Positions 1-64,000 of a stretch of 64,000 nt of DNA are shown one piece after another. Under the pieces are notes generated by a model that was given only the letters and a program-made list of their open reading frames with translations, did no database searches and was not told the DNA's origin. The stretch's first letter is position 1; the number at the start of each line of letters is the position of its first letter. The translations under genes were made by a program, and so were the position numbers. Where the stretch lies: contig JACRII010000073.1 of NCBI GenBank assembly GCA_016235875.1, positions 1 through 64,000 of the forward strand, written 5' to 3'. Source of the stretch: Planctomycetota bacterium (lineage in GTDB: Bacteria > Planctomycetota > Brocadiia > Brocadiales > Brocadiaceae).

Positions 1-81
1 CCTTTCCCCTATAATTATTCTTTAGCAGATGGATTGCTTTATATTACACGCGTAAAATAATTTCCAGCTTGACTAAGTAAA

Positions 82-3000
82 ATGATAAAGAAAATGTTGT
101 CATTCAAATCAATTAAAAACAGGTTAATACTGATCCTGCTATTATGCTCGTTTACGCCATTATTGTTGTTGCGTTTTATGGCGTTTCCCAAGGCGCAAAA
201 AGATTTGGAAGAGGCTTTGATAAGTAACCTGGAGGGTGTGAAACAAAAACAGACCGAGATTGTAAAAATGTGGTTTGATGAAAGAAAGCATGACGCAAAG
301 GTCGTCAGTAGAAACATCTCTGCTGTGCTGGGAGAAAGCATAAATGAAAGGGTTAATAATTTTTTAAAGTTGAATGATTATATCGAAATGCTCAGAGCGG
401 AACACAAATATGAGGACGTGTATGTTACTTCCCGTGAGGGGACAGTACTTGTGGCTACCGGAAAGGAATGGGTTGGTTCCAATCTTATAAGTCGTGATTA
501 TTGCAGAGAGGCGTTGAATGGACACGTTTTTATATCACGGATACAGTATTTTGTCCGGAATGAAGGTGAAAACAAAAAAGGTGACGCTGAATCTCCGATA
601 ATGTTTATATCCGCTCCACTGATGGATACCGACAATCTTATCGTTGGAGCAGTCATTCTGAGAATGGATACAGTGCATCTTAGCACAATTATGAAGAGTG
701 CAAAATTGGGAAAGACGGGAGAAACGTTTCTCGTTAACAGGGAAGGTATTATGCTTACGGAGTCGCGGTTTGCAGATGAGTTAAGAAAGAAAGGCATAAT
801 TCAGCACAGGACAACATTAGAGTTGAAGATAATAAATCCACACACAGGAAAACTTACCAATGGCGCTCAAAAATGTCTGAGTGGTAAAGATGGATACAAT
901 GCGGAAGGATATATAAATTACGACGGGAGTAAAGTCCTGGGCGCATGGTGTTGGGTTCCAGAGTATGATTGTGGTTTATTAGCGCAGATTGATATCCGCG
1001 AAGGGTACGGGGCGGCTCACAGTTTGAAAAAATTTGTTCTTTCTGCGCTATTGTTATTGGCATTCCCTTTAATACTGGTTGCATTTTATTTTGGAAGAAG
1101 GATTTCTGCCCCGATCTTGAATATAACCGATGCAACAAAAAAGATTACCGGCGGCGATCTGGGTCAGCGGGTAAAAGATAGCGGCAAGAGTGACGAGATT
1201 AGCGGACTGGCTAAGGCGTTCAATGTGATGGCAGAATCTCTTGAAGAAAAGACGACTAAATTAACAAGATACACGACAAATCTTGAGAATATTGTAAGAG
1301 AAAGAACCCTCGAATTACAGTCAACGACGAATTTTTTGAATAGTATCCTGGCAGGTTCTACCGAATATTCGATTATTGCAGAAGATTTGAACGGCAATAT
1401 CCTTGCATTCAATAAAGGGGCGAGTCTCATGTATGGCTATAGTCCTGAAGAAGTGGTTGGAAATGCCAACGTCCGGATTCTTCACACAGAAGAAGATGTG
1501 AGGTCGGAAAAGGTGGATCACATCTTGGAGGTGGCGCGCAGGACAGGTCGATATGAAGGAGAAGTCGTGAGAAGAAGAAAGAACGGCGAGGTCTTTCCTG
1601 TGCATGTTACTTTTACATCACGACGCGATGAAAATGGCCGCCCCATTGGTTTTGTAGTAATATCAAAAGATATCACGAAAGAGAAGTTGGTGGCGCTGGA
1701 AAAGGAAATTGTAAATAATGTTAATAAGTTGATTGCCTCAGGTCTGGATATTAAAGAAGTTTACAAGAATATTTATCTGGAGTTGAAACGTATCGTCGAT
1801 TTTACCTGGTTAGGCGTGGCGTGTCTCATAGATGGTGCAGAAATTACCGAGGATTCCAATATTGTTGATGGAGTATTATCGATGGATTGGCTGAATACCG
1901 GCCAGTACGCATTTCATGCACTGGCGCAGAGTGTAGCTGTTAAAAGTGGCGAGCCTGTGCTTGTCACAGATACGCTTGGCGGGAAGTATACGATCGACCA
2001 GGAATTATACAAAAAAGGGATATGCTCTTATCTCTGCTTTCCTTTGAATTCAAAAGGAACCCCAATTGGAACTATTGCACTGGGGAGCAAAAAGAAGAAT
2101 GCTTTTACAGAAATACATTTTGATTTGTTGAATCAAATTACGCCACAATTAGCCATTGCGATAGAGAATACGAGGCTTTTTGTATCCATACGGGAGTCAG
2201 AAAAAAAATATAGGGATTTGGTAGAAAATGCACCCGAAATGATTCACGAGATCAGTCCCGAAAGAAAGTTTATTAACGTAAATAAGACGGAGTTAAATAA
2301 ATTAGGATATTCCCTGGAAGAAATGAGACAGATGATGCTTGAGGATATTGTCCCGAACGATCATAGAGAGGAAATAAAGAGACATTTTAAACATATTATA
2401 GTGACAGGAAGCAGTGAATTAGAAACCGTGTTTCTGACAAAATCGGGAAAGGAAATCAACGTCGAAATCAATGGAACTGCTCTTTATAATAATAAAACAG
2501 GGGAATGTATCTGCGCGAGGGCATTTGTGCGAGATGTTACGGAAAGAAAGAAGATGGAGGAGCAGGTACGTCGGTCAGAAAAATTGGCCTCGATGGGCGA
2601 GCTTGCCGCGGCGATTGCCCATGAGATACGAAATCCCCTGGGGGCGATATGCAATTCCGTAGGAATTCTGGATACTCATTTAAAATTGACAGGTCAGGAT
2701 AAGGATTTATTAGAGATGATTGTAGGACAGTCTGAGAGACTGGATCGGATTATCAAAGATTTCCTGACCTTTGCCCATCCGCGAGAGCCATACTTCTCTT
2801 TACATGACATTCGTGAAGTGATTAAAAATACCATTTTCCTGTTAGAGCAAGATAACCGGTTTACGGACAAGATAGAAATAAAGGAAACCTACGAGAGCAT
2901 ATTGCCGAAAGTTTACATTGATACGGATTTAATTCACCAGGTATTGTGGAACCTATTTGTAAATTCTTTGGATGCCATGTCTGACGGCGGACAGATCAGG

Positions 3001-3267
3001 ATAATGGCTAGAAAAGCAACTTTGTTTTTAAGGGACGCTGTAGAAATCGTGATATCAGATACCGGGTCAGGCATACCATCCCATGAGTTGGACAAGATAT
3101 TTGAACCTTTTTATACTACGAAATCAGAAGGGACCGGTTTGGGACTTCCAATGGTTCAGCGTATTATCGATGACCATGGAGGAACGGTTGATATTAAAAG
3201 CAAAGAAGGGAAAGGGACGACATTTTATATCAAACTACCTGTTGGAAACGAAAAATTAGCAGTTTAG
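82..3267 (+). CDS. Membrane sensor histidine kinase (CACHE-HAMP-PAS-GAF-PAS-HisKA-HATPase)
   Basis: This 1061-residue protein is a membrane histidine kinase. An N-terminal hydrophobic helix (about 12-32) is followed by a large extracytoplasmic CACHE-type sensor region (about 35-315), a second membrane helix (about 317-337), HAMP, a PAS domain (about 413-535), a GAF domain (about 545-700), a second PAS (about 710-830), then HisKA with the H-box HEIRNP (His847) and a HATPase with N-box, DTGSGIP and GTGLGLP boxes. All catalytic boxes look intact. The NtrC-type regulator starts 30 bases downstream, so the two form a two-component pair that probably drives sigma54-dependent genes. The N-terminal half closely resembles the kinase-less sensor at 5809-8097, suggesting duplication. 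A second ATG at 94 aligns better with that paralogue's start; neither has a strong ribosome site. The ligand is unknown; nitrite or another small anion is only a guess from the neighbours. Confidence 0.93.
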   Translation: MIKKMLSFKSIKNRLILILLLCSFTPLLLLRFMAFPKAQKDLEEALISNLEGVKQKQTEIVKMWFDERKHDAKVVSRNISAVLGESINERVNNFLKLNDYIEMLRAEHKYEDVYVTSREGTVLVATGKEWVGSNLISRDYCREALNGHVFISRIQYFVRNEGENKKGDAESPIMFISAPLMDTDNLIVGAVILRMDTVHLSTIMKSAKLGKTGETFLVNREGIMLTESRFADELRKKGIIQHRTTLELKIINPHTGKLTNGAQKCLSGKDGYNAEGYINYDGSKVLGAWCWVPEYDCGLLAQIDIREGYGAAHSLKKFVLSALLLLAFPLILVAFYFGRRISAPILNITDATKKITGGDLGQRVKDSGKSDEISGLAKAFNVMAESLEEKTTKLTRYTTNLENIVRERTLELQSTTNFLNSILAGSTEYSIIAEDLNGNILAFNKGASLMYGYSPEEVVGNANVRILHTEEDVRSEKVDHILEVARRTGRYEGEVVRRRKNGEVFPVHVTFTSRRDENGRPIGFVVISKDITKEKLVALEKEIVNNVNKLIASGLDIKEVYKNIYLELKRIVDFTWLGVACLIDGAEITEDSNIVDGVLSMDWLNTGQYAFHALAQSVAVKSGEPVLVTDTLGGKYTIDQELYKKGICSYLCFPLNSKGTPIGTIALGSKKKNAFTEIHFDLLNQITPQLAIAIENTRLFVSIRESEKKYRDLVENAPEMIHEISPERKFINVNKTELNKLGYSLEEMRQMMLEDIVPNDHREEIKRHFKHIIVTGSSELETVFLTKSGKEINVEINGTALYNNKTGECICARAFVRDVTERKKMEEQVRRSEKLASMGELAAAIAHEIRNPLGAICNSVGILDTHLKLTGQDKDLLEMIVGQSERLDRIIKDFLTFAHPREPYFSLHDIREVIKNTIFLLEQDNRFTDKIEIKETYESILPKVYIDTDLIHQVLWNLFVNSLDAMSDGGQIRIMARKATLFLRDAVEIVISDTGSGIPSHELDKIFEPFYTTKSEGTGLGLPMVQRIIDDHGGTVDIKSKEGKGTTFYIKLPVGNEKLAV

Positions 3268-3296
3268 AATAACCTTTTAGTGGGATAATCGGGAAT

Positions 3297-4709
3297 ATGG
3301 AAGACGGTAAAATTCTTGTTGTGGAAGATCAGGATGCCATGAGAGAATCTCTCGTGATTGCATTTAAAGACGAGGGATATCAGGTTGAGGGTGTTGCAAG
3401 CGGGGAAGAGGCTATTCAGAGATTGAATAGTAATAATGTATATGACCTGGTTGTTACAGACCTGAAGATGAAAAAAGTGGATGGTCTAGAAGTGCTCAAG
3501 GCAGTGAAGAATGCAAATTCATCCACTGAGGTTGTACTCATTACGGCCTACGGTACCATCAGCACGGCAGTTCAGGCGATTCGGGATGGGGCATATGATT
3601 ATGTAACCAAACCTTTCCGTCACCAGGAAATCCTGAAAGCTGCAAAAAAGGCAATTGAAAAGAAGATGCTGAAAGACAGGGTCAGATACCTCGAAGGGGA
3701 AATTAGGGATAAATATAAATTTGAGGGTATTGTAGGCAATTCAAATGCGATGTTAGAGGTACTGAAAATAACTTCACATGTGTGCCGTACGGAGAGCACA
3801 GTTCTTGTGACAGGCGAGAGTGGGACAGGGAAAGAATTGATTGCCAGGGCAGTTCATTACAATAGTCCTCGAAAAGACGGCCCATTTGTTGTGATTAACT
3901 GCGGTGCGTTGCCTGAAAACTTACAGGAAAGCGAACTGTTTGGACACGTGAAAGGGGCTTTTACCGGAGCAATCAGGGATAAAATGGGGTTGTTCCAGCA
4001 GGCACAAAAGGGGACAATTTTATTGGACGAGATCGGGGAGACGTTGCCTTCTACGCAAGTAAAACTCTTGCGATTTCTGCAGGACGGAGAAATCCGCCCT
4101 GTTGGTGGAAATAAATCGATATTTGTGGATACGAGGATAATTGCCGCTACGAATGAAAATTTGGAAAAAGCCGTAGAATCGGGAAAATTCAGAAAAGATC
4201 TGTTTTATCGGATCAATGTAATACGTATTCATATTCCTCCTTTGAGGGAACGAAGGGAAGATATTCCGCTTTTAGTGGAGTATTTTTTAGAGAAAATTTT
4301 AGAAAAATTTAAAAAGGGCAAAAGGGTGTTCTCCGAAGAAGCGATGTACGCATTTATGAATTACGATTGGCCCGGTAACATCAGGGAACTGCAGAATATG
4401 ATAGAAAGGGCTGTTGCATTGTCTAAAAGCGAGATAATAAATGTTGATGAACTTCCGTTTCCGGTTCCTGTGGAGGAATTTGCGGCGCTTTCCAGGAATC
4501 CGTTAGATGACGAGAGAAAGAAATCGTTTATTGTTACTACCCTTGCAGAACAGGAAAAAAATGCCATTATTGAGGCCCTGAACAAATACGGTGGCAATCA
4601 AACAAAGGTTTCTCAAGTGCTCGGAATATCCACAACGACACTTTGGAGGAAGATTAAAAAATACAGAATTAAATCACAACACGAAATCTCAGACAATGTC
4701 GATAATTAA
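3297..4709 (+). CDS. NtrC-family sigma54-dependent response regulator
   Basis: A 470-residue three-domain activator. The receiver domain (1-120) has the acidic pair near residue 10, phosphoacceptor Asp55, a Thr in LITAYG and Lys in YVTKPF. The central AAA+ domain carries Walker A GESGTGKE, the sigma54-contacting GAFTGA loop and the Walker B region LLDEIGE. The C-terminus is a Fis-type helix-turn-helix (NQTKVSQVLGISTTTLWRKI). It follows the histidine kinase by 30 bases with the same orientation, so it is very probably its cognate regulator and activates RNA polymerase carrying RpoN. Its targets are not shown by the sequence; no convincing -24/-12 site was found in front of the neighbouring transporter genes. 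It is followed by a strong intrinsic terminator. Confidence 0.95.
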   Translation: MEDGKILVVEDQDAMRESLVIAFKDEGYQVEGVASGEEAIQRLNSNNVYDLVVTDLKMKKVDGLEVLKAVKNANSSTEVVLITAYGTISTAVQAIRDGAYDYVTKPFRHQEILKAAKKAIEKKMLKDRVRYLEGEIRDKYKFEGIVGNSNAMLEVLKITSHVCRTESTVLVTGESGTGKELIARAVHYNSPRKDGPFVVINCGALPENLQESELFGHVKGAFTGAIRDKMGLFQQAQKGTILLDEIGETLPSTQVKLLRFLQDGEIRPVGGNKSIFVDTRIIAATNENLEKAVESGKFRKDLFYRINVIRIHIPPLRERREDIPLLVEYFLEKILEKFKKGKRVFSEEAMYAFMNYDWPGNIRELQNMIERAVALSKSEIINVDELPFPVPVEEFAALSRNPLDDERKKSFIVTTLAEQEKNAIIEALNKYGGNQTKVSQVLGISTTTLWRKIKKYRIKSQHEISDNVDN

Positions 4710-4815
4710 TTTCATACTGAAACCACTATTGCATAATGGAATGTCTTTGTGAACCGATAAGACGCAGATTGTTTATGAAAGTGAAAATATAATCGTTTTA
4801 ATAAAACGTTGATTT

Positions 4816-4850
4816 AATACCACTTACATAAAATATAAGTGGTATTTTTT
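4816..4850 (+). terminator. Intrinsic terminator after the NtrC-type regulator
   Basis: An 11-bp perfect stem (AATACCACTTA at 4816-4826 pairing with 4836-4846) encloses a 9-base loop and runs into a T tract. It ends the kinase-regulator operon and separates it from the HPP gene. Confidence 0.85.
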
Positions 4851-5045
4851 CCCCCATGACGATGTTGGTATATTTTTCGTTACTACATAAAGGCCAGGAA
4901 GTAAAATTTATACCTTGCTTTCCTTAAGTAAGGTCGTAAGCAAAAAGACGGTAAAAACCTATGTGGGTGATAATTTCTTTTCTGTATTTCGTAGATTGTT
5001 TTTTGTGAATCTTGCTATTGTAATTGGGGGGATGGATTTTGCCTG
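4851..5045 (+). other. Leader region of the HPP-FocA gene block
   Basis: Together with the terminator this is a 336-base stretch without a gene. I searched it for a sigma54 -24/-12 element (GG-N10-GC) and found none. A purine-rich GGGGGGATGG just upstream of the ATG at 5046 can act as ribosome site. The promoter itself was not recognised. Confidence 0.4.
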
Positions 5046-5729
5046 ATGTTCAAGAAAAGAAAAACCACAGAGGTTAAAAAGGTTATAGATGTTAAGTTTG
5101 AAGTTAAAGAAGATTTAGAAGAAGATAGAGAAGGTTATTTAGCGCATGTGTCAGAGTTCTTTAAAGGGTCTTCAAATGGGGAGAAGGGAAAAATGCCGAT
5201 AATGGATGGAATAAATAAGTTTCGTGTGTATGTAAAGAAGTTACCTAGGGCGCCGCATCCTCCGGTTCCTTCAAGGGAGGTGTGGCTTTCTTTGTGGGGT
5301 GCGTTTCTGGGTGTAGGATTTACGGCATTGCTTGCTGTTCTCTGGAAGTGTCCGATGTTATTGGGACCGTTTGGTGCCAGTGCCGTGCTGGTTTTTGGCG
5401 CTTATAAGGCGCCGCTTGCGCAGCCGAGGAATGTACTGATGGGGCATTTTTTAGCGGCATGCATCGGTGTGTGCGTAAATGATTTCTTTGGTGTCACTTT
5501 TTGGTCTATTGCCCTTGGCGTTGCCCTTGCACTGGTGCTTATGGTAGTGACTTATTCAATCCACCCGCCCGCTGGTGCAACAGCGTACGTGGCTGTTCAG
5601 ACAGGAGGTTTGGGTGTCGGCTATATGTATATCTTGAATCCGGTCATCTTGGGTGCCTTTATTTTGGTATTAATTGGTGTCATTTTTAATAAAATGGGGA
5701 AAAGGGATTATCCGACACATTGGTGGTAA
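5046..5729 (+). CDS. HPP family integral membrane protein, possible nitrite transporter
   Basis: A 227-residue protein with a charged cytoplasmic N-terminus of about 60 residues, then the HPP-family core: APHPPVPSREVW, several hydrophobic helices, LLGPFGASAVLVFGAYKAPLAQPRN and HPPAGATA, the family signature. HPP proteins in cyanobacteria and plants have been linked to nitrite transport, and this gene opens a block that ends with a FocA/NirC channel gene, so a role in nitrite movement across a membrane is a reasonable inference. In an anammox-type cell it could act at the cytoplasmic or the anammoxosome membrane; the sequence does not say which. The protein ends shortly after the last helix, with normal family length. 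It is followed after 79 bases by the kinase-less sensor gene on the same strand. Confidence 0.88.
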   Translation: MFKKRKTTEVKKVIDVKFEVKEDLEEDREGYLAHVSEFFKGSSNGEKGKMPIMDGINKFRVYVKKLPRAPHPPVPSREVWLSLWGAFLGVGFTALLAVLWKCPMLLGPFGASAVLVFGAYKAPLAQPRNVLMGHFLAACIGVCVNDFFGVTFWSIALGVALALVLMVVTYSIHPPAGATAYVAVQTGGLGVGYMYILNPVILGAFILVLIGVIFNKMGKRDYPTHWW

Positions 5730-5808
5730 AAAATGTGTAATGGGCAGCGGAGAGGTCTGATATTTATGAACTTGGACGTACAATTTTGTTAAATTACGGA
5801 GAAAAATA

Positions 5809-8097
5809 ATGTTTATCTCGATTAAAAATCGGCTTATTTTCTTACTGATCATATTTACGTTAATACCATTTGTTTTGCTAAGGATTGTGGCTTATCCGAG
5901 GATACAGTCAGATCTTCAGGATGTCTTGATACGAAACCTCGATGGTATCGGGCATAAGCAGTCAGAATTGGTCACTACCTGGATAAGTGAAAGGATGAAG
6001 AATGCTCGTGTAGTTGCAAATAATCCATTGATGGTTAAATGTGCAAAGCTCACAAGAGATGATAAAGATTATGCGGATATAGTCCAATATCTTGAAGTAG
6101 TAAAAAGTGAGTATGTTTTAAAGGGTGTGCTTGTTAGTAATGATAAGGGTTTGATAACAACCGCTTCATCTGGAGAAAGCGTAGGAAGTGATATTTCAGA
6201 GATGGATTATTTTAAGCAAGCGGTACAAGGTAATACCTTCGTATCGGGTATTATTCCATCTGAGGTCCCCCTTGCAAATGAGTTCGGAGAGAAGGAACTT
6301 GGTATGCCAACGATGTTTGTTTCAACGCCGTTGAAAGATAGGGATGGGGTTGTAATTGGTGTTGTCGCCTTGAGGATCGACGTTAGTACGTTGAATGAAT
6401 TGATGTTGAGTCTTAAGCTGGGAAAGACGGGTGAGACGTATCTCGTGAATAAAGATGGATACATGATCACAGAATCAAGGTTTGCAGTGCATCTGAAAGA
6501 GATGGGGTTAGTGAAAAAGAGATGCACATTGGAATTGAAATTGATTAGCAGAGAGACAGGTGAGTTGACTACTGGAGTTAAGCAGTGTGTTGCTGGTAAT
6601 AATGGCTTCGATGCGAAAGGGTATAAAGATTATAGCGGTATCACGGTGTTGGGTGTATGGCGGTGGCTGCCAGAGTTCAATTGGGGCGTTATGGCAGAAA
6701 TTGACAGGGATGAAGGTTATGGGGCTGCCTATAATCTTAATTATATTGTGAGTTCTATATTGCTGGTGCTGGCATTTCCGATAGTGCTGGTGGCATACTT
6801 TATCGGTAGAAAGACTTCGGTACCGATTATAAAGCTGAAAGAAGTAACTGAGAAAATGGCATCGGGGGATTTAACTCAAAGAGTAGACATAAAGAGAGAA
6901 GATGAGATTGGTGTATTGGCAAATTCCTTTAACGCCATGGCGAAATCCCTGGATGAGAAGACGAAGGAGATAGCGGCATCAGAGAAACGATACAGGGAAT
7001 TGTTTAACTCTGTAAAGGAAGGCATCTATCAATCAGAGCCTGGAGTGGAGGGCGTGTTTACCTTTATTAACAAGGCCGGTGCGGAGTTGTTAGGATATAG
7101 TAGTCCTGAAGAAGTGATTGGGACGAAGGTAAAAAGCATATACGTAGACCCGGAAGACAGAAGAAGGCTTTGCGAGAAACTTGAAAAGGACGGGGTGTGG
7201 AGGGAATTTGTATCTCTTTGTAAAAGAAAAAATGGCGAGAATTTCTATGCAGAGCGTACCAGCAATTTGCTGAGGGACGAAAAAGGAAGTCCGGTCGCTA
7301 TTTATGGAGTGCTTCGCGACATCTCGGAAAGAAAAAAGGTGGAGATGGAGATCGTCGAATCCGAAAAGAAATACCGTTTGTTGTTCAATTCACTCAAAGA
7401 AGGCGTTTATCAATGTGAACCAGAAGTGGATGGCGCGTTTACATGGGTGAATCAGGCAGGCGCTGAGATACTTGGGTACAAATCTCCGGAAGAGGTGATT
7501 GGAACAAAGGTGAAGGATATTTATGTAAATCCTGACGACCGTAAAAAAGTGGTTGAAAAGTTATCAAAAGAGGGCGTATGGAAGGGTTTTGTATCTTTCT
7601 GTAAGAGGAAGAACGGCGAGCGTTTTTATACGGAGCGGACATCCAGTCTGGTGACCGATGACAAGGGTAAACCTATTCGTATAGAAGGGATATTTAGAGA
7701 TATTACAGAGCGGAAAAAATTGGAGGAGGAGCTGCAGGAATCTGAAAGACATCATCGGCAACTGCTGAATTCGTTGAAAGAAGGTATATATCAGTGTGAG
7801 CCTGCCGAAGACGGGGTATTTACCTGGATTAATCAGGCAGGGGCGGAGATACTCGGTTACAGTTCGCCAGAAGAAGTCATAGGAACGCGGGTAAAGGATG
7901 TATATGTTAATCCCGACGACCGAAAAGAGTTAGTTGAGAAGTTGGAGAAGGAAGGCGTATGGAGAGATTTTACTTCCTATTGCAAGAGAAAAAATGGCGA
8001 GCGATTTATCTCTGAAAGGACGTGCAATCTCGTGCGTGATGAAAACGGTAAGTCGATTAGAATTGAAGGTGTATTTCGGGATATAACGGAAAGGTAA
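5809..8097 (+). CDS. CACHE-HAMP sensor with three near-identical PAS domains and no kinase domain
   Basis: This 762-residue protein has an N-terminal helix, an extracytoplasmic CACHE-like domain (about 30-315), a second helix (about 316-336), HAMP (to about 385) and three tandem PAS domains of 127-residue period (391-517, 518-644, 645-762). Each PAS repeat contains SPEEVIGT, an NP/DP-x-DR motif and CKRKNGE, and ends RDI(S/T)ER, showing recent internal duplication. The reading frame stops right after the third RDITER, where the first two repeats continue with KK and a linker coiled coil. No HisKA, HATPase, GGDEF or other output domain follows. The N-terminal half is a paralogue of the kinase at 82-3267. 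Start is supported by GGAG upstream of ATG. It may act as an adaptor with the next two genes, or be a truncated kinase. Confidence 0.9.
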   Translation: MFISIKNRLIFLLIIFTLIPFVLLRIVAYPRIQSDLQDVLIRNLDGIGHKQSELVTTWISERMKNARVVANNPLMVKCAKLTRDDKDYADIVQYLEVVKSEYVLKGVLVSNDKGLITTASSGESVGSDISEMDYFKQAVQGNTFVSGIIPSEVPLANEFGEKELGMPTMFVSTPLKDRDGVVIGVVALRIDVSTLNELMLSLKLGKTGETYLVNKDGYMITESRFAVHLKEMGLVKKRCTLELKLISRETGELTTGVKQCVAGNNGFDAKGYKDYSGITVLGVWRWLPEFNWGVMAEIDRDEGYGAAYNLNYIVSSILLVLAFPIVLVAYFIGRKTSVPIIKLKEVTEKMASGDLTQRVDIKREDEIGVLANSFNAMAKSLDEKTKEIAASEKRYRELFNSVKEGIYQSEPGVEGVFTFINKAGAELLGYSSPEEVIGTKVKSIYVDPEDRRRLCEKLEKDGVWREFVSLCKRKNGENFYAERTSNLLRDEKGSPVAIYGVLRDISERKKVEMEIVESEKKYRLLFNSLKEGVYQCEPEVDGAFTWVNQAGAEILGYKSPEEVIGTKVKDIYVNPDDRKKVVEKLSKEGVWKGFVSFCKRKNGERFYTERTSSLVTDDKGKPIRIEGIFRDITERKKLEEELQESERHHRQLLNSLKEGIYQCEPAEDGVFTWINQAGAEILGYSSPEEVIGTRVKDVYVNPDDRKELVEKLEKEGVWRDFTSYCKRKNGERFISERTCNLVRDENGKSIRIEGVFRDITER

Positions 8098-8147
8098 AAG
8101 CATGTATTTAAATGAATTAAAATACACTGAACGAGGAGTAAAAAATT

Positions 8148-8681
8148 ATGGGAAATGAGAGCGTTAAGGGTTTGTCCGTCAATGCAAAAACCCTGATTCT
8201 TATATTGTTGTTTGTGAATGTTGGGTTTGCATCAAAGATGATTAATAAGTATTATGCAATGAAGGAATCGGGCTATATCAGGGAAAAGACTTTCCACGAG
8301 CAGTTGCAGCAAAGGGTAATGAAATCTTTTGGTTCTATGGAAGAAATGAATAAAATGATCGCGGACATTACGCGGCAAAAAGAGGAGGCTGAAAAGGTTG
8401 CGGGTTCTGTTAGAGAACACGATGAACAGTTAAAACTTGTAAACAAGAAACTCGAAGATGCAAAGGCAAGGCTGGAGGAAGAAAAGGCCCGATTGCAAAA
8501 GGAGATATGGGAGACAGAAGACTCGCTCTCCCAGGCAAAGAAGGTAATGAGCGACAAGGATTATACGATCAAGGAGCTTATGAATAATTTAGAAACTGCT
8601 GAAAAGGAAAAGGATGCCTTGAAGAAACAACTTGAAGAGCAAACAAAGACACCCGGCGCCTGGAGCCTCCCCCATCAATAA
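8148..8681 (+). CDS. Membrane-anchored coiled-coil protein, function unknown
   Basis: A 177-residue protein of no recognised family. One hydrophobic segment (about 15-32, TLILILLFVNVGFASKM) is followed by a long Glu/Lys/Gln-rich region (about 55-165) with heptad character, and a short Pro-containing tail. A good ribosome site (GAGGAG) precedes the ATG, 50 bases after the kinase-less sensor. Its position between a sensor lacking an output domain and a lone receiver suggests that it could be a scaffold or signalling partner, but this is inference only. Confidence 0.75.
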   Translation: MGNESVKGLSVNAKTLILILLFVNVGFASKMINKYYAMKESGYIREKTFHEQLQQRVMKSFGSMEEMNKMIADITRQKEEAEKVAGSVREHDEQLKLVNKKLEDAKARLEEEKARLQKEIWETEDSLSQAKKVMSDKDYTIKELMNNLETAEKEKDALKKQLEEQTKTPGAWSLPHQ

Positions 8682-8714
8682 AGGTAGTAATTACCGTGAT
8701 TATGAAAGATTTTT

Positions 8715-9137
8715 ATGCCAAATATTTTGATTATAGAAGACCAGGAAAAGACTCGAAAGTTGCTGGTGGGCGCCTTTAAGCGGGAGAAATATAAAACGTG
8801 TGATGGAACAGATTGGAAAAAAGCGGTAGAATTTCTCAATAAAAATGTCTATGATCTCATAATTGTTGATCTGGAAGTAAAGTCACTGACGGGTTTCGAG
8901 ATGCTGAAGATAATTAAGCTCACGAATCCCAATGCGGAAATTGTGTCGATTTTCAATCCGAATGAATACGATAAAAATCAAATAATCCGTTGCGGTGTGT
9001 ATGATTATGCCCTGAAGCCATTTTTGCTGGGTGACGTTGTGAATATAGGTAAGAAGGCATTGGAAAAGAAGCAATTGTCTGATAAAGTGCGAAATCTGGA
9101 GCAAATCAGGGATATGGATAAATTTGCCATATCGTAG
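8715..9137 (+). CDS. Stand-alone response-regulator receiver
   Basis: A 140-residue single-domain receiver. It keeps the acidic patch (IIEDQE), the phosphoacceptor Asp in LIIVDLE (about residue 53) and the conserved Lys in YALKPF, but the usual switch Thr/Ser site reads IVSIFNP and is atypical. It resembles the receiver of NtrC-type regulators, including the helix after YDYxxKPF, but has no AAA+ or DNA-binding domain. No histidine kinase is encoded beside it; it could be phosphorylated by the kinase at 82-3267 or by one elsewhere. It lies 34 bases after the coiled-coil gene and 201 bases before focA. Confidence 0.88.
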   Translation: MPNILIIEDQEKTRKLLVGAFKREKYKTCDGTDWKKAVEFLNKNVYDLIIVDLEVKSLTGFEMLKIIKLTNPNAEIVSIFNPNEYDKNQIIRCGVYDYALKPFLLGDVVNIGKKALEKKQLSDKVRNLEQIRDMDKFAIS

Positions 9138-9338
9138 AAAAGTGTGAAAAGGGGGTTTTTCGAATTATGGAGTATTTTTAATAGTGAAAAGGAAAGGGGG
9201 TGTGTTAAATAATTAAAGAGATTTTAAGGCGGCTGGATGTTTAGAAGTACAGAGTTGAGAGGAGATATGAGGTGCAAGTAAAATGGTGTGTTGATTGGAA
9301 AATGATCTTCACAACAACATTTTAGAGGAGAACAATTA

Positions 9339-10235
9339 ATGTTATATACTGGAGCTGTAGATGCTATTGCGGCAGTGTCTTTAAAGAAAGCCACGGCAAT
9401 GAAACACAGCCTGACAGGTTTCTTGACACTTTCTGTGTTGGCTGGTTTTTATATTGGATTTGGAGTTATCTTGGCATTTATTTGTGCCGCACCCGTAGCG
9501 GCAATAAACCCGGGCATAGGTAAAATAGTTGCCGGTGCAACATTTGGTATTGCGTTGTCTCTGGTAATTATTGGTGGAGCCGAGTTGTTTACCGGGTATA
9601 ATCTGTTGATATTTAAGGGTACCTTGAGGGGTACGGTGACGCTTAGCGATGCTATGTTGGGTTGGTTTTGGACATACGTAGGCAACTTGGGCGGATCGAT
9701 GATTTTTGCGCTTATGATTATTGTATCAGGTATCTTTGCCCCGGATCCCTGGAAGTCATTTTTACTTAAGGTGGCAACATATAAAAGCAACGGGCCATGG
9801 TGGGAGCTATTCTTCAGGGGTATCTTCTGTAACTGGCTCGTATGCCTTGCAATATGGTCCGCTGTTGGCAGATGTACGAGTGATTCAGGCAAGTTGATTA
9901 TGATCTGGTGGTGTCTGTTCTGCTTCATAACAACAGGGATGGAGCACAGCGTGGCAAATATGACCATTTTAACGATTGCGAATCTACTGCCTCACGATCC
10001 GGAAGCGATTTCATGGGGTAAGATGTTTGGATGGAACCTTGTCCCTGTTACCCTTGGCAATATTGTGGGTGGTGCATTCTTCGTCACATTCCTCTACTGG
10101 TTCGCTAATGCGATGGATGAAAGGGGTGCGAAGAGGATGGAGGCTATAAAGGGCGGTTCTGGCGCTGGTGAGTTGCCACGGGCCGGTGGGTCACCCGAAG
10201 AGATTAAGGATATCAAGGTGAAGATGAGGTCGTAA
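9339..10235 (+). CDS. FocA/NirC-type formate/nitrite channel
   Basis: A 298-residue pentameric-channel family protein with six hydrophobic segments. Family features visible are GFYIGFGVILAFI near the N-terminus, GIALSLVIIGGAELFTGYN, NLGGS, NWLVCLAIW and the FITTGMEHSVANM region carrying the conserved pore histidine. The ribosome site GAGGAG sits correctly before the ATG. The family transports formate, nitrite or hydrosulfide; in an anammox-like organism nitrite is the likely cargo, supported by the HPP gene in the same block. The C-terminus has a soluble tail of about 40 residues. The upstream 200 bases hold no recognised operator or sigma54 site. An intrinsic terminator follows. Confidence 0.93.
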   Translation: MLYTGAVDAIAAVSLKKATAMKHSLTGFLTLSVLAGFYIGFGVILAFICAAPVAAINPGIGKIVAGATFGIALSLVIIGGAELFTGYNLLIFKGTLRGTVTLSDAMLGWFWTYVGNLGGSMIFALMIIVSGIFAPDPWKSFLLKVATYKSNGPWWELFFRGIFCNWLVCLAIWSAVGRCTSDSGKLIMIWWCLFCFITTGMEHSVANMTILTIANLLPHDPEAISWGKMFGWNLVPVTLGNIVGGAFFVTFLYWFANAMDERGAKRMEAIKGGSGAGELPRAGGSPEEIKDIKVKMRS

Positions 10236-10300
10236 TTGTAGCACTATGTAACACTCTTGATGATAGTCGTAGAGAAGAGTGCTAGTTTAAAAGTTTTTAT

Positions 10301-10338
10301 AAAAAGGGCCAGTAATAATAAACTGGCCCTTTTTATTT
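10301..10338 (+). terminator. Intrinsic terminator after the FocA/NirC gene
   Basis: A 13-bp perfect stem (AAAAAGGGCCAGT at 10301-10313 with 10322-10334) with an 8-base loop and T-rich flank. The A and T tracts on both sides could also serve the convergent propeller gene on the minus strand. Confidence 0.85.
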
Positions 10339-10443
10339 GTCTGAGATTCTGAATTACCGAAGTTTTGAAGCAATGAAAGATGAAAGACCAAGGAGAGGGT
10401 TTATAGTCTTTTGTTTTTTATTAGTCTGAGGCAACATACTCCG

Positions 10444-11586
10444 TTAGTTGTTACTTGATGCCTCGCCTATTGCATAAAGTTTCCCGTCGTTAGAGCCAAT
10501 ATAGATGGTGCCGTCGACATCTATGGAAGGCGATGATTCTATGGCATCTCCCGTTTCAAATATCCATTTCAGATTTCCATCAGGATTGAAGGCGTACAGC
10601 TTTTTGTCTCTGGAACCGACGTAGATTGTACCATCTGCCCCGATTACCGGAGAAGAACTAACAGAGGCGCCTGTTTCAAAAGACCACTTCAGTTTTCCGT
10701 TGGGTGTGAAGGCGTATATGCTATTATTACCAGAACCAAAGTATACGTTTCCATTCGCATCCATAGCAGCAGAAGAATCAATGTCATACAGGGTATCAAA
10801 TGACCATTCTACCTGTCCATCAGAACGAAAGACGTAAAATTTAGCATCTTCAGAACCAATGCAAATATTTCCATTGGGCGCTATCAAAGGAGATGCGTCT
10901 AAAAGGTATCTGGTGCCAAAACTCCAAACAGCGTTGCCTTCTGGTTTCATTGCAAACAAATAGTAATCTCCAGAACCAAAGTAAATCATGCCATCCGGGG
11001 CTATAGCAGGAGACGACATAATATGATCGGCAGTCTTTTGCGTCCATTTTAACTTACCGTCCTGGGTAATGGCGTGGAGTTTCTTATCCCACGATCCAAA
11101 ATAAATTGTACCATCAGGTGCGATAGCCGGGGAGGAGATGATGCCGCCTTCGGATTTATACTTCCAGCGTATACTACTATCAGAGTTCAGTGCATAAAGA
11201 TGACTATCCCATGATCCAAAGAGAATGGTTCCATCTTTTCTGATAGCGGGTGATGATTCAACCTCCCCTTGCGTTTCGAAAGCCCACTTAAGCTTGCCGT
11301 CTCGAGTGATAGCGTAGAATTTATTGTCTTTTGAGCCAAAGTAGATTGTACCATCTTCACCAATGGCAGGAGAGGAAGTAACAGGTCCTTGCGTTTGGAA
11401 CGTCCATTTAACGATAGGTTTTTGAATGCTACCGTACGGGCTTCTCCCTGTGTGCTGCAAGTCATGCCTGAACATAGGCCAGGGTGTATCGGCAACTTGG
11501 GCATAAAGTGATGTCGATAGGAAGATCGTTAGCAAGAAAAGAATGAATGTCGGTAACGCAAAAAAAGTGATAGATTTTTTTAACAT
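10444..11586 (-). CDS. Secreted PQQ-type beta-propeller repeat protein
   Basis: A 380-residue protein with a signal peptide (about 1-29, ending near SLYAQ) and then about eight repeats of roughly 40 residues of the form GxxxSSPAIxxDGTIYFGSxDxKLYAxxxDGKLKW. This is the WD/PQQ-like propeller pattern found in outer-membrane assembly and quinoprotein-like proteins; no quinoprotein dehydrogenase catalytic residues were recognised, so it is probably a binding or scaffold propeller outside the cytoplasm. It starts 18 bases downstream of hisB in the same orientation with AAAGGAA before the ATG, so it may be transcribed with the his genes although its job appears unrelated. Confidence 0.85.
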   Translation of the reverse strand: MLKKSITFFALPTFILFLLTIFLSTSLYAQVADTPWPMFRHDLQHTGRSPYGSIQKPIVKWTFQTQGPVTSSPAIGEDGTIYFGSKDNKFYAITRDGKLKWAFETQGEVESSPAIRKDGTILFGSWDSHLYALNSDSSIRWKYKSEGGIISSPAIAPDGTIYFGSWDKKLHAITQDGKLKWTQKTADHIMSSPAIAPDGMIYFGSGDYYLFAMKPEGNAVWSFGTRYLLDASPLIAPNGNICIGSEDAKFYVFRSDGQVEWSFDTLYDIDSSAAMDANGNVYFGSGNNSIYAFTPNGKLKWSFETGASVSSSPVIGADGTIYVGSRDKKLYAFNPDGNLKWIFETGDAIESSPSIDVDGTIYIGSNDGKLYAIGEASSNN

Positions 11587-11604
11587 TAAAAAGTTCCTTT
11601 ACCT

Positions 11605-12195
11605 TTAAAGTATTCCTTTTGTCGATGGGACATCTTTTATGCGCTCGTCATACCGAACGGCTTCTTCCAGCGCCTTGGCCAGCCCTTTAAATATGGCCTC
11701 TGCTATGTGATGTGCATTCGTGCCGTATGGGACGTTCACGTGCAGGTTGATGCCTGCATTTGCAGTAAATGCCTTCAGAAATTCTTCGACAAGTTCGGCA
11801 TCGAAATTCCCGATCTTTGCAGTATGAAATGCTACATTATATACTAATGCGGGTCTTCCGCTGATGTCTACCGCAATATTGGCGAGTGTCTCTTGCATGG
11901 GGACGCTTGCATTGGAAAAGCGCCGAATTCCTTTTTTATCTCCCAATGCCTCTTTTATTCCCTGTCCGAGGCATATTCCCACGTCTTCTACCGTATGGTG
12001 ATCATCTACGATACGATCACCGCTTGCCTTGATTGTCAGGTCAAACAGTCCATGTTTGGTAAGCAGGTCAAGCATGTGGTCTAAGAAACCGACGCCGGAG
12101 TTGATGCTGCTGTTTCCATTTCCATCGATGTTGATCGTTAGTTCGACCTGTGTTTCCTTTGTCTTTCTATTGATCGTGGCCGTTCGTTTTGTCAT
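11605..12195 (-). CDS. hisB: Imidazoleglycerol-phosphate dehydratase
   Basis: This enzyme of histidine synthesis dehydrates imidazole glycerol phosphate to imidazole acetol phosphate in the cytoplasm. Family motifs are [29 protein letters not shown] and the metal-binding [13 protein letters not shown] chose the ATG giving [14 protein letters not shown] (196 residues, normal for the mono-functional enzyme); the longer frame to 12243 starts inside a palindromic repeat and adds an unconserved leader. It follows hisC by about 80 bases, the gap being filled by that palindrome. Confidence 0.95.
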
Positions 12196-12232
12196 GGGAT
12201 TTTTTTGTTTATAGTTAATTGAATTAAAATTG

Positions 12233-12262
12233 TGTAAGGGCAATTCATGAATTGCCCTTACA
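12233..12262. repeat. Perfect 30-bp palindrome between hisC and hisB
   Basis: The sequence is self-complementary over 30 bases, with half-site TGTAAGGGCAATTCA. It resembles the short palindromic repeats dispersed in many environmental genomes. It lies between hisC and hisB, so in RNA it would form a hairpin inside the his message. Confidence 0.8.
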
Positions 12263-12276
12263 AATCTCGGATTTGT

Positions 12277-13362
12277 TCAGTGACAACAGGCGTCCCTTAT
12301 TTTTGTATGTTTTTTTGTATCGACAAGCTCTTTTAGATTTTTTAGCAAGGTGTCAATTTCTTCCCTTGTTCCAATGGTAATGCGCAGGCAGTCGTCAAGT
12401 CGCCTCAGATTAAAATATCTTACCAGTATTTTTCGTGATTTTAATGTTTGATATAAATGATGAGCAGAAACCCCTTTCATGCACCGAGCCAGTACGAAAT
12501 TGGTTTGAGAGGGATATACAAAAAATCCCATATCCTGCAAAGATTTCGTGAGATAGATTCTTGTGTCTTTTATTTTTTCAACATGCATCATCATGCTTTT
12601 TTGGTCATCAAGTGCTGCCACAACGGCGGCAATGCTGAGCCGGTCAACGTTATATGAATCCTTAACCTTCATCATTCCCTGAATAAGCGATTCCTGGGCA
12701 ATACAAAAACCCAGACGGATGCCCGCTAAAGAATATGATTTCGAAAGTGTTCTCAGGATGAGGATGTTATCGTGTTCTTTAACGAGGCTGAGGCAGTTAT
12801 CTTCCGCAAAGTCGGCATATGCTTCATCGACGACGAGTACGCCATCTATGGCAGATGCGATCTTTGATATTTTGCTGTGAGGAACCATCGTTCCCGATGG
12901 TGAGTTTGGGTTTGCGATAAACGTGACCTTTGCATCTGCTACGATAAAATCATCGGAAAGGGAATAATCTTCGTTGAATTCCAGTGCGCAGGCATTCCCG
13001 TCCTGCAGTTCGGCAAGTGTTTTATAAAGCATGTAAGAGGGATACGGAAAAACTACCTTGTCGCCCGGTCCTGCAAAACTCCGTATGATGATAGATAATA
13101 AGTCGTCTGAACCGTTTCCGGCCATGACCCATTCTGGCTTCGTACCCAACGTTTCAGCGATTTTTATCCTGGCAGCAGTTACGGTAGGGTCTGGGTAAAG
13201 ACGAAGGTTATCGTTCACCGCCTCTTTAACGGCATTTAAGACCTTTGGAGAAGGTGGATACGGATTCTCATTGGTATTGAGCTTTATGTAGATACCGTCT
13301 TTCGGCTGTTCACCCGGTATATATCCCGACATCCTTTCAATATTATCCCGAAAATAACTCAA
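12277..13362 (-). CDS. hisC: Histidinol-phosphate aminotransferase
   Basis: A 361-residue PLP-dependent class I/II aminotransferase converting imidazole acetol phosphate to histidinol phosphate. Visible motifs are LNTNENPYPPSP at the N-terminus, GNGSDDLL, NPNSPSG, DEAYADF, and the PLP-lysine segment TLSKSYSLAGIRLG. Translation appears to start at a TTG that overlaps the hisD stop (TTGA), with AAAGGAG 7-8 bases upstream; this supports translational coupling to hisD. The C-terminal tail ends in a Cys-Cys-His triplet of no known meaning. Confidence 0.95.
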   Translation of the reverse strand: MSYFRDNIERMSGYIPGEQPKDGIYIKLNTNENPYPPSPKVLNAVKEAVNDNLRLYPDPTVTAARIKIAETLGTKPEWVMAGNGSDDLLSIIIRSFAGPGDKVVFPYPSYMLYKTLAELQDGNACALEFNEDYSLSDDFIVADAKVTFIANPNSPSGTMVPHSKISKIASAIDGVLVVDEAYADFAEDNCLSLVKEHDNILILRTLSKSYSLAGIRLGFCIAQESLIQGMMKVKDSYNVDRLSIAAVVAALDDQKSMMMHVEKIKDTRIYLTKSLQDMGFFVYPSQTNFVLARCMKGVSAHHLYQTLKSRKILVRYFNLRRLDDCLRITIGTREEIDTLLKNLKELVDTKKHTKIRDACCH

Positions 13363-14666
13363 GAACGTGCTCCTTTTAGTCTGATTTGAACGGACTGTGT
13401 GTGCGCATCCAAGCCCTCAGCCTCTGAAATTTCTGCGACATCTTTATAAGCTTCCTTAAGAGCCGACCTTGAATAAGTTATTACGCTCGACCTCTTCAGA
13501 AAATCATTTGCCGATAATCCCGACGAAAAACGCGCCGTCCCGCTTGTGGGAAGCACATGGGATGGCCCTGCGATATAATCACCCAATGCGACAGGTGTGT
13601 ATGCGCCCAAAAAAATTGCACCGGCGTGTTTGATGCCTGATAGGACAGTCCTGGGATTTTGCGTCATAATCTGCAAATGTTCAGGAGCTAGTGCATTGGC
13701 AATTTCAACGCATTCGTCAATGTTTTTTGTCAGGATAATGACGCCGAATTTATCAAGGCACTTTTTGGTATCTTCATGCCGTTTGAGTTTGGAAATTTGT
13801 TGCTTTAACTCTGTTTCCACCTGTTTCACCAATGATTCTGAGAAAGTGATCAGTATTGAGATACCGGGTGTGTGCTCTGCTTGTGACAACAGGTCAGAAG
13901 CCACAAACGAAGGATTTGCTCTGTCATCGGCTATAATCAATACCTCGCTGGGCCCTGCCAGCATATCGATGCCAGCATATCCAAATATCTCTTTTTTTGC
14001 AAGCGTAACAAAAATGTTTCCCGGTCCTACGATCTTATCGACCTTAGGAATGGTTTCCGTGCCAAAAGCAAGGGCAGCAACAGCCTGGGCGCCTCCTACC
14101 TTGTATATTTCGTTCACACCCGCTTCCCTTGCCGCTACCAGTCTTTCTGGTGGAATAGTTCCATCCTTGGCGGGAGGTGTGGTCATTATTATCCTATCTA
14201 CACCTGCTACCTTTGCCGGGACAGTATTCATCAATACGGTGGATGGATACGAAGCTGCGCCGCCAGGAACGTACACCCCCACACTTTCTACAGGAGAATA
14301 CAAGGTATCGAGTACAATGCCGTTTGCCTTTAATGGACCGACGTTCCGGATTTTTATATGTTCCTGATACGCCCTTATATTACTGATAGCCCGTTGAATG
14401 GACTTTACAAAAGGGAGGGAAATTTTTTTGTAAGAATCCTCAATTTCTTTGTCTTTTACTCTGAATTCATCAGGCGAAAGAGAAACCTTATCAAAACATT
14501 TGCCATATTTTACGATGGCCTTATCACCCAGATTCCGGACGTCATTTATGATCTTGAGTACCGTCTTCCTGTGATTAGTTGATAGGCCATCCAGGAGGCT
14601 TAATTGTTGTTTGAGTTTTACAATTTCCCTGCCTATATTACATTCCCATGCCCTGAGAATCCTCAT
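13359..14666 (-). CDS. hisD: Histidinol dehydrogenase
   Basis: A 435-residue zinc- and NAD-dependent enzyme that oxidises histidinol to histidine, the last two steps of the pathway. Motifs: PGGAASYPSTVLMN, PPAKDGTIPPERLVAAREAGV, GGAQAVAALAFGTETIPKVDKIVGPGN, AGPSEVLIIAD, DLLSQAEH and GPSHVLPTSGTARFSSGLS. First gene of a hisD-hisC-hisB run on the minus strand. The ATG at 14666 has only a weak ribosome site. Other his genes are not in this window, so the pathway is dispersed. Confidence 0.96.
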   Translation of the reverse strand: MRILRAWECNIGREIVKLKQQLSLLDGLSTNHRKTVLKIINDVRNLGDKAIVKYGKCFDKVSLSPDEFRVKDKEIEDSYKKISLPFVKSIQRAISNIRAYQEHIKIRNVGPLKANGIVLDTLYSPVESVGVYVPGGAASYPSTVLMNTVPAKVAGVDRIIMTTPPAKDGTIPPERLVAAREAGVNEIYKVGGAQAVAALAFGTETIPKVDKIVGPGNIFVTLAKKEIFGYAGIDMLAGPSEVLIIADDRANPSFVASDLLSQAEHTPGISILITFSESLVKQVETELKQQISKLKRHEDTKKCLDKFGVIILTKNIDECVEIANALAPEHLQIMTQNPRTVLSGIKHAGAIFLGAYTPVALGDYIAGPSHVLPTSGTARFSSGLSANDFLKRSSVITYSRSALKEAYKDVAEISEAEGLDAHTQSVQIRLKGARS

Positions 14667-14688
14667 CTTTTTCTGTTCTCAAAAATTA

Positions 14689-14709
14689 AACGAGGCCTGA
14701 AGCCTCGTT
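14689..14709. repeat. Short palindromic hairpin between divergent genes
   Basis: Arms AACGAGGC and GCCTCGTT flank a 5-base centre. It lies upstream of hisD and upstream of the RNase HII-like gene, so it is not a terminator for either; probably another dispersed palindrome. Confidence 0.5.
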
Positions 14710-14806
14710 CTATAAGAAATATTTGCCTGATTAATTTAATATACTACGAAAATTATATTTTTTACTTAGAATATTGTCAAGGGAAATGAAATGGCTTAGT
14801 TTCGTT

Positions 14807-14834
14807 TTGACTTTCACCCATAAAGCGATATAAT
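14807..14834 (+). promoter_or_regulatory. Sigma70-type promoter for the RNase HII-like gene
   Basis: TTGACT at 14807-14812 and a perfect TATAAT at 14829-14834 are separated by 16 bases. The expected start is near 14841, about 20 bases before the ATG at 14860. Confidence 0.7.
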
Positions 14835-14859
14835 ACACCTGTTTTAAACGGCTTTAATT

Positions 14860-15819
14860 ATGACTATCATAGCAGGTATAGATGAGGCTGGATATGGTCC
14901 TTTGCTCGGACCTATGGTGATTACTATCACTGCCTTTGATGTGCCAGATGAAAAGGCCAATTGTTCTTTGTGGGATTTACTGAACGACGCCATTTCAAAT
15001 GACATGAAAGGCAAGGGACAGCGGCTGACCATTCGCGATAGTAAAAAATTGTATAATGCCCAAAAAGGCTTAAAACCATTGGAAAACGCCGCTCTTTCGT
15101 TCCTATGGTCAAAGGATTTAAAAACCACGTCATTTTATCAACTGCTGAAGAATTTGTTGTGTCACCATCCTGAGACTATTGCTGGATACCCGTGGTACGC
15201 CGAAAAGGATTATCCTTTACCTTTAGCAACAAACATTTCTGCCGTCTTAAATTATGCTGATTTGTTAAAGTATGCGTTGGATAAGCAAGGTGTGAAGTTT
15301 TGCTATGCAAGCAGTTGTGTGGTCACGGTTCAGGAGTTTAATGAGTGGGTAAAAGCAACGGATAACAAGTCCGTTGTCTTGTTTAATAATTGTGCAGCGC
15401 TTATCTCCAGGCTGTGGAATAATTTTAAAGGTAATATAAGCCTGATTGTTGACAAGCAGGGCGGCAGAAACAATTATGCCGAACTACTGAAAGGATTTTT
15501 ACACAAAGTAGATGTAAAAATTTTAAAGGAAGGCGCCAAGGTGTCAACGTACGAAGTGGTTGATGATCAAAGGAAAATGGAAATATCCTTTGTGGAAAAA
15601 GGTGAAGACACCTGTATGGCAGTGGCGCTGGCATCCATATTCAGCAAGTATGTTCGGGAATTGTTTATGCATTTGGAAAATCAATACTGGCTTCAATTTG
15701 TACCTGGCTTAAAACCAACGGCGGGATATTATACGGATGCCCTGCGGTTTTTGTCTGAGATAGCGGACGTGCGGAAGAAAGAGGCAATTCAGGATAATAT
15801 TTTAATACGTATTAAATAA
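14860..15819 (+). CDS. Divergent RNase HII-like protein
   Basis: A 319-residue protein with an RNase H-fold signature of the RNase HII type: IAGIDEAGYGPLLGP (usual form DEAGRGPLAGP), DSKKL, an Asp in IVDKQGGRNNY and ALASIFSKYVREL, matching the AxASIxAKxxRD motif. The Arg of the DEAGRG motif is Tyr here and the protein is about 100 residues longer than usual, with insertions. It could cleave RNA in RNA-DNA hybrids, or be a lineage-specific paralogue; the main rnhB would then lie elsewhere. It has its own sigma70-like promoter and is followed by a MITE-like repeat. Start chosen at the ATG giving the conserved N-terminal strand. Confidence 0.75.
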   Translation: MTIIAGIDEAGYGPLLGPMVITITAFDVPDEKANCSLWDLLNDAISNDMKGKGQRLTIRDSKKLYNAQKGLKPLENAALSFLWSKDLKTTSFYQLLKNLLCHHPETIAGYPWYAEKDYPLPLATNISAVLNYADLLKYALDKQGVKFCYASSCVVTVQEFNEWVKATDNKSVVLFNNCAALISRLWNNFKGNISLIVDKQGGRNNYAELLKGFLHKVDVKILKEGAKVSTYEVVDDQRKMEISFVEKGEDTCMAVALASIFSKYVRELFMHLENQYWLQFVPGLKPTAGYYTDALRFLSEIADVRKKEAIQDNILIRIK

Positions 15820-15828
15820 AGGCAATAG

Positions 15829-15971
15829 TTCACCGCAGAGGCGCAAAGAACGCAGAGAAATCAGGGGCATGAAAAGTTGAAAGGTTGAAAGATTATGTTC
15901 TCAACTTCCCTTCATTACAGTTTCTCACCTTCAGGTCTTTTCCTCTGCGTTCTTTGCGCCTCTGCGGTGAA
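15829..15971. repeat. MITE-like element with 29-bp perfect inverted termini
   Basis: The left arm at 15829-15857 begins TTCACCGCAGAGGCGCAAAG and the right arm at 15943-15971 is its exact reverse complement over 29 bases; 85 bases lie between. The element fills the space between the RNase HII-like gene and asd. A related, shorter sequence (AGTTCACCGCCGAGAACGCG) occurs at 21771-21790. Confidence 0.85.
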
Positions 15972-16010
15972 TGTGGCTGTTTTTTGCGATGAAAGGAGTT
16001 TTTGGTAAAG

Positions 16011-17018
16011 ATGGCTGTAAATGTGGCGGTGGTGGGTGCGACGGGTGCTGTAGGTGAGGAATTTCTCCGGATACTTGAAGAGAGAAAGTTTCCCATAAAG
16101 GAGTTGAGATTGTTGGCTTCGAAACGTTCTGCCGGGAAAAAGATGCGATTCTGCGGGGCTGATTATACGGTACAGGAATTGACCAAACATTCATTCCAAG
16201 GGATAAAAATTGCCCTCTTTAGCGCTGGTGCCAGCATCAGCAGGGAATATGTGCCTTATGCCATTGAAAGGGGGGCTATTTGCGTGGATAATTCCAGCGC
16301 CTTCAGGATGGATGATGACGTGCCTCTGGTAGTGCCAGAGGTGAATCCACAGGATATTGCGAAGCATCGCGGTGTGATCGCCAATCCCAATTGTTCAACA
16401 ATTCAGATGGTGGTTGCCTTAAAACCCATCCATGATGCCGCCCGGATAAAGAGGGTTGTTGTCTCGACATACCAGGCGGTGTCCGGCGCAGGGCTTAAGG
16501 CTATTGATGAACTACAAAAAGAGACTTCCAGCATTCTTTCAGGGAAGGGGACTTTTCAGAGAAACTTGTTTCCGCACCAGATAGCCTTTAATGTCTTACC
16601 TCAGATTCCCCAGAGCAATGCGTTTATGCCCAATGGCTATACATCCGAAGAGATGAAGATGGTGAACGAGACGAAAAAGATCATGGGTGATCACAGCATT
16701 CGGGTGACTGCAACAACCGTGCGTGTACCCGTTGTCCGGAGTCATAGCGAGTCCGTAAATATAGAAACAGAGAGGAAAATTACCGCAGCAGCAGTAAAAA
16801 AGCTTCTTTCAACGGCGCCGGGTGTTAAATTGGTGGATGACCCTGCCAATCAATTATATCCACTAGCCACGGATGCCGCAGGCAAAGACGAAGTTTTTGT
16901 AGGTCGTATCCGTGAAGACGAATCCATTGATAATGGAATCAATATGTGGATTGTGAGCGATAATATTCGAAAAGGCGCCGCCCTCAACGCCATCCAGATT
17001 GCAGAGAAGCTGTTGTGA
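16011..17018 (+). CDS. asd: Aspartate-semialdehyde dehydrogenase
   Basis: This enzyme reduces aspartyl phosphate to aspartate semialdehyde with NADPH, supplying lysine/diaminopimelate, threonine and methionine synthesis. The N-terminus has the nucleotide-binding VAVVGATGAVGEEFLRIL; the catalytic Cys lies in ANPNCSTIQ; VSTYQAVSGAG and VPVVRSHSESV are family typical. I chose the ATG at 16011 (335 residues) with AAAGGAG 12 bases upstream; a TTG at 16002 would add three residues but sits too close to that ribosome site. It is a single gene, flanked by MITE-like repeats on both sides. Confidence 0.95.
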   Translation: MAVNVAVVGATGAVGEEFLRILEERKFPIKELRLLASKRSAGKKMRFCGADYTVQELTKHSFQGIKIALFSAGASISREYVPYAIERGAICVDNSSAFRMDDDVPLVVPEVNPQDIAKHRGVIANPNCSTIQMVVALKPIHDAARIKRVVVSTYQAVSGAGLKAIDELQKETSSILSGKGTFQRNLFPHQIAFNVLPQIPQSNAFMPNGYTSEEMKMVNETKKIMGDHSIRVTATTVRVPVVRSHSESVNIETERKITAAAVKKLLSTAPGVKLVDDPANQLYPLATDAAGKDEVFVGRIREDESIDNGINMWIVSDNIRKGAALNAIQIAEKLL

Positions 17019-17063
17019 TGAACAGGGAGATGTAGAGTACAATAGCCTTTAAGTTGCGTGGGG

Positions 17064-17147
17064 TGTCATTCTTAACGACCAACGGGAGTGAAGAATCCCA
17101 TAGTTTGTAGAATGAGATTCTTCGTCGCTTCGCTTCTCAGAATGACA
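17064..17147. repeat. 84-bp TGTCATTCT-type inverted repeat
   Basis: The termini TGTCATTCT and AGAATGACA are inverted, and inner segments (GTGAAGAATC and GAGATTCTTCG) also pair, giving a long imperfect hairpin. This matches a small palindromic repeat type seen in many bacterial genomes. It lies between asd and the kinase-TIR island. Confidence 0.75.
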
Positions 17148-17192
17148 ATTTACCTGCAATAGGCGCTTTAACCAACCCAACCTTACACAACT

Positions 17193-17300
17193 ATGTGGTG
17201 GGGATATTCTGTAGCTACTATCCTTACTATTGGTGGCATGATTGGCGTGATTTATTATGCATATCATTTTCACACCAAAAACAGGATGTGTTCCTATTAA
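17193..17300 (+). CDS. Possible 35-residue membrane peptide
   Basis: A short frame encodes MWWGYSVATILTIGGMIGVI followed by YYAYHF and a basic end. It would be a single-pass membrane peptide. There is no clear ribosome site and no family was recognised, so it may be chance; together with the repeat at 17064-17147 it is all that I see in the 314 bases between asd and the kinase gene. Confidence 0.25.
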   Translation: MWWGYSVATILTIGGMIGVIYYAYHFHTKNRMCSY

Positions 17301-17332
17301 CCCTCGTGCTAGGTTTGGAGATAAATTGAAAA

Positions 17333-18106
17333 ATGTCAGAAGAAACACTAAAAACAAGAATTGCGGAACTTGAGAAAGAACTTAAAAAGGTTAAAAGTGA
17401 AAGCTCTCAGTATCTTCAAAATGTAGCCCATCAGCTTACTGCACCTTTGAATGCTATCAAGTGGAGTATAGAAGCCCTAAAGGATGAAGATGTACCTATA
17501 GCTCGAAAGCATAATTTATTAAGATCAGTTTATTCTCAGGCAACAATTTTGGTTCATTTAATAAAGAATTTTACTTTAATGTCTAATTTGGAGGTAGATC
17601 ACGATTTAAGAAAATTCAGAGAAAAGCCTCAGGAAGTTGATATCCTGCGGTTAGCGATAAATCTTGCAAATGATTTTCAACCACAAGCTTTTGAATCTAA
17701 GAAGAAAATAATTGTAGAAGATGATACTTTTAAAAATGCGATAGGCAGAAAAACAGTATCAATCGAGAAAAACTTGGTGGCACAAGCCATCTCAAATATT
17801 TTAGAAAATGCTGTTAAGTATTCTGATGTGGATACCTCCATTATCATCAGAGCTGAAAAAGAAAAGGAAGGTATTTGTTTATCAATAACAAGTTGTGGGA
17901 TTCCTATTAATCCGCTAGAGGTAAAAAGCATATTTGAACGTGGTTATAGAGGGAAACAGGCTGTTGATAAGGTTCCAGCGGGAACAGGGTTCGGTCTCTA
18001 TCTTGTCAAACGAATAATGGAGTTGCATAATGGAAGCGTTTCACTCGAGACCAAAGAAAAAATTTCAAAATTCAAACTTCACTTCCTAGGGAATCTCTTT
18101 AAATGA
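17333..18106 (+). CDS. Soluble histidine kinase of a Detocs-like three-gene system
   Basis: A 257-residue cytoplasmic kinase with a short N-terminal coiled coil (1-28) and no membrane segment or sensor domain. The H-box is NVAHQLTAPLNAIKW (His33), the N-box NILENAVKYSD, then IFERGYRG and the lid/G-box PAGTGFGLYLVKRI. The G1 box reads SITSCGIPI instead of the usual DxGxG form, so nucleotide binding is atypical, as in some other kinase subfamilies. Its stop overlaps the next gene's ATG (ATGA), so the two are coupled. With the following stand-alone receiver and receiver-TIR protein it forms a kinase/buffer/effector arrangement. GGAG lies 12 bases before the ATG. The input signal is unknown; by analogy it may respond to phage or damage. 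Confidence 0.88.
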   Translation: MSEETLKTRIAELEKELKKVKSESSQYLQNVAHQLTAPLNAIKWSIEALKDEDVPIARKHNLLRSVYSQATILVHLIKNFTLMSNLEVDHDLRKFREKPQEVDILRLAINLANDFQPQAFESKKKIIVEDDTFKNAIGRKTVSIEKNLVAQAISNILENAVKYSDVDTSIIIRAEKEKEGICLSITSCGIPINPLEVKSIFERGYRGKQAVDKVPAGTGFGLYLVKRIMELHNGSVSLETKEKISKFKLHFLGNLFK

Positions 18107-18516
18107 AAGAGGAACAAATAAAAATTCTTTTTGTTGATGACGAACCATGGGGTACCGAGGCACTTCGTTTAAAATTGGAAGGGAGAGGTTTTATTTGTCG
18201 GACTGCAACTGATATGAGTTTAGCCTTCCGGTTACTGGATCAGGAAAAATTTGAAGTTATTGTGACAGATATCATGATGTCAGCAGGACCAGATTTTCCA
18301 AATATTGAATCATCAAGAACCGGCATTGAATTTATCAAAATGCTCAAAAATAAATATCAAAATATGCAAATAATATGTCTTTCTGTCATAGGAGAGCAGC
18401 AAACTATTAATGACCTTAAAAAAAGAGGTGTCCTTTATCTAAGAAAAGGGGAAACATCTTTAGACGTAGCGTCAAAACTTATTGAATCAAAGGCAAAAGG
18501 AATTATTTCATTTTAA
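18103..18516 (+). CDS. Stand-alone receiver protein, candidate phosphate buffer
   Basis: A 137-residue receiver with acidic residues in FVDDEP (Asp12, Asp13), phosphoacceptor Asp56 in VIVTDIMM, Ser94 at the switch position and Lys115 in LRKGE. Between Asp56 and helix 3 it has an extra loop (SAGPDFPNIESSRTG), a feature shared by the receiver domain of the next protein, so the two receivers are close relatives. It has no output domain. It overlaps the kinase gene by 4 bases. In Detocs systems a similar lone receiver is thought to drain phosphate from the kinase and prevent accidental activation of the effector; the same role is inferred here. Confidence 0.88.
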   Translation: MKEEQIKILFVDDEPWGTEALRLKLEGRGFICRTATDMSLAFRLLDQEKFEVIVTDIMMSAGPDFPNIESSRTGIEFIKMLKNKYQNMQIICLSVIGEQQTINDLKKRGVLYLRKGETSLDVASKLIESKAKGIISF

Positions 18517-18522
18517 AAATTG

Positions 18523-19353
18523 ATGCCAATACTCATTGTTGAAGATGATAATTTTTACGCTCAAAGATTAAAAGAAGTGCTTATGGACTTTGGTTTAGAG
18601 GCTACTTTGGTTAATAGCACACAAGAGGCACTTTCTTCTAACATTCCATTATATGCTGCAGCAATCATAGATATAATGCTCCCCAACGATCCGGATATTA
18701 CTGGAATTTCTCTTAGAGAGTCACGGGCTGGATATCTCTCTGGAGTTGCACTTGCAAGAAGATTTAGGCAAAAAGTACCTAATTTTCCTATTATTCTTTT
18801 TTCTGGCTATTTTGGCAGTTTCGAGGGTGAAAGCTGGGCAAGAGACAATGGAATTCTATTCTTTTCGAAGGAGGATGGTCCCGGAGCATTAAAATATTGT
18901 TTACAAAAAATAGGTATCATAAGGGAGGTTAAACCTAGAGTTTTTATAGTACACGGACATGATGAACATGCATTGATAGAATTGAAGGATTATATTCAAA
19001 ATACTTTGAATTGGCAAAAACCGATTGTGCTCCGCGATGAACCAAGCAGTGGAAGAACGATAGTTGAAAAATTTGAGGATTTTGCTTCATCGGTGGATTA
19101 TGTCTTTGTCCTAATGACGCCCGATGACATCGTTCGAAATGTAAAGGAAGATGATAAAAGAAGAAGTAGGCAAAATGTGATATTTGAGTTAGGTTTTTTC
19201 TATGGTCAATTTGGAAGGAAATCTGGCAGAGTTATAGTTCTTCATAAAGGGCCTATTGAGCTTCCGTCTGACATACAAGGTATAATATGGATTGATATTT
19301 CAAAAGGAATCAAAGAGTCGAGTGGAGATATTCGGCGTGAACTTAAAATATAA
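18523..19353 (+). CDS. Receiver fused to CAP12/Pycsar-type TIR domain, candidate NAD-degrading effector
   Basis: A 276-residue fusion. Residues 1-130 form a receiver with acidic Asp8/Asp9, phosphoacceptor Asp50 in AAIIDIML, Ser94 and Lys116, and the same long loop after Asp50 as the previous protein. Residues about 139-276 match the TIR-like domain of CBASS Cap12 and Pycsar effectors: PRVFIVHGHDEHALIELKDY, DEPSSGRTIVEKFEDF, FVLMTPDD, RRSRQNVIFELGFFYG and a C-terminal LPSDIQGI-IDIS segment. Glu222 in NVIFELGFF is the expected catalytic residue for NAD cleavage. The natural reading is that phosphorylation of the receiver switches the TIR enzyme on and depletes NAD. It starts 6 bases after the previous stop (ATG at 18523, preceded by a TTG). 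No similar system was recognised elsewhere in the window. Confidence 0.88.
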   Translation: MPILIVEDDNFYAQRLKEVLMDFGLEATLVNSTQEALSSNIPLYAAAIIDIMLPNDPDITGISLRESRAGYLSGVALARRFRQKVPNFPIILFSGYFGSFEGESWARDNGILFFSKEDGPGALKYCLQKIGIIREVKPRVFIVHGHDEHALIELKDYIQNTLNWQKPIVLRDEPSSGRTIVEKFEDFASSVDYVFVLMTPDDIVRNVKEDDKRRSRQNVIFELGFFYGQFGRKSGRVIVLHKGPIELPSDIQGIIWIDISKGIKESSGDIRRELKI

Positions 19354-19375
19354 TTTCACAGTAGTTCCTGAATCA

Positions 19376-19610
19376 TCAGATACATAGGGAATTATTTAGG
19401 AACATATCCCTTTTTGGTCTACCTTTAGATCTAAATTTTAACTTGTAACCTAATTTCTTAGGAAGCATCTCTAAAAATCCTCTATCCCCAAGAGGCTTGC
19501 CTAATCTTGTCTGCTTTCTGATAACATCTTAATCCACTTTATCCTCATTTCCTGCAATAAACTTCCTGTAGCTGGAGATCTCGCCTTTATCGAATAGGGA
19601 GGCAATAAGC
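19376..19610 (-). pseudogene. C-terminal remnant of a REP-associated (Y1-type) transposase
   Basis: The minus strand translates to SYRKFIAGNEDKVD, an in-frame stop, then DVIRKQTRLGKPLGDRGF and LEMLPKKLGYKLKFRSKGRP, ending at a stop near 19376. This is the characteristic tail of REP-associated tyrosine transposases (IR-xxTRxGRPLG-xxF ... KxxGRPKK). The catalytic N-terminal part is absent and a stop interrupts the fragment, so it is dead. Together with the brnT promoter it accounts for the 383 bases between the TIR gene and brnT. Confidence 0.6.
19463..19568. repeat. Direct repeat copy 1 flanking brnTA
   Basis: About 106 bases running from AAGCATCT to AACTTCCTG recur at 20201-20305 with a few substitutions and one indel. 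Both copies derive from the transposase tail described above. The brnT-brnA pair lies exactly between them. Confidence 0.8.
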
Positions 19611-19699
19611 AAGTATAACTACGTCTTTCCCGCGAAGGAATCGTTAGTTCACCGCCGCGCGGATGAAGCCCACCGTTCGAATCTTAAAAAAATATTAAA

Positions 19700-19735
19700 T
19701 TGACAACAGGAGTAGTAAAGGTATAATTTTTATAC
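19700..19735 (+). promoter_or_regulatory. Consensus sigma70 promoter and overlapping operator-like palindrome of brnT
   Basis: TTGACA at 19700-19705 and TATAAT at 19722-19727 are separated by 16 bases, both perfect consensus. An inverted repeat GTATAA-ttt-TTATAC (19721-19735) covers the -10 box and fits binding by the antitoxin for autorepression. The expected start lies only 2-4 bases before the ATG, so the message would be almost leaderless. Confidence 0.75.
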
Positions 19736-19736
19736 T

Positions 19737-19997
19737 ATGGAGTTTGAATTCGATCCCCAAAAAAGCAAGCGTAATAAGGAAAAGCATGGGATCGACTTTT
19801 ACGAGGCACAGGCACTTTGGGACGATCCTGATTTTATTGAGGTTCCTGTAAAAACCAATGATGAACTCAGATTTTTGGTAATCGGAAAGATTTCAGGAAA
19901 GCATTGGTCTGGGGTTATCACCTATCGGGGTGAAAAGATAAGGATTATTTCGGTACGGCGTTCCAGGAAAGAGGAGGTTGATATATATGAAGGCTAA
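19737..19997 (+). CDS. brnT: BrnT-family toxin
   Basis: An 86-residue DUF497/BrnT protein. BrnT toxins are RelE-fold ribonucleases that stop translation. Family features are FEFDPQKSKRNKEKHGIDFYEA, DP-DF after ALWD, RFLVIGKISGKHWSGVITYRGEKIRIISVRRSRKEE. Length is normal. It is transcribed from a consensus promoter with almost no leader and overlaps the antitoxin gene. The pair sits between two copies of a decayed transposase tail, which suggests acquisition by transfer. Confidence 0.9.
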   Translation: MEFEFDPQKSKRNKEKHGIDFYEAQALWDDPDFIEVPVKTNDELRFLVIGKISGKHWSGVITYRGEKIRIISVRRSRKEEVDIYEG

Positions 19998-20211
19998 AGA
20001 ATTCGATAAGAGTTTTGACAAAGGTGTGGATATTTCTAAATATCTCGATCTATCAAAGGCGAGAAGACCCGAGCAGGAACAGAAAAGAGTAAACGTGGAT
20101 TTCCCTTTATGGATGATCCACTTGTTGGATAAAGAGGCAAAACGTTTGGGTGTGCCTCGTCAATCCATTATCAAGGTCTGGGTAGCGGAACGTCTTGAAA
20201 AAGCATCTTGA
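19987..20211 (+). CDS. brnA: BrnA-like ribbon-helix-helix antitoxin
   Basis: A 74-residue protein whose C-terminal half (KRVNVDFPLWMIHLLDKEAKRLGVPRQSIIKVWVAERLEK) is a CopG/BrnA-type ribbon-helix-helix DNA-binding domain; the N-terminus would wrap the toxin. I chose the ATG at 19987, nine bases after GAGGAGG; a TTG at 19978 overlaps that site. It overlaps brnT by 11 bases in a different frame. Its last codons coincide with the first bases of the downstream direct repeat. Confidence 0.85.
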   Translation: MKAKEFDKSFDKGVDISKYLDLSKARRPEQEQKRVNVDFPLWMIHLLDKEAKRLGVPRQSIIKVWVAERLEKAS

Positions 20212-20305
20212 AAATCCTCTATCCCCAAGAGGCTTGCCTAATCTTGTCTGCTTTCTGATAACAGCTAAATCCACTTTATCCCCATCTTCTGCAATAAACT
20301 TCCTG
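20201..20305. repeat. Direct repeat copy 2 flanking brnTA
   Basis: Second copy of the 106-base sequence at 19463-19568. On the minus strand it encodes LRKFIAEDGDKVDLAVIRKQ and TRLGKPLGDRGF without the premature stop seen in copy 1, but then runs into antisense brnA, so the transposase fragment is cut off. Confidence 0.8.
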
Positions 20306-20377
20306 AGTCTTGTAGTTTGGTGAAGCAGTGCGCACCCAACAATCGGTTTGAACGTTCTGAGCCGATTGAACGGTTTT

Positions 20378-20403
20378 GATGGGTTCACTTCGTTTAACCC
20401 ATC
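20378..20403. repeat. Small palindrome
   Basis: Arms GATGGGTT and AACCCATC flank a 10-base centre (CACTTCGTTT). Another member of the dispersed hairpins of this genome, located between brnA and the convergent Fe-S gene. Confidence 0.5.
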
Positions 20404-20479
20404 CTACTCCACTTGAAACAAACACAACAGTAAACCAGTATTCATGCCCGTTTTACCATAGCTTGGTAGGCAGAAGCTG

Positions 20480-21730
20480 TCACGTGGATGAGAGCAATGC
20501 GTCCCGTAACACCTGGATGGTGTGTGTGCATTTAACCTGAGAACTTCGTGCAGCGAGGAGGTCTTCGATTTGGAGCCGGCATCCCGGACAGCCCGTTGCT
20601 ACAACCTCTGCGCCGCTTTTCTCAATAGCCTTTGCCTTGTACTCCCCAATCTTCATGGAGAGGTCGTAGTGTAATAAATTAAACACCCCGCCTCCACCAC
20701 AGCATCGTTCCGGTGTTTCCATCTCTTGAAACGTGGCAGAACGGCTCAGAATATTCCTCGGCTGTTTTGAAATGTTTTGGCCCCAATAGAGATGACACGG
20801 ATCATGGTATGTAATCTTTGTATTCAGCGCCTTTGTTTCGAATGCAAAATATTTTTCAATAAACTCGGATATGTCGTATAATTTATCCGTGAATTTTAAG
20901 GCACGATCACCCAGGATACGGGGATAGTCCTTTTTCAGTGTCCTTCCACAAGTGGCACAGGCATTGACGATAAAATCGACATTGGCTTTCTCAAACACCT
21001 TCACATTTATTTCCGCCAGTTTCTGCGCTGTTTTTACATCACCCAATGACCGGGCGGGAATGCCGCAACACAACTGTCCTGGAGGGACAACCACCTCAAC
21101 CCCCAGATGATTTAATACTTCGATTACTGCATCAGCAATGTCGGTATAGACGTAGTTCATGAGACAACCCACGTAAAATCCCACTTTCATCTTTGGATTC
21201 GTTATCTTTCTTGTATTGCGATATTTGTTTAGCGCTGATTTTTTTGCCAGTGGTGGAATCCATCTGCCGCCCATAAACATGAAGGGCAGATGTCTCATGG
21301 TGCCATGTCGCTTTAACGGCACTAAACGTTGAAATAAACTGGCAGCCTTCAGGAGTACGTTAAACAGCCATCTCCGGGTTAAAAACAATCTGAATATCAT
21401 CCGGGGTATAAACCATATCCCAATGTGTTTTGCCACATCGTCGAGCATGGTCTGGATAATCAGGTCATAATCTACGCCCGAGGGGCAGATGCTGGAGCAT
21501 CGAAGGCATTTCTTGCAGGAGAGGAGGTAATCCCTCAATAATTCAGTATGAAAAATTTCACCGTCTCGTAAAGACTCGGCTAGGCTGATGCGGCCTCGCG
21601 CCACCATAGATTCGTTGCCGGTTTCCAGAAAAACAGGGCAGATCGAGCGGCATTTGCCGCACTTGGCGCATTTCTGAATTTCTGATTCAAGTACGTCATT
21701 GACCACGATATCTTTTTTGACATCATTCAT
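20480..21730 (-). CDS. GlcF-like iron-sulfur oxidoreductase subunit
   Basis: A 416-residue protein with two [4Fe-4S] ferredoxin motifs near the N-terminus (CAKCGKCRSICP and CKKCLRCSSICP) and two C-terminal CCG domains (GCLMNYVYTDI...CCGIPARSLGD and CCGGGGVFNL...GCPGCRLQI). This architecture is that of glycolate/lactate oxidase Fe-S subunits (GlcF, LldE) and heterodisulfide-reductase-like electron carriers. No FAD-linked GlcD/GlcE partner is encoded next to it, so the substrate is uncertain. It probably passes electrons between a flavoprotein and the quinone pool or another carrier at the membrane. It is a single gene. Confidence 0.85.
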   Translation of the reverse strand: MNDVKKDIVVNDVLESEIQKCAKCGKCRSICPVFLETGNESMVARGRISLAESLRDGEIFHTELLRDYLLSCKKCLRCSSICPSGVDYDLIIQTMLDDVAKHIGIWFIPRMIFRLFLTRRWLFNVLLKAASLFQRLVPLKRHGTMRHLPFMFMGGRWIPPLAKKSALNKYRNTRKITNPKMKVGFYVGCLMNYVYTDIADAVIEVLNHLGVEVVVPPGQLCCGIPARSLGDVKTAQKLAEINVKVFEKANVDFIVNACATCGRTLKKDYPRILGDRALKFTDKLYDISEFIEKYFAFETKALNTKITYHDPCHLYWGQNISKQPRNILSRSATFQEMETPERCCGGGGVFNLLHYDLSMKIGEYKAKAIEKSGAEVVATGCPGCRLQIEDLLAARSSQVKCTHTIQVLRDALLSST

Positions 21731-21770
21731 CTGAATACCATCAAGGTCCTTTGAGAGGATATTTGGTAAT

Positions 21771-21790
21771 AGTTCACCGCCGAGAACGCG
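21771..21790. repeat. Partial copy of the TTCACCGC repeat
   Basis: AGTTCACCGCCGAGAACGCG resembles one arm of the MITE-like element at 15829-15971, with changes and no partner arm. Confidence 0.4.
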
Positions 21791-21855
21791 GAGGGATCAG
21801 AGAAACCACAGCCGACGGCTATTCATTTTTATACTAAATTTTAACACACAGAAAC

Positions 21856-21887
21856 AAAAAAGGGAGGCCAAAAAGCCTCCCTTTTTT
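21856..21887. terminator. Bidirectional intrinsic terminator
   Basis: AAAAAAGGGAGGC and GCCTCCCTTTTTT form a 13-bp stem with a 6-base loop. It ends the secreted Thr/Pro-rich protein gene on the minus strand. Confidence 0.9.
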
Positions 21888-21907
21888 ATAAACAGCATTA
21901 TTCATGC

Positions 21908-22951
21908 TTAATCATGCTTCTTTTTTCCATGGTCGTCATTATCATCATCGTCGTCGTGTTTCTTTCCTTTGCCCTTTATTTTTATCTCATCACTTCCCTG
22001 GAATTTCGTACCATCTGTTAGCTCACCTGTTACGGTAAGTGTTACCTTTTCATTCTTATAGTTTTTTGATTCTAACTCTAAATCCTGTACTTCAAATGTA
22101 GCAATAAATCGATCGTGATCATCAGTCTTTCCGTCGATGGCTTGTGCGCCATTGCACTCAACGGTATCCAGCTCGATATCTTCAACACTATAAGTCGAAG
22201 GAAGCTCAATGAATGCCTTAAATTTACCTTTACTCTTCAGATTGATGGTTTCGGGTTTTATAGAAACATCTGCAGTAATCACTGATGGCGTTGCCGTAGG
22301 TGATGCTGTAGCAGTTGGCGAAGTAACCGGTGTTGGTGTTGCCACTGTTGTAGACTCCGAGATTATGCCGCCCGGGACTAGAATTGCATCGTCTGTCTCC
22401 GCAGATGCATTAAGTATGTGTGCATGAGCGGCAATGGGTGTTGTTCCCGTACCTGTTGGAGTAACGGGTGGTGTTGGTGATGCGGTTACAGTCGGAGTAG
22501 CGGTTGCAGTACCGGTCGGTGTTGGCGATATAGTGACTGTTGGCGTAGGCGTTGTGGACGTCCCTTTATTAACTGTTACACTTAGAATTTCAAGTTTGTC
22601 ATCTTTACTAAGGTCTTCAAGGGTAAATTCTTCTTCGGCTTTTCCATCGGTAATCGTGAATGATTTAGAATATGTTTTGGCGCTTTCGTTGACTTCTGTT
22701 TCAATTACGAGAGTACTGTTTTGGCTAAGCAGTTCATTATCGGAAGAAGACCGTAATCCTTTTATGGATAATTCCACTTTGCCGTTGTCTTTTATACTAA
22801 TCTTTGCTTCAACTTCATTGCTATAAGATGACGAAGCGCCAGTTAAACTCGCTTTATACAAATCATCACTATATCCTCTTTCAACGCCAACGGCAAGGAT
22901 GCCTGTTACGAATAAAAACCAACCCGCAAAAGTACAATATTTTTTTATCAT
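21908..22951 (-). CDS. Secreted protein with Thr/Pro-rich linkers
   Basis: A 347-residue exported protein with a signal peptide (about 1-28, ending near GYSDDL). A beta-rich domain (about 30-130) is followed by a low-complexity TPTPTxTxSPTPTGT-type linker, a short central insert (AHAHILNASAETDDAILVPG), a second Thr/Pro linker, a further beta-rich domain (about 230-325), and a tail of alternating acidic and basic residues (KKHDDDDDNDDHGKKKHD). The linkers resemble those joining domains of extracellular or envelope proteins and could be glycosylated. No catalytic motif was recognised. AGGAGGGAG precedes the ATG. The gene is divergent from mutL, with an AT-rich 157-base spacer between them. Confidence 0.8.
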   Translation of the reverse strand: MIKKYCTFAGWFLFVTGILAVGVERGYSDDLYKASLTGASSSYSNEVEAKISIKDNGKVELSIKGLRSSSDNELLSQNSTLVIETEVNESAKTYSKSFTITDGKAEEEFTLEDLSKDDKLEILSVTVNKGTSTTPTPTVTISPTPTGTATATPTVTASPTPPVTPTGTGTTPIAAHAHILNASAETDDAILVPGGIISESTTVATPTPVTSPTATASPTATPSVITADVSIKPETINLKSKGKFKAFIELPSTYSVEDIELDTVECNGAQAIDGKTDDHDRFIATFEVQDLELESKNYKNEKVTLTVTGELTDGTKFQGSDEIKIKGKGKKHDDDDDNDDHGKKKHD

Positions 22952-23108
22952 TTTCTCCCTCCTCCTTTTGTAAAATATATGTTATAGTTGTCTATTAAAT
23001 TTTGCATTTTTTATATGACATATATTTTGATTTTTACAACTAAAATACTATAACATAAATTTAAAAAAAATATAAATAAATTAGTTGTTTTAAAAGGGAA
23101 ACGTTTTT

Positions 23109-24884
23109 ATGTCACAAATCAAGATTCTTCCAGAATCTGTAATTAATAAAATTGCTGCAGGTGAGGTGATAGACCGTCCGGCATCTGTCGTAAAAGAGTT
23201 GATTGAGAATGCGATTGATGCCCTGGCATCGAGAATCGATACCTATTTGGAAGATGGGGGGCGAAAATTGATACGGGTCTCAGACGATGGTATTGGAATG
23301 GATGCAGATGACCTTGCCCTTGCATTTCAAAGCCATGCCACGAGCAAACTTCAAAATGCAGACGATTTATTTGCCGTGCATACATTGGGTTTTCGAGGAG
23401 AGGCGCTGCCGAGTATTGGAGCCGTTTCACACGCCGGCATCATCTCCAGGGTAAAAGGGGCTATGAATGGGACAGAAATAAAGATTGATGGGGGCGTTCT
23501 AGGGGAAGTTAAGGAAAGGGGTGCCCCAGAAGGTACACAGGTTGAGGTGCGGGAACTGTTTTTTAACACTCCTGTCCGTAAGAAATTTTTGAAGTCGATA
23601 CCCACGGAAATGGCTTATATTTCAGAGGTGCTAACAAAATTTTCGCTGTCCTATCCGGCAATTCATTTCACGCTTATGCATAACAACAGGACGGTGTTTA
23701 ATCTGCCAACGGTTCAGGATACCGCAGAACGGATTGCGACTTTTTTTGGCGAAGAGATGAGAAAACATCTCATTCCCATATTTCTCAGGGAAGAGATGTT
23801 TACCCTTTCCGGATATATTGCCCCGCCCTTTTTTGATAAAGGTAATGCAAGGATGCAATTTATATTTTTAAATGGTCGCTATATCAAGGACAGCGCTGTC
23901 TTTCGCGCTATTAACGAGGCTTACCATGGGAAATTGATGCATAAGCGGTATCCGATTGTCTTCTTGTTTTTACAGGTAGAGCCGTCTGAGGTAGACGTGA
24001 ATGTCCATCCGACAAAAATCGAGGTGCGTTTTCGAAATACCAGCGCAATTTATAATTATGTCTTCTCTGCGTTAAAAGAGGGTTTGAATAAGTCAGCAAC
24101 GAAAACTATTAGCGCTCCATCTCCCATACCGGGATTGGAAAGAGAAGCGGGAGGGGGGGAGGAGTTTGATCTTATAAAAAAATCTTTGTGGGAACGGTTT
24201 TCCCCTGGAAAGGCAGATGGGGAAAATGCGGGGTTGTATAACGATATTCAGGCAAATAAAAAAGCAGAAGAGAAAGAAAAAGTCTTTAGTGCCGAAATTG
24301 GTAATAAAAAGAGGAGGATGTGCTTCCAAATTCACAATGCCTTTATAATCGAGGAGACAGAGGGTGGATTGAATATCATAGACCAACACGCCTTGCATGA
24401 AATAATTTTATATCACGAAATAGAAAGGAGCTTGCAAGCTTCCAAATCGCTCAGTCAACGCTTGCTGATACCGGAGATGATAGAATTGAGTCCTAAGGAT
24501 TTTTTTAGCATTATCAGTTTGAAGGAATATTTGGGAACATTGGGACTTGAGGTTGAGGAGTTTGGACAGCATACGATAGTGGTCCGTGCTTTTCCGCAGA
24601 TTTTAAAGCATTTAAATGCAAAGGAATTTGTAGAAAGCCTGCTGGCAGAGTTGGGTGCAGAAGATTCTCTAAAGGGCAAAGATAAGATTTTAAACAAACT
24701 CATCAATGTCATGGCGTGTAGAGGCGCTGTCAAGGCTGGACAAAGGTTAGAACCTCAAGAGATAGAAGAGCTTCTGGAAAAGAAAAAGAGTATAAATGCA
24801 TATACAAATAATTGCCCGCATGGCAGACCAACGACCCTGTATTTTTCTCTGGATGATTTACAAAAACAATTCAAAAGAAAATAG
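23109..24884 (+). CDS. mutL: DNA mismatch repair protein MutL
   Basis: A 591-residue MutL. The N-terminal GHKL ATPase has INKIAAGEVIDRPASVVKEL, ELIENAIDAL, DDGIGM, TLGFRGEALPSI and FFNTPVRKKFLKS. The C-terminal endonuclease domain has the metal-binding DQHALHE motif (the last Glu of the DQHAX2EX4E pattern is shifted by one), ACRGAVKAGQ and CPHGRPT. It therefore belongs to the nicking MutL class found in bacteria without MutH. AAGGGA precedes the ATG. It acts with MutS, which is not in this window. Confidence 0.96.
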   Translation: MSQIKILPESVINKIAAGEVIDRPASVVKELIENAIDALASRIDTYLEDGGRKLIRVSDDGIGMDADDLALAFQSHATSKLQNADDLFAVHTLGFRGEALPSIGAVSHAGIISRVKGAMNGTEIKIDGGVLGEVKERGAPEGTQVEVRELFFNTPVRKKFLKSIPTEMAYISEVLTKFSLSYPAIHFTLMHNNRTVFNLPTVQDTAERIATFFGEEMRKHLIPIFLREEMFTLSGYIAPPFFDKGNARMQFIFLNGRYIKDSAVFRAINEAYHGKLMHKRYPIVFLFLQVEPSEVDVNVHPTKIEVRFRNTSAIYNYVFSALKEGLNKSATKTISAPSPIPGLEREAGGGEEFDLIKKSLWERFSPGKADGENAGLYNDIQANKKAEEKEKVFSAEIGNKKRRMCFQIHNAFIIEETEGGLNIIDQHALHEIILYHEIERSLQASKSLSQRLLIPEMIELSPKDFFSIISLKEYLGTLGLEVEEFGQHTIVVRAFPQILKHLNAKEFVESLLAELGAEDSLKGKDKILNKLINVMACRGAVKAGQRLEPQEIEELLEKKKSINAYTNNCPHGRPTTLYFSLDDLQKQFKRK

Positions 24885-25047
24885 GGGAGTTTGGCAGGTA
24901 TAAAATTATCCTATGTTTTTTTATAATGAGCGTTTAAGCCTATATGAACAATCAGAAATCCCTTGACTTTTATTTCCGTCAGTGATAAGATTTTTTGTTG
25001 ACTTACCTGTAATATAATAAAAATAGAGCCTCTTTTGGTGCATAGGT

Positions 25048-25413
25048 GTGTTTGAACTTGTCGTTGAAACTGATTTTTCTGCAGCGCATAACCTCCGTGA
25101 ATATAAAGGGCAATGCGAAAAGCTCCACGGGCATAACTGGAAAGTTCAGGTCGTCTTAAAGGCTGAAAAGCTGGACAAGTTGGGTATGGTTATGGATTTT
25201 AGAGAGGTGAAAAGAGTTGTTGGCGAAATAATGAATAAGTTTGACCATACCTATTTGAATGAACTTGCAGATTTTAAGGTTTTAAATCCAACTACAGAAA
25301 ATCTTTCTAAAATACTCTATGACGAGTTAAAAAATACCTTACCACCAGAGGTGAAGGTATCCAGGGTTACGACCTGGGAATCTGAGCGTTGTGGCGCAAC
25401 CTATTTCGAATAA
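25048..25413 (+). CDS. queD: 6-carboxy-5,6,7,8-tetrahydropterin synthase
   Basis: A 121-residue QueD/PTPS-family enzyme making carboxytetrahydropterin from dihydroneopterin triphosphate on the way to queuosine. Zinc ligands are visible in FSAAHNL and KLHGHNW, the catalytic Cys in YKGQCEKLHGH, with DFREVK, FDHTYLN, PTTENLSKIL and TTWESERCGATYFE conserved. Translation starts at GTG, with only a weak ribosome site. No other queuosine gene is next to it. Confidence 0.92.
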   Translation: MFELVVETDFSAAHNLREYKGQCEKLHGHNWKVQVVLKAEKLDKLGMVMDFREVKRVVGEIMNKFDHTYLNELADFKVLNPTTENLSKILYDELKNTLPPEVKVSRVTTWESERCGATYFE

Positions 25414-25440
25414 AAGCTCTTTTACAATTGAGTACAAATA

Positions 25441-26730
25441 ATGGCGGTAATATTACAAGTAGCCCTTGATTTCGTTGACCTTCACAGGGCGGTAAAGGTT
25501 GCTGAGGAGGCGATTGAGGGAGGCGCTGATTGGCTGGAGATAGGCACCCCTCTTATTAAAAGCGAGGGGATGAATGCGGTACGCCATTTGAGAAAAGTAT
25601 TTCCCGGAGTAACCTTGCTTGCGGACATGAAGACGATGGATGCCGGTCGCGCCGAAATGGAAATGGCAGCCAAAGCCGGCGCAAATATTGCCGTTGTGAT
25701 GGGAGATGCCCCTGATTCGACTATCAAGGAATGCATACAGGCAGGGAAAAATTACGGTATAAAAGTCTGCGTAGACTTTATAAATAGCGCTAAAGTCGGG
25801 GAGCGCGTTGCCGATATAGAAAAATGGGGCGCTGATTATATAGCCGTTCATACTGCCATAGATGATCAAATGCATGGGAAAACACCTTTCAGTGCCTTGC
25901 AACACATGTGCAGTAAGGTAAAAATCCCTGTTGCGGTTGCGGGTGGTATCAATTCTGAGAATGTGATCGAAGCGGTAAACGCCGGGGCGAGTATTGTCAT
26001 TGTGGGCGGTTATATCAGCAAATCAAAGAACGCAAAAATCGCAGCGGAGAGTATCAAAACTGCTATCAAAGAGAATAGAAAGGTAGATACAGCGCTGTTT
26101 AAAAGAGTGACACGCGAAGGAATTCGGGAAGCATTAACGAAGCTATCGACGGCAAACATTTCGGATGCCGGGCATCGCGCTGAAAGTATCACAGGACTTT
26201 ATCCGATATATCAAAATATTAAATTAATAGGGAATGCAGTAACGGTAAGGACGTTTCCCGGTGATTGGGCTAAACCCGTCGAGGCCATAGATATTGCAAA
26301 AGAAGGAGATGTTATCGTAATTGATGCCGGGGGAGTTGGGCCTGCAATTTGGGGGGAATTGGCAACTCACAGTGCATTGCAAAAAAAAATAAGCGGCGTG
26401 GTAATTCATGGAGCAATACGGGATATTGCGGAAATCAGAAAATTAAATTTTCCCGCCTTTACAAAAATGGTGATGCCGAATGCGGGCGAGCCCAAAGGGT
26501 TTGGTGAGATTAATATACCAATCCAGATATCCGGAATTCAGATTAATCCGGGAGATTGGATTATTGGAGATGACGATGGATTGATGGTGATACCGTTAGC
26601 GGAAGCCGACGGAAGAGTTAACTATGGTATGGATTGTCTGGAAAGAGAAAATAGGATTCGAGAGGAAATATTATCTGAAAAAAGTTCTTTAGGAAAAGTT
26701 ATGGATGTGTTAAAATGGGAAAAACGATGA
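25441..26730 (+). CDS. Fusion of 3-hexulose-6-phosphate synthase and RraA-like domain
   Basis: A 429-residue two-domain protein. Residues 1-210 are an orotidine decarboxylase-fold hexulose-6-phosphate synthase (LQVALDFVDL, EIGTPLIKSEGM, LADMKTMDAGRAEM, DFINS, AVAGGI). Residues about 215-429 are an RraA/DlpA-like domain (LSTANISDAGHR, VIDAGGVGPAIWGELAT, GVVIHGAIRDIAEI, PGDWIIGDDDG). The family is known as a bifunctional fusion in archaea and some bacteria, where the RraA half may be an aldolase or decarboxylase rather than an RNase E regulator. Hps condenses formaldehyde with ribulose 5-phosphate, or in reverse makes ribulose 5-phosphate. No separate 6-phospho-3-hexuloisomerase gene is seen. 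Confidence 0.9.
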   Translation: MAVILQVALDFVDLHRAVKVAEEAIEGGADWLEIGTPLIKSEGMNAVRHLRKVFPGVTLLADMKTMDAGRAEMEMAAKAGANIAVVMGDAPDSTIKECIQAGKNYGIKVCVDFINSAKVGERVADIEKWGADYIAVHTAIDDQMHGKTPFSALQHMCSKVKIPVAVAGGINSENVIEAVNAGASIVIVGGYISKSKNAKIAAESIKTAIKENRKVDTALFKRVTREGIREALTKLSTANISDAGHRAESITGLYPIYQNIKLIGNAVTVRTFPGDWAKPVEAIDIAKEGDVIVIDAGGVGPAIWGELATHSALQKKISGVVIHGAIRDIAEIRKLNFPAFTKMVMPNAGEPKGFGEINIPIQISGIQINPGDWIIGDDDGLMVIPLAEADGRVNYGMDCLERENRIREEILSEKSSLGKVMDVLKWEKR

Positions 26731-26767
26731 TTGAGTTTAGTCTTGAGTTTCAGCGGAGTAACGAGCA

Positions 26768-27265
26768 ATGAAATGCGAATCATGTAATAAGAAGCATGCG
26801 ACAGTGCATTTAACAGAGATCGTCGGCACCGTGAAGAAGGAACGGCATCTCTGTGAAGAGTGCGCACAGAGCATCAATACACATCTTACAAAAATACCTT
26901 CGCCTACTGAGATATTGACGAGTCTCATTAATCAGGTAGCGCCTGAAATAAATGAGATGTCCAAGATTGTTTGTCCCGTGTGCGGGTTGTCTTATTTAGA
27001 ATTCCGCTCACATGGTCGTTTGGGCTGCGCGATGGATTATACCATTTTTAGAAAAGGGTTAATTCCATTATTGGAAAAAATGCACAGCAGTACCCAGCAT
27101 GTTGGAAAAGTGCCTTCAAGGGCAGGGAAAGAATTGATAAAGAAGAATGAACTCATGCAGTTACGGAGTGAACTGAACAAGGCCGTGGAAAAAGAAGATT
27201 ACGAAAGGGCTGCTGAGTTGAGGGATAAAATTTATGAGCTCTCAGGCGACAACGATGAAGATTAG
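26768..27265 (+). CDS. mcsA: McsA-like zinc-finger activator of arginine kinase
   Basis: A 165-residue protein with CxxC zinc motifs (CESCNKKHATVHLTEI, HLCEECAQ, CPVCGLSYLEF, GRLGCAMDY) and a C-terminal UVR motif (LRSELNKAVEKEDYERAAEL). This is the architecture of McsA, which binds and stimulates the McsB arginine kinase. It is first in an mcsA-mcsB-clpC operon and overlaps mcsB. No CtsR repressor gene precedes it, unlike in Bacillus. Confidence 0.93.
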   Translation: MKCESCNKKHATVHLTEIVGTVKKERHLCEECAQSINTHLTKIPSPTEILTSLINQVAPEINEMSKIVCPVCGLSYLEFRSHGRLGCAMDYTIFRKGLIPLLEKMHSSTQHVGKVPSRAGKELIKKNELMQLRSELNKAVEKEDYERAAELRDKIYELSGDNDED

Positions 27266-28304
27266 TGATCTTGCTGATAATACCGGTGAATGGCTCAGAG
27301 GGACAGGTCCGGAGTCAGACATCGTCATTAGCAGCAGGATTCGTTTAGCAAGGAATGTGGCGCGGTTTCCCTTTCTTTCGAGAGCCAATGTAAAGCAAAA
27401 AAAAGAACTCGAAGAGATCATAAGGGACAAGATTAAAGATTCCGATATTTCCCAGGATCTTTGTTATCTGAACCTTGCGGATATTACGCCTGTTGACAGG
27501 CTTTTTTTGGTAGAACGACACCTTATCAGCAGGGAGCATGCCGGAGGAGAGGGTGAGAGGGGCGTTGCCTTTGGTAAGTCGGAAACCGTCAGTCTCATGG
27601 TGAACGAAGAAGATCATTTAAGGATACAGGTAATTCGCTCTGGATTTGAACTAAAAGAGGCGTGGAAAACGATTGATGAAATCGACAATAAACTGGAGAA
27701 AAAATTAAATTATGCTTATTCTTCACGGTTTGGGTATCTAACGGCCTGTCCTACCAATGTTGGCACAGGGATGCGGGCCTCGGTTATGTTGCATCTGCCG
27801 GCGCTGGGAATGACCCACCACATTGAAAAGGTGTTTAATGCGGTTATGAAACTCGGGTTGGTTGTGAGGGGATTATATGGTGAAGGGACGCAGGTTTCGG
27901 GGGATTTATATCAAATATCGAACCAGTTTACCCTGGGCAAGTCGGAAACAGAAATTATTGAAATTATTGAAAGTGTGATTCCCAGGATTACCAGTTATGA
28001 GCGGATGGCGAGAAAGGCGCTCGTTTCTGAAAGTCGTGAACAGCTGGAGGACCGTGTATGGCGGTCGTATGGCATGCTCAAGGTTGCACGGCTGATTTCT
28101 TCAGAAGAAATTATGCATCTGCTGTCTCAGGTCAGAATGGGAGTTAATTTGGGAATAATTAAAGATATTGAAATGAAGACATTAAATGAGCTTTTTATCC
28201 TCACATTGCCGGGACACTTGCAAAAGCTGGAAGGGCGCGAATTGAATTCCACACAGAGGAATGTTATTCGCGCATCGTATGTAAGAAAACGCCTGGAAAA
28301 GTAA
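27234..28304 (+). CDS. mcsB: Protein arginine kinase McsB
   Basis: A 356-residue phosphagen-kinase-fold enzyme that phosphorylates protein arginines, tagging them for ClpC-ClpP degradation. Motifs: GPESDIVISSRIRLARN, VEKHLIS-like VERHLISREHAG, VSLMVNEEDHLRIQV, YLTACPTNVGTGMRASVMLHLPAL, VVRGLYGEGTQVSGDLYQISNQ. The frame opens at 27234 with GAGGG eight bases before it, overlapping the end of mcsA; a second ATG at 27255 matches the usual family N-terminus (MKISDLADNTGEW) and may be the true start. Arginine phosphorylation outside Firmicutes is less studied, which makes this operon notable. Confidence 0.95.
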   Translation: MSSQATTMKISDLADNTGEWLRGTGPESDIVISSRIRLARNVARFPFLSRANVKQKKELEEIIRDKIKDSDISQDLCYLNLADITPVDRLFLVERHLISREHAGGEGERGVAFGKSETVSLMVNEEDHLRIQVIRSGFELKEAWKTIDEIDNKLEKKLNYAYSSRFGYLTACPTNVGTGMRASVMLHLPALGMTHHIEKVFNAVMKLGLVVRGLYGEGTQVSGDLYQISNQFTLGKSETEIIEIIESVIPRITSYERMARKALVSESREQLEDRVWRSYGMLKVARLISSEEIMHLLSQVRMGVNLGIIKDIEMKTLNELFILTLPGHLQKLEGRELNSTQRNVIRASYVRKRLEK

Positions 28305-28328
28305 AAGTTTGAAAGGATAGGTGTTATT

Positions 28329-30809
28329 ATGTTTGATAGATTTACTGACCGTGCTCGGAAGGTTATGGCGCTTGCACGAGAAGAGGCCCGGCGATTTAAT
28401 CACGAATATATTGGAACGGAGCATATCCTCTTAGGGTTGGTGAAAGAAGGCAGCGGAGTTGCCGCTAATGTTTTACAAAACCTGGATATTGAGTTAAAAA
28501 AAATACGCCTGGAGGTAGAAAAAATTGTACAGAGTGGGTCAGACCTGGTTTCGGTTGGGCAGTTACCATTTACCCCGCGCGTAAAAAAGGTGCTGGAATA
28601 TGCGATGGAGGAGGCACGGGCCTTAGGACATAATTATATTGGAACGGAACATTTATTGTTAGGACTGCTCAGAGAGCAGGAAGGTGTCGCCGCCCAGGTA
28701 TTGTTAAATCTGGGGGTAAAACTTGAAGACGTGCGCGAGGAAGTTATTGGCCTGTTAGGTTCAGAAGCGGTTCAGGGTGGCGCTAGCCAGGAAAAAGAAG
28801 AAAAGAAGGGGAAATCAAAGACCCCTGCATTGGATTCTTTCGGCAGGGACCTTACGCAGCAAGCGCGAGAAAATGAACTTGATCCGGTCATTGGACGACA
28901 GGACGTGATCGAACGGGTCATTCAAGTGTTGTGTCGCCGAACCAAGAATAACCCTGTTTTGCTGGGCGAGGCAGGGGTAGGAAAAACAGCGATCGTTGAA
29001 GGTCTTGCGCAGTCCGTGGTTCAGGGGAATATTCCTGAACTATTAAGAGATCGCAGGATTGTGGCCTTAGACCTTGCAATGATGGTGGCTGGCACAAAAT
29101 ACAGAGGTCAGTTTGAAGAGCGTATTAAGGCGGTAATGTCAGAAGTAAAAAGGGCAAAGAATATAATCCTGTTTATTGATGAGTTGCATACCCTTGTGGG
29201 CGCTGGCGGCGCTGAAGGCGCCATTGATGCATCTAACGTCTTGAAACCCGCATTATCACGGGGAGAAATCCAATGTATTGGCGCTACTACGCTGGATGAA
29301 TATAGAAAATATATTGAAAAAGACGGCGCCCTTGAGAGAAGGTTTCAAACGATTGTCGTAGAACCTCCTTCAAAGACAGAGACTATTGAAATATTAAAAG
29401 GACTTCGCGATCGATACGAGGCGCATCATAAGGTACAAATTACAGATGACGCATTAGAAGCAGCAACTGAATTATCAATTCGTTACATAACGGGAAGATT
29501 CCTTCCGGACAAGGCGATTGATGTGATTGATGAATCATGTGCAAGGATACGGCTCAAGGCGACCACACAGCCGCCTGATCTGAGGCATATAGAAGAAGAA
29601 ATCAATAAACTGGAAAAAGACAAGGATGAGTCTGTTGCAATTCAGGATTTTGAAAGGGCAGCCCGGTTAAGAGACAAAGCCGACAAATTAAAAAAGAAAA
29701 AGGAAACAATTGAGAAGGAATGGCGGGAAACCCGCGCAGAGGTTGAGGGCGTTGTGAATGGCGAAATTGTCGCTGAGGTCGTTTCTAAAATGACGGGAAT
29801 TCCCATCACACGCATAGAATCTGCAGAGGCCAAAAGGCTGCTTCGTATGGAAGAGGAACTTCATAAGATGGTGGTCAGTCAGGAGGAAGCTACAAAGGCG
29901 ATTGCCAAGGCAATACGTCGTTCTCGCGCAGGTTTGAAGAATCCGAATCGTCCTGTTGCATCGTTTATATTTGTAGGGCCATCGGGCGTGGGGAAAACTC
30001 ACCTTGCGAGGTCATTAGCAAAATTTATGTTTGGAGAAGAGGAAGCGCTTATCCAGATAGACATGTCGGAATACATGGAAAAACATAATATTTCCCGATT
30101 GATTGGCGCGCCTCCAGGCTATATCGGCTATGAAGAAGGGGGACAACTGACAGAAAAGATTCGCCGTCGTCCTTATGCCGTTGTATTGCTGGATGAAATT
30201 GAGAAGGCTCATCCTGATGTATTCAATATGTTGTTACAGATTATGGAAGACGGGAAGCTGACCGATAGTTTTGGTCGTCACGTAGATTTCCGCAATGTGG
30301 TCATTATTATGACTTCCAATATTGGAGCTGACGTTATTAAAAACCAGGCATCTTTAGGCTTTAAAAAGGTGACTGATGGACATACCTACGAGGCGATGAA
30401 GGAGCAACTAAAAAAAGAGGTTGACAAGCACTTCCGTCCAGAGTTTATAAACAGGGTTGACAATATCATCGTCTTCAAACCCCTGAATAAAGAGGATTTG
30501 AAGAAGATTATTGAAATTGAATTAAAGAACGTGAAAAAGAGGCTGGATAATTACAACATCAGCATAACTTTAACGGACGAGGTATTAGATTTTCTCATAG
30601 AGAAGGGGTATAATCAAAACTTTGGCGCACGTCCCCTTCGAAGGGCGATAGAAAATTATTTAGAAGACCCTCTCTCAGAAGAAATACTGCAGGGTAGATT
30701 TGAAGGAAAGAAACATGTAAAGGCACGGGTACAGGATGGTAAACTGGTCTTTGATGAGGTAGTTGAGAGTCCGGAACCTGCGCTGGCAAATGCTGAAAGT
30801 AGCCTATAA
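28329..30809 (+). CDS. clpC: ATP-dependent Clp protease ATPase ClpC
   Basis: An 826-residue Hsp100 unfoldase. Two N-terminal Clp repeats (1-145), first AAA+ with GEAGVGKT and the [13 protein letters not shown] Walker B, a middle coiled-coil with a UVR-like motif ([14 protein letters not shown]), second AAA+ with [23 protein letters not shown] and the arginine finger, and a C-terminal D2 small domain. It hands unfolded proteins to ClpP. It is 24 bases after mcsB in one operon, with GAAAGGA before the ATG, and a strong terminator follows. The Arg-phosphate receptor function of the N-domain is inferred from the operon. Confidence 0.97.
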
Positions 30810-30835
30810 ATGAGACGAATCAAATAGAGATAATT

Positions 30836-30866
30836 AAAGGGAAGAGTCGAACTCTTCCCTTTTTTA
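30836..30866 (+). terminator. Intrinsic terminator after clpC
   Basis: AAAGGGAAGAGT and ACTCTTCCCTTT form a 12-bp stem with a 3-base loop followed by T-rich sequence. Confidence 0.9.
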
Positions 30867-30911
30867 TTTTATGGGATAGCGGCAGTATAACAATTTTTAC
30901 CATTCATCGAT

Positions 30912-32270
30912 ATGACCAAGACCGGTGTGGTTTATGTTTGTCAGCATTGCGGCTGGAAAAGCCTCAAATGGGTCGGGCGCTGTGGGGGTTGTGGCGAATG
31001 GGACTCAACTGTTGAAGAAATGAGTGCCGGTGCCGGTTTAGGTTGTAAATCAGTTACCCTCAATCGTGAACTGCCTCAGCCGATAACAAATGTACAATTA
31101 CTTGAGTGTCCCTGTATAGAGACGGGGATGAAAGAATTTGACAGAATTTTAGGCGGGGGACTCATTGTTGGTTCGGCAGTATTGGTTGGAGGGACGCCTG
31201 GAATAGGCAAATCCACACTTCTTTTACAGGTATGCCAGTATATCAGCCAGAAAGGATATACCACTCTTTATGTAACAGCGGAAGAGTCCGTAGCTCAAAC
31301 CAAACTTCGGGCTGAGAGGTTATCCATCCTGTCAGATAATTTGCTGGTCGTTGCAGAAACGAATTTGGATTTTATCCTGGAAAATGTTCACAACACCCAT
31401 CCAACCCTCGTCGTGATTGATTCTATTCAGATGATTTATAAACCGCAATTGGAATCTTCCCCGGGAACAGTTTCGCAGGTGCGTCAATGTGCTCATGAGT
31501 TGATCTTCAATGCCAAGTCAACGGGGTCTGCCATCTTTCTTGTGGGACATGTAACCAAGGAGGGGATTATTGCCGGTCCTAAAGTATTGGAACATATGGC
31601 CGACACGGTTTTGTATTTTGAAGGAGAAAAATTCCAGTGTTATCGCATCCTGAGGGTGGTCAAGAACAGGTTTGGTTCTACCGATGAAATCGGGATTTTC
31701 GAGATGCGAAAAAATGGATTGCAGCCGGTAGATAATCCTTCTGAAATCTTTATTTCACAAGGCAGAAGAATCAGCGCCGGTTCCGCCATTATTTCGTGCA
31801 TGGAAGGAACTCGCGCATTATTGGTTGAGATACAGGCGCTTGTTACAAGGGCAAACTTTGGCATACCAGAACGAAAAGTTAGCGGTGTTGATTATAATAG
31901 AGTCTCGATGATTCTGGCCATCCTTGAAAAACGTATAGGATTGAAACTGGGTGGACAGGATATTTTTGTGAATATCGTAGGCGGTGTTCAGGTGGATGAA
32001 CCGGCAGCCGATCTCGGTATTGCCATGACGATTGCGTCAAGTTTTAAGGAGAAGGCAATATCTCCGGACACCATATTTATCGGAGAAGTAGGGCTTGGCG
32101 GGGAGGTCCGCAGTGTAAACCAGATTGAAATCCGATTAAAAGAGGCGCAAAGATTGGGTTTCAAAAAGGCCGTTATTCCGAAGGACAATGCAAAAGGTAT
32201 GGGCAAGGATTTTGGGATAGAGTTGATCGAGGTATGCTATCTTTCCGAGTCCGTAGAAATTATAGGATAA
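30912..32270 (+). CDS. radA: DNA repair protein RadA (Sms)
   Basis: A 452-residue RecA-like protein. It has an N-terminal zinc finger (CQHCGWKSLKWVGRCGGCGEW), Walker A GGTPGIGKST, the RadA-specific VVKNRFGSTDEIGIFEM motif and a C-terminal Lon-like domain (GGVQVDEPAADLGIAMTIAS). RadA helps process recombination intermediates by DNA unwinding and branch migration. It follows the clpC terminator, and the next gene starts 4 bases after its stop, so the two are probably co-transcribed. Confidence 0.96.
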   Translation: MTKTGVVYVCQHCGWKSLKWVGRCGGCGEWDSTVEEMSAGAGLGCKSVTLNRELPQPITNVQLLECPCIETGMKEFDRILGGGLIVGSAVLVGGTPGIGKSTLLLQVCQYISQKGYTTLYVTAEESVAQTKLRAERLSILSDNLLVVAETNLDFILENVHNTHPTLVVIDSIQMIYKPQLESSPGTVSQVRQCAHELIFNAKSTGSAIFLVGHVTKEGIIAGPKVLEHMADTVLYFEGEKFQCYRILRVVKNRFGSTDEIGIFEMRKNGLQPVDNPSEIFISQGRRISAGSAIISCMEGTRALLVEIQALVTRANFGIPERKVSGVDYNRVSMILAILEKRIGLKLGGQDIFVNIVGGVQVDEPAADLGIAMTIASSFKEKAISPDTIFIGEVGLGGEVRSVNQIEIRLKEAQRLGFKKAVIPKDNAKGMGKDFGIELIEVCYLSESVEIIG

Positions 32271-32274
32271 TTTT

Positions 32275-33282
32275 GTGAAAGAACACATATTGAAAAGGAC
32301 GATTTTGATTGTAGGGTTTATCTGCATGATGTTTTCTTGCAGATTATGGAATATTCATGCGGACACGTATCAAGACGGTATGATTACCGTAAAACATGGA
32401 GAATTGCCTGTCAAGAGGGACAGCCGTCGTATCCAGTTTAACCATCCTTATGAAATAGTGGGGAATGTCATCACGAATGCATTATCGTATATTTATTATG
32501 AAGAAAGAGGGTTGTTGAAAAAGAAAGGGAACCTGAGGGTCTTTCAGGATGATGAAATAAAAAAATTAGTTCCCTTGATTGTACAGGCATTTTCGGTTGC
32601 AACGCCTGCGCAGGTTGTTATCGTCTCGTCGTATTCTGAACGCATGCTTTTAACCGACCAGCAGAATTATTGCATTTTATTCATTTCGGAACATAGCTTA
32701 AATATTGCCTTCAGTCGCATTCATATGTTTCAAACATATAATGATGCCATGTCGGAGAAGAAAAGAAACACGATGTTGAAAGAAAATCCAGCGGCAATAA
32801 ACCACAGCCGTTTTTGGAAATTGGTTCCATCGTCTGGACAACGGTTGGAACCCGATCATGAGAACTGGCTTGTCATAGACTTATCCGATGAAATGTACCA
32901 ACAGCCTGTAGCCCAAAGGGTAGGAACGGTTGATGAAAAGATAAAGACGGGTACATCTGAACTGGATACTCGCCTGAAGAGGTTGGAGGAAAGGTTAAGC
33001 AATACCGGTGTATCCAAAGAGCCTGAACCGACAAGTTCCGCGAGAGAAATTCACAGCGAGAGCAAGATAAAAAACAAGCTTATCATCCTGCGCGAATTGG
33101 TTGACGACGGGGTTATTTCGGAAGAGGACTACGATTACAAAAAGGCCAAAATGCTCAGAGAGGGCATGAGCGATATGAGCATAAAGGAACAACTGCGTGA
33201 GATAAAGGACCTCCAATCCGAAGGTCTGATTACAGAAGGCGATTATAATGAAAAGAAAAAGGATCTATTAGACCAGTTTTAG
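32275..33282 (+). CDS. Exported or membrane-anchored protein with tandem SHOCT-like C-terminal motifs
   Basis: A 335-residue protein of unknown role. The N-terminus has a hydrophobic signal-like segment (ILIVGFICMMFSCRLWNIHA). The middle (about 40-215) is a conserved-looking domain without known motif. After a linker with heptad character, two SHOCT-like helical hairpins follow (LIILRELVDDGVISEEDYDY and LREIKDLQSEGLITEGDYNE). SHOCT motifs usually mark oligomerisation or membrane-associated proteins. The frame opens with GTG, with no strong ribosome site, four bases after radA, so translation may be coupled. No function can be given. Confidence 0.75.
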   Translation: MKEHILKRTILIVGFICMMFSCRLWNIHADTYQDGMITVKHGELPVKRDSRRIQFNHPYEIVGNVITNALSYIYYEERGLLKKKGNLRVFQDDEIKKLVPLIVQAFSVATPAQVVIVSSYSERMLLTDQQNYCILFISEHSLNIAFSRIHMFQTYNDAMSEKKRNTMLKENPAAINHSRFWKLVPSSGQRLEPDHENWLVIDLSDEMYQQPVAQRVGTVDEKIKTGTSELDTRLKRLEERLSNTGVSKEPEPTSSAREIHSESKIKNKLIILRELVDDGVISEEDYDYKKAKMLREGMSDMSIKEQLREIKDLQSEGLITEGDYNEKKKDLLDQF

Positions 33283-33344
33283 CAGCAGAAGTTACCAAGA
33301 GTTACCAATTTAATGTTCATGTTCAGGAATTTCAAAGTGGCAGT

Positions 33345-33372
33345 TGTAGCGCGAACTTCAGTTCGCGCTACA
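33345..33372. repeat. 28-bp dispersed palindrome, TGTAGCGCGAAC type
   Basis: Arms TGTAGCGCGAAC and GTTCGCGCTACA are perfectly complementary over 12 bases around TTCA. It is one of two hairpin repeats filling the 303-base gap between the SHOCT gene and the next ORF. Confidence 0.85.
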
Positions 33373-33440
33373 TTGAAAAAGCTGCCGAATGCCTGATTAA
33401 ACGTCTGGGAATTTCAATATAGTACAAAGCCCCAAAGATA

Positions 33441-33469
33441 GTAGGGGCACGGTGCTCCGTGCCCCTTAC
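33441..33469. repeat. 29-bp dispersed palindrome, GTAGGGGCACGG type
   Basis: GTAGGGGCACGG pairs with CCGTGCCCCTTAC with one bulged base around TGCT. A second palindrome family, next to the previous one. Confidence 0.8.
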
Positions 33470-33585
33470 ATGAAAGATAGGAGGTGCTAAAGCGCTGAGT
33501 GTTAAGGGCACGACGCTACAGTGCGGGACAGGGAAACCCTAGCGGTCAATTCTCAAACCATTTGTGGTGGAAAGGAGTGAACGCT

Positions 33586-33771
33586 ATGGCGAAATACGTG
33601 TTCTTCAAACTGAGAAATTCGATTGATGTCCTGGCCATTATTGGCTGGCTTTGCTTTGTTGTGGGTGTTTGCGTCCCTGAGCCTCTTGGGCTTAAGCTCA
33701 CATTGCTGTCGGCTGCCAGGGTCCTGCCCTCAACGCTCCGTAATTTAGCGTTTGCCAATGTTGCCGTTTAA
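33586..33771 (+). CDS. Small hydrophobic protein, cassette-like
   Basis: A 61-residue protein, MAKYVFFKLRNSIDVLAIIG then WLCFVVGVCVP, a single membrane helix and a short tail with LLSAARVLP. I chose the ATG at 33586 because AAAGGAG lies 8 bases upstream; the longer frame reads through repeats. The stop codon lies at the left edge of an attC-like palindrome, the arrangement typical of integron cassettes. No function is known to me. Confidence 0.55.
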   Translation: MAKYVFFKLRNSIDVLAIIGWLCFVVGVCVPEPLGLKLTLLSAARVLPSTLRNLAFANVAV

Positions 33772-33846
33772 TAACCAATTCGAGATGAACGCATCGCAAG
33801 CGGCACTTTGCTCGCTTGCTCGCGCCCCTCAATTGGAACGTTATGC
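33770..33846. other. attC-like imperfect palindrome
   Basis: A 77-base imperfect palindrome. The outer parts AATAAC and GTTATGC pair in the core (ATAAC/GTTAT). Next to them CAATT-C-GAG pairs with CTCAATTG with one extra base on the left arm, and a GAAC spacer is present only on the right. This is the layout of integron attC sites (R, L with extrahelical base, unpaired spacer). The centre (ATCGCAAGCGGC and GCTCGCTTGCTCGCG) forms a weak inner hairpin. No integron integrase gene is present. Inference; a covariance search would decide. Confidence 0.4.
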
Positions 33847-33923
33847 TATCCAAAAAATATATTTATAATCGGCGAAGCATGATGTACTAAAATAAAACCA
33901 ATATTTTATGTGAGGGGTTAAAT

Positions 33924-34142
33924 ATGATAAAGACCAAAGAGCTTTTTGACGAAGCAGTTTCGCTACCTGTTGAGATGAGAATGCAACTTGTAGATAAACT
34001 TTTACGAAGCCTTCATCCTACACGGAAAGAAATAGACGAATTGTGGGCGGAGGAGGCAGAAAAAAGGGTTGAAGAAATAAAAAGCGGTAAAATAAAGACG
34101 ATACCAGGTAAGAAAGTATTCAAGAAAATACTTGGCAGGTAA
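33924..34142 (+). CDS. Addiction-module antitoxin-like protein (PF09720 type)
   Basis: A 72-residue protein of the putative addiction module component type: KELFDEAVSLPVEMRMQLVDKLLRSLHP, then IDELWAEEAEKRVEEIKSGK and a short tail, the usual pattern of antitoxins paired with RelE/ParE toxins. GAGGGG lies before the ATG. The toxin gene starts 5 bases after the stop. Confidence 0.88.
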   Translation: MIKTKELFDEAVSLPVEMRMQLVDKLLRSLHPTRKEIDELWAEEAEKRVEEIKSGKIKTIPGKKVFKKILGR

Positions 34143-34147
34143 AGCCC

Positions 34148-34447
34148 TTGAATTACTCTTTCCATCCAGACGCCGAAAAGGAGTTAAACGAGGCTGTTGA
34201 TTATTATAACGAGTGCCAAAATGGTCTCGGATTAGAATTCGCAAAAGAAGTCTACCTGGCAATTCAAAACATTCTTTCATTTCCTCATGCTTGGGCACAA
34301 CTTTCTTCAAATACCAGAAGATGTTTGACAAATCGTTTCCCTTACGGGGTAATATATCAAGTTACAAACGAAGAGGTATTTATAATTGCTGTGATGCACC
34401 TCAACAGAGAACCCGACTATTGGAAAAAGAGGGAAACTAAAGCATAA
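34148..34447 (+). CDS. RelE/ParE-family toxin
   Basis: A 99-residue toxin: YSFHPDAEKELNEAVDYYNE, LGLEFAKEVYLAIQNILSFP, RRCLTNRFPYGVIYQV, VFIIAVMHLNREPDYW. This matches the RelE/ParE superfamily that pairs with PF09720 antitoxins; whether it targets mRNA or gyrase cannot be told. It starts at TTG just after the antitoxin stop. Its stop codon lies within GCATAAC, the reverse complement of the GTTATGC that ends the attC-like site upstream. Confidence 0.88.
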   Translation: MNYSFHPDAEKELNEAVDYYNECQNGLGLEFAKEVYLAIQNILSFPHAWAQLSSNTRRCLTNRFPYGVIYQVTNEEVFIIAVMHLNREPDYWKKRETKA

Positions 34448-34715
34448 CGGTTGATGGATTAATTGCCCATTTCCTGTTTTTTGTGATAAGCTTGATTGAC
34501 AATATGGTTCAAAACAAGGGAAATGGAAAATAAGAATCCATGATGTTTAACAAGAGTAATAATATAATTATGCCGTGTTTTGCCTGATACCCGTCAGCCA
34601 TACGATAATATTTCGACAATTACAGAATAAAGATAAAAATGAATTTTAGACATTGAAAACATCGTAAATAATTTTTATTAATATTTGAGCTACCTAATGA
34701 GGAAAGGAGTAAGTG

Positions 34716-35216
34716 ATGGCAACAAATTACAGAATAAAACTCGTTAAACAAGACTTCCAACTTGAAGCGGAGGGAGATAAGGCATTTGTCTTAGAAATGC
34801 TCAATCGTTTTGAGAGTGAAGTGCCTCATTCAGGTGCAAAACCATCAAAGGAAACTAAACATATTGCAAAGGCAGGTGTGGCTGAAATAGAAGAAGGAGG
34901 CAAGCCGATCTCTATTGGTGAATTCATCAGGCAACTTAGTTTAAAAAAGCACACAGATATTGTATTGGCATTTGGTTATTATCTTGAAAAATATTCTGGA
35001 CATACAGAGTTTACCCCTGCAGATATCAATAGTTGCTATTACGATGCAAAAATGGAGAGCTCAAATACAAGTCAAATGATAATACAACTCATTAAGCGTG
35101 GTCATATAATGGAATCTAAAAAAGAGAAGGGGCAAGGTGGTGCTAAGAGAAGTTATGTGATAACTCATACGGGGGAAAAATATATAGAAGAAAAGATTTC
35201 AGAAGTGAAACAATAG
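34716..35216 (+). CDS. Winged-helix-like protein of a two-gene HEPN module
   Basis: A 166-residue protein without named family. The N-terminal 45 residues look like a small ligand-binding or dimerisation strand-helix unit. Residues about 65-160 (SIGEFIRQLS, DIVLAFGYYLEK, FTPADINSCYYDA, MIIQLIKRGHIMES, SYVITHTGEKYIEE) have the shape of one or two winged-helix units, suggesting DNA binding. Start chosen at ATG 34716, six bases after AAAGGAG. It is followed 10 bases later by a HEPN-like gene. The pair could be a toxin-antitoxin or defence module with this protein as repressor or antitoxin; that is inference. Confidence 0.7.
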   Translation: MATNYRIKLVKQDFQLEAEGDKAFVLEMLNRFESEVPHSGAKPSKETKHIAKAGVAEIEEGGKPISIGEFIRQLSLKKHTDIVLAFGYYLEKYSGHTEFTPADINSCYYDAKMESSNTSQMIIQLIKRGHIMESKKEKGQGGAKRSYVITHTGEKYIEEKISEVKQ

Positions 35217-35226
35217 GAGTGTAACC

Positions 35227-35730
35227 ATGGTAAGCAAGAAAAAAGCCGTGGCTATTCGTACAACAAAGGGAAAAGGTTCTATGCAGCCAAAACTTTCTCC
35301 ACTCCTTCGTTCTGCTTTTGAGGTTCTTGAGCATGGTCTATGGCATTTTCTTCGTAGCTCAACAACTCCAGATATGAAGTTTGCACTTCTTCATGTTGAT
35401 CAGGCTATTGAGTTGCTACTGAAAGAGAAAGTAAGAAGTAGTGGGAAGTCAATATACAAGAATCCAAAGGAAACGATTACTATATGGGGTGCTTATAGTA
35501 TCATCGAAACTGAATTGAAATGCATTATACCCGAAAAAGCCGATTTAGAAATGCTTCATGAAGAACGCAATAATATTCAGCACAAATATGCTAATCCTAG
35601 CTCAGAAGATGCAACATTTCATATTGATCGAGCAATGCAGTTTATAAATCGATTTGTAAAGGAAGAATTGGGACTAGAACTTAGTGATCATATTCCATCT
35701 GAATACATAGGGCAGGTATTAAACCCATAG
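35227..35730 (+). CDS. HEPN-like protein, candidate ribonuclease toxin
   Basis: A 167-residue, mostly helical protein. LWHFLRSSTTPDMKFALLHV followed by DQAIELLLKEKV is typical of the first HEPN helices, and ERNNIQHKYA provides the HEPN Rx4H motif (Arg114 to His119) expected at an RNase active site. The basic N-terminus (KKKAVAIRTTKGKGS) may bind nucleic acid. AGGAG precedes the ATG. It is paired with the winged-helix-like gene upstream. HEPN proteins are common toxins and anti-phage effectors, so a TA or defence role is likely but unproven. Confidence 0.7.
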   Translation: MVSKKKAVAIRTTKGKGSMQPKLSPLLRSAFEVLEHGLWHFLRSSTTPDMKFALLHVDQAIELLLKEKVRSSGKSIYKNPKETITIWGAYSIIETELKCIIPEKADLEMLHEERNNIQHKYANPSSEDATFHIDRAMQFINRFVKEELGLELSDHIPSEYIGQVLNP

Positions 35731-35898
35731 GGAAAAAATGTCTAACAACGCACTGGATTGGGAAATGGGGTTGCGGCTTGTTGCGATTATTATTGGTTTT
35801 TGTATCAATTTCGCTTTCTCAAAAAGTCTGTTCGTGTTAAAAAACTCCTAAATTCCCTCGCTTTTCTTCCCAATCTCCCTTAATCCCAAGTCTCCATC

Positions 35899-36132
35899 TT
35901 ATGCTTCATGCTCTTTGAGTTTGCGGCAGACACCGTCGCAAAATGGCGGATTTCTTGTTAAATAGCAATTGCAAATCAGATATTTCCTTTTCAGCACAAT
36001 TTTAAAAGGGTGTGGTTCTTTGTCCGTTCCCTTGTGTGAACCGTTACAGAACGGCTCATTTTTCGTATTCCCGCACGCACACCAATGATACGCGCCGGGT
36101 TCCAATTCAATGGTAAGAGGCATCTTCTTCAT
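35899..36132 (-). CDS. Small CDGSH-type iron-sulfur protein with altered ligands
   Basis: A 77-residue protein with two CDGSH-like motifs: WCACGNTKNEPFCNGSHKG and CNCYLTRNPPFCDGVCRKL. The normal pattern is CxC...CDGxH binding a [2Fe-2S] cluster with three Cys and one His. Here the first motif has Asn for the Asp (CNGSH), and the second has Cys in place of the His ligand (CDGVC). I chose the ATG at 36132; the longer frame to 36273 is antisense to nothing but overlaps the O-antigen ligase gene. The gene overlaps the 3' end of the ligase by 26 bases, so it is probably co-transcribed with the polysaccharide cluster. Confidence 0.85.
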   Translation of the reverse strand: MKKMPLTIELEPGAYHWCACGNTKNEPFCNGSHKGTDKEPHPFKIVLKRKYLICNCYLTRNPPFCDGVCRKLKEHEA

Positions 36133-37447
36133 CGATTCTTTTTCCCCTCTTATCTTTGGATGTGATTGGCATAGTGTGAATAACGACAAATAGTATACTG
36201 ATAATGTACCAGAGAAATAATGCGTCGGGTTTTTTCCAGAAACTGTCCGTAAATCCGTGCGAAAAGATGGCAATAAGACTCGCCGTGATTCCCAGCAAAA
36301 GCATCTTTTCGTATCCTCCGCTTGAAAACCGCCATGATTTTATTGCTGCATAAAATACCGTTGCAAACAGCCACAAGAAGGACAACAGGCCGATAATTCC
36401 TGTTTCCGCCCATATATGCAAGAAGATATTGTGCGCGTGGGATAGTTTTTCAATCCCCTTGGTTACAGTCTTTTTTTTGTCTTGCGTTTCCGTGCGTTTT
36501 ACGGAAACAGCTTTTTTTTGTGATGGTTCTTTGGTTTTTATTTTTTCTCTATATCGTTGATAGGCATCTCGAAAATTTCTTTTCCCAGGTCCAATCCCCA
36601 GCAAAGGATGATCCTGGATTATGGCAATGGATGCCTTCCAGCATAACAACCGTTCTCCAAGTATCTTTTTCGAAGTAAACAATTTATTAACCTGTGTGAT
36701 TGTTGTAGCGTGGGTAATAAATTTAGAAGGCAAGATGAAAATAAGCAATCCACACACGCCGATAAATACCGCCATTAATAATTTCTTTTGAGTAGTAAAA
36801 CCGATAAAAATCATTGCAATGAAAATAGCCACCCAGCTCGTTCTGCTCATGGTTAAAATCAGGGAAAAGCTGCACAAGATTACAAAGAGAGAAAGAGATA
36901 GGCGAGACAATTTGTTTTTGTACCAGAAAAACAGACATACGGCGATGGGCAGTAATAATGATATGTATTTTGCGATGCGGGAATGATATTCAAAGGTGGC
37001 CACAAGTCTTTCATCACGTATTGCAATCCCCGTATAATATCCATATACTCCATAAGCGCATACCAATCCACACGTAATAAGCATGGTTTTTACTACTCGA
37101 TTGATTTGTTCTGGACTACGAATAGTATTAATCATGCAAAAAAAGATAATGAAATAGGTGAGATAATCATGCAATACGGTTTCAAGACTGTTTTTGATAT
37201 GAGCTGAATAAAATGAAGCTGCCAATGAGCACAAAAGGAATGAAAAGATAGGTATATTAATTGATGTCTTAGTAAACAGCATTTTCTTTTCAGATAGCAT
37301 CATTATCATCCAGCTACCTATTATGGTTAAAAAACACAGTAATTTAATGATATCTGCGCTGTATGGGAAAAAAGAGAGGATAAAAAAGTAGGCAATAAAG
37401 GCGTATTCTGAAATTCGACTTGTATAGGCTGTAATTTTTATATTCAC
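36107..37447 (-). CDS. O-antigen ligase (Wzy/WaaL-like) membrane protein
   Basis: A multi-spanning protein of about 446 residues with roughly ten hydrophobic helices and the O-antigen ligase signature: EYHSRIAKYISLLLPIAV, LTMSRTSWVAI, a large periplasmic loop containing HPLLGIGPGKRNF and the charged KIKTKEPSQKKAVSVKRTE stretch, and KLSHAHNIFLHIWAETGIIGL with the conserved His region. It joins polysaccharide to lipid A core or polymerises repeat units. I place the start at GTG 37447, which overlaps the stop of the upstream glycosyltransferase (GTGA); the longer frame to 37501 lies inside that gene. Confidence 0.85.
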   Translation of the reverse strand: MNIKITAYTSRISEYAFIAYFFILSFFPYSADIIKLLCFLTIIGSWMIMMLSEKKMLFTKTSINIPIFSFLLCSLAASFYSAHIKNSLETVLHDYLTYFIIFFCMINTIRSPEQINRVVKTMLITCGLVCAYGVYGYYTGIAIRDERLVATFEYHSRIAKYISLLLPIAVCLFFWYKNKLSRLSLSLFVILCSFSLILTMSRTSWVAIFIAMIFIGFTTQKKLLMAVFIGVCGLLIFILPSKFITHATTITQVNKLFTSKKILGERLLCWKASIAIIQDHPLLGIGPGKRNFRDAYQRYREKIKTKEPSQKKAVSVKRTETQDKKKTVTKGIEKLSHAHNIFLHIWAETGIIGLLSFLWLFATVFYAAIKSWRFSSGGYEKMLLLGITASLIAIFSHGFTDSFWKKPDALFLWYIISILFVVIHTMPITSKDKRGKRIDEEDASYH

Positions 37448-38400
37448 GATTTTTTCCCCGGTTTTAAACCCACCCAATCGGGGCATAATAAAATATGCCA
37501 CCCTAAAAGCATGGCATATATAGATAACCGATAACGTAATTTTCGATTTTGAAATAATACGAATACATTGCTGATAAAGTTTGCGATAAAGTTTATCAGA
37601 ATTTTTACTAAATAAAATGTCTTGAATACTCTATATGACACAATGGTTCTATTTTTTTTAAAAAAGATGTAGAGTGAACGACAATACTCTATCTGTGATT
37701 GCCAGGGCGCCATTTTCTTACTTTGTCCACCAAGGTGAATGACCCTGGCTTCGGGTAGATGATACACCTTCCAACCCGCCTTTTGCATACGGTAACACCA
37801 GTCGGTTTCCTCGAGGAAAAAGAAATAATCTTCATCCAATTTCCCGACATTTTTAATAGCCTCGTTTCTTATCATCATACACGCCCCAATAACTGATTCA
37901 ACTTCCACAGGTTGTACGATGGATTGTTTCTTGCTTGGATATCTATAGGGGAAGAGCCATTGCAATAAACTTTTGTTAAAAAGCTCCGTTGCCAAAGTCG
38001 GATAGTTATCATAACTGTGTTGCCTTGTACCGTCTGGTTTTTCAAGTTGAGATCCGACAATTCCTACGTCTTTGTGCTGCTCTATGAATGAATGCATTAC
38101 ACGAATAGCATTTTTATGCAAGAGTGTATCCGTATTTATTAATACGCTGTAGGTTGCTGCACTTTTTCCCAGGGCTTGATTCACAGCAGCGGCAAATCCC
38201 TTATTTTCCTGATTCTCAATGACAATAACCTGTGGGAATCGTTCGCGTACTGCCTTAACGCTATTATCCAGAGAGCCATTATCTATTACATATATTTGGT
38301 AATGGATGCCAATAACCGTTGTATTAATAGAATCTATGCAGTTGAGTAATAACTGTCTTGTATTCCAGTTTACTATGATAAAACACAAGTCGTTTTTCAT
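37444..38400 (-). CDS. Family 2 glycosyltransferase (rhamnosyltransferase-like)
   Basis: A 318-residue inverting GT-A enzyme: LCFIIVNWNTRQLLLNCIDS, IYVIDNGSLDNSV, NKGFAAAVNQAL, SVLINTDTLL (DxD-like), VESVIGACMMIRNEAI, FFLEETDWCYRMQKAGW. This matches the WbbL/rhamnosyltransferase subgroup adding sugars to lipid-linked oligosaccharide at the inner membrane. I chose ATG 38400, since the longer frame begins with TTG and adds a Lys-rich stretch; a ribosome site is not evident. The gene lies just left of the integrative element's left boundary, which has separated it from the rest of the cluster and probably from its promoter. Confidence 0.88.
   Translation of the reverse strand: MKNDLCFIIVNWNTRQLLLNCIDSINTTVIGIHYQIYVIDNGSLDNSVKAVRERFPQVIVIENQENKGFAAAVNQALGKSAATYSVLINTDTLLHKNAIRVMHSFIEQHKDVGIVGSQLEKPDGTRQHSYDNYPTLATELFNKSLLQWLFPYRYPSKKQSIVQPVEVESVIGACMMIRNEAIKNVGKLDEDYFFFLEETDWCYRMQKAGWKVYHLPEARVIHLGGQSKKMAPWQSQIEYCRSLYIFFKKNRTIVSYRVFKTFYLVKILINFIANFISNVFVLFQNRKLRYRLSIYAMLLGWHILLCPDWVGLKPGKKS
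38367..38387. repeat. 21-bp repeat shared with 48114-48134
   Basis: AGTTTACTATGATAAAACAC plus A occurs here inside the glycosyltransferase start and again, identical and in the same orientation, just outside the right end of the element. Confidence 0.8.
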
Positions 38401-38507
38401 ATGTTTTGATATTTTCTTTTTTTCTTTGATTTTATCAATATTTTCAAGGCATTCAAGCAATTTCAATTTTAGTCTTGTTTTATCTCTTTTGATATGTTTT
38501 TACCACC

Positions 38508-38531
38508 AGGTACGACATAAGTACGACATGA
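38508..38531. repeat. Left attachment repeat (attL)
   Basis: AGGTACGACATAAGTACGAC then ATGA. It contains two direct copies of GTACGACAT separated by AA, a likely recombinase-binding arrangement. The partner is at 48012-48035. Confidence 0.8.
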
Positions 38532-38639
38532 AATGAGGGGGGTAGGGTGTGGACATTCACAGATGGATATTTATATATATTCCCCTCCGTATAGGTTTTT
38601 GACCAAAAGGGTTTTTCTGGTCTTGGCATCATCTTAAAC

Positions 38640-38982
38640 TTGTCCTTATGAAAATGGGGAAGGGTCAAAATATGCTATTTCACCCCTATTCTAATAGCGA
38701 ATTTAACACTTGGATTGCCTTAAACGTGATTGGGTCGTTGAACCGTTTTGGAATGTTAAAAACGCTAAGAAAACTAGGGGAAATGCTGAAAGAAAACTCG
38801 AATTGGTTTGACAAGTGTAGTAATGTTGCTAGAATACAGGCAAAACAACCTATACCTGTTATGAGTCATGGTCATAAAGGCTTGTCCTCGTGGAAACGGG
38901 GAATGGTGATTAGACTTGGATGGAAACATCCATACAAAAGGCTGATTGTGGAAGCCATGACCTTCTGCAATTAGCCTTTTTT
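38640..38982 (+). ncRNA. Candidate structured RNA ending in a terminator
   Basis: The 3' half shows three successive hairpins: TCCTCGT-GGAA-ACGGGGA (38885-38902), TGGATG-GAAA-CATCCA (38917-38932), both capped by GNRA tetraloops, and a 13-bp terminator-like stem AAAAGGCTGATTG/CAATTAGCCTTTT (38936-38980) followed by Ts. ACAGG/CCTGT around 38836-38859 is a fourth possible stem. A 108-codon frame (38648-38974) covers the same bases, but its stop lies inside the terminator stem and the product resembles no family known to me. I favour an RNA, or an RNA-regulated leader of the ORF6N gene; the 5' end is not defined. Confidence 0.4.
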
Positions 38983-38990
38983 GTTTATCT

Positions 38991-39506
38991 ATGAGAAAAC
39001 CAAAAACAGATTTATTACCTCAAGAATCAATTGAAAGCAAAATATTCTCTATTAGGGGTAAAAGGGTAATGCTCGACAAAGACCTTGCTGATCTTTATAG
39101 TGTTACCACAGGTAATTTAAACAAGGCTGTAAGCAGAAATATAGAACGTTTCCCTGAAGACTTTATGTTTCAATTAACGAAAGAGGAATTCAAAAACTTG
39201 ATATTCCATTTTGGAACATCAAGCTGGGGTGGTACACGGAAATTGCCTCGTGCCTTTAGTGAGCAAGGGGTTGCTATGTTGTCAAGTGTTCTCAAAAGTA
39301 AAAGGGCTATCCAAGTAAATATCCAGATTATGAGGGCATTTATAAAACTCAAGGAAATGCTTGCGACTCATAAGGATTTAAAGCTAAAGATAGAAGAAAT
39401 GGAAAAGAGGTACGATTACCAGTTTAAAATTGTCTTTGATGCTATAAAACAATTATTAGAGCCACCCGTAAAACCAAAAGGCAAAATAGGATTTCAAAAA
39501 CCATAG
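38991..39506 (+). CDS. ORF6N domain protein
   Basis: A 171-residue protein of the phage ORF6N type: ESKIFSIRGKRVMLDKDLAD followed by LYSVTTGNLNKAVSRN, FPEDFMFQLTKEEF, and FSEQGVAMLSSVLKSKRAIQ. The C-terminal third is a coiled coil (LKLKIEEMEKRYDYQFKIVF). ORF6N/KilA-N type proteins are thought to bind DNA in phages and mobile elements; the exact role is unknown. It begins 9 bases after the terminator-like hairpin of the candidate RNA, with no clear ribosome site. Confidence 0.88.
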   Translation: MRKPKTDLLPQESIESKIFSIRGKRVMLDKDLADLYSVTTGNLNKAVSRNIERFPEDFMFQLTKEEFKNLIFHFGTSSWGGTRKLPRAFSEQGVAMLSSVLKSKRAIQVNIQIMRAFIKLKEMLATHKDLKLKIEEMEKRYDYQFKIVFDAIKQLLEPPVKPKGKIGFQKP

Positions 39507-39670
39507 GCTGGCAAGTGACCCGTATTTTAATCGGTCAACATAGAATTGTCTATTTCATAGACCATAATAAGAAAGTCATTACAGTACACAAAATAGGACA
39601 CAGGCGGGATATTTGTAGATAGATTAAAAATTGTGATTATTTCTAAAATTTCTTTGAAGGAGGTATACCT

Positions 39671-40048
39671 TTGAAGAAACTAATTACTGTTATTATGTTA
39701 TTGGTTTCAAGTGTTTGTTATGCTTCTTCAAATTATGATATTACTGGAACATGGAAAGGCTATTTCAATTCAGATGCCGGATATGCAAGGGTTACGTTGG
39801 AAATAGAACAATACGAAGATGGTACAATTGTAGGTGATTGGACAGCTTCTGATGGATATGGCACGGTCGGAGGAAAACTCAAAGGACGTACACTAAAATT
39901 TAAGCTTGTCAGCGAAACATGTTCTGGACGTTATTCAGGCAGAGGAAATTTATCGAAAGACGGAATGCAAATAAAATATACACTTTCTGGTTCTAACGAG
40001 TGTAATGGCGAGATAAGCGGGGGAGGGAAGTTGTACTATAAAGAATAA
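39671..40048 (+). CDS. Small exported beta-rich protein
   Basis: A 125-residue protein starting at TTG, seven bases after AAGGAGG. A signal peptide (MKKLITVIMLLVSSVCYAS) is followed by a compact beta-rich domain (YDITGTWKGYF, GTIVGDWTASDGYGTVGGKLKG, a Cys pair) that looks lipocalin- or calycin-like. No family was recognised. It is accessory cargo of the element. Confidence 0.65.
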   Translation: MKKLITVIMLLVSSVCYASSNYDITGTWKGYFNSDAGYARVTLEIEQYEDGTIVGDWTASDGYGTVGGKLKGRTLKFKLVSETCSGRYSGRGNLSKDGMQIKYTLSGSNECNGEISGGGKLYYKE

Positions 40049-40370
40049 GAAGAGAAAAACAGAAGGGAAAATTAAAAGTATCCCCTCATTATTTTGTTGG
40101 CACGCATAAACTGATAGACAATTTTGGCAATTAAAGGATAGTGAATCTAGACCCGGAAAGCCGACTCCAACGGCCTGCCCTTAATCCCTGCTTGAGTTTG
40201 CAAACCTGCCATAAACTTGTATCAATCAAGAAGCAGAGTTGACGGGAGTTATAAGACTGGCACTGGAGGCTGTGGAAAGATTCGGGGAACAATTAAAGGA
40301 ATATATAACAAGGATCAGTACGAGAGATACAAAAAAGCTAGTTAATGATAATTTTCTTTTAGGAGGACAA
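40049..40370 (+). other. Gap between exported protein and lipoprotein genes
   Basis: These 322 bases contain no gene that I can support. An in-frame extension of the lipoprotein gene back to TTG 40239 exists, but the strong ribosome site at 40361-40366 favours the internal ATG. Confidence 0.4.
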
Positions 40371-40811
40371 ATGGTCAATACAAAAACTGCGATAGTCGTA
40401 ATATTTAGTATTGTATTATTTTCAGGTTGTTCGGTCGGTATGGCTATAAGCGGTAAAAAAGACCCAAATCTTGGAGCAATCCATACAGGAACAACAAGGG
40501 GAGAAGTTGAGCTTCAATTAGGGTTTCCTGTAAAATCTGTAACTACACAAGAGGGAAGAAGAATTGATATTTATGAGTATGAAATTGGTAACGAGCCATC
40601 CGCAGGGCGTGCAGTGGGTCACGCAGCATTGGATGTATTAACTCTTGGAATCTGGGAAATTGCAGGTACTCCAATAGAAGCATTTCAAGGTAAAAAATAC
40701 GAGATGACCATAACATATTCAAAAGATGATAAAGTTGAGGCAATTAACTCAGCCGTAGTGACAAAAAAAGAAATCACAAACGAAAATTCAACACAATCGG
40801 GGACACAATAA
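40371..40811 (+). CDS. Lipoprotein with SmpA/OmlA-like core
   Basis: A 146-residue lipoprotein. AGGAGG lies five bases before the ATG. The signal peptide ends with the lipobox LFSGC, and the mature part contains HTGTTRGEVELQLGFPVKSV, the BamE/SmpA-type alpha-beta signature, followed by a glycine-rich hydrophobic stretch (GRAVGHAALDVLTLGIWEIA) and a strand-rich end. It may sit in the envelope, perhaps in surface exclusion or stress response; unknown. Confidence 0.7.
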   Translation: MVNTKTAIVVIFSIVLFSGCSVGMAISGKKDPNLGAIHTGTTRGEVELQLGFPVKSVTTQEGRRIDIYEYEIGNEPSAGRAVGHAALDVLTLGIWEIAGTPIEAFQGKKYEMTITYSKDDKVEAINSAVVTKKEITNENSTQSGTQ

Positions 40812-40835
40812 TTTTAAGATTTACTAAGAAAAGAT

Positions 40836-40892
40836 ATTAAGGGATAGGGTAGCTCCCGAAAAGGATACTGTCCTGAGTATCTTTCCCTTAAT
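40836..40892 (+). ncRNA. Candidate three-way-junction leader RNA
   Basis: ATTAAGGGA (40836-40844) pairs with TCCCTTAAT (40884-40892). Inside lie a short GGG/CCC hairpin (40847-40857) and a GATAC/GTATC hairpin (40864-40881). The whole forms a compact branched fold 35 bases upstream of the next start codon. It matches no riboswitch class known to me. Confidence 0.35.
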
Positions 40893-40926
40893 TTCTATTT
40901 TCAGGAGTCATTACAGGAGATGACGA

Positions 40927-42093
40927 ATGATAGAAGAAGAAAAGAACGAATTCAAAGAGAAAGCTTTTGAAATTGTTAAGGAAATAAAGCGAACGGACAA
41001 TATCTTCTTACAAAAAAATGCTAAACTAAAAGGTAAACTTATAGCTGAGTTGGAAAGTATAGTAACAATTGATATACAAGAAAAAGTTAAAAAAACTTTA
41101 ACCCGTCCAATACTATTTGTTGGTGATGTTTATAAGTCTATGCTTGCCGGGTGCTATGCTCATTGTGTTAGAAAAGTTGAATTTACGTTAACTCTTCCAC
41201 CAAAAAGGTTAGATGAACTTTCGATTAAACACTCTGGAAATCCTGTCAAAAATTTTGAAATGGTAAGGCAGATGTCAAAAGATTTATCTGAAATAGAAGG
41301 AGAGTTTATATTCAAAGACTGTTTTGGTCAACCTATAGAAAAGCTTTGGTATGGGGATGATCCTGCTTATTGTCACGCAAGCGTGTTGAATTCTAATTGG
41401 AATACTTATACTCAAAATACAGGTATAAAAAATTGGATAGAACTTTACAGGCTCGGAAAAACGTTGTTTCTGGTGTGCTTAGAGGGTAAGGACTCAAACG
41501 AATGTAAAGAGTTTGTCAAGAATATACGTGATATGAACTATCCAAAACCTGGTATTCCCAATAAACTGATTGTACATACAAATGATATAAATAAATTGCC
41601 GGATTATTTTCCAGGAACGTTTGAGGTGATAGAGCTTGAACCAGAGAAACAAGACACACCGGTAAGCACACTACAAGAGGTTATTTCCTTCCCGACACCT
41701 CCCGGAACTCAATGGCACGAGGTAAAGATAAGTTTTACTGACAATGAAAATGTTAGCATAAGCGTAAGAGGTGGCAGGTCTGAAAGAAAGAACTATGCTG
41801 AGATGGGATTTAAAGACAAAAAGACATGTAAACCTGTAAAATCGTGGAATACTCTTTTATACTTTAGCGAAAAAGAATGTTTGAAGTATTCACAGGATAT
41901 TAAAAGCAAAACAGAAAAGGCTATCCAGGATTTACGGAAGCGTCTAAAAGCATATTTCAGGATAGTGGGTGATCCTATTGTTTTGGAACATGGGTACAAA
42001 CCTGTTTTTAAAGTTTGCAAGAGTGAAAACGATAGTCGTTCCGTTCATGCCTATTCAAACGGCAATGTTTTAAACGAAAAAGAGGATGATTAA
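40927..42093 (+). CDS. Unknown 388-residue element-borne protein
   Basis: AGGAG precedes the ATG at good distance. The N-terminal 45 residues are helical and charged; the middle (about 50-240) has conserved-looking Trp and Gly (GDDPAYCHASVLNSNWNTYT), and the C-terminal third contains TPPGTQWHEVKISFTDNENV followed by RKNYAEMGFKDKKTCKP and WNTLLYFSEKE, which has the shape of a small winged-helix or DNA-binding domain. Nothing identifies the activity. A terminator hairpin follows. In position it is the most prominent cargo gene of the element, so it is a candidate defence or regulatory protein. Confidence 0.7.
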   Translation: MIEEEKNEFKEKAFEIVKEIKRTDNIFLQKNAKLKGKLIAELESIVTIDIQEKVKKTLTRPILFVGDVYKSMLAGCYAHCVRKVEFTLTLPPKRLDELSIKHSGNPVKNFEMVRQMSKDLSEIEGEFIFKDCFGQPIEKLWYGDDPAYCHASVLNSNWNTYTQNTGIKNWIELYRLGKTLFLVCLEGKDSNECKEFVKNIRDMNYPKPGIPNKLIVHTNDINKLPDYFPGTFEVIELEPEKQDTPVSTLQEVISFPTPPGTQWHEVKISFTDNENVSISVRGGRSERKNYAEMGFKDKKTCKPVKSWNTLLYFSEKECLKYSQDIKSKTEKAIQDLRKRLKAYFRIVGDPIVLEHGYKPVFKVCKSENDSRSVHAYSNGNVLNEKEDD

Positions 42094-42124
42094 AACAAGC
42101 TAAGTTTTTTTAAGATAGAAAGGG

Positions 42125-42167
42125 AAAACCCTTGTTTGCCGAAAATTCGGTGACAGGGGTTTTTTTA
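42125..42167 (+). terminator. Intrinsic terminator after the 388-residue protein gene
   Basis: AAAACCCTTGT (42125-42135) pairs with ACAGGGGTTTT (42153-42163) with one G-T pair; the loop contains a second small hairpin CCGAAAATTCGG. A T tract follows. Confidence 0.75.
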
Positions 42168-42332
42168 TTTTCAGATTTTTCAAATATTTTTATCCGCTCT
42201 AAAATCACCATTTAAGCCATATCTAAGCCATTCCTTTAAAATCAGTACCACCTAAAATGAATATTTCGGCGAAAATTCGGCAATAAGGGACATAGGGTTT
42301 TATTTTCCAATTCTACTATAAAAGGAAACGAT

Positions 42333-42545
42333 ATGACCGAACAATCCTTGACAAGCGAAAAACTTTTCACGATGTCTCAGGTTGTGCAAATTCTGAACAT
42401 TCCAAAATATCGCCTGATTTACCTTTTCGATTCCCGGAAGCTGAGAGCGGAAGAGTTTCTGAAATTGCCAAATGGTGAAAGGGTATATCGGCAATCGGAC
42501 ATTGAAAAAATTAAGCGGGCATTATTTGAGGTGGGATCGAAGTAA
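42333..42545 (+). CDS. MerR-like helix-turn-helix protein
   Basis: A 70-residue protein with a MerR-type winged helix: FTMSQVVQILNIPKYRLIYL, then LKLPNGERVYRQSDIEKIKR. AAAGGA precedes the ATG. Its stop overlaps the start of the replication gene (TAATG), so it is the first gene of the replication operon and probably regulates it or the excision of the element. Confidence 0.8.
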   Translation: MTEQSLTSEKLFTMSQVVQILNIPKYRLIYLFDSRKLRAEEFLKLPNGERVYRQSDIEKIKRALFEVGSK

Positions 42546-43237
42546 TGGCAAACCCACAAACTGAAAATGGTTATACGAAAATTGCAAATGAGATACTAGA
42601 AGCGTTGATTAAGACGGAAATGTCCGGTCATTGCTTTAGATTATGCCTTTTAGTCATTCGTAAAACTTATGGCTTTAACAAAAAGGAAGATGCCATTTCT
42701 CTAAGTCAAATGTCAAAAATATCGGGACTCGGCAAGGTAAGGTGTTCGCAAATAATAAACCTTTTGGAGTTACGGAAAATCGTAACCGTTACAGAAAAGT
42801 GTAACGGTCTAGTCAAGAAATACAGATTTAACAAGAATTACGAGACGTGGAAGACCATATCAGAAAAGTGTAACCGTATCAGAAAAGTGAAACAGACCGT
42901 TACAGAAAACTGTAACTACAATATAAATAGTACAAAAGAAATATACAGTCCGAACTCTGTCGAGTTCCGACTAAGTGAACTTCTTCTTTCCTTGATCAGA
43001 CAGAAACATGAAAATTTCAAACAACCAGACATTCAAAAATGGGCTGGTCACGTTGACAAGATGATTCGCATAGACAAGCGTCCTGTGGATGGAATTGAGA
43101 AAGTCATTACTTGGTGTCAAGCGGACTCGTTCTGGCAGACAAAAATTCTTTCGACACAAAATTTACGTGAAAAGTACGATCGGCTCTACTTGCAAGCCTT
43201 CAACGGCAAATCAACACAACAAGCGAGGTATTACTAA
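42545..43237 (+). CDS. Replication initiator, phage lambda O-like
   Basis: A 230-residue protein whose N-terminal 100 residues match the phage replication protein O domain: NGYTKIANEILEAL, FRLCLLVIRKTYGFNKKEDA, ISLSQMSKISGL, INLLELRKIVTV. This winged-helix domain binds origin iterons. The following segment repeats VTEKCN, ISEKCN, VTENCN because the DNA holds 18-bp iterons. The C-terminal part (about 135-230) should contact the helicase. It overlaps the HTH gene and is followed 2 bases later by the DnaB-like gene, the lambda O-P order. Confidence 0.85.
   Translation: MANPQTENGYTKIANEILEALIKTEMSGHCFRLCLLVIRKTYGFNKKEDAISLSQMSKISGLGKVRCSQIINLLELRKIVTVTEKCNGLVKKYRFNKNYETWKTISEKCNRIRKVKQTVTENCNYNINSTKEIYSPNSVEFRLSELLLSLIRQKHENFKQPDIQKWAGHVDKMIRIDKRPVDGIEKVITWCQADSFWQTKILSTQNLREKYDRLYLQAFNGKSTQQARYY
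42769..42916. repeat. Five 18-bp iterons, probable replication origin inside the O-like gene
   Basis: Near-identical sites start at 42769, 42788, 42857, 42876 and 42899; consensus GTTACAGAAAAGTGTAAC, each partly palindromic (GTTAC ... GTAAC). Spacings are 19, 69, 19 and 23 bases. Iterons inside gene O are the layout of the lambda origin. Confidence 0.75.
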
Positions 43238-43239
43238 AG

Positions 43240-44022
43240 ATGAAAAACAAAGATTTAGCTACACAGTTTCTTGAATTATCAGAGTATCAGGGACAGGACA
43301 AAGTTGTCACGAGCTACGACATGAAGGCAATTATTGAGCAAATGCCAAAGGTTGTCCCTGTCATGTCTAAATTACCACAATTAGACAAGTATACCGGCGG
43401 CTTTGCATCGGGTGAACTGATAGCCATCTCCGGGCCCCGAAAAGCTGGAAAAACGTTATTTGCCCAAACGCTAACAACGAGCTTTGCAAGGCAGGATGTT
43501 ATGAGTTTATGGTTTTCGTACGAACTGTGTTCCCGTGAATTTATTAACCGTTTCCCCGGTGAGTTGCCTGTTTTCGTGATGCCAGCGAAAATGAAGGCGC
43601 AGTCACTGGAATGGCTACGAGCTAGGATTATTGAATCACTGGTTAAGTACGGCGTCAAAATGGTTTTCATTGACCACCTGCACTTCTTGTTTGACTTGGC
43701 ACGTATGAGGAATACAAGCATTGAAATAGGGCAAGTTATCAGAACTTTAAAAATAATGGCAATAGAGATGAACATTACAATATTTTTGATGTGTCACACG
43801 GCTAAACTCGACCCATATACCGAGCCGGGGGACGACGGCATTCGAGATAGCAGTTTCGTTAGTCAGGAATCAGATTCCGCCATTATGATTTGGCGTAACG
43901 TCCAGAGCGATAATGAGGCATGGCTTAAAGTATGCTTCCACCGAAGGACTGGCGTTCTCGAAAAAAAGATAAAATTTTTAAAGGTGGATGGACTTCTGAA
44001 AGAGGCCGTATGTATTCCATAA
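43240..44022 (+). CDS. DnaB-like replicative ATPase
   Basis: A 260-residue RecA-fold ATPase lacking the N-terminal domain of full DnaB. Walker A is SGPRKAGKT, Walker B KMVFIDHLHFLF, with FLMCHTAKLDPYTEPGDDGI and RDSSFVSQESDSAIMIWRN matching the DnaB C-terminal motifs. It may act as a small helicase or loader beside the O-like initiator. The gene starts 2 bases after the initiator stop; the next gene overlaps its last 13 bases. Confidence 0.85.
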   Translation: MKNKDLATQFLELSEYQGQDKVVTSYDMKAIIEQMPKVVPVMSKLPQLDKYTGGFASGELIAISGPRKAGKTLFAQTLTTSFARQDVMSLWFSYELCSREFINRFPGELPVFVMPAKMKAQSLEWLRARIIESLVKYGVKMVFIDHLHFLFDLARMRNTSIEIGQVIRTLKIMAIEMNITIFLMCHTAKLDPYTEPGDDGIRDSSFVSQESDSAIMIWRNVQSDNEAWLKVCFHRRTGVLEKKIKFLKVDGLLKEAVCIP

Positions 44023-44498
44023 TTCAGACTGCAAAAGAATTTGGCGTTGATGTTCAATGGGCGGTTTTAAGACGCAAGGAATATCTCAATCAGAGGATTG
44101 CAGAATTGAAAAATGACCAACAGTCAGCACTTCTGGCATTTTCAGGAAACAACGAACTCAATCGCTTCCTCTTGCTGGATTCAATGAGGTTTCTTGATAA
44201 AGAAATCAAAAAATGTGAATCAGAATTGAATTTCAAAAATTCCAGAAATGGCAATCGTATCACGCAAAATGATATCGAACGAGTAAGGCAATATCCACTT
44301 GAAAACCTTTTACAGAATATCCGTAACAATAAAACGAATTGTATAAGTGGATCGCACACAGACTCACGCCCGTCAATGGACGTGAGAAATAACTTTGCTT
44401 ACTGCTATTCATGCGGCTGGCACGGGGATGCTATATCAGTTTATATGAAAATAAATTCCGTAGATTTTGTAACAGCCGTTAAGGCTTTAAATTCTTAA
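44010..44498 (+). CDS. Primase-type CHC2 zinc-finger protein
   Basis: A 162-residue protein. The C-terminal half resembles the CHC2 zinc ribbon of DnaG primases: ISGSHTDSRPSMDV and AYCYSCGWHGDAISVYM. The first Cys is two residues further from His than usual (C-x4-H), so the zinc site may be altered. No Toprim catalytic domain follows, so it is not a complete primase. I chose ATG 44010 overlapping the previous gene by 13 bases; the longer frame would overlap by 91. Confidence 0.75.
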   Translation: MYSIIQTAKEFGVDVQWAVLRRKEYLNQRIAELKNDQQSALLAFSGNNELNRFLLLDSMRFLDKEIKKCESELNFKNSRNGNRITQNDIERVRQYPLENLLQNIRNNKTNCISGSHTDSRPSMDVRNNFAYCYSCGWHGDAISVYMKINSVDFVTAVKALNS

Positions 44499-44517
44499 CA
44501 CTTTTTTGGAGGTGAAA

Positions 44518-44718
44518 ATGAGTGAACTGAAGCTGCATGGAAATAACGGGCTTTTGAATATGGACGAGGCATCACAGTTTTTAGGTATCAAGAAATCAAC
44601 GCTATATTCCCTCTGTATGAAACGACAGATATCCTGTGTGAAAATCGGGCGACTGAATAGATTTCAAGTTTCGTCCCTGAATAAATGGATTGAATCACAT
44701 ATTCAGGAGGCTGTATGA
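44518..44718 (+). CDS. Excisionase-like helix-turn-helix protein
   Basis: A 66-residue protein of the excisionase/HTH_17 type: LLNMDEASQFLGIKKSTLYS followed by KIGRLNRFQVSSLNKWIES. It probably binds DNA to steer excision or regulate transcription. TTGGAGG lies before ATG 44518. Its stop overlaps the next start (ATGA). Confidence 0.85.
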   Translation: MSELKLHGNNGLLNMDEASQFLGIKKSTLYSLCMKRQISCVKIGRLNRFQVSSLNKWIESHIQEAV

Positions 44719-45059
44719 CACCAGCAAAGGCGATAAAATTCGAGTGTAAATGTTGTATGGGTGGTACGAGGGGCATGAAATGCGATAGTGAAGTTTGTAA
44801 ATTGAACAACAAGTCTTTATCACCTTTGAAAAGGATTAAAGCACATTGCTTGGGCTGTGTCGAAACGAGGAAAGAGGTAAAGGACTGCACGGGCAAATTA
44901 CTTTCTGAAGACAGGCTTTGTTATTTGCATCCATACCGATTTGGACATAATCCAAAAAGAAAAGGTATCGGAAACTGTCAAGGCAATCCTAAATTTTTAC
45001 AAAAAACAAAGAACTCACAATATGGTTTTGACGTCTGGAAATTGATTCGAGCATATTGA
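44715..45059 (+). CDS. Cys-rich small protein, probably zinc-binding
   Basis: A 114-residue protein with eight cysteines in its first 70 residues (CKCCMGG, CDSEVC, HCLGCVE, DCTG, RLCYLHPYRFG), suggesting two zinc knuckles, and a basic C-terminal third. Similar proteins occur in phages, but I cannot name the family. AGGAGG precedes the ATG, and the gene is coupled to the excisionase-like gene. Confidence 0.7.
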   Translation: MTPAKAIKFECKCCMGGTRGMKCDSEVCKLNNKSLSPLKRIKAHCLGCVETRKEVKDCTGKLLSEDRLCYLHPYRFGHNPKRKGIGNCQGNPKFLQKTKNSQYGFDVWKLIRAY

Positions 45060-45087
45060 AAGAGGTTTTATACATAGAGGTCAAAGG

Positions 45088-45921
45088 ATGTTATTAAAAA
45101 GCCCTGTTAATCGCATAGGTGGAAAATATTACTTAGCTGGCTGGCTATCTGAGATGATTCCAAGTCACGTTTTGTATTGTGAACCCTTTTGCGGTGCTGG
45201 GCATTTACTCTTTTCCAAAGAATTTTCTCCGGTGGAAATCCTAAACGATATTGACAGTCATTTGATAGGTTTCTTTGAACTCCTAAAGGATGATACGAAA
45301 AGGTCAAAGCTGATACAAACACTTGATAACATGCCGTATTCAAGAAGACTCTGGCAAGATATACGAATGAATTGGAAACAAGGGAATATCTCACAGGATG
45401 AAATTGAGCGGGCGGCATGGTGGTATTATCTCAATAGAACGACATTTTCAGGCGACCAGAAGCGGGGCGGGTTTGCTATACCTTCCACTACAGGACGTAA
45501 TCCAGCACAAAGCTATTATAATGCAATTGATGGCCTTGAGCATATTGCAAAGCGTTTGCGGGGCGTTACCGTGGAATGCTTAAATTATGCCAATTGCATC
45601 CAGAGATATGATTCAGAAACTACACTGTTTTATTGCGATCCACCTTATTTGGGTGTCGGGCATTATTACGGTAATGCCTTCACTCCGGATGACCACCGTA
45701 CCCTTGCAAACCTCTTGCACGAGGTAAAGGGCGTGGTAATGGTTACACATTATCAGAATGCCTTATATGATGACTTGTACCAGGACTGGCATAAGTTTAC
45801 TTACGAGTCATTCAAAGGTAGTCACAAAGCTGGCGAGAACGAGAAAAAGCCGAAAACGGTCGAATGCCTTTGGACTAATTTTAAACCTGTAACGCAGGGG
45901 TTATTCGATGCGATGGAATAA
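45088..45921 (+). CDS. D12-class adenine-specific DNA methyltransferase
   Basis: A 277-residue Dam-type enzyme that methylates adenine N6 using SAM. Motif I is EPFCGAGHLLFS, motif IV FYCDPPYLG; NRIGGKYYLAGWL is the typical N-terminal SAM-site start. No restriction enzyme gene is beside it, so it is probably a solitary phage-type methylase, protecting the element from host restriction or controlling its genes. Confidence 0.93.
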   Translation: MLLKSPVNRIGGKYYLAGWLSEMIPSHVLYCEPFCGAGHLLFSKEFSPVEILNDIDSHLIGFFELLKDDTKRSKLIQTLDNMPYSRRLWQDIRMNWKQGNISQDEIERAAWWYYLNRTTFSGDQKRGGFAIPSTTGRNPAQSYYNAIDGLEHIAKRLRGVTVECLNYANCIQRYDSETTLFYCDPPYLGVGHYYGNAFTPDDHRTLANLLHEVKGVVMVTHYQNALYDDLYQDWHKFTYESFKGSHKAGENEKKPKTVECLWTNFKPVTQGLFDAME

Positions 45922-46008
45922 TTTTAATGATTTCATACTTTGGGCGGTATCTTTTGAGTTAACATGGGCTGTTTGCTGGATGCTGTGGACGGGGTTACAG
46001 GGGTAGTT

Positions 46009-46113
46009 TTATTTTGAAGGTTGTTTCGGGTGCTTCTGGGTGTAACGTGTCCAGAAAATACCAATTAAGCCTACGATAGATAAAATAATGAAAATTATTA
46101 CTAGATTATCCAT
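46009..46113 (-). CDS. 34-residue single-pass membrane peptide
   Basis: MDNLVIIFIILSIVGLIGIF is followed by WTRYTQKHPKQ. Its ATG overlaps the end of the upstream 62-residue gene by 8 bases, and the two are in different frames, a coupled arrangement that argues it is real. Function unknown. Confidence 0.5.
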   Translation of the reverse strand: MDNLVIIFIILSIVGLIGIFWTRYTQKHPKQPSK

Positions 46114-46294
46114 TGCCCTCTCCTTCTAAGGTATATGCCCAAACAAAAAATACAACGGTAGCGATTAAGCCGGAAATAATAATAAGTATGTTATGTTTTT
46201 CTTTTACAAAGTCTCCAACAATAGCAAGAAGCGCAATACCCTTGCTTATATCATACAAATACTTTGCTGTACTTTCTCGTTGTTTTTTAGTCAT
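46106..46294 (-). CDS. 62-residue two-helix membrane protein
   Basis: MTKKQRESTAKYLYDISKGI continues into ALLAIVGDF and IIISGLIATVVFFVWAYTLE: a charged N-terminus and two membrane helices. Small proteins of this shape, often in pairs, occur in mobile elements, but no function is known to me. The only leftward genes of the element are this one and the peptide it overlaps. The ribosome site is weak. Confidence 0.6.
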   Translation of the reverse strand: MTKKQRESTAKYLYDISKGIALLAIVGDFVKEKHNILIIISGLIATVVFFVWAYTLEGEGNG

Positions 46295-46398
46295 ACACTT
46301 TACAGGATAATATCAATTTCATCAAAACACGTCAATATAAAATGGAAATAGTAAAAACAAGGGAAGTTTTTTGAAATATAGAATGGAGGATTTGGAAA

Positions 46399-46611
46399 AT
46401 GACTGAAAAGAAAATTAGCAATCCAATACTTGACAAAATGGTTGATAGCAACGGAATATACAACAGGCGGAAGAAAAACATAAAGCTGGGAGATATTCTC
46501 AGGCTTAGTAAAAGAGATTTGTCGTATCGTGAAATCGGGCTAATTCTTGGATGTACAAAACAGTCAATCGGCAAGCGGATTCGAGACTGGGATCGCAGTA
46601 AACTAAAGTAA
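46399..46611 (+). CDS. Small helix-turn-helix regulator
   Basis: A 70-residue protein ending in a clear HTH (LRLSKRDLSYREIGLILGCT KQSIGKRIRD, written here in two parts). GGAGG lies 11 bases before the ATG. It precedes the integrase and could regulate it. Confidence 0.75.
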   Translation: MTEKKISNPILDKMVDSNGIYNRRKKNIKLGDILRLSKRDLSYREIGLILGCTKQSIGKRIRDWDRSKLK

Positions 46612-46778
46612 AACAAACAATAGACGCTTGACACTAAAAAGGACAAACAGGCATTCTTTTGACAGGAAAAGATAAAAATACCCACTAACACATAAAAAGA
46701 CTTGACAATGTTTAAAAGGTACGGTAGTACGTACCAATAAGCGTGGACAGACGCTTCAAGAATATGCCTGAGAAATCG

Positions 46779-46836
46779 GGCAACAAGAGGCAACGGTTGA
46801 AGGTGCTGTCCCACTTTCAGCTTGTTGCCTTTTTTG
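46779..46836 (+). promoter_or_regulatory. Long hairpin with T tract upstream of the integrase
   Basis: GGCAACAAG (46779-46787) pairs with CTTGTTGCC (46821-46829), followed by six Ts, with a 33-base loop. It lies 19 bases before the integrase start and looks like a terminator or attenuator that would limit integrase expression. Confidence 0.5.
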
Positions 46837-46854
46837 TTGAAAGGTGGTGGTTTT

Positions 46855-48024
46855 ATGGGTGTTAGGTATCGGAAATATTTCAAAGAGTGTAAACCTGTTC
46901 AATGTACCGGTAGAAGGTCAAGGCAATGTCCTGAGACACCTAAGCGGTCAAACGGTGAGTATAAGACCTGTGGGACGTGGTGTATTGAGTTTTTTGACGA
47001 TAATAAGCAATGGCAGTCTCTTACTTTTAAGGATATACGAAACAAGACCGATGCTGAAAGGCGACTAACCTTATTCATTTCAGACCGGGAACGAGGTCAA
47101 TTGAATCTACCAAAGAAGAAGGCTATACCGACATTAACCGAGTATTCAAAGACATATCTCGAAATACACAAAAACGCAAAGGAAGCTACCTACCTGTTAA
47201 AGCTACGCATGGTCACAACTTTGACACGTTATCTTGGAGAATATCCACTTGATAGGATAACACCGTTTATCATTGAGAAATACCGGGTTGAACGCAAAGA
47301 AACAGATAAGGTCAAGGATAGCAGTATCAATATTGACGTCTCTATCCTGTCACACATTTACAGCGTTGCTATCAAGGCGGGGATCGTGGATAAAAACCCT
47401 TGCAAAGATGTTAAACGGCTAAAGGTGACACAGACTAAAGACCGGGTGTTATCTCAATCCGAAATATCCTTACTGCTTGATAAATTGCACGGTAAAGATC
47501 GTCTCATGGTATTGGTGGGACTCTTTACCGGGTTACGTTTAGGTGGGGTATTAAGCTTATCCTGGCAAGATATAGACTTTGGCAAGCGGTTGATAACGTC
47601 CACTCACAAAACAGGTAAGCTGGTATCTATACCACTATCTGAGTATTTGGTTGATGAACTGCTACGGTACAAAGAAAATAATCCCTGCCTGAATGACAAG
47701 ATATTTGAGTCCAGAGAAATTACTCCTGAAATATCGAGCAGGTATAGCGAACACTTTAGCGACCTATTTAAAAAAATAGGCATCTATAATTGTACATTCC
47801 ACACGCTTCGCCATACCTTCTCTAGTATCCTACAAGGTGAGTTGGGCATTGGTGCTGTAGTGGTGCAAGGCATGACAGGGCATTCAAGCTTAGGTATGTT
47901 GCAGAAGTATTCCCACACAGGGCTGGATAACAAACAAAGGGCAATTCAATCTTTAACAGACCATATCCTGAGCATTAAAAGCGGTGTTACCAATATCGAG
48001 CTTTCTCAAATAGGTACGGCATAA
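46855..48024 (+). CDS. Tyrosine recombinase (element integrase)
   Basis: A 389-residue phage-type integrase. The N-terminus has a Cys-containing arm-binding region (CKPVQCTGRRSRQCPETPKR), then a SAM-like core-binding domain (TEYSKTYLEIHKNAKEATYL) and the catalytic domain with Arg in TGLRLGGVLSLSW (Gly for the usual Glu), HTLRHTFSS, GHSSLGMLQKY with the nucleophile Tyr. All catalytic residues are present. I chose ATG 46855. Its stop codon lies inside the right attachment repeat, so integration restores or supplies the end of the gene. Confidence 0.93.
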   Translation: MGVRYRKYFKECKPVQCTGRRSRQCPETPKRSNGEYKTCGTWCIEFFDDNKQWQSLTFKDIRNKTDAERRLTLFISDRERGQLNLPKKKAIPTLTEYSKTYLEIHKNAKEATYLLKLRMVTTLTRYLGEYPLDRITPFIIEKYRVERKETDKVKDSSINIDVSILSHIYSVAIKAGIVDKNPCKDVKRLKVTQTKDRVLSQSEISLLLDKLHGKDRLMVLVGLFTGLRLGGVLSLSWQDIDFGKRLITSTHKTGKLVSIPLSEYLVDELLRYKENNPCLNDKIFESREITPEISSRYSEHFSDLFKKIGIYNCTFHTLRHTFSSILQGELGIGAVVVQGMTGHSSLGMLQKYSHTGLDNKQRAIQSLTDHILSIKSGVTNIELSQIGTA

Positions 48025-48035
48025 GTACGACATGA
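48012..48035. repeat. Right attachment repeat (attR)
   Basis: AGGTACGGCATAAGTACGAC then ATGA, one mismatch from the left copy. It includes the TAA of the integrase gene at 48022-48024. Confidence 0.8.
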
Positions 48036-48147
48036 GTTTGCCAGAGTATTTCTTCTACAGCCTTACTTGCCAGTAATCAAGAGGCTTTTCAGGTAATTTG
48101 ATATATCTGAATGAGTTTACTATGATAAAACACAGATCAACCATTTA
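48036..48147 (-). pseudogene. N-terminal fragment of a family 2 glycosyltransferase
   Basis: Just outside the element the minus strand reads MVDLCFIIVN, as in the N-terminus MKNDLCFIIVN of the gene at 37444-38400, then diverges (SFRYIKLPEKPL) and stops at about 48061. Twenty-one bases (48114-48134) are identical to 38367-38387. It is a remnant of a related gene or of a duplicated target. Confidence 0.5.
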
Positions 48148-48163
48148 TGTAATTAGTATCCAA

Positions 48164-49066
48164 CTATTTTGATTTATGAAAGAATGTACATAAGTAGTAT
48201 CTTATCGATCTAAAATTTAAAGGAGCATTTTTTAAGGATAAACCGAAATTTTCATTCGCACGATTTTTATCCCCTATTCTTAAATAATATCGACCGACTT
48301 TTGCATAATGTGAAGCTAATCGTTTTTTATAAACTTTTTCGGTAATACTATTTTCGGTGTCCTTAAACTTATTATATATTTTATCGATGACTATTTTTTG
48401 GTATTTTAAAACATTATTCCTGTTCTTACTTAAAGAATGGGGATTGTGCCTATATTTAACGAGTGGTTTATCAATCCCTGCAACTTTAAAGTGGTATGCA
48501 ATCCGTAACCACAAGTCCCAGTCCTGACAGTTAAAAAGCTGTTCGTCGAATAAACCAGTTGTTTCAAATATCTCTTTTCGCACAACTACGGATGAGGTAA
48601 TTATAAAATTCTGTTCAGAAAATAATTGTGTAAAAACATTGCCGGACGGTAGTTGTTTCTTCACACTTCCATTAACCACGCAACCCTTTTCGTCTATATT
48701 TATATGCTTTGAATATACCATACTAACCTCTGGGTGTGTTTCAAAATATTCAATATCAGTCTGTAATTTTTCAGGCAACCAGAGGTCATCCGCATCAATA
48801 AATGCTATATATTTCCCTTGAGCCGTCTGAATACCGATATTTCTTGCCGTGGGTAGCCCTTTGTTTTGTTCTAATTGAATATATTTTATCCTTTGCATAA
48901 ACGGATATAAGACTTCTTTTGTGTTATCGGTGGATCCATCATCTATTACAACGATCTCATAAGAATTGTAGGTCTGTGATAAAATTGTTCCTATTGAATG
49001 CGGCAAAAAAGCAGCACAATTATATGTAGGTAATATTATACTTACGAGAGGTAAATTGTCAGTCAC
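48164..49066 (-). CDS. Family 2 glycosyltransferase
   Basis: A GT-A enzyme of about 300 residues: VSIILPTYNCAAFLPHSIGT, EIVVIDDGSTDNTKEVL, NKGLPTARNIGIQTAQGKYI, FIDADDLWLPEKL (DxD), CQDWDLWLRIAYHF. Likely adds one sugar of the surface polysaccharide. I prefer the GTG at 49066, four bases after the upstream stop and nine after AAAGGA, to the ATG at 49108 that lies inside the previous gene; either is possible. Confidence 0.9.
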   Translation of the reverse strand: MTDNLPLVSIILPTYNCAAFLPHSIGTILSQTYNSYEIVVIDDGSTDNTKEVLYPFMQRIKYIQLEQNKGLPTARNIGIQTAQGKYIAFIDADDLWLPEKLQTDIEYFETHPEVSMVYSKHINIDEKGCVVNGSVKKQLPSGNVFTQLFSEQNFIITSSVVVRKEIFETTGLFDEQLFNCQDWDLWLRIAYHFKVAGIDKPLVKYRHNPHSLSKNRNNVLKYQKIVIDKIYNKFKDTENSITEKVYKKRLASHYAKVGRYYLRIGDKNRANENFGLSLKNAPLNFRSIRYYLCTFFHKSK

Positions 49067-49070
49067 GATA

Positions 49071-50096
49071 TTAAATTCCTTTGACGGCGTTAATGAATTT
49101 TGGGACATTGGCCTTTAGCGAATAGTGCGATTCCACCGTTTTTTTACCTTCGAGTCCCATGCGTTCCCGAAGGGTCTTATCCTTTATGAGAAGGGCTATT
49201 TTTTCTATCCACTCTTCTATGGAAGTTGCAAATAAACCATTAACGCCTTCTTGTATAATTTCATTGTGTACACCCACAGGAGAGCAGACAACGGGAATTC
49301 CTATAGAAAGATATTGGAGTAACTTTGTGGCGCATTTACCTTTTGTCCATTCATGATTGGGCAGCGGCGCTAGGCCAATATCGATATCCTGTAAATCTGA
49401 GTTTTCATCCTCCATCGCCCAGGTCCTTTTAATAACGGGCATTTTTTCACAATCAAAGAAATCGTTACAGATAATCTTCAGTTCTATGTTATTATGATGG
49501 TTTGCCAGGTGATCAAAGGCAGGAGTCAATTCCTTTAAGAACGGAAGTGAAGACTTGCTGCCAATCCACCCGATAGTAACCTTTTCTTTATTCCTGCTAT
49601 AATCTTTCATGGTGTATTTACTCGTATCAATCGCTGTGGGGATGATGGCTATATTTTTATTGTATGGCAATGCCTGTGTTTTTAAATATTGATTTCCGGC
49701 TATAATGAGATTGCTGTACCTTACCATTCTGGCAAATGTTCTTTCTCGTTTAAAAGATTTACCGCCTCCGTCCACTGGGCTTTTAAACATAACGGCGTCA
49801 TCGAAGTCATAGATAATTTTAATATGCTTTCTCCTGAGATACCAGAGTTGCCAGCGCCACAGCCGTTTTTTTTGAATAAAGATTATATCGTAATCCTGAA
49901 TCTTTGAAAATAGTTTCATCCACTTACAAAAAGAGTCCGGGAAGAGCGCAACCTTTGACTCTATGCGTGATTCTTTAAGATAAGGAACGTATTGCAATAC
50001 CCTGTATCTGCTTGCGGGATGTTCCCATTCCTGTATAAGAAAATAGACTTTTAATTTATCTGTGAAACTTGTGGGATGTGTATTTTTGGATTCCAT
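49071..50096 (-). CDS. Glycosyltransferase, GT1/GT4-like
   Basis: A 341-residue GT-B enzyme. Features: VYFLIQEWEHPASRYRVLQY, YDIIFIQKKRL, FDDAVMFKSP, IIAGNQYLKTQALPYN, IGWIGSKSSLPFL, and the donor-site C-terminus LLQYLSIGIPVVCSPVGVHN followed by EIIQEGVNGLF. It overlaps the kinase-like gene upstream by 46 bases, in keeping with the compact operon. Confidence 0.88.
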   Translation of the reverse strand: MESKNTHPTSFTDKLKVYFLIQEWEHPASRYRVLQYVPYLKESRIESKVALFPDSFCKWMKLFSKIQDYDIIFIQKKRLWRWQLWYLRRKHIKIIYDFDDAVMFKSPVDGGGKSFKRERTFARMVRYSNLIIAGNQYLKTQALPYNKNIAIIPTAIDTSKYTMKDYSRNKEKVTIGWIGSKSSLPFLKELTPAFDHLANHHNNIELKIICNDFFDCEKMPVIKRTWAMEDENSDLQDIDIGLAPLPNHEWTKGKCATKLLQYLSIGIPVVCSPVGVHNEIIQEGVNGLFATSIEEWIEKIALLIKDKTLRERMGLEGKKTVESHYSLKANVPKFINAVKGI

Positions 50097-51712
50097 ACAT
50101 GTTTTCGGTGTAAGCTTAATTGGATAATTGCTTGTAATATTCGTTTATTTTCGCTGTCAAGGCTTTCTACGCCGGTGTACGCCCGATAGAATCGTAACCT
50201 ATCAGTATACGTAATACAGCTAGATAAGGATGCATTTAACTGAGACAAATTTTTAATCTTTTTTTTAAGGGTAATTGTTTTATCAAAACATACCCGATCT
50301 AAATCCAGATAAAAAAAATTCCATGTATCCGGTAATTCCATAATCATAATATTATTTGCCTTTAAATCACGGTGATATATACCGGAGCCATGAAGTTGTC
50401 GGAAAGACGCTGCCAGGCAGGAAAGAAAGATGCGTTTTTTCCCGGAAGCAGTCTTATCATAAGGATTGTGAAACGCTTCGCTAATATATTTGTTACACGG
50501 CAGAGAGGTGGTAATATCTTCCGTGATAATAAAACTCTTCCGGAGAATACCGAATCTTTTTTCCTCGAGTAATGCAATAGGTTTGGGCGTTTTGACGTTT
50601 AATGCTATTAAACCGTGAGCGGCAAACCACGCCCTCCGCGCAGGAGAATTACAAAAGGAATACAAAAATCTCTTGAACAAGGATGGATATTTATACTCTT
50701 TTATGCATACACTTTCAGTAGTCTCGTGAGATGCCGGCAGACGGGTAATGGCTATTTTTGCTGATATTTTTAGGATGCCAGGGAGATTCTCTTTTATGGA
50801 GAAGTTATGGTTTCTGATTAAATCAATCAGCTTGCTTACTTCCCATTCATTTCGTGTGTGTATTTTGTAATTGCCATGAGTCGTGCATTTAAATACGTTA
50901 TTGTTTTTGAAGCATTTTCTTGCCCTGCTGTGCCAGAGCCTGCGCTTAATCCCGGAAATTTCTTTAAAGACTGCCTTGTGAAAAATCTCCCTGTCTTTGG
51001 ATTCCGATGGCTGGTTTGTGTAATTGGTTATCAACTCTTTTATTTCTTCGTTTGTGCAAGTATCGATAATAGAATATGCTAATCTCGATAGTTCCTGAAT
51101 TCTCCAGGATAGTGGTAATTTTTTCGTAAATTGAGTGCGTCCGAGGTCGAGGAGGTAAAATACTGTTGTGTCGTTCGGATTCACGAGTATGTTTTCAGCG
51201 TGGAGTTCACCGTGAAAAATGCCGCAATTGTGCATCGTCTTAACGTAAGAAATGAGATTCTTCATCAAGAGATTTTTCTGCGATGGATTATAACCAGACG
51301 GGGATTGTTGGATGGCCAGTAATAGTTCCTTCACGGACAGTGTATTGGGTATTGCCTTTGAAATTATATAGCAATCTTTCAGTATCCCAAAACGTCTCTT
51401 TTCTCCCACAGCAACTGGCTCTGCTGTGAGCAGGTGATTCTTGAGGAGTTCATGACTTTTATTCCATTCTTTCCGTGCCTTTGATAGGGAAAACACTGAT
51501 TTAATGGCGTCTCTGAAGTGTCTTGTAGTATATTGTTTTATATAGAAAGATGCCTGATTGTGGGTATATTTTAACACCTTCTTGAAATATCCGCTCCGTA
51601 TGATTTCACAATCTTTCCCGCTGTCTATAGAGACTGCTATTTTTTCCAAAATGTCCAAAGGAATGTCTTTTGTTATCCATCGGGTATTATGTAAGATTTG
51701 ATAATTTGTCAT
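50051..51712 (-). CDS. Tandem lipopolysaccharide-kinase-like protein
   Basis: A 553-residue protein made of two WaaP/Kdo-kinase-type domains, each about 270 residues. Domain 1 (about 1-270): SGYFKKVLKYTHNQASFYIK, RRFGILKDCYIISKAI, HNCGIFHGELHAENILV, YLLDLGRTQF. Domain 2 (about 280-545): VCIKEYKYPSLFKRFLYSF, EKRFGILRKSFIITEDI, HGSGIYHRDLKANNIMI, FYLDLDRVCF. The catalytic Asp of the HxD motif is Glu in domain 1 (HGELH) but present in domain 2 (HRDLK), so domain 1 is probably inactive or regulatory. Such kinases phosphorylate sugars of the lipid A core. It is packed between two glycosyltransferase genes. Confidence 0.88.
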   Translation of the reverse strand: MTNYQILHNTRWITKDIPLDILEKIAVSIDSGKDCEIIRSGYFKKVLKYTHNQASFYIKQYTTRHFRDAIKSVFSLSKARKEWNKSHELLKNHLLTAEPVAVGEKRRFGILKDCYIISKAIPNTLSVKELLLAIQQSPSGYNPSQKNLLMKNLISYVKTMHNCGIFHGELHAENILVNPNDTTVFYLLDLGRTQFTKKLPLSWRIQELSRLAYSIIDTCTNEEIKELITNYTNQPSESKDREIFHKAVFKEISGIKRRLWHSRARKCFKNNNVFKCTTHGNYKIHTRNEWEVSKLIDLIRNHNFSIKENLPGILKISAKIAITRLPASHETTESVCIKEYKYPSLFKRFLYSFCNSPARRAWFAAHGLIALNVKTPKPIALLEEKRFGILRKSFIITEDITTSLPCNKYISEAFHNPYDKTASGKKRIFLSCLAASFRQLHGSGIYHRDLKANNIMIMELPDTWNFFYLDLDRVCFDKTITLKKKIKNLSQLNASLSSCITYTDRLRFYRAYTGVESLDSENKRILQAIIQLSLHRKHVWNPKIHIPQVSQIN

Positions 51713-51718
51713 GGATTT

Positions 51719-52870
51719 TTAACGGTGGATATTTAATACTTTTTGGTAGATATCGAGTGTTTTTGTAACATTGGCCTTAAGAGAGAATATCTCTGATTTT
51801 TTTCTTGCAGCAGCGCCTATTTGCTCCCTTTTTTCTTTCTCTAAAAGGACGGTAATATAATTTGCTATTTCTTCAGCAGCGATAGGATGGTTAATAATAA
51901 ATCCATCCGTACCGTGGTTTATAATCTCCGATACCCCGCTGGTTTTGCTGGCAATGACCGGGAGTCCCGATGCCATCGCCTCGAGACAGGCCGTGCCAAA
52001 GGCATCGTACTCACTCGGGAAAACAAAAACATCACCTGCGGCATATATTTCCTGGATATTTTTGTAAATACCCGCAAAGATTATCTTATCAGTAATGCTA
52101 TTATCTTTTGCAAGTTTCTGGTATTTTCGGACTTTTCCTTTCCCTACAACGAGCAGTTTTATCTTTTTGTCTTTAATGAAAGGGAATGCATCTATAACAT
52201 ATTTTAAACCCTTTCTCTTAAACCCCGAACCAACGAACAGCAAAAGAACTTCGTCTGATGTGATACGGTATTTTGCCCTTACTGTATCTCTATATTGCAG
52301 TCTCATGCGAGGTGTAAAGACATCGGTATCTACGCCATTATAAATAACCCCAATGTCATTTGCAGGTAATTTGTAATGGTGCATGATTTCTCTTTTGCAT
52401 TGTTCTGAAATGCAGGTGATTTGCCTGTAGCGGTTTTGTTTAAAAATAATCTTTTCAAGGAGGAGCAGGCTTGAGTGCCTCGGATTCAGGCACATGACTA
52501 TCCTGCCAAATGCAGTGTGCATCAGGGGGTAGGTGTGCATCATATAATCCCAGTGACATCCACCGCCGACCCTGTAAATATCTTGAAATAGTGTTTGTGT
52601 AAATCCATGAACGATATCAAATTGTATTCCCGTTTTTTTGACTATTTTTGGAGCATTTATGGCAAATGTCCAGTATTTTAAAGGAGACCATAAGGTAATG
52701 GCCGGGACGTAATGAAAAACAAGTCCCTTCTCTTGATCCTGACGGAATCGGTGTGCGAATACGTGAATTTCATAACCGTGATTGAGGAGTTGTCTGGATA
52801 AGTTGAACACGTAACTTTCCACTCCACCTTTTTCTCTTATAAACTGAAATACCATCAAAGCGATCTTCAT
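51719..52870 (-). CDS. Glycosyltransferase family 4 (WaaG-like)
   Basis: A 383-residue retaining GT-B enzyme: FQFIREKGGVESYVFNLSRQ, FDIVHGFTQT, VIYNGVDTDVFTPRMRLQYR, LLLFVGSGFKRKGLKYVIDA, VFVFPSEYDAFGTACLEAMA followed by SGLPVIASKTSGVSEII. The GGVE, N-GVD and E-x7-E elements are those of LPS core glucosyltransferases such as WaaG. It follows the TPR gene by 12 bases and precedes the kinase-like gene by 6, in one operon. Confidence 0.93.
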   Translation of the reverse strand: MKIALMVFQFIREKGGVESYVFNLSRQLLNHGYEIHVFAHRFRQDQEKGLVFHYVPAITLWSPLKYWTFAINAPKIVKKTGIQFDIVHGFTQTLFQDIYRVGGGCHWDYMMHTYPLMHTAFGRIVMCLNPRHSSLLLLEKIIFKQNRYRQITCISEQCKREIMHHYKLPANDIGVIYNGVDTDVFTPRMRLQYRDTVRAKYRITSDEVLLLFVGSGFKRKGLKYVIDAFPFIKDKKIKLLVVGKGKVRKYQKLAKDNSITDKIIFAGIYKNIQEIYAAGDVFVFPSEYDAFGTACLEAMASGLPVIASKTSGVSEIINHGTDGFIINHPIAAEEIANYITVLLEKEKREQIGAAARKKSEIFSLKANVTKTLDIYQKVLNIHR

Positions 52871-52882
52871 CGTTATATAATA

Positions 52883-54706
52883 TCATAAATTTTTATCAGA
52901 AGGTTTGCCGGCCAGTTCTTCCTTGATAACTTCCAGGTTATTTCTTGCCTTCTCATTGTGAGGCTCGTGCCTGAGCACCTCTTCAAATTCTGCAATGGCT
53001 TCATGTAACTGCCCGTTTTCAGCATAAATGATACCTAAATTGTTGTGCGCCTTCACGTAATTTTTGTTAAAGGTAAGGACTATTTTGAATTCACGGGAGG
53101 CATCCTCTGCCATTCCTTTCTGGTAATAGGTTGTTCCCAGGTTAAAGTGGGACTGTATGTAATCAGGGTTTATTTTTATAGCTTCCTTGAACGCAGCTAG
53201 CGCCTGGTCATAAAGTCCCTGTTTGCTATATATCGTACCGATATTATTGTATGCAGCATGGTAGAGCGGATACAATTCCAGTGAATTTTTATAATAGTCC
53301 AGCGCTTTCTCGTAGTTTTCTTCCCTGACATACACGTTTCCCATTGCATGATGGAGCAGCGCCGCATTCGGCGCTTCTTTCAGGGTCTTTGAGAAAAAGG
53401 TCTTTTCATCAATCCAATCCCAATTTCTTAAAAGCGTTTGACCTGAATAAAAGATTAAAAGCGCAATGAACAGCGAAATCGTTGTATACCTCAATATTGA
53501 AAATGAGCGCTTCCGGGCTTTCCAAGCAGCGGTCAATAATACCGATATTATGCCACAAAAACCAAAAGAAGGAATATATAAAAACCTTTCTGCCGTGACA
53601 AAGCCCATATCCCAGGGAGCGGAGATACGAATAAAATTAGACAGGGGCAATAATGTCACTAAGTAAAAAAGTATCAGAAAAGACATACCAGCCCATCGTT
53701 TTTTCAACCATACGATCAAAAAAACAAGAAAAGAAACCCCGATGACGGATGAAAAAACCGTGGGTTCGGTTATAGAAAAAGACATGGGATTTTGAATGTA
53801 TGCATTCAGGTGTGCGGGATAAATGAGTTTAAATAAATAAATGAAAATGGTTTTTGTGAAAGAAAAAATGGTGGGGTAAAAGCCCTTCATTTCCTCCCCG
53901 CCCGGATTGTCTACGGTATGAATCCCTAAAATAGTAAATCGAATGATGCCGTATAAAAGGATGACAAAAAAATAAGGTATACTTAAGGGCAGTGATGTTT
54001 TCCATTGCCTCCAATTCTTCAATCCCGCGAAGTAATGAGTATAGGCAATTATTAAAAAAGGTAACGTTGCGACCATTTCTTTACAAAGCATCGCAATAGC
54101 AAATAACATAATTGAGCATACATAAAATATTTTACTCTGTTTAAAAAATAGTTTTAATACTTCCCGATTGCAGAGAGAACTATTTCTTTCGCCTGGTAAC
54201 GGGGAATGGATTGCTTTTTGGTATAAGTAAAAAGCGGATAAAAAGAACATTCCGGCGATAATGTCAGTACGTCCGGATATCCACGTTACTGATTCTGTAT
54301 GAATCGGATGGCAGGCAAATAATAAAGAAGTGATGAGAGAGATAGAGCGATTGTTGAATAAAGAGTTAAATATCAAGTAAACCAAGATACAGCTAATAAT
54401 ATGAAAAATGATATTTGAAAGATGGAAACCCCACGGTTTTAGCCCCCACAGGGCATAATCGATCATATAACTGAGGCTTATAATGGGCCGATAGTAACCA
54501 TATTTGAATTCGATGGTATCATCGGTTGTGTCAAAAAAATCCCTTACAAAATTTTCCCAGAAGCCCCCCCATTTGTTAATTCCTTCGTTATCGGCAATCA
54601 AAACCATGTCATCCCAGACAAAACCATTTCTTAAGGCGTTGAGATAAACCAGAAAAGAAATGAAGATGATAAGAAGGACGGGGGAATAATAACGTATTTT
54701 ATTCAT
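52883..54706 (-). CDS. GT-C-type membrane protein with TPR repeats
   Basis: A 607-residue protein with about 11 membrane helices (1-430) followed by at least four TPR repeats (about 450-590: LLHHAMGNVYVREENYEKAL, YHAAYNNIGTIYSKQGLYDQ, IQSHFNLGTTYYQKGMAEDA, VKAHNNLGIIYAENGQLHEA). The N-terminus has VYLNALRNGFVWDDMVLI and YRPIISLSYMIDYALWG, the acidic loop motif of TMTC/PMT-like GT-C glycosyltransferases that use lipid-linked sugars. It may glycosylate proteins or lipids on the outer face of the inner membrane, with TPRs in the periplasm. Confidence 0.85.
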   Translation of the reverse strand: MNKIRYYSPVLLIIFISFLVYLNALRNGFVWDDMVLIADNEGINKWGGFWENFVRDFFDTTDDTIEFKYGYYRPIISLSYMIDYALWGLKPWGFHLSNIIFHIISCILVYLIFNSLFNNRSISLITSLLFACHPIHTESVTWISGRTDIIAGMFFLSAFYLYQKAIHSPLPGERNSSLCNREVLKLFFKQSKIFYVCSIMLFAIAMLCKEMVATLPFLIIAYTHYFAGLKNWRQWKTSLPLSIPYFFVILLYGIIRFTILGIHTVDNPGGEEMKGFYPTIFSFTKTIFIYLFKLIYPAHLNAYIQNPMSFSITEPTVFSSVIGVSFLVFLIVWLKKRWAGMSFLILFYLVTLLPLSNFIRISAPWDMGFVTAERFLYIPSFGFCGIISVLLTAAWKARKRSFSILRYTTISLFIALLIFYSGQTLLRNWDWIDEKTFFSKTLKEAPNAALLHHAMGNVYVREENYEKALDYYKNSLELYPLYHAAYNNIGTIYSKQGLYDQALAAFKEAIKINPDYIQSHFNLGTTYYQKGMAEDASREFKIVLTFNKNYVKAHNNLGIIYAENGQLHEAIAEFEEVLRHEPHNEKARNNLEVIKEELAGKPSDKNL

Positions 54707-54777
54707 TGTCTTATAAATATAAGCCTTTCATGGAACATTCTCAAGCTAAATCACGATTTGTCTCCGTAGCTTTTTTG

Positions 54778-56496
54778 TCATTTTTTTACAGGGCTTACGA
54801 GGACATAGGTATTTCCACGAAGACTCTGGGATGCCAGCACCTGATGGGAACAAGCAGATTGGATTTGTTGATAATACCGATTGGGCATGAGAAATAAGCT
54901 GCTTCCTCCTGTTTCTAATCGTCGGCATATCTCGTCTTCGTCTGCCGTCAAAAAAGAAATATGGGTATTTGGTATGATGCTGAAATACCATTTTGCTATT
55001 TTGGGGGGTTTCCAGAGTAAATCTGTATGTTCAAAAACAGCCTCGGGTATGCCCCAGAAATAAAGTGTGCGTTCGGAAGTTCGGGTCTGTTGAGAGATCG
55101 CTGTCGTTAGTTTTTGGATTTCTGACTGATGGGAGGCATAACGTAAAGGCAGCATGACAAAGGTTGCTGCATAGACCAACAATACTGCAGGAATGAAATA
55201 ATTGATTAGGCGGGGAGATTTTCTGGCGACAAATATCCAGATTATAATACTACATACGATGAACAAGGGTGCAGCGATAGGATGTGGATTGAGAACCAAT
55301 GTGGAAACCCTTGATTCTACTGCCCTGAGAGAAAAGAGATTATAATTGTAGTTTGGGAGCAGGAGAAAAAATCCGCAAAACAGGGATACGCAAGATAGTG
55401 TGTTCTTCCAGTCAATTCTGTCAACAGAAAAAGACTCGGTAATGAATTTCCCTATCAGGATGGAAGCTGCCGGATAAAGCGGCAACACATACCAGTGCAG
55501 TTTGTTTTTACAAAGAAGGAGCACAATTCCGAAACTTACCAACCATATGAGCAGAAGGATTCGTCCGTCTTTTCTCCACTGGGGGATCTGAAAAAATGCC
55601 CAGACCGAACACGGAATCAACAGCAATGACCAGGGATAAAAACCTTTCAAAATTGTTTTCCCGATAAAAAGAATTCCGCCGGTCAAACTTTTAGCCTCAT
55701 TTACCCCTATACCGTATTCTGTCGAGGTCGCCCGGTTATAAACCTGTTGTATAAAAAATTCGTCAAGAAATGCTTTTTTATGCATGAGTATCATTGCAAT
55801 AAACCAGCCGGCAGAAATGATCAGGAACAAGAGAACGGCCTGAATGACTCCGGAGACACGGTAGTTCCGCCATTTCCCGGTAACCAGCAGGTAGAGAAAC
55901 CCGATCCCTAATGGCAAAAAGCCGGCAAAATTTTTTGTAAGCGACGCTAACCCCATTACAGCCGAACTAACCAGTAACAAGCGTGGATTTTTCTCACTGC
56001 GAATCAATAAGTACATACTGCTTACCAGGAAAAATAACAGGATAGCGTCCATTTCGCCCGTCCTGGCGCAATGCTCATAAATAAAATGAAAACATGTTGT
56101 GAGAGAAAACCCAGACCATAAGGCTTCTTTCTCGCCAAATAATTCTTTCGCCAGTAAAACGGTAAAGAAAATACATGCTACAGCCGATGATGCTGACCAG
56201 AACCGCGTTACCCATTCGGAAGTTCCAAAGAAACGGAAACACACTGCTGTCAGCCAGAATTTCAACGGAGGTTTGTTGAAACAGGGTTCTCCCCCGGTAC
56301 GGGGGGTAAACCAATCTCCTGAAATCAACATTTCTCGTGAAATAATGGCATACAGCGCTTCATCTCCATTGTGAATGCTGTTGCTGCCCAAGTGATAAAA
56401 AATAGTAAAGGAAGAGAAAATAATCAGGGAGAAGAATAGGGTACGGAATTTCGTTAACGAAATGAGGTATGAAAGAGACGACCGATTATTACACAC
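54778..56496 (-). CDS. ArnT-like GT83 glycosyltransferase
   Basis: A 572-residue membrane enzyme with about 12 helices, of the ArnT/PMT superfamily: FYHLGSNSIHNGDEALYAII (the conserved acidic GDE loop), GDWFTPRTGGEPCFNKPPLK followed by FWLTAV, RFFGTSEWVTRFWSA, ARTGEMDAILLF. Such enzymes move a sugar from undecaprenyl phosphate to lipid A or another acceptor. The frame opens with GTG; no better start was seen. The next gene downstream starts 71 bases later. Confidence 0.88.
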   Translation of the reverse strand: MCNNRSSLSYLISLTKFRTLFFSLIIFSSFTIFYHLGSNSIHNGDEALYAIISREMLISGDWFTPRTGGEPCFNKPPLKFWLTAVCFRFFGTSEWVTRFWSASSAVACIFFTVLLAKELFGEKEALWSGFSLTTCFHFIYEHCARTGEMDAILLFFLVSSMYLLIRSEKNPRLLLVSSAVMGLASLTKNFAGFLPLGIGFLYLLVTGKWRNYRVSGVIQAVLLFLIISAGWFIAMILMHKKAFLDEFFIQQVYNRATSTEYGIGVNEAKSLTGGILFIGKTILKGFYPWSLLLIPCSVWAFFQIPQWRKDGRILLLIWLVSFGIVLLLCKNKLHWYVLPLYPAASILIGKFITESFSVDRIDWKNTLSCVSLFCGFFLLLPNYNYNLFSLRAVESRVSTLVLNPHPIAAPLFIVCSIIIWIFVARKSPRLINYFIPAVLLVYAATFVMLPLRYASHQSEIQKLTTAISQQTRTSERTLYFWGIPEAVFEHTDLLWKPPKIAKWYFSIIPNTHISFLTADEDEICRRLETGGSSLFLMPNRYYQQIQSACSHQVLASQSLRGNTYVLVSPVKK

Positions 56497-56577
56497 GTTT
56501 TTGAATATTATATAATTCTGTCAAAGGGAAAAACAGCGGAATGATTAGCATTCTTTGGCGAATTATTTTTCACATTT

Positions 56578-57966
56578 CTATTGTATGTAACCGAGGCTCC
56601 GCAGCATTTCTTCTTTATCTTTCTGAAGGGGTTTATTCTTCTTTGCCTTAGGTGCGGGTGGCAGCGTAAGAACAAGTTTCTGAAGGATATCGCTTTGCTG
56701 TTTCGTTTTTTCAGGTTTTGCAGTTGTTAAGTTGGTCCGCTCTGTGGGGTCATCCATGAGATTGTAAAGCTGTTTATCCTGAGTTTTGTCATTAATAATC
56801 AGTTTCCAGTTTGATCCAATAAGGGCATTCATTGAAGAAACGATACCATTATTAAGTTGGGCAAGTACATACCTTTCTTCTCGTGGAGAAACATGCCCTT
56901 TCTGATCAATCAATGCGCGTCCCTGCCAGGATAGCGGTGCTTTACCTCCTGCGATAGCAAGCAAAGTAGGGGCAATGTCGACAAGACTGGCCACCTCTTT
57001 GGAGGTTGTTGCAGATGCACTGCTTGGTATCCGCACGAACAGAGGGATGCGTACGGTATCATTATAGAGATTGTTGGCGTGGCCGAGTTTGCCGTGTTCC
57101 ATAAACTCTTCTCCGTGATCGGCAGTGAAAACAAGGACATATTGATCCAGGGATGGGAATTCTTGAAACAGTTTTTTGATTTGCTCGTCACAATAGTTGA
57201 TTTCCGAATCGTAATGCGATTGAATCAAGGTCAGAATGCGAGGTTCGTTTTTTTTAAGTACCTGGCGTAGCTTTACTGGACGCGATATCGAACTAATCGT
57301 ACTGCGTTCTCCTTCTGTTTCATCGCTCTGATAGTGTTTCAGCCACGGCTGTCTGGCTATGTATGGTATATGGGGATCGAAGTAATGTAGCCAGATAAAG
57401 ACAGGACTGTTTTGTGATTCGATTTCATGCTTCCACTCGAGAAAGGCTCGATTGACTTTCTCAGCAGTGCAAAACCCGATGCAGGCGTATTGGTCGAACC
57501 CACGTCCAAAGCCAAGTTCTTTTGTAAGATGGTAACTGGCGGTTACGGCATACGTTCGATAACCCAGAGCTCGCAATTGTTCAGGCAGGTTGGGCAGTTT
57601 TCGTGGGACAATTTCTTGCTTGTAAACGCGCCCCTTTTTAATAGATCCCCGCATTACCCCATGTGAGGATGGGTATACACCTGTTACCAAAGAAGTTACA
57701 GCGGGAACTGTCCATGATGAAGTACTGTAAGCATTCGCGAAGACGATTCCATGCTCAGCGAGCTTTCCTAAAAAAGGAGCGGTATTCCTTTTATATCCGT
57801 AAAACGGCAGGCGGTCGGCGCGCAGAGTATCTACGGTGATTAGGAGCAGTGATGGGTGGGTTTCTTTAGTTATAAGACTCTTTGTTTCTGAAGCGTAAGA
57901 AGAAGTTGCGAGCAGACCGATTAGTAGAAATATCGCAGCCTTTGGAATGGTTTTTCTGTATTCCAT
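56578..57966 (-). CDS. Exported alkaline-phosphatase-fold hydrolase, sulfatase-like
   Basis: A 462-residue protein with a signal peptide (MEYRKTIPKAAIFLLIGLLA). LLITVDTLRADRLPFYGYKR, the HDYFDPHIPY-like LHYFDPHIPY, VLVFTADHGEEFMEHGKLGH and NDTVRIPLFVRIP are metal-site motifs of the sulfatase/phosphodiesterase fold. The nucleophile region reads STSSWTVPAVTSLVTG, with no Cys or Ser in a CxPSR motif, so formylglycine cannot form; a Thr nucleophile, as in phosphoethanolamine transferases, is more likely. I chose ATG 57966 because the longer frame starts with TTG and translates a terminator hairpin. It opens the polysaccharide operon. Confidence 0.85.
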   Translation of the reverse strand: MEYRKTIPKAAIFLLIGLLATSSYASETKSLITKETHPSLLLITVDTLRADRLPFYGYKRNTAPFLGKLAEHGIVFANAYSTSSWTVPAVTSLVTGVYPSSHGVMRGSIKKGRVYKQEIVPRKLPNLPEQLRALGYRTYAVTASYHLTKELGFGRGFDQYACIGFCTAEKVNRAFLEWKHEIESQNSPVFIWLHYFDPHIPYIARQPWLKHYQSDETEGERSTISSISRPVKLRQVLKKNEPRILTLIQSHYDSEINYCDEQIKKLFQEFPSLDQYVLVFTADHGEEFMEHGKLGHANNLYNDTVRIPLFVRIPSSASATTSKEVASLVDIAPTLLAIAGGKAPLSWQGRALIDQKGHVSPREERYVLAQLNNGIVSSMNALIGSNWKLIINDKTQDKQLYNLMDDPTERTNLTTAKPEKTKQQSDILQKLVLTLPPAPKAKKNKPLQKDKEEMLRSLGYIQ

Positions 57967-57972
57967 AATGAA

Positions 57973-58019
57973 TAAAAAAGGGTTTTTCCATACCATAAAG
58001 ATACCGAAAAACCCTTTTA
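57973..58019 (-). terminator. Intrinsic terminator after the carboxypeptidase-regulatory-like gene
   Basis: On the minus strand AAAAGGGTTTTTC and GAAAAACCCTTTT form a long stem with a 16-18-base loop followed by T-rich sequence. It lies between 58066 and the sulfatase-like start at 57966, so expression of the latter needs read-through or a promoter within the hairpin region. Confidence 0.75.
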
Positions 58020-58065
58020 ATAAAAATTCCAAGATGGTTATTTAAAAGAATTTTATCTAGAAATA

Positions 58066-58467
58066 TTATTTTAAATTAAAATTGACAATAAGGTCGCTCT
58101 CTTCACTATCCTTTATCCTAAGCTTAACAGACTTGGCCTTTTTGCTTCCCTTGCTAGCGCTCAAGGTATAATTCGTGCCAGGCGTAACGGAGAGGCTATA
58201 ACTACCGTTAGTTTCAGATGTGGCAGATTCTGAGATCCCTTTAGAAGGCTTTGCCGTCACTTTTGCGCCTGAAACCGGATGGAATGATTTGTCTGATACA
58301 TATCCATAAACTGTTAGTGATGATGAAGCTTTAAGGTCGAAAACTGTACCTTCCATAGCCAATTTTTTGCCTTCTGCTGCATACGCAGAAGATGAATTTA
58401 CCCCTGCTATTCCCAACATCACGCCAAAACATCCCGCTAAACACAGCGTAACCCATTTCTTACTCAT
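58066..58467 (-). CDS. Small exported protein with carboxypeptidase-regulatory-like domain
   Basis: A 133-residue protein with a signal peptide (about 1-30, ending SSAYAAEG) and a single beta-sandwich of the CarboxypepD_reg/Cna-B-like type: LTVYGYVSDKSFHPVSGAKV followed by TAKPSKG, SETNGSYSLSVTPGTNYTLS, VKLRIKDSEESDLIVNF. Such domains bind carbohydrate or serve as adhesion modules. AAAGGAGACTGCC precedes the ATG. It is a single gene closed by a terminator. Confidence 0.8.
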   Translation of the reverse strand: MSKKWVTLCLAGCFGVMLGIAGVNSSSAYAAEGKKLAMEGTVFDLKASSSLTVYGYVSDKSFHPVSGAKVTAKPSKGISESATSETNGSYSLSVTPGTNYTLSASKGSKKAKSVKLRIKDSEESDLIVNFNLK

Positions 58468-58574
58468 GGCAGTCTCCTTTCTTTAAATGTAGTAATGATT
58501 TGTATTACTAAAGCAAAATCATTGTATTCTTTTTATGTTCTCTTTTCAATTATGGAATTTGAAATTAAATGTAT

Positions 58575-60260
58575 TTACCTTTTAGCCTTGCCCTTTGGCT
58601 TTGCCTTGGATTTTGGAGTTATTTTTGGTTTTGGTTTTTGTTTTGGCATTGATTTCACAACCGTTTTAGCTTTGGCTTTCTCTTTTCCGGCTAAAATCTG
58701 TTCAGCTTCTTCGCTATCCGCCTCCATGATGTATCTTATTCCTGTTACTTCTGCGGCCTCACGTGTCAAGGTTACAATATCGTTTCGTGTTAGATGTTCC
58801 AATGCAAACTTTCTCGAACCGCACATCAATTGCCGCAGACCCTGGGATAAGCGTTGATAATATGAATAAACTCCAAGCGCCCCCGCAGGGACTTCCTTGC
58901 CGTTAGAACTGAATAGTCTCTTTGTCCTGGAAGCTAAAACGAATATTTCTTCCATTGTTCTGCCATAAGGTTCGATAGTCTTGTCGACAGCATTTTTATT
59001 AATTTGTTCGGCGATTAATTTTCCGACATGTGCCGCGCAGAGCGGTGAACGTGCCATGCCAACAGCCTTGACATAAGGAGCGCCAAGCGCCATAGCCTTA
59101 AAGATATCATCCTCAAACGCAAAACCTCCGGCAAGGATAATATCGGGAACGTACTGACCTTTTGATGCTAATTTATGCACATAATTATAAGTAAGGGCGG
59201 CGATGTACAGGGTGGGCACTCCCCATTCATTCATCATATGCCAGGGGCTCATGCCTGTCCCGCCGCCGGCGCCATCTACGGTTAATACATCAACTCCAGC
59301 TATTGAACAATAACGAACCGCCCTTGCAAGGTCCGCAGGCCTGTAAGCGCCCGTCTTCAAGAAAACATATTTTGCGCCTGCCTTTCTTAATTCTTCCACC
59401 CTTTTTACGAAGCCCTCTTCATTGACCATTCCAACCCTGGAGTGTCTTTCAAATTCCTTAAATGCCTTACCAAAGACCGATGCCACCGCATTATCGTATG
59501 GATCGGGCAGCACAATATAGCCGCGGTCTCTTAGCAATCTTGCCTTTTCGAGATTATTAATCTTAACCTCTCCACCGATATCCTTAGCGCCTTGTCCCCA
59601 TTTCATTTCTACGGCCTGGACACCTAATTTATTTATACCATACTCAAGTACACCTAATCGGCTGTCTTCGACATTCTCTTGCATTACGATGATGCCATAG
59701 CCGTCTTTTTGCCAATTCTGAAAGGTTTTTACGCGATTTTCGAGATCAGGGCAGTGGGTTATTTTCCCATTTTCCAGCTTGGTATTAACGTCCATACCGC
59801 CTACATTTTCACCAATGGTTAATCCCGTACCAGAAATTGCAGAACCAATGGCTAATCCATCCCAATGTGTTTTTGCAACGTTTGTCGAACCTAACCCCGG
59901 TATCATTATCGGTAATTTTAGCTTAATTTCTTTATCTTTCCCCAACCTTGTTTCCGCGTTTACGTTCTCAAAAATTGCCTTGTCGCTGTCAGCCGCAATT
60001 CCAACTGCTCCAACAGCCGTACCCATGATGTTTAAATGTGAAAAATCTACGGGATATTCTTTATCTGCTCCGGCAGTAATAACTCCGAAAGGTTGTGGAT
60101 ACAAATTTTCTGAAGCCCTGAAGGCTGACTTTCCAATTTCGCAAAAACCTGGACACTCATCCACACAAACCGAACACATACCACTGGCAGGCGTCCTGTC
60201 ATTAGGTGTTCTGTTTTTTGTACGTGTTGCTGCCGACGCATTTGGTTTTGAAAATGACAT
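58575..60260 (-). CDS. FMN-binding glutamate-synthase-like protein with Lys/Pro tail
   Basis: A 561-residue protein of the archaeal-type GltB2/glutamate synthase central-domain family. The N-terminal GMCSVCVDECPGFCEIG may hold an Fe-S cluster; the FMN barrel contains MKWGQGAKDIGGEV, LKTGAYRPADLARAVRYCSI followed by AGVDVLTVDGAGGGTGMSPW, and IILAGGFAFEDDIFKAMALG. The glutaminase domain is absent, so ammonia or another partner would be needed, or the function differs. The last 35 residues are almost only Lys, Pro, Ala and Ser (KPKPKITPKSKAKPKGKAKR), an unusual tail. I chose ATG 60260, seven bases after AAAGGGG; the track start was a TTG two codons earlier. Confidence 0.88.
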   Translation of the reverse strand: MSFSKPNASAATRTKNRTPNDRTPASGMCSVCVDECPGFCEIGKSAFRASENLYPQPFGVITAGADKEYPVDFSHLNIMGTAVGAVGIAADSDKAIFENVNAETRLGKDKEIKLKLPIMIPGLGSTNVAKTHWDGLAIGSAISGTGLTIGENVGGMDVNTKLENGKITHCPDLENRVKTFQNWQKDGYGIIVMQENVEDSRLGVLEYGINKLGVQAVEMKWGQGAKDIGGEVKINNLEKARLLRDRGYIVLPDPYDNAVASVFGKAFKEFERHSRVGMVNEEGFVKRVEELRKAGAKYVFLKTGAYRPADLARAVRYCSIAGVDVLTVDGAGGGTGMSPWHMMNEWGVPTLYIAALTYNYVHKLASKGQYVPDIILAGGFAFEDDIFKAMALGAPYVKAVGMARSPLCAAHVGKLIAEQINKNAVDKTIEPYGRTMEEIFVLASRTKRLFSSNGKEVPAGALGVYSYYQRLSQGLRQLMCGSRKFALEHLTRNDIVTLTREAAEVTGIRYIMEADSEEAEQILAGKEKAKAKTVVKSMPKQKPKPKITPKSKAKPKGKAKR

Positions 60261-60683
60261 TTTCAAACCCCTTTCTTAATGAATAGGTAATTATGGTAAA
60301 TGAATATAATCTTAACATTATAGTTATTTATGATTTCAAACTCCGAATATATACACATTTTCAAATTTACTGTCAATATAATTTTATTAAGAAGTAAAAA
60401 TAGTCGTAAGTAGACTTAAAGTAGCACAAAACATGCCAATATGTTTTGAAAGTAAAAAAGTCAGTATTTTATTACTGAAAATGTATTCTGACATTGTTGT
60501 ATCTTAATGAAAGTGCGTTTACTTGCAATAAAAAAGAATTATAATTTATTTGTAAACAAAAAAAGGAGAATATATAATCGACGCTAAACTTCAAAGTAAA
60601 GTATTGGCTGAAAATAACCTATAGAGTGGTAGTTTTTCTCGCACTAAGTCTTTCAACACTTAGCAATGGATTGACACACCATA
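60261..60683. other. Divergent intergenic region
   Basis: These 423 AT-rich bases separate the glutamate-synthase-like gene from moxR. A strong ribosome-like AAGGAG at 60563-60568 is not followed by an ATG/GTG/TTG frame that I can support, so it may be a relic. No repeat or RNA was recognised. Confidence 0.4.
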
Positions 60684-61694
60684 ATGGGGGTTAATAAAAT
60701 TGTGAAACCGCAGTTAAAAATGAAGGATAATAGTACATTTATTAAAGAAAAGATTGAAAAAATAAAAAGGGAAGTCGGGAAGGTTATTGTTGGTCAAGAA
60801 GAGATGATTGAGGGTATTATTATTGCCCTTCTATCAGACGGGCATATTCTTTTAGAAGGTTATCCTGGACTAGGAAAGACCGTCACGGTAAAAACTATTG
60901 CATGTATACTGGATGCAAAATTTCAAAGGGTACAATTTACACCAGACCTTATTCCCGGCGATATAACAGGATTTGAAATGTGGGACCCTGAGTCGAGGAA
61001 AAGCAGGATACAAAAAGGTCCTGTATTTACCAATTTATTACTTGCTGATGAAATTAACCGCGCGCCTGCAAAGGTGCAAAGCGCTCTTCTTGAGGCGATG
61101 CAGGAAAAACAGGTAACCATTGGCCGGGAGACATATCATTTAGAGAGATTATTCCTCGTACTGGCGACTCAAAATCCCATTGAGATATCAGGTACGTATT
61201 TATTGCCCGAGGCAGAAATAGATCGGTTTATGTTCAAGTTAAAAGTATGTTACCCATCATATGGAGATGAAAGAGAAATTACAGAAAGGCAAATCCGGGA
61301 CGAGGAGATTGATTTAAACGTTGTTTTATCTCAGAAAGAATTACTCTCATTAAGACATACTATAGCGGAATGGTTGCCTTTGCATGAGGAATCTGCCATT
61401 GTAAAATACACAACAAGATTGGTCAGGGCTACAAGACCAGAAGAAAGTAACGGTGAGTTAAGAAATCTCGTAATGTACGGAGCATCACCCAGGGCATCTA
61501 TTGCTTTAGCGAAGGCATCGCGCGTGTATGCATTTATTCATGGAGAGGATATGGTATTACCCGATCATGTTCACAAAATGGCTTATCCTGTCCTTCGGCA
61601 TAGAATCATACTTACCCATGAGGCTGAGTCCCAGGGCATCGATTCTGACGCCATTATTGATAAAATACTGCATCGTGTCCCTCTGTTGGAATAA
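60684..61694 (+). CDS. MoxR-family AAA+ ATPase
   Basis: A 336-residue AAA+ chaperone: GQEEMIEGIIIALLSDGHIL followed by LEGYPGLGKT (Walker A), FQRVQFTPDLIPGDITGFEM, LLADEINRAPAKVQSALLEA (Walker B), RLFLVLATQNPIEISGTYLL followed by PEAEIDRFMFKL. MoxR proteins help assemble or activate metal- or VWA-containing complexes. It opens an operon with a DUF58 protein and a BatD-like protein. A GTG at 60702 after GGGGG is an alternative start; the family core is unaffected. Confidence 0.93.
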   Translation: MGVNKIVKPQLKMKDNSTFIKEKIEKIKREVGKVIVGQEEMIEGIIIALLSDGHILLEGYPGLGKTVTVKTIACILDAKFQRVQFTPDLIPGDITGFEMWDPESRKSRIQKGPVFTNLLLADEINRAPAKVQSALLEAMQEKQVTIGRETYHLERLFLVLATQNPIEISGTYLLPEAEIDRFMFKLKVCYPSYGDEREITERQIRDEEIDLNVVLSQKELLSLRHTIAEWLPLHEESAIVKYTTRLVRATRPEESNGELRNLVMYGASPRASIALAKASRVYAFIHGEDMVLPDHVHKMAYPVLRHRIILTHEAESQGIDSDAIIDKILHRVPLLE

Positions 61695-61699
61695 ACCAG

Positions 61700-62554
61700 A
61701 TGAAGAGGAGGATAAGGCTCTATTTACAACGATTGATTGGAAACTTCTTTGATGGGACATTTTCCAGCTATTTGAACGCCCCGCATGGCTTGGAACTCGA
61801 CGAACTCCGACAATACCAACCTGGAGATGATCTCAGGTCTGTTGACTGGAAGACAACGGCAAAGACAGGCAAACTCCATGTACGTATGAAATTGGTGGAT
61901 AAACGGGTAACCATTGTATTTCTTGTTGACAAAAGCCGGTCGGAGAAGTTTGGTTCTTTTATAAATACCAAAGAAGATATTCAAGCAAGCGTTCTCTCGC
62001 TCATTGTTTACGCCGCATCTGAAACAGGCAATGAGATAGGCTTTGTTACATTTACCGATCGGATAGAAAACTATATCCAACCCAAGGCCGGCGAAAAAGA
62101 GGCTTTAAAAAATATAAAAAATATTTTACTCGAAACACCGCAAAGCAATCGCACCGATTTAAATATTGCGTTTAAATTTTTAAATGAAAAGATACCCTCG
62201 ACTGCCCTGGTATTTATTCTGTCAGATTTTTTAGCTCCTTATAATTACGAACAATCGCTTAAAACACTATCCTATTTACATGAGGTAATTCCTATCATCA
62301 TTTCAGATAAGATGGAAACGGACTTGCCTGAGGCAAAGGGGTTTCTGACCGTTCAGGATGTAGAGACAGGTGCGATAAAATCCTTGGACATTTCAACAAC
62401 ACTAAAAAAAACAAAACCTTACCTGGCTGTATTGAGACAGTTAAACATAGATCATCTTGCACTATCTAACGAGGAAGACGAAGAAATCTGGATAAAAAAA
62501 ATCTCGGAATTTTTTGACAGACGCATCAGGAGGGGAGGGAGAAGGAGACGATGA
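61700..62554 (+). CDS. DUF58 protein (VWA-like)
   Basis: A 284-residue DUF58 protein: FSSYLNAPHGLELDELRQYQ followed by PGDDLRSVDWKTTAKTGKLH, VFLVDKSRSEKFGS (MIDAS-like DxSxS with Lys), NEIGFVTFTD, TALVFILSDF. DUF58 proteins work with MoxR. It starts 6 bases after moxR stops and ends with a run of Arg/Gly. Its stop overlaps the next start (ATGA). Confidence 0.9.
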   Translation: MKRRIRLYLQRLIGNFFDGTFSSYLNAPHGLELDELRQYQPGDDLRSVDWKTTAKTGKLHVRMKLVDKRVTIVFLVDKSRSEKFGSFINTKEDIQASVLSLIVYAASETGNEIGFVTFTDRIENYIQPKAGEKEALKNIKNILLETPQSNRTDLNIAFKFLNEKIPSTALVFILSDFLAPYNYEQSLKTLSYLHEVIPIIISDKMETDLPEAKGFLTVQDVETGAIKSLDISTTLKKTKPYLAVLRQLNIDHLALSNEEDEEIWIKKISEFFDRRIRRGGRRRR

Positions 62555-63945
62555 GATATATTTTTATTAGCTTGTTCATGAGTGCCGTTTTTTTAGGTAT
62601 CGGTCCTATTCACGTAAATGCACAAGAGCAATCCCAAACTCAGGAGCAGACAGAAGGAGAACAGGAATTTGCTCTGACAGATAAACCGCTTGAAATATGG
62701 ACATTTATCGATGATTACCGGGTAATTACGGGCAAAACGCTGCATCTGACCGTTCAGGTTATGTGGAAGTTGGGGATAACGGTGAATTTGGAAGGAGTTG
62801 ATAAAATCGACCTCTCTCCATGTAGGATTGAAGGCGTAACGATTGGAGAGCGCCAAATCTTCGACAATGAGCATGATTATATCGTGATTACCTATACCCT
62901 CTCGTTACCTTCGAATATCGGGGAAGGGATATATTCTATTCCCTCTTTTACTCTTTCTTACAGGAACGAAGTCGACAAGACCGAAGGAAAGTCCACCTCC
63001 TCGCCCGTTGCAATTAAAAAGGTACCCATACTTGTTGAAGGAAAGGTGAATAAAGACGTCATCACAATCGGCGATCAGATCAACTATGCCCTTACCATAC
63101 GGCATGAAAAGAATGTACGGGTAATATGGGAAAACATTGAAAAGCTGAATTTTTCCCCATTTGATATTTTGAAAAAGGACGTGGAAAAAACGACGGAAGG
63201 AAATATTGAAAAGATATTAATTAACTATACGCTCTCTTTGTATGAGGTAGGAGGGAAAAAGAAGACGCCTGAGATCCCTGAACTTACCATTTTATATTAT
63301 AAAGAATCGCAAACACAATCCGGTGAGGCAAAGAGCGATACCTCCCTCATCGAGACAAAGGAAGCCAAAGTCGACCCAATTCCTATTATTGTCAATAGCC
63401 TTTTGAAGGCGGTAGACGTACCTTTGGAAGGACTCAAGGGTCCGCTGTATTATTCAAAAAAGGATGTTTTTCTAAGGGGATACGTAACCATAGGTATCGG
63501 GGTGGCTTTATTACTCTTTTTAGGTGTAACGGCCTTACGTTCAATGGCAGGAAGGTTATCGCCGATTTCACCAAAACCTGTGACCGAAACACCAAAAATC
63601 GCCCTGGAAAGATTACAACACGCGGTGGCATCGTTCCAGTTTGCCGGTGAAGAAAAAGTAAATCGAACGAATATACAAGACATCAATAAATCTCTAAGGA
63701 CATATATAGGCACACTCCTGGGTATCTCGAATGAAGCGGCACAATCCGTCACAACCTCGGATTTCTTCAATTATGACACGCAAAAAAGATTAACAGGCGA
63801 AATTTCAACTACTGCCAGAACTGTATTAAAACAAATTGATACCGTTGTGTACGGCAGACAAATAAAGAAAGAAATGATTGATAAAATATTACAGGGAATC
63901 GAAGAAATAATAAAACAAACAAGTCCAATGTTTGTTAAACATTGA
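62551..63945 (+). CDS. BatD-like exported membrane protein
   Basis: A 464-residue protein with a signal peptide (ISLFMSAVFLGIGPIHVNAQ), a Gln/Glu-rich start, two beta-rich domains (about 45-155 and 160-280) and a membrane helix (about 310-330, VTIGIGVALLLFLGVTALRS), then a helical cytoplasmic domain. This is the layout of BatD-type partners of MoxR/DUF58/VWA systems for envelope or oxygen tolerance. AAGGAG precedes the ATG. VWA (BatA/B-like) genes would be expected beyond the window edge. The last 55 bases of the window hold nothing recognised. Confidence 0.8.
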   Translation: MRYIFISLFMSAVFLGIGPIHVNAQEQSQTQEQTEGEQEFALTDKPLEIWTFIDDYRVITGKTLHLTVQVMWKLGITVNLEGVDKIDLSPCRIEGVTIGERQIFDNEHDYIVITYTLSLPSNIGEGIYSIPSFTLSYRNEVDKTEGKSTSSPVAIKKVPILVEGKVNKDVITIGDQINYALTIRHEKNVRVIWENIEKLNFSPFDILKKDVEKTTEGNIEKILINYTLSLYEVGGKKKTPEIPELTILYYKESQTQSGEAKSDTSLIETKEAKVDPIPIIVNSLLKAVDVPLEGLKGPLYYSKKDVFLRGYVTIGIGVALLLFLGVTALRSMAGRLSPISPKPVTETPKIALERLQHAVASFQFAGEEKVNRTNIQDINKSLRTYIGTLLGISNEAAQSVTTSDFFNYDTQKRLTGEISTTARTVLKQIDTVVYGRQIKKEMIDKILQGIEEIIKQTSPMFVKH

Positions 63946-64000
63946 CGATAGTATGTACTTGAATTTTTTAAATCTAAATTGGATCAAACTTTCCTTAACT

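Follow-up and report, generated by a model that had tools for sequence, protein, structure and literature searches.

The window, a 64,000-nucleotide stretch of contig JACRII010000073.1 from a Brocadiaceae genome, carries near its start a set of same-strand genes for signaling and putative nitrite transport. Using the labels HK, SENS, CC and RR for four of the proteins, the features are as follows:

82 to 3267, forward strand: HK, a full histidine kinase with the architecture dCache-HAMP-PAS-GAF-PAS-HisKA-HATPase, 41% identical to SENS over residues 2-531
3297 to 4709, forward strand: NtrC-type sigma-54 activator with an intact receiver, the likely source of RR (from Pfam, a site tally and a tree)
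5046 to 5729, forward strand: HPP-family membrane protein (TM_HPP), a putative nitrite transporter, as proposed for its Kuenenia homologue in the available text of PMC7438415
5809 to 8097, forward strand: SENS, 762 aa, with the Pfam-based order TM1, dCache_1 (about residues 40-300), TM2, HAMP (331-382) and three PAS domains
8148 to 8681, forward strand: CC, 177 aa, which in the alignment has a short hydrophobic segment at its N-terminus and then a long coiled coil
8715 to 9137, forward strand: RR, 140 aa, a lone pseudo-receiver (Response_reg E=1.2e-15) with an NtrC-type linker helix (helix 105-139 in the model)
9339 to 10235, forward strand: FocA/NirC-type formate/nitrite channel (Form_Nir_trans E=2e-70) with a conserved C-terminal tail, ..PEEIKDIKVKM..

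SENS contains the sensory half of a histidine kinase (dCache-HAMP-PAS), as judged from Pfam and from its similarity to HK. Its dCache_1 match has an E-value of 4.9e-23, and helices 5-70 and 305-351 of the AlphaFold model lie on either side of this domain. The protein ends in ...RIEGVFRDITER*, with the stop directly after the third PAS domain. Pfam detects no HisKA/HATPase core in SENS, nor does it match a cyclase or other known output domain. CC starts just 50 nt after the SENS stop, leaving no space for a kinase remnant. CC has one short hydrophobic stretch of ~14 residues, from which we predict that it probably sits in the membrane; its Pfam match, DUF1690, falls under the cut-off. RR is a receiver alone, as Pfam finds neither an AAA+ sigma-54 domain nor a DNA-binding domain in it. 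Pfam and the ORF coordinates therefore bear out what an earlier note on this DNA had described, a sensor without an output domain beside a coiled-coil protein and a lone receiver. A PDB sequence search with SENS gave a single match, to the PAS domain of FixL only, a structure search with the SENS model (pTM 0.42) gave PAS and receptor matches, none naming a ligand, and Rfam had no match over positions 1-12000.

The architecture of SENS is shared across a family. Full-length matches occur in many related genomes, aligning over about residues 1-762 in frames of ~770 aa with 60-95% identity and the same end. The earlier note had proposed comparing orthologues for a C-terminal kinase, and none carries one: queried with the kinase core of the cluster, phmmer detected a kinase in 0/57 SENS proteins linked to CC. 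PAS number ranges from one to three among the CC-linked SENS proteins of Brocadiaceae and Scalindua, and the tail beyond the last PAS domain measures 0-20 residues in proteins with one, two, three or four PAS domains alike. In a tree of SENS and HK proteins built from the N-terminal 400 aa (109 rows), SENS-type proteins form a single clade of 70 rows (support 98), again with a kinase in 0/70. This clade is made up of proteins from nitrite clusters (43) and carbonic-anhydrase clusters (7), four-PAS proteins (9), SemiSWEET fusions (3) and other or unassigned members (8). The cluster kinases fall in a separate clade of 22 rows (support 100), one of which represents only the N-terminal part of a kinase with a broken frame. 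It is possible that a kinase was lost anciently, at the root of the SENS family. Between the window and three relatives of its genus, dN/dS is 0.046-0.059 for SENS, 0.059-0.108 for CC and 0.136-0.312 for RR; judged by these ratios, SENS is under strong purifying selection.

The constant partner of SENS is CC. Among 62 genomes of the order, CC was found in 33/33 of family f1 (Brocadiaceae) and 14/17 of f4 (Scalindua), but in 0/9 of f2 and 0/1 of f3, and the two f5 genomes gave no true match (G030 has a weak coiled-coil match only). A sample of the phylum placed CC in 16/294 genomes, all of them f1, and a contig scan recovered 35 CC loci, all in anammox records or Planctomycetota MAGs except one Deltaproteobacteria MAG, which may be misbinned. 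CC was rejected as a marker for every anammox bacterium, as it is missing from f2 and f5, yet hydrazine synthase alpha occurs in 6/9 f2 and 2/2 f5 genomes. For the locus counts we took the 61 CC matches with E<=1e-18 and left out a contig-edge fragment (G048:C164), giving 60 loci; loci L091-L125 of the contig scan, which overlap the same genomes, were excluded from the tallies. SENS lies directly upstream of CC at 57/60 of these loci in Brocadiaceae and Scalindua, with a gap of 42-180 nt, a frequency that makes the association more than chance. The other three are second CC copies in Jettenia, each with FocA within ~3.3 kb. One of the 57 pairs (L072, genome G014) has a SENS split by a frame change in HAMP, possibly a sequencing error, and was not used as evidence for natural splitting. 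A Brocadia MAG represented by L106 and L189 also looks error-prone, with several broken frames (NtrC, SENS and FocA).

The pairs occur in two genomic settings. In the first, 48/57 SENS-CC pairs are accompanied by FocA and/or HPP, a proximity count for transporters limited, like those for NtrC and HK, by contig ends. In the second, 7/57 pairs lie directly upstream of a beta carbonic anhydrase (Pro_CA), 62-75 nt away and on the same strand, with DabA (PF10070), a Proton_antipo_M subunit, SulP, NhaA or a CitMHS/NhaD-like gene nearby in several cases. The remaining 2/57 end at contig ends. In the N-terminal tree, carbonic-anhydrase SENS proteins form a clade (support 95) joining Kuenenia hertensis and Scalindua, and the nitrite and carbonic-anhydrase settings thus seem older than the split between the families. 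The earlier note had suggested a split signaling complex dedicated to nitrite transport. The split complex finds support in synteny, in the separated genes of Kuenenia and in Scalindua fusions of PAS with CC, but the dedication to nitrite is too narrow, because the same kind of SENS-CC pair also heads carbonic anhydrase/bicarbonate clusters.

The module also exists in separated and fused versions. In all three genomes of the genus Kuenenia (g10: G015, G020 and G023), two proteins take the place of SENS, one of them TM-dCache-TM (348-352 aa, lacking HAMP) and the other PAS-PAS, and the gene order is HPP-dCache-PAS2-CC-FocA. That dCache and PAS-PAS are separate genes here while the order is kept argues that an output in cis is unnecessary. 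At seven Scalindua loci a SENS-type PAS domain is found within CC itself, which ties CC to SENS and places the coil on the PAS side. Another split, a dCache protein and a lone PAS protein next to an MFS gene that resembles NarK by eye, is present in G043 and G004, and in three Jettenia genomes a SENS relative follows an N-terminal SemiSWEET/PQ-loop (MtN3) domain (Pfam was run on one). Together, these forms argue that the PAS domains associate physically with CC and with transport proteins.

The Kuenenia version of the cluster has already been seen in expression data. In the available text of PMC6423088, kuste3050-3055 is described as a nitrite transporter gene cluster of K. stuttgartiensis, with kuste3052-3054 given as ‘hypothetical’ or ‘unknown’. 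The same text reports that the cluster is transcribed, that proteomics detected the products of kuste3052, 3054 and 3055, and that without nitrite the transcripts of kuste3052 to kuste3055 drop 3.0, 3.1, 5.0 and 36.5 fold. FocA is 300 aa long (PMC3482989, as far as its text was available), and HPP, as kuste3051, is a proposed nitrite transporter that, along with focA_2, is up under nitrite limitation (PMC7438415, from the portion available). By order and lengths, this region corresponds to our Kuenenia locus L078, with HPP pieces, dCache, PAS-PAS, CC and FocA, and we infer that kuste3052, 3054 and 3055 are its dCache, CC and FocA. It differs in interpretation, as in the accessible portions of PMC6423088 and PMC7438415 neither a role as sensor nor a pairing with CC nor a family free of kinases is proposed. 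Mainly in the open literature, and partly among titles and the starts of abstracts, we found no published account of this sensor or of CC.

We propose that SENS and CC together make up a receptor-adaptor module in the membrane that works independently of a kinase and whose output would be protein contact with anion uptake systems, a reading to which we give about an even chance. In this model, dCache would read an anion outside the cell, or some related cue, as its putative ligand, and HAMP and the terminal PAS domains would switch state in the cytoplasm. CC, anchored at the membrane and with its coil facing the PAS domains, would bind these physically. Through protein contact the change would then reach the uptake proteins of the neighboring genes, so that uptake is set or localized; the direction of control predicted here runs from sensor to transporter. 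The presumed targets would be HPP and FocA (nitrite/formate), and in the sister version carbonic anhydrase with bicarbonate/ion transporters. In Brocadiaceae, a duplicated NtrC receiver and linker (RR) would have been added, probably working by contacts of its dimer or linker, possibly with NtrC as the partner. This reading is favored by the lack of a kinase in all 57 pairs, the single SENS clade, the two settings, the split and fused forms, the purifying selection and the Kuenenia expression data. Against it, gene neighborhood alone does not establish contact, the hydrophobic segment of CC is short, and SENS relatives without CC at L059, L076 and L083 have no obvious transporter adjoining. 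A broader version of the contact reading, which we advance more tentatively, is that dCache-HAMP-PAS and a membrane coiled coil make up a portable receptor module that lacks kinase, cyclase, methyl-accepting and DNA-binding domains and whose sole output would be direct contact with uptake machinery. Placed in nitrite (HPP/FocA), bicarbonate (carbonic anhydrase, DabA, SulP and Na+/H+ antiporters) and SemiSWEET transport, such a module could let substrate level gate uptake, or the place where an enzyme is located, with neither transcription nor phosphotransfer involved.

The FocA tail was considered as a docking peptide for SENS-CC. The motif (..PEEIKDIKVKM..) is present in 36/37 cluster FocA proteins of f1 and in 0/26 distant FNT paralogues (those within 14 stretches), but this idea is weakened by the three same-subfamily FocA copies away from SENS-CC, as all three carry the tail or a close variant, making it a trait of the subfamily. 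Scalindua cluster FocA proteins have another conserved tail in 8/10 cases, unrelated in sequence.

The main rival to the contact reading is that SENS and RR modify the adjacent two-component system in trans, SENS pairing with HK through dCache/HAMP/PAS and RR with NtrC through the linker, to tune HPP-FocA transcription. The Brocadiaceae cluster also holds a full HK-NtrC pair, so transcriptional control is possible there, and this counts against the contact reading. The similarity of SENS to HK favors this rival, as does an NtrC gene within 7 kb at 19/60 CC loci, a count limited by contig ends. Three features of RR also favor it, namely its grouping with cassette NtrC receivers, its conserved linker and its structural matches. 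RR adjoins 28/60 CC loci, every one in Brocadiaceae, and its sequences form one clade (100/100) that groups with the cassette NtrC receivers (support 84/83). Over 27 sequences, mean conservation is higher in the 20-residue linker (0.915) than in the core (0.651), making the linker the best-conserved part. The RR model (pLDDT 91) shows a receiver fold with a 35-residue last helix, and its best structural matches include the receivers of NtrX, DctD and NtrC1. All five active sites are intact in 19/19 cassette NtrC receivers; in the 28 RR sequences, the Thr/Ser is kept in 1/28, the Asp in 25/28 and the Lys in 27/28 (one has Arg instead), and the window RR has the phospho-Asp with Phe at the Thr/Ser site. 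The partial RR of G048 (85 aa) is in this site tally but outside the conservation means and tree. From clade, sites, linker and structure, RR appears to derive from a single duplication of the NtrC receiver and linker; it is an optional and dispensable Brocadiaceae addition and, judged by these residues, a pseudo-receiver with its phosphorylation site set largely lost, and it looks as if it now works, if at all, mainly without phosphorylation. The trans-modifier reading fits Brocadiaceae but not the pairs elsewhere: no cassette NtrC was found close to Scalindua or carbonic-anhydrase-type pairs, and RR was not found at Kuenenia and Scalindua CC loci, although SENS-CC persists in all of these. 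Sigma-54 promoter-like sites were also not above chance (22 found vs 26.8 expected). On balance, we consider this explanation unlikely, if a serious one.

Less probable still is that SENS-CC is a passive scaffold that organizes carbonic anhydrase and uptake proteins within the membrane, or fixes their location there, while dCache sensing is vestigial. Variable PAS number, the presence of PAS in both SENS and CC and the absence of a catalytic domain would suit such an adaptor. The ectodomain, however, is among the best-conserved parts of the SENS alignment, with many invariant residues (including E222-F225, R238, C260, Y272 and Y275), as expected for a working ligand domain. We think it very unlikely that SENS controls an orphan histidine kinase whose gene is unlinked to its own: related dCache-HAMP proteins are numerous in anammox genomes and some of them carry kinases (e.g. 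C174, from the genome of the window), but the constant partner of SENS is CC, not a kinase. Finally, the earlier note's alternative of a kinase loss, taken as a recent event in this genome through nonsense mutation, deletion or sequencing error and favored by an HK-like N-terminus and a stop where the kinase would start, is almost certainly wrong and is ruled out by orthologues that share the end across genera with no kinase in any clade member, by the 50 nt to the next gene and by dN/dS of 0.05-0.06.

Anammox bacteria must balance the uptake of toxic nitrite and of bicarbonate, and their many transporters and the expression of these are treated in PMC7438415 (from the text available). A conserved kinase-free sensor that belongs to the same cluster as the most highly expressed nitrite channel of Kuenenia, and that is used again for carbon uptake, would be a candidate for direct control. 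The naturally split Kuenenia form supplies the module as separate, testable pieces.

Several known systems come close. NifL is a kinase-related PAS sensor that controls the sigma-54 activator NifA by protein contact without phosphotransfer. The solved NifL-NifA complex (9qq6) is among the listed matches of the SENS structure search, and SENS would resemble NifL as a PAS sensor acting by contact, although NifL is soluble and has kinase-like domains, whereas SENS has none. In E. coli DctA-DcuS, a membrane sensor with a cytoplasmic PAS domain contacts an uptake protein, the contact being made by the transporter's C-terminal helix (PMC8307970, available text); DcuS, however, is a full histidine kinase, while SENS lacks a kinase, has a coiled-coil partner and would contact transporters only by our proposal. 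The anammox ammonium sensor kinase, an Amt-histidine kinase fusion, is like the SemiSWEET-SENS proteins in joining transporter and signaling domains but carries a histidine kinase (PMC5764959, in the part available). RR matches the pseudo-receivers of PMC12632262, as described in its accessible text, in having a receiver fold in which one or more of the five active-site residues are missing; it differs in keeping an NtrC-type linker as its best-conserved part and in standing alone beside an intact NtrC. According to the available portion of PMC4822843, Cache domains come with output domains, except SMP_2, and SENS would be an exception to this rule.

Loci L179 (3053-6188) and L246 (6836-9930) encode a dCache domain (466-470 aa) and a single PAS domain (130 aa) as separate proteins, and this pair is a further split sensor without a kinase. 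An MFS gene, NarK-like as judged by eye, adjoins the two genes, and an additional set of HPP (putative nitrite transporter) and FocA (formate/nitrite channel) genes lies close by. The FocA subfamily represented by window 9339-10235 ends in a conserved C-terminal tail, EEIKDxKVKM, which was not found in distant FNT paralogues.

In three Jettenia genomes (L088:8855-11041, L190 and L191; Pfam run on one of the three), a SemiSWEET/PQ-loop domain is fused N-terminal to a relative of SENS, the kinase-free dCache-HAMP-PAS sensor; in L088 a small, separate PQ-loop-like gene follows downstream. Jettenia loci L156-L158 carry the coiled-coil partner CC without SENS, with a UspA-like gene upstream and FocA within about 3.3 kb, and L156 has a large TAT-signal molybdopterin-type gene nearby.

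Two L192 proteins also lack an output domain, one dCache-HAMP (8551-9786, 411 aa) and one dCache alone (11398-13176, 592 aa); both are kept across Brocadiaceae, adjoining housekeeping genes. In two genera (L080, L082), SENS paralogues with four PAS domains have genes for metal efflux of the CzcA/CusA type as neighbours.
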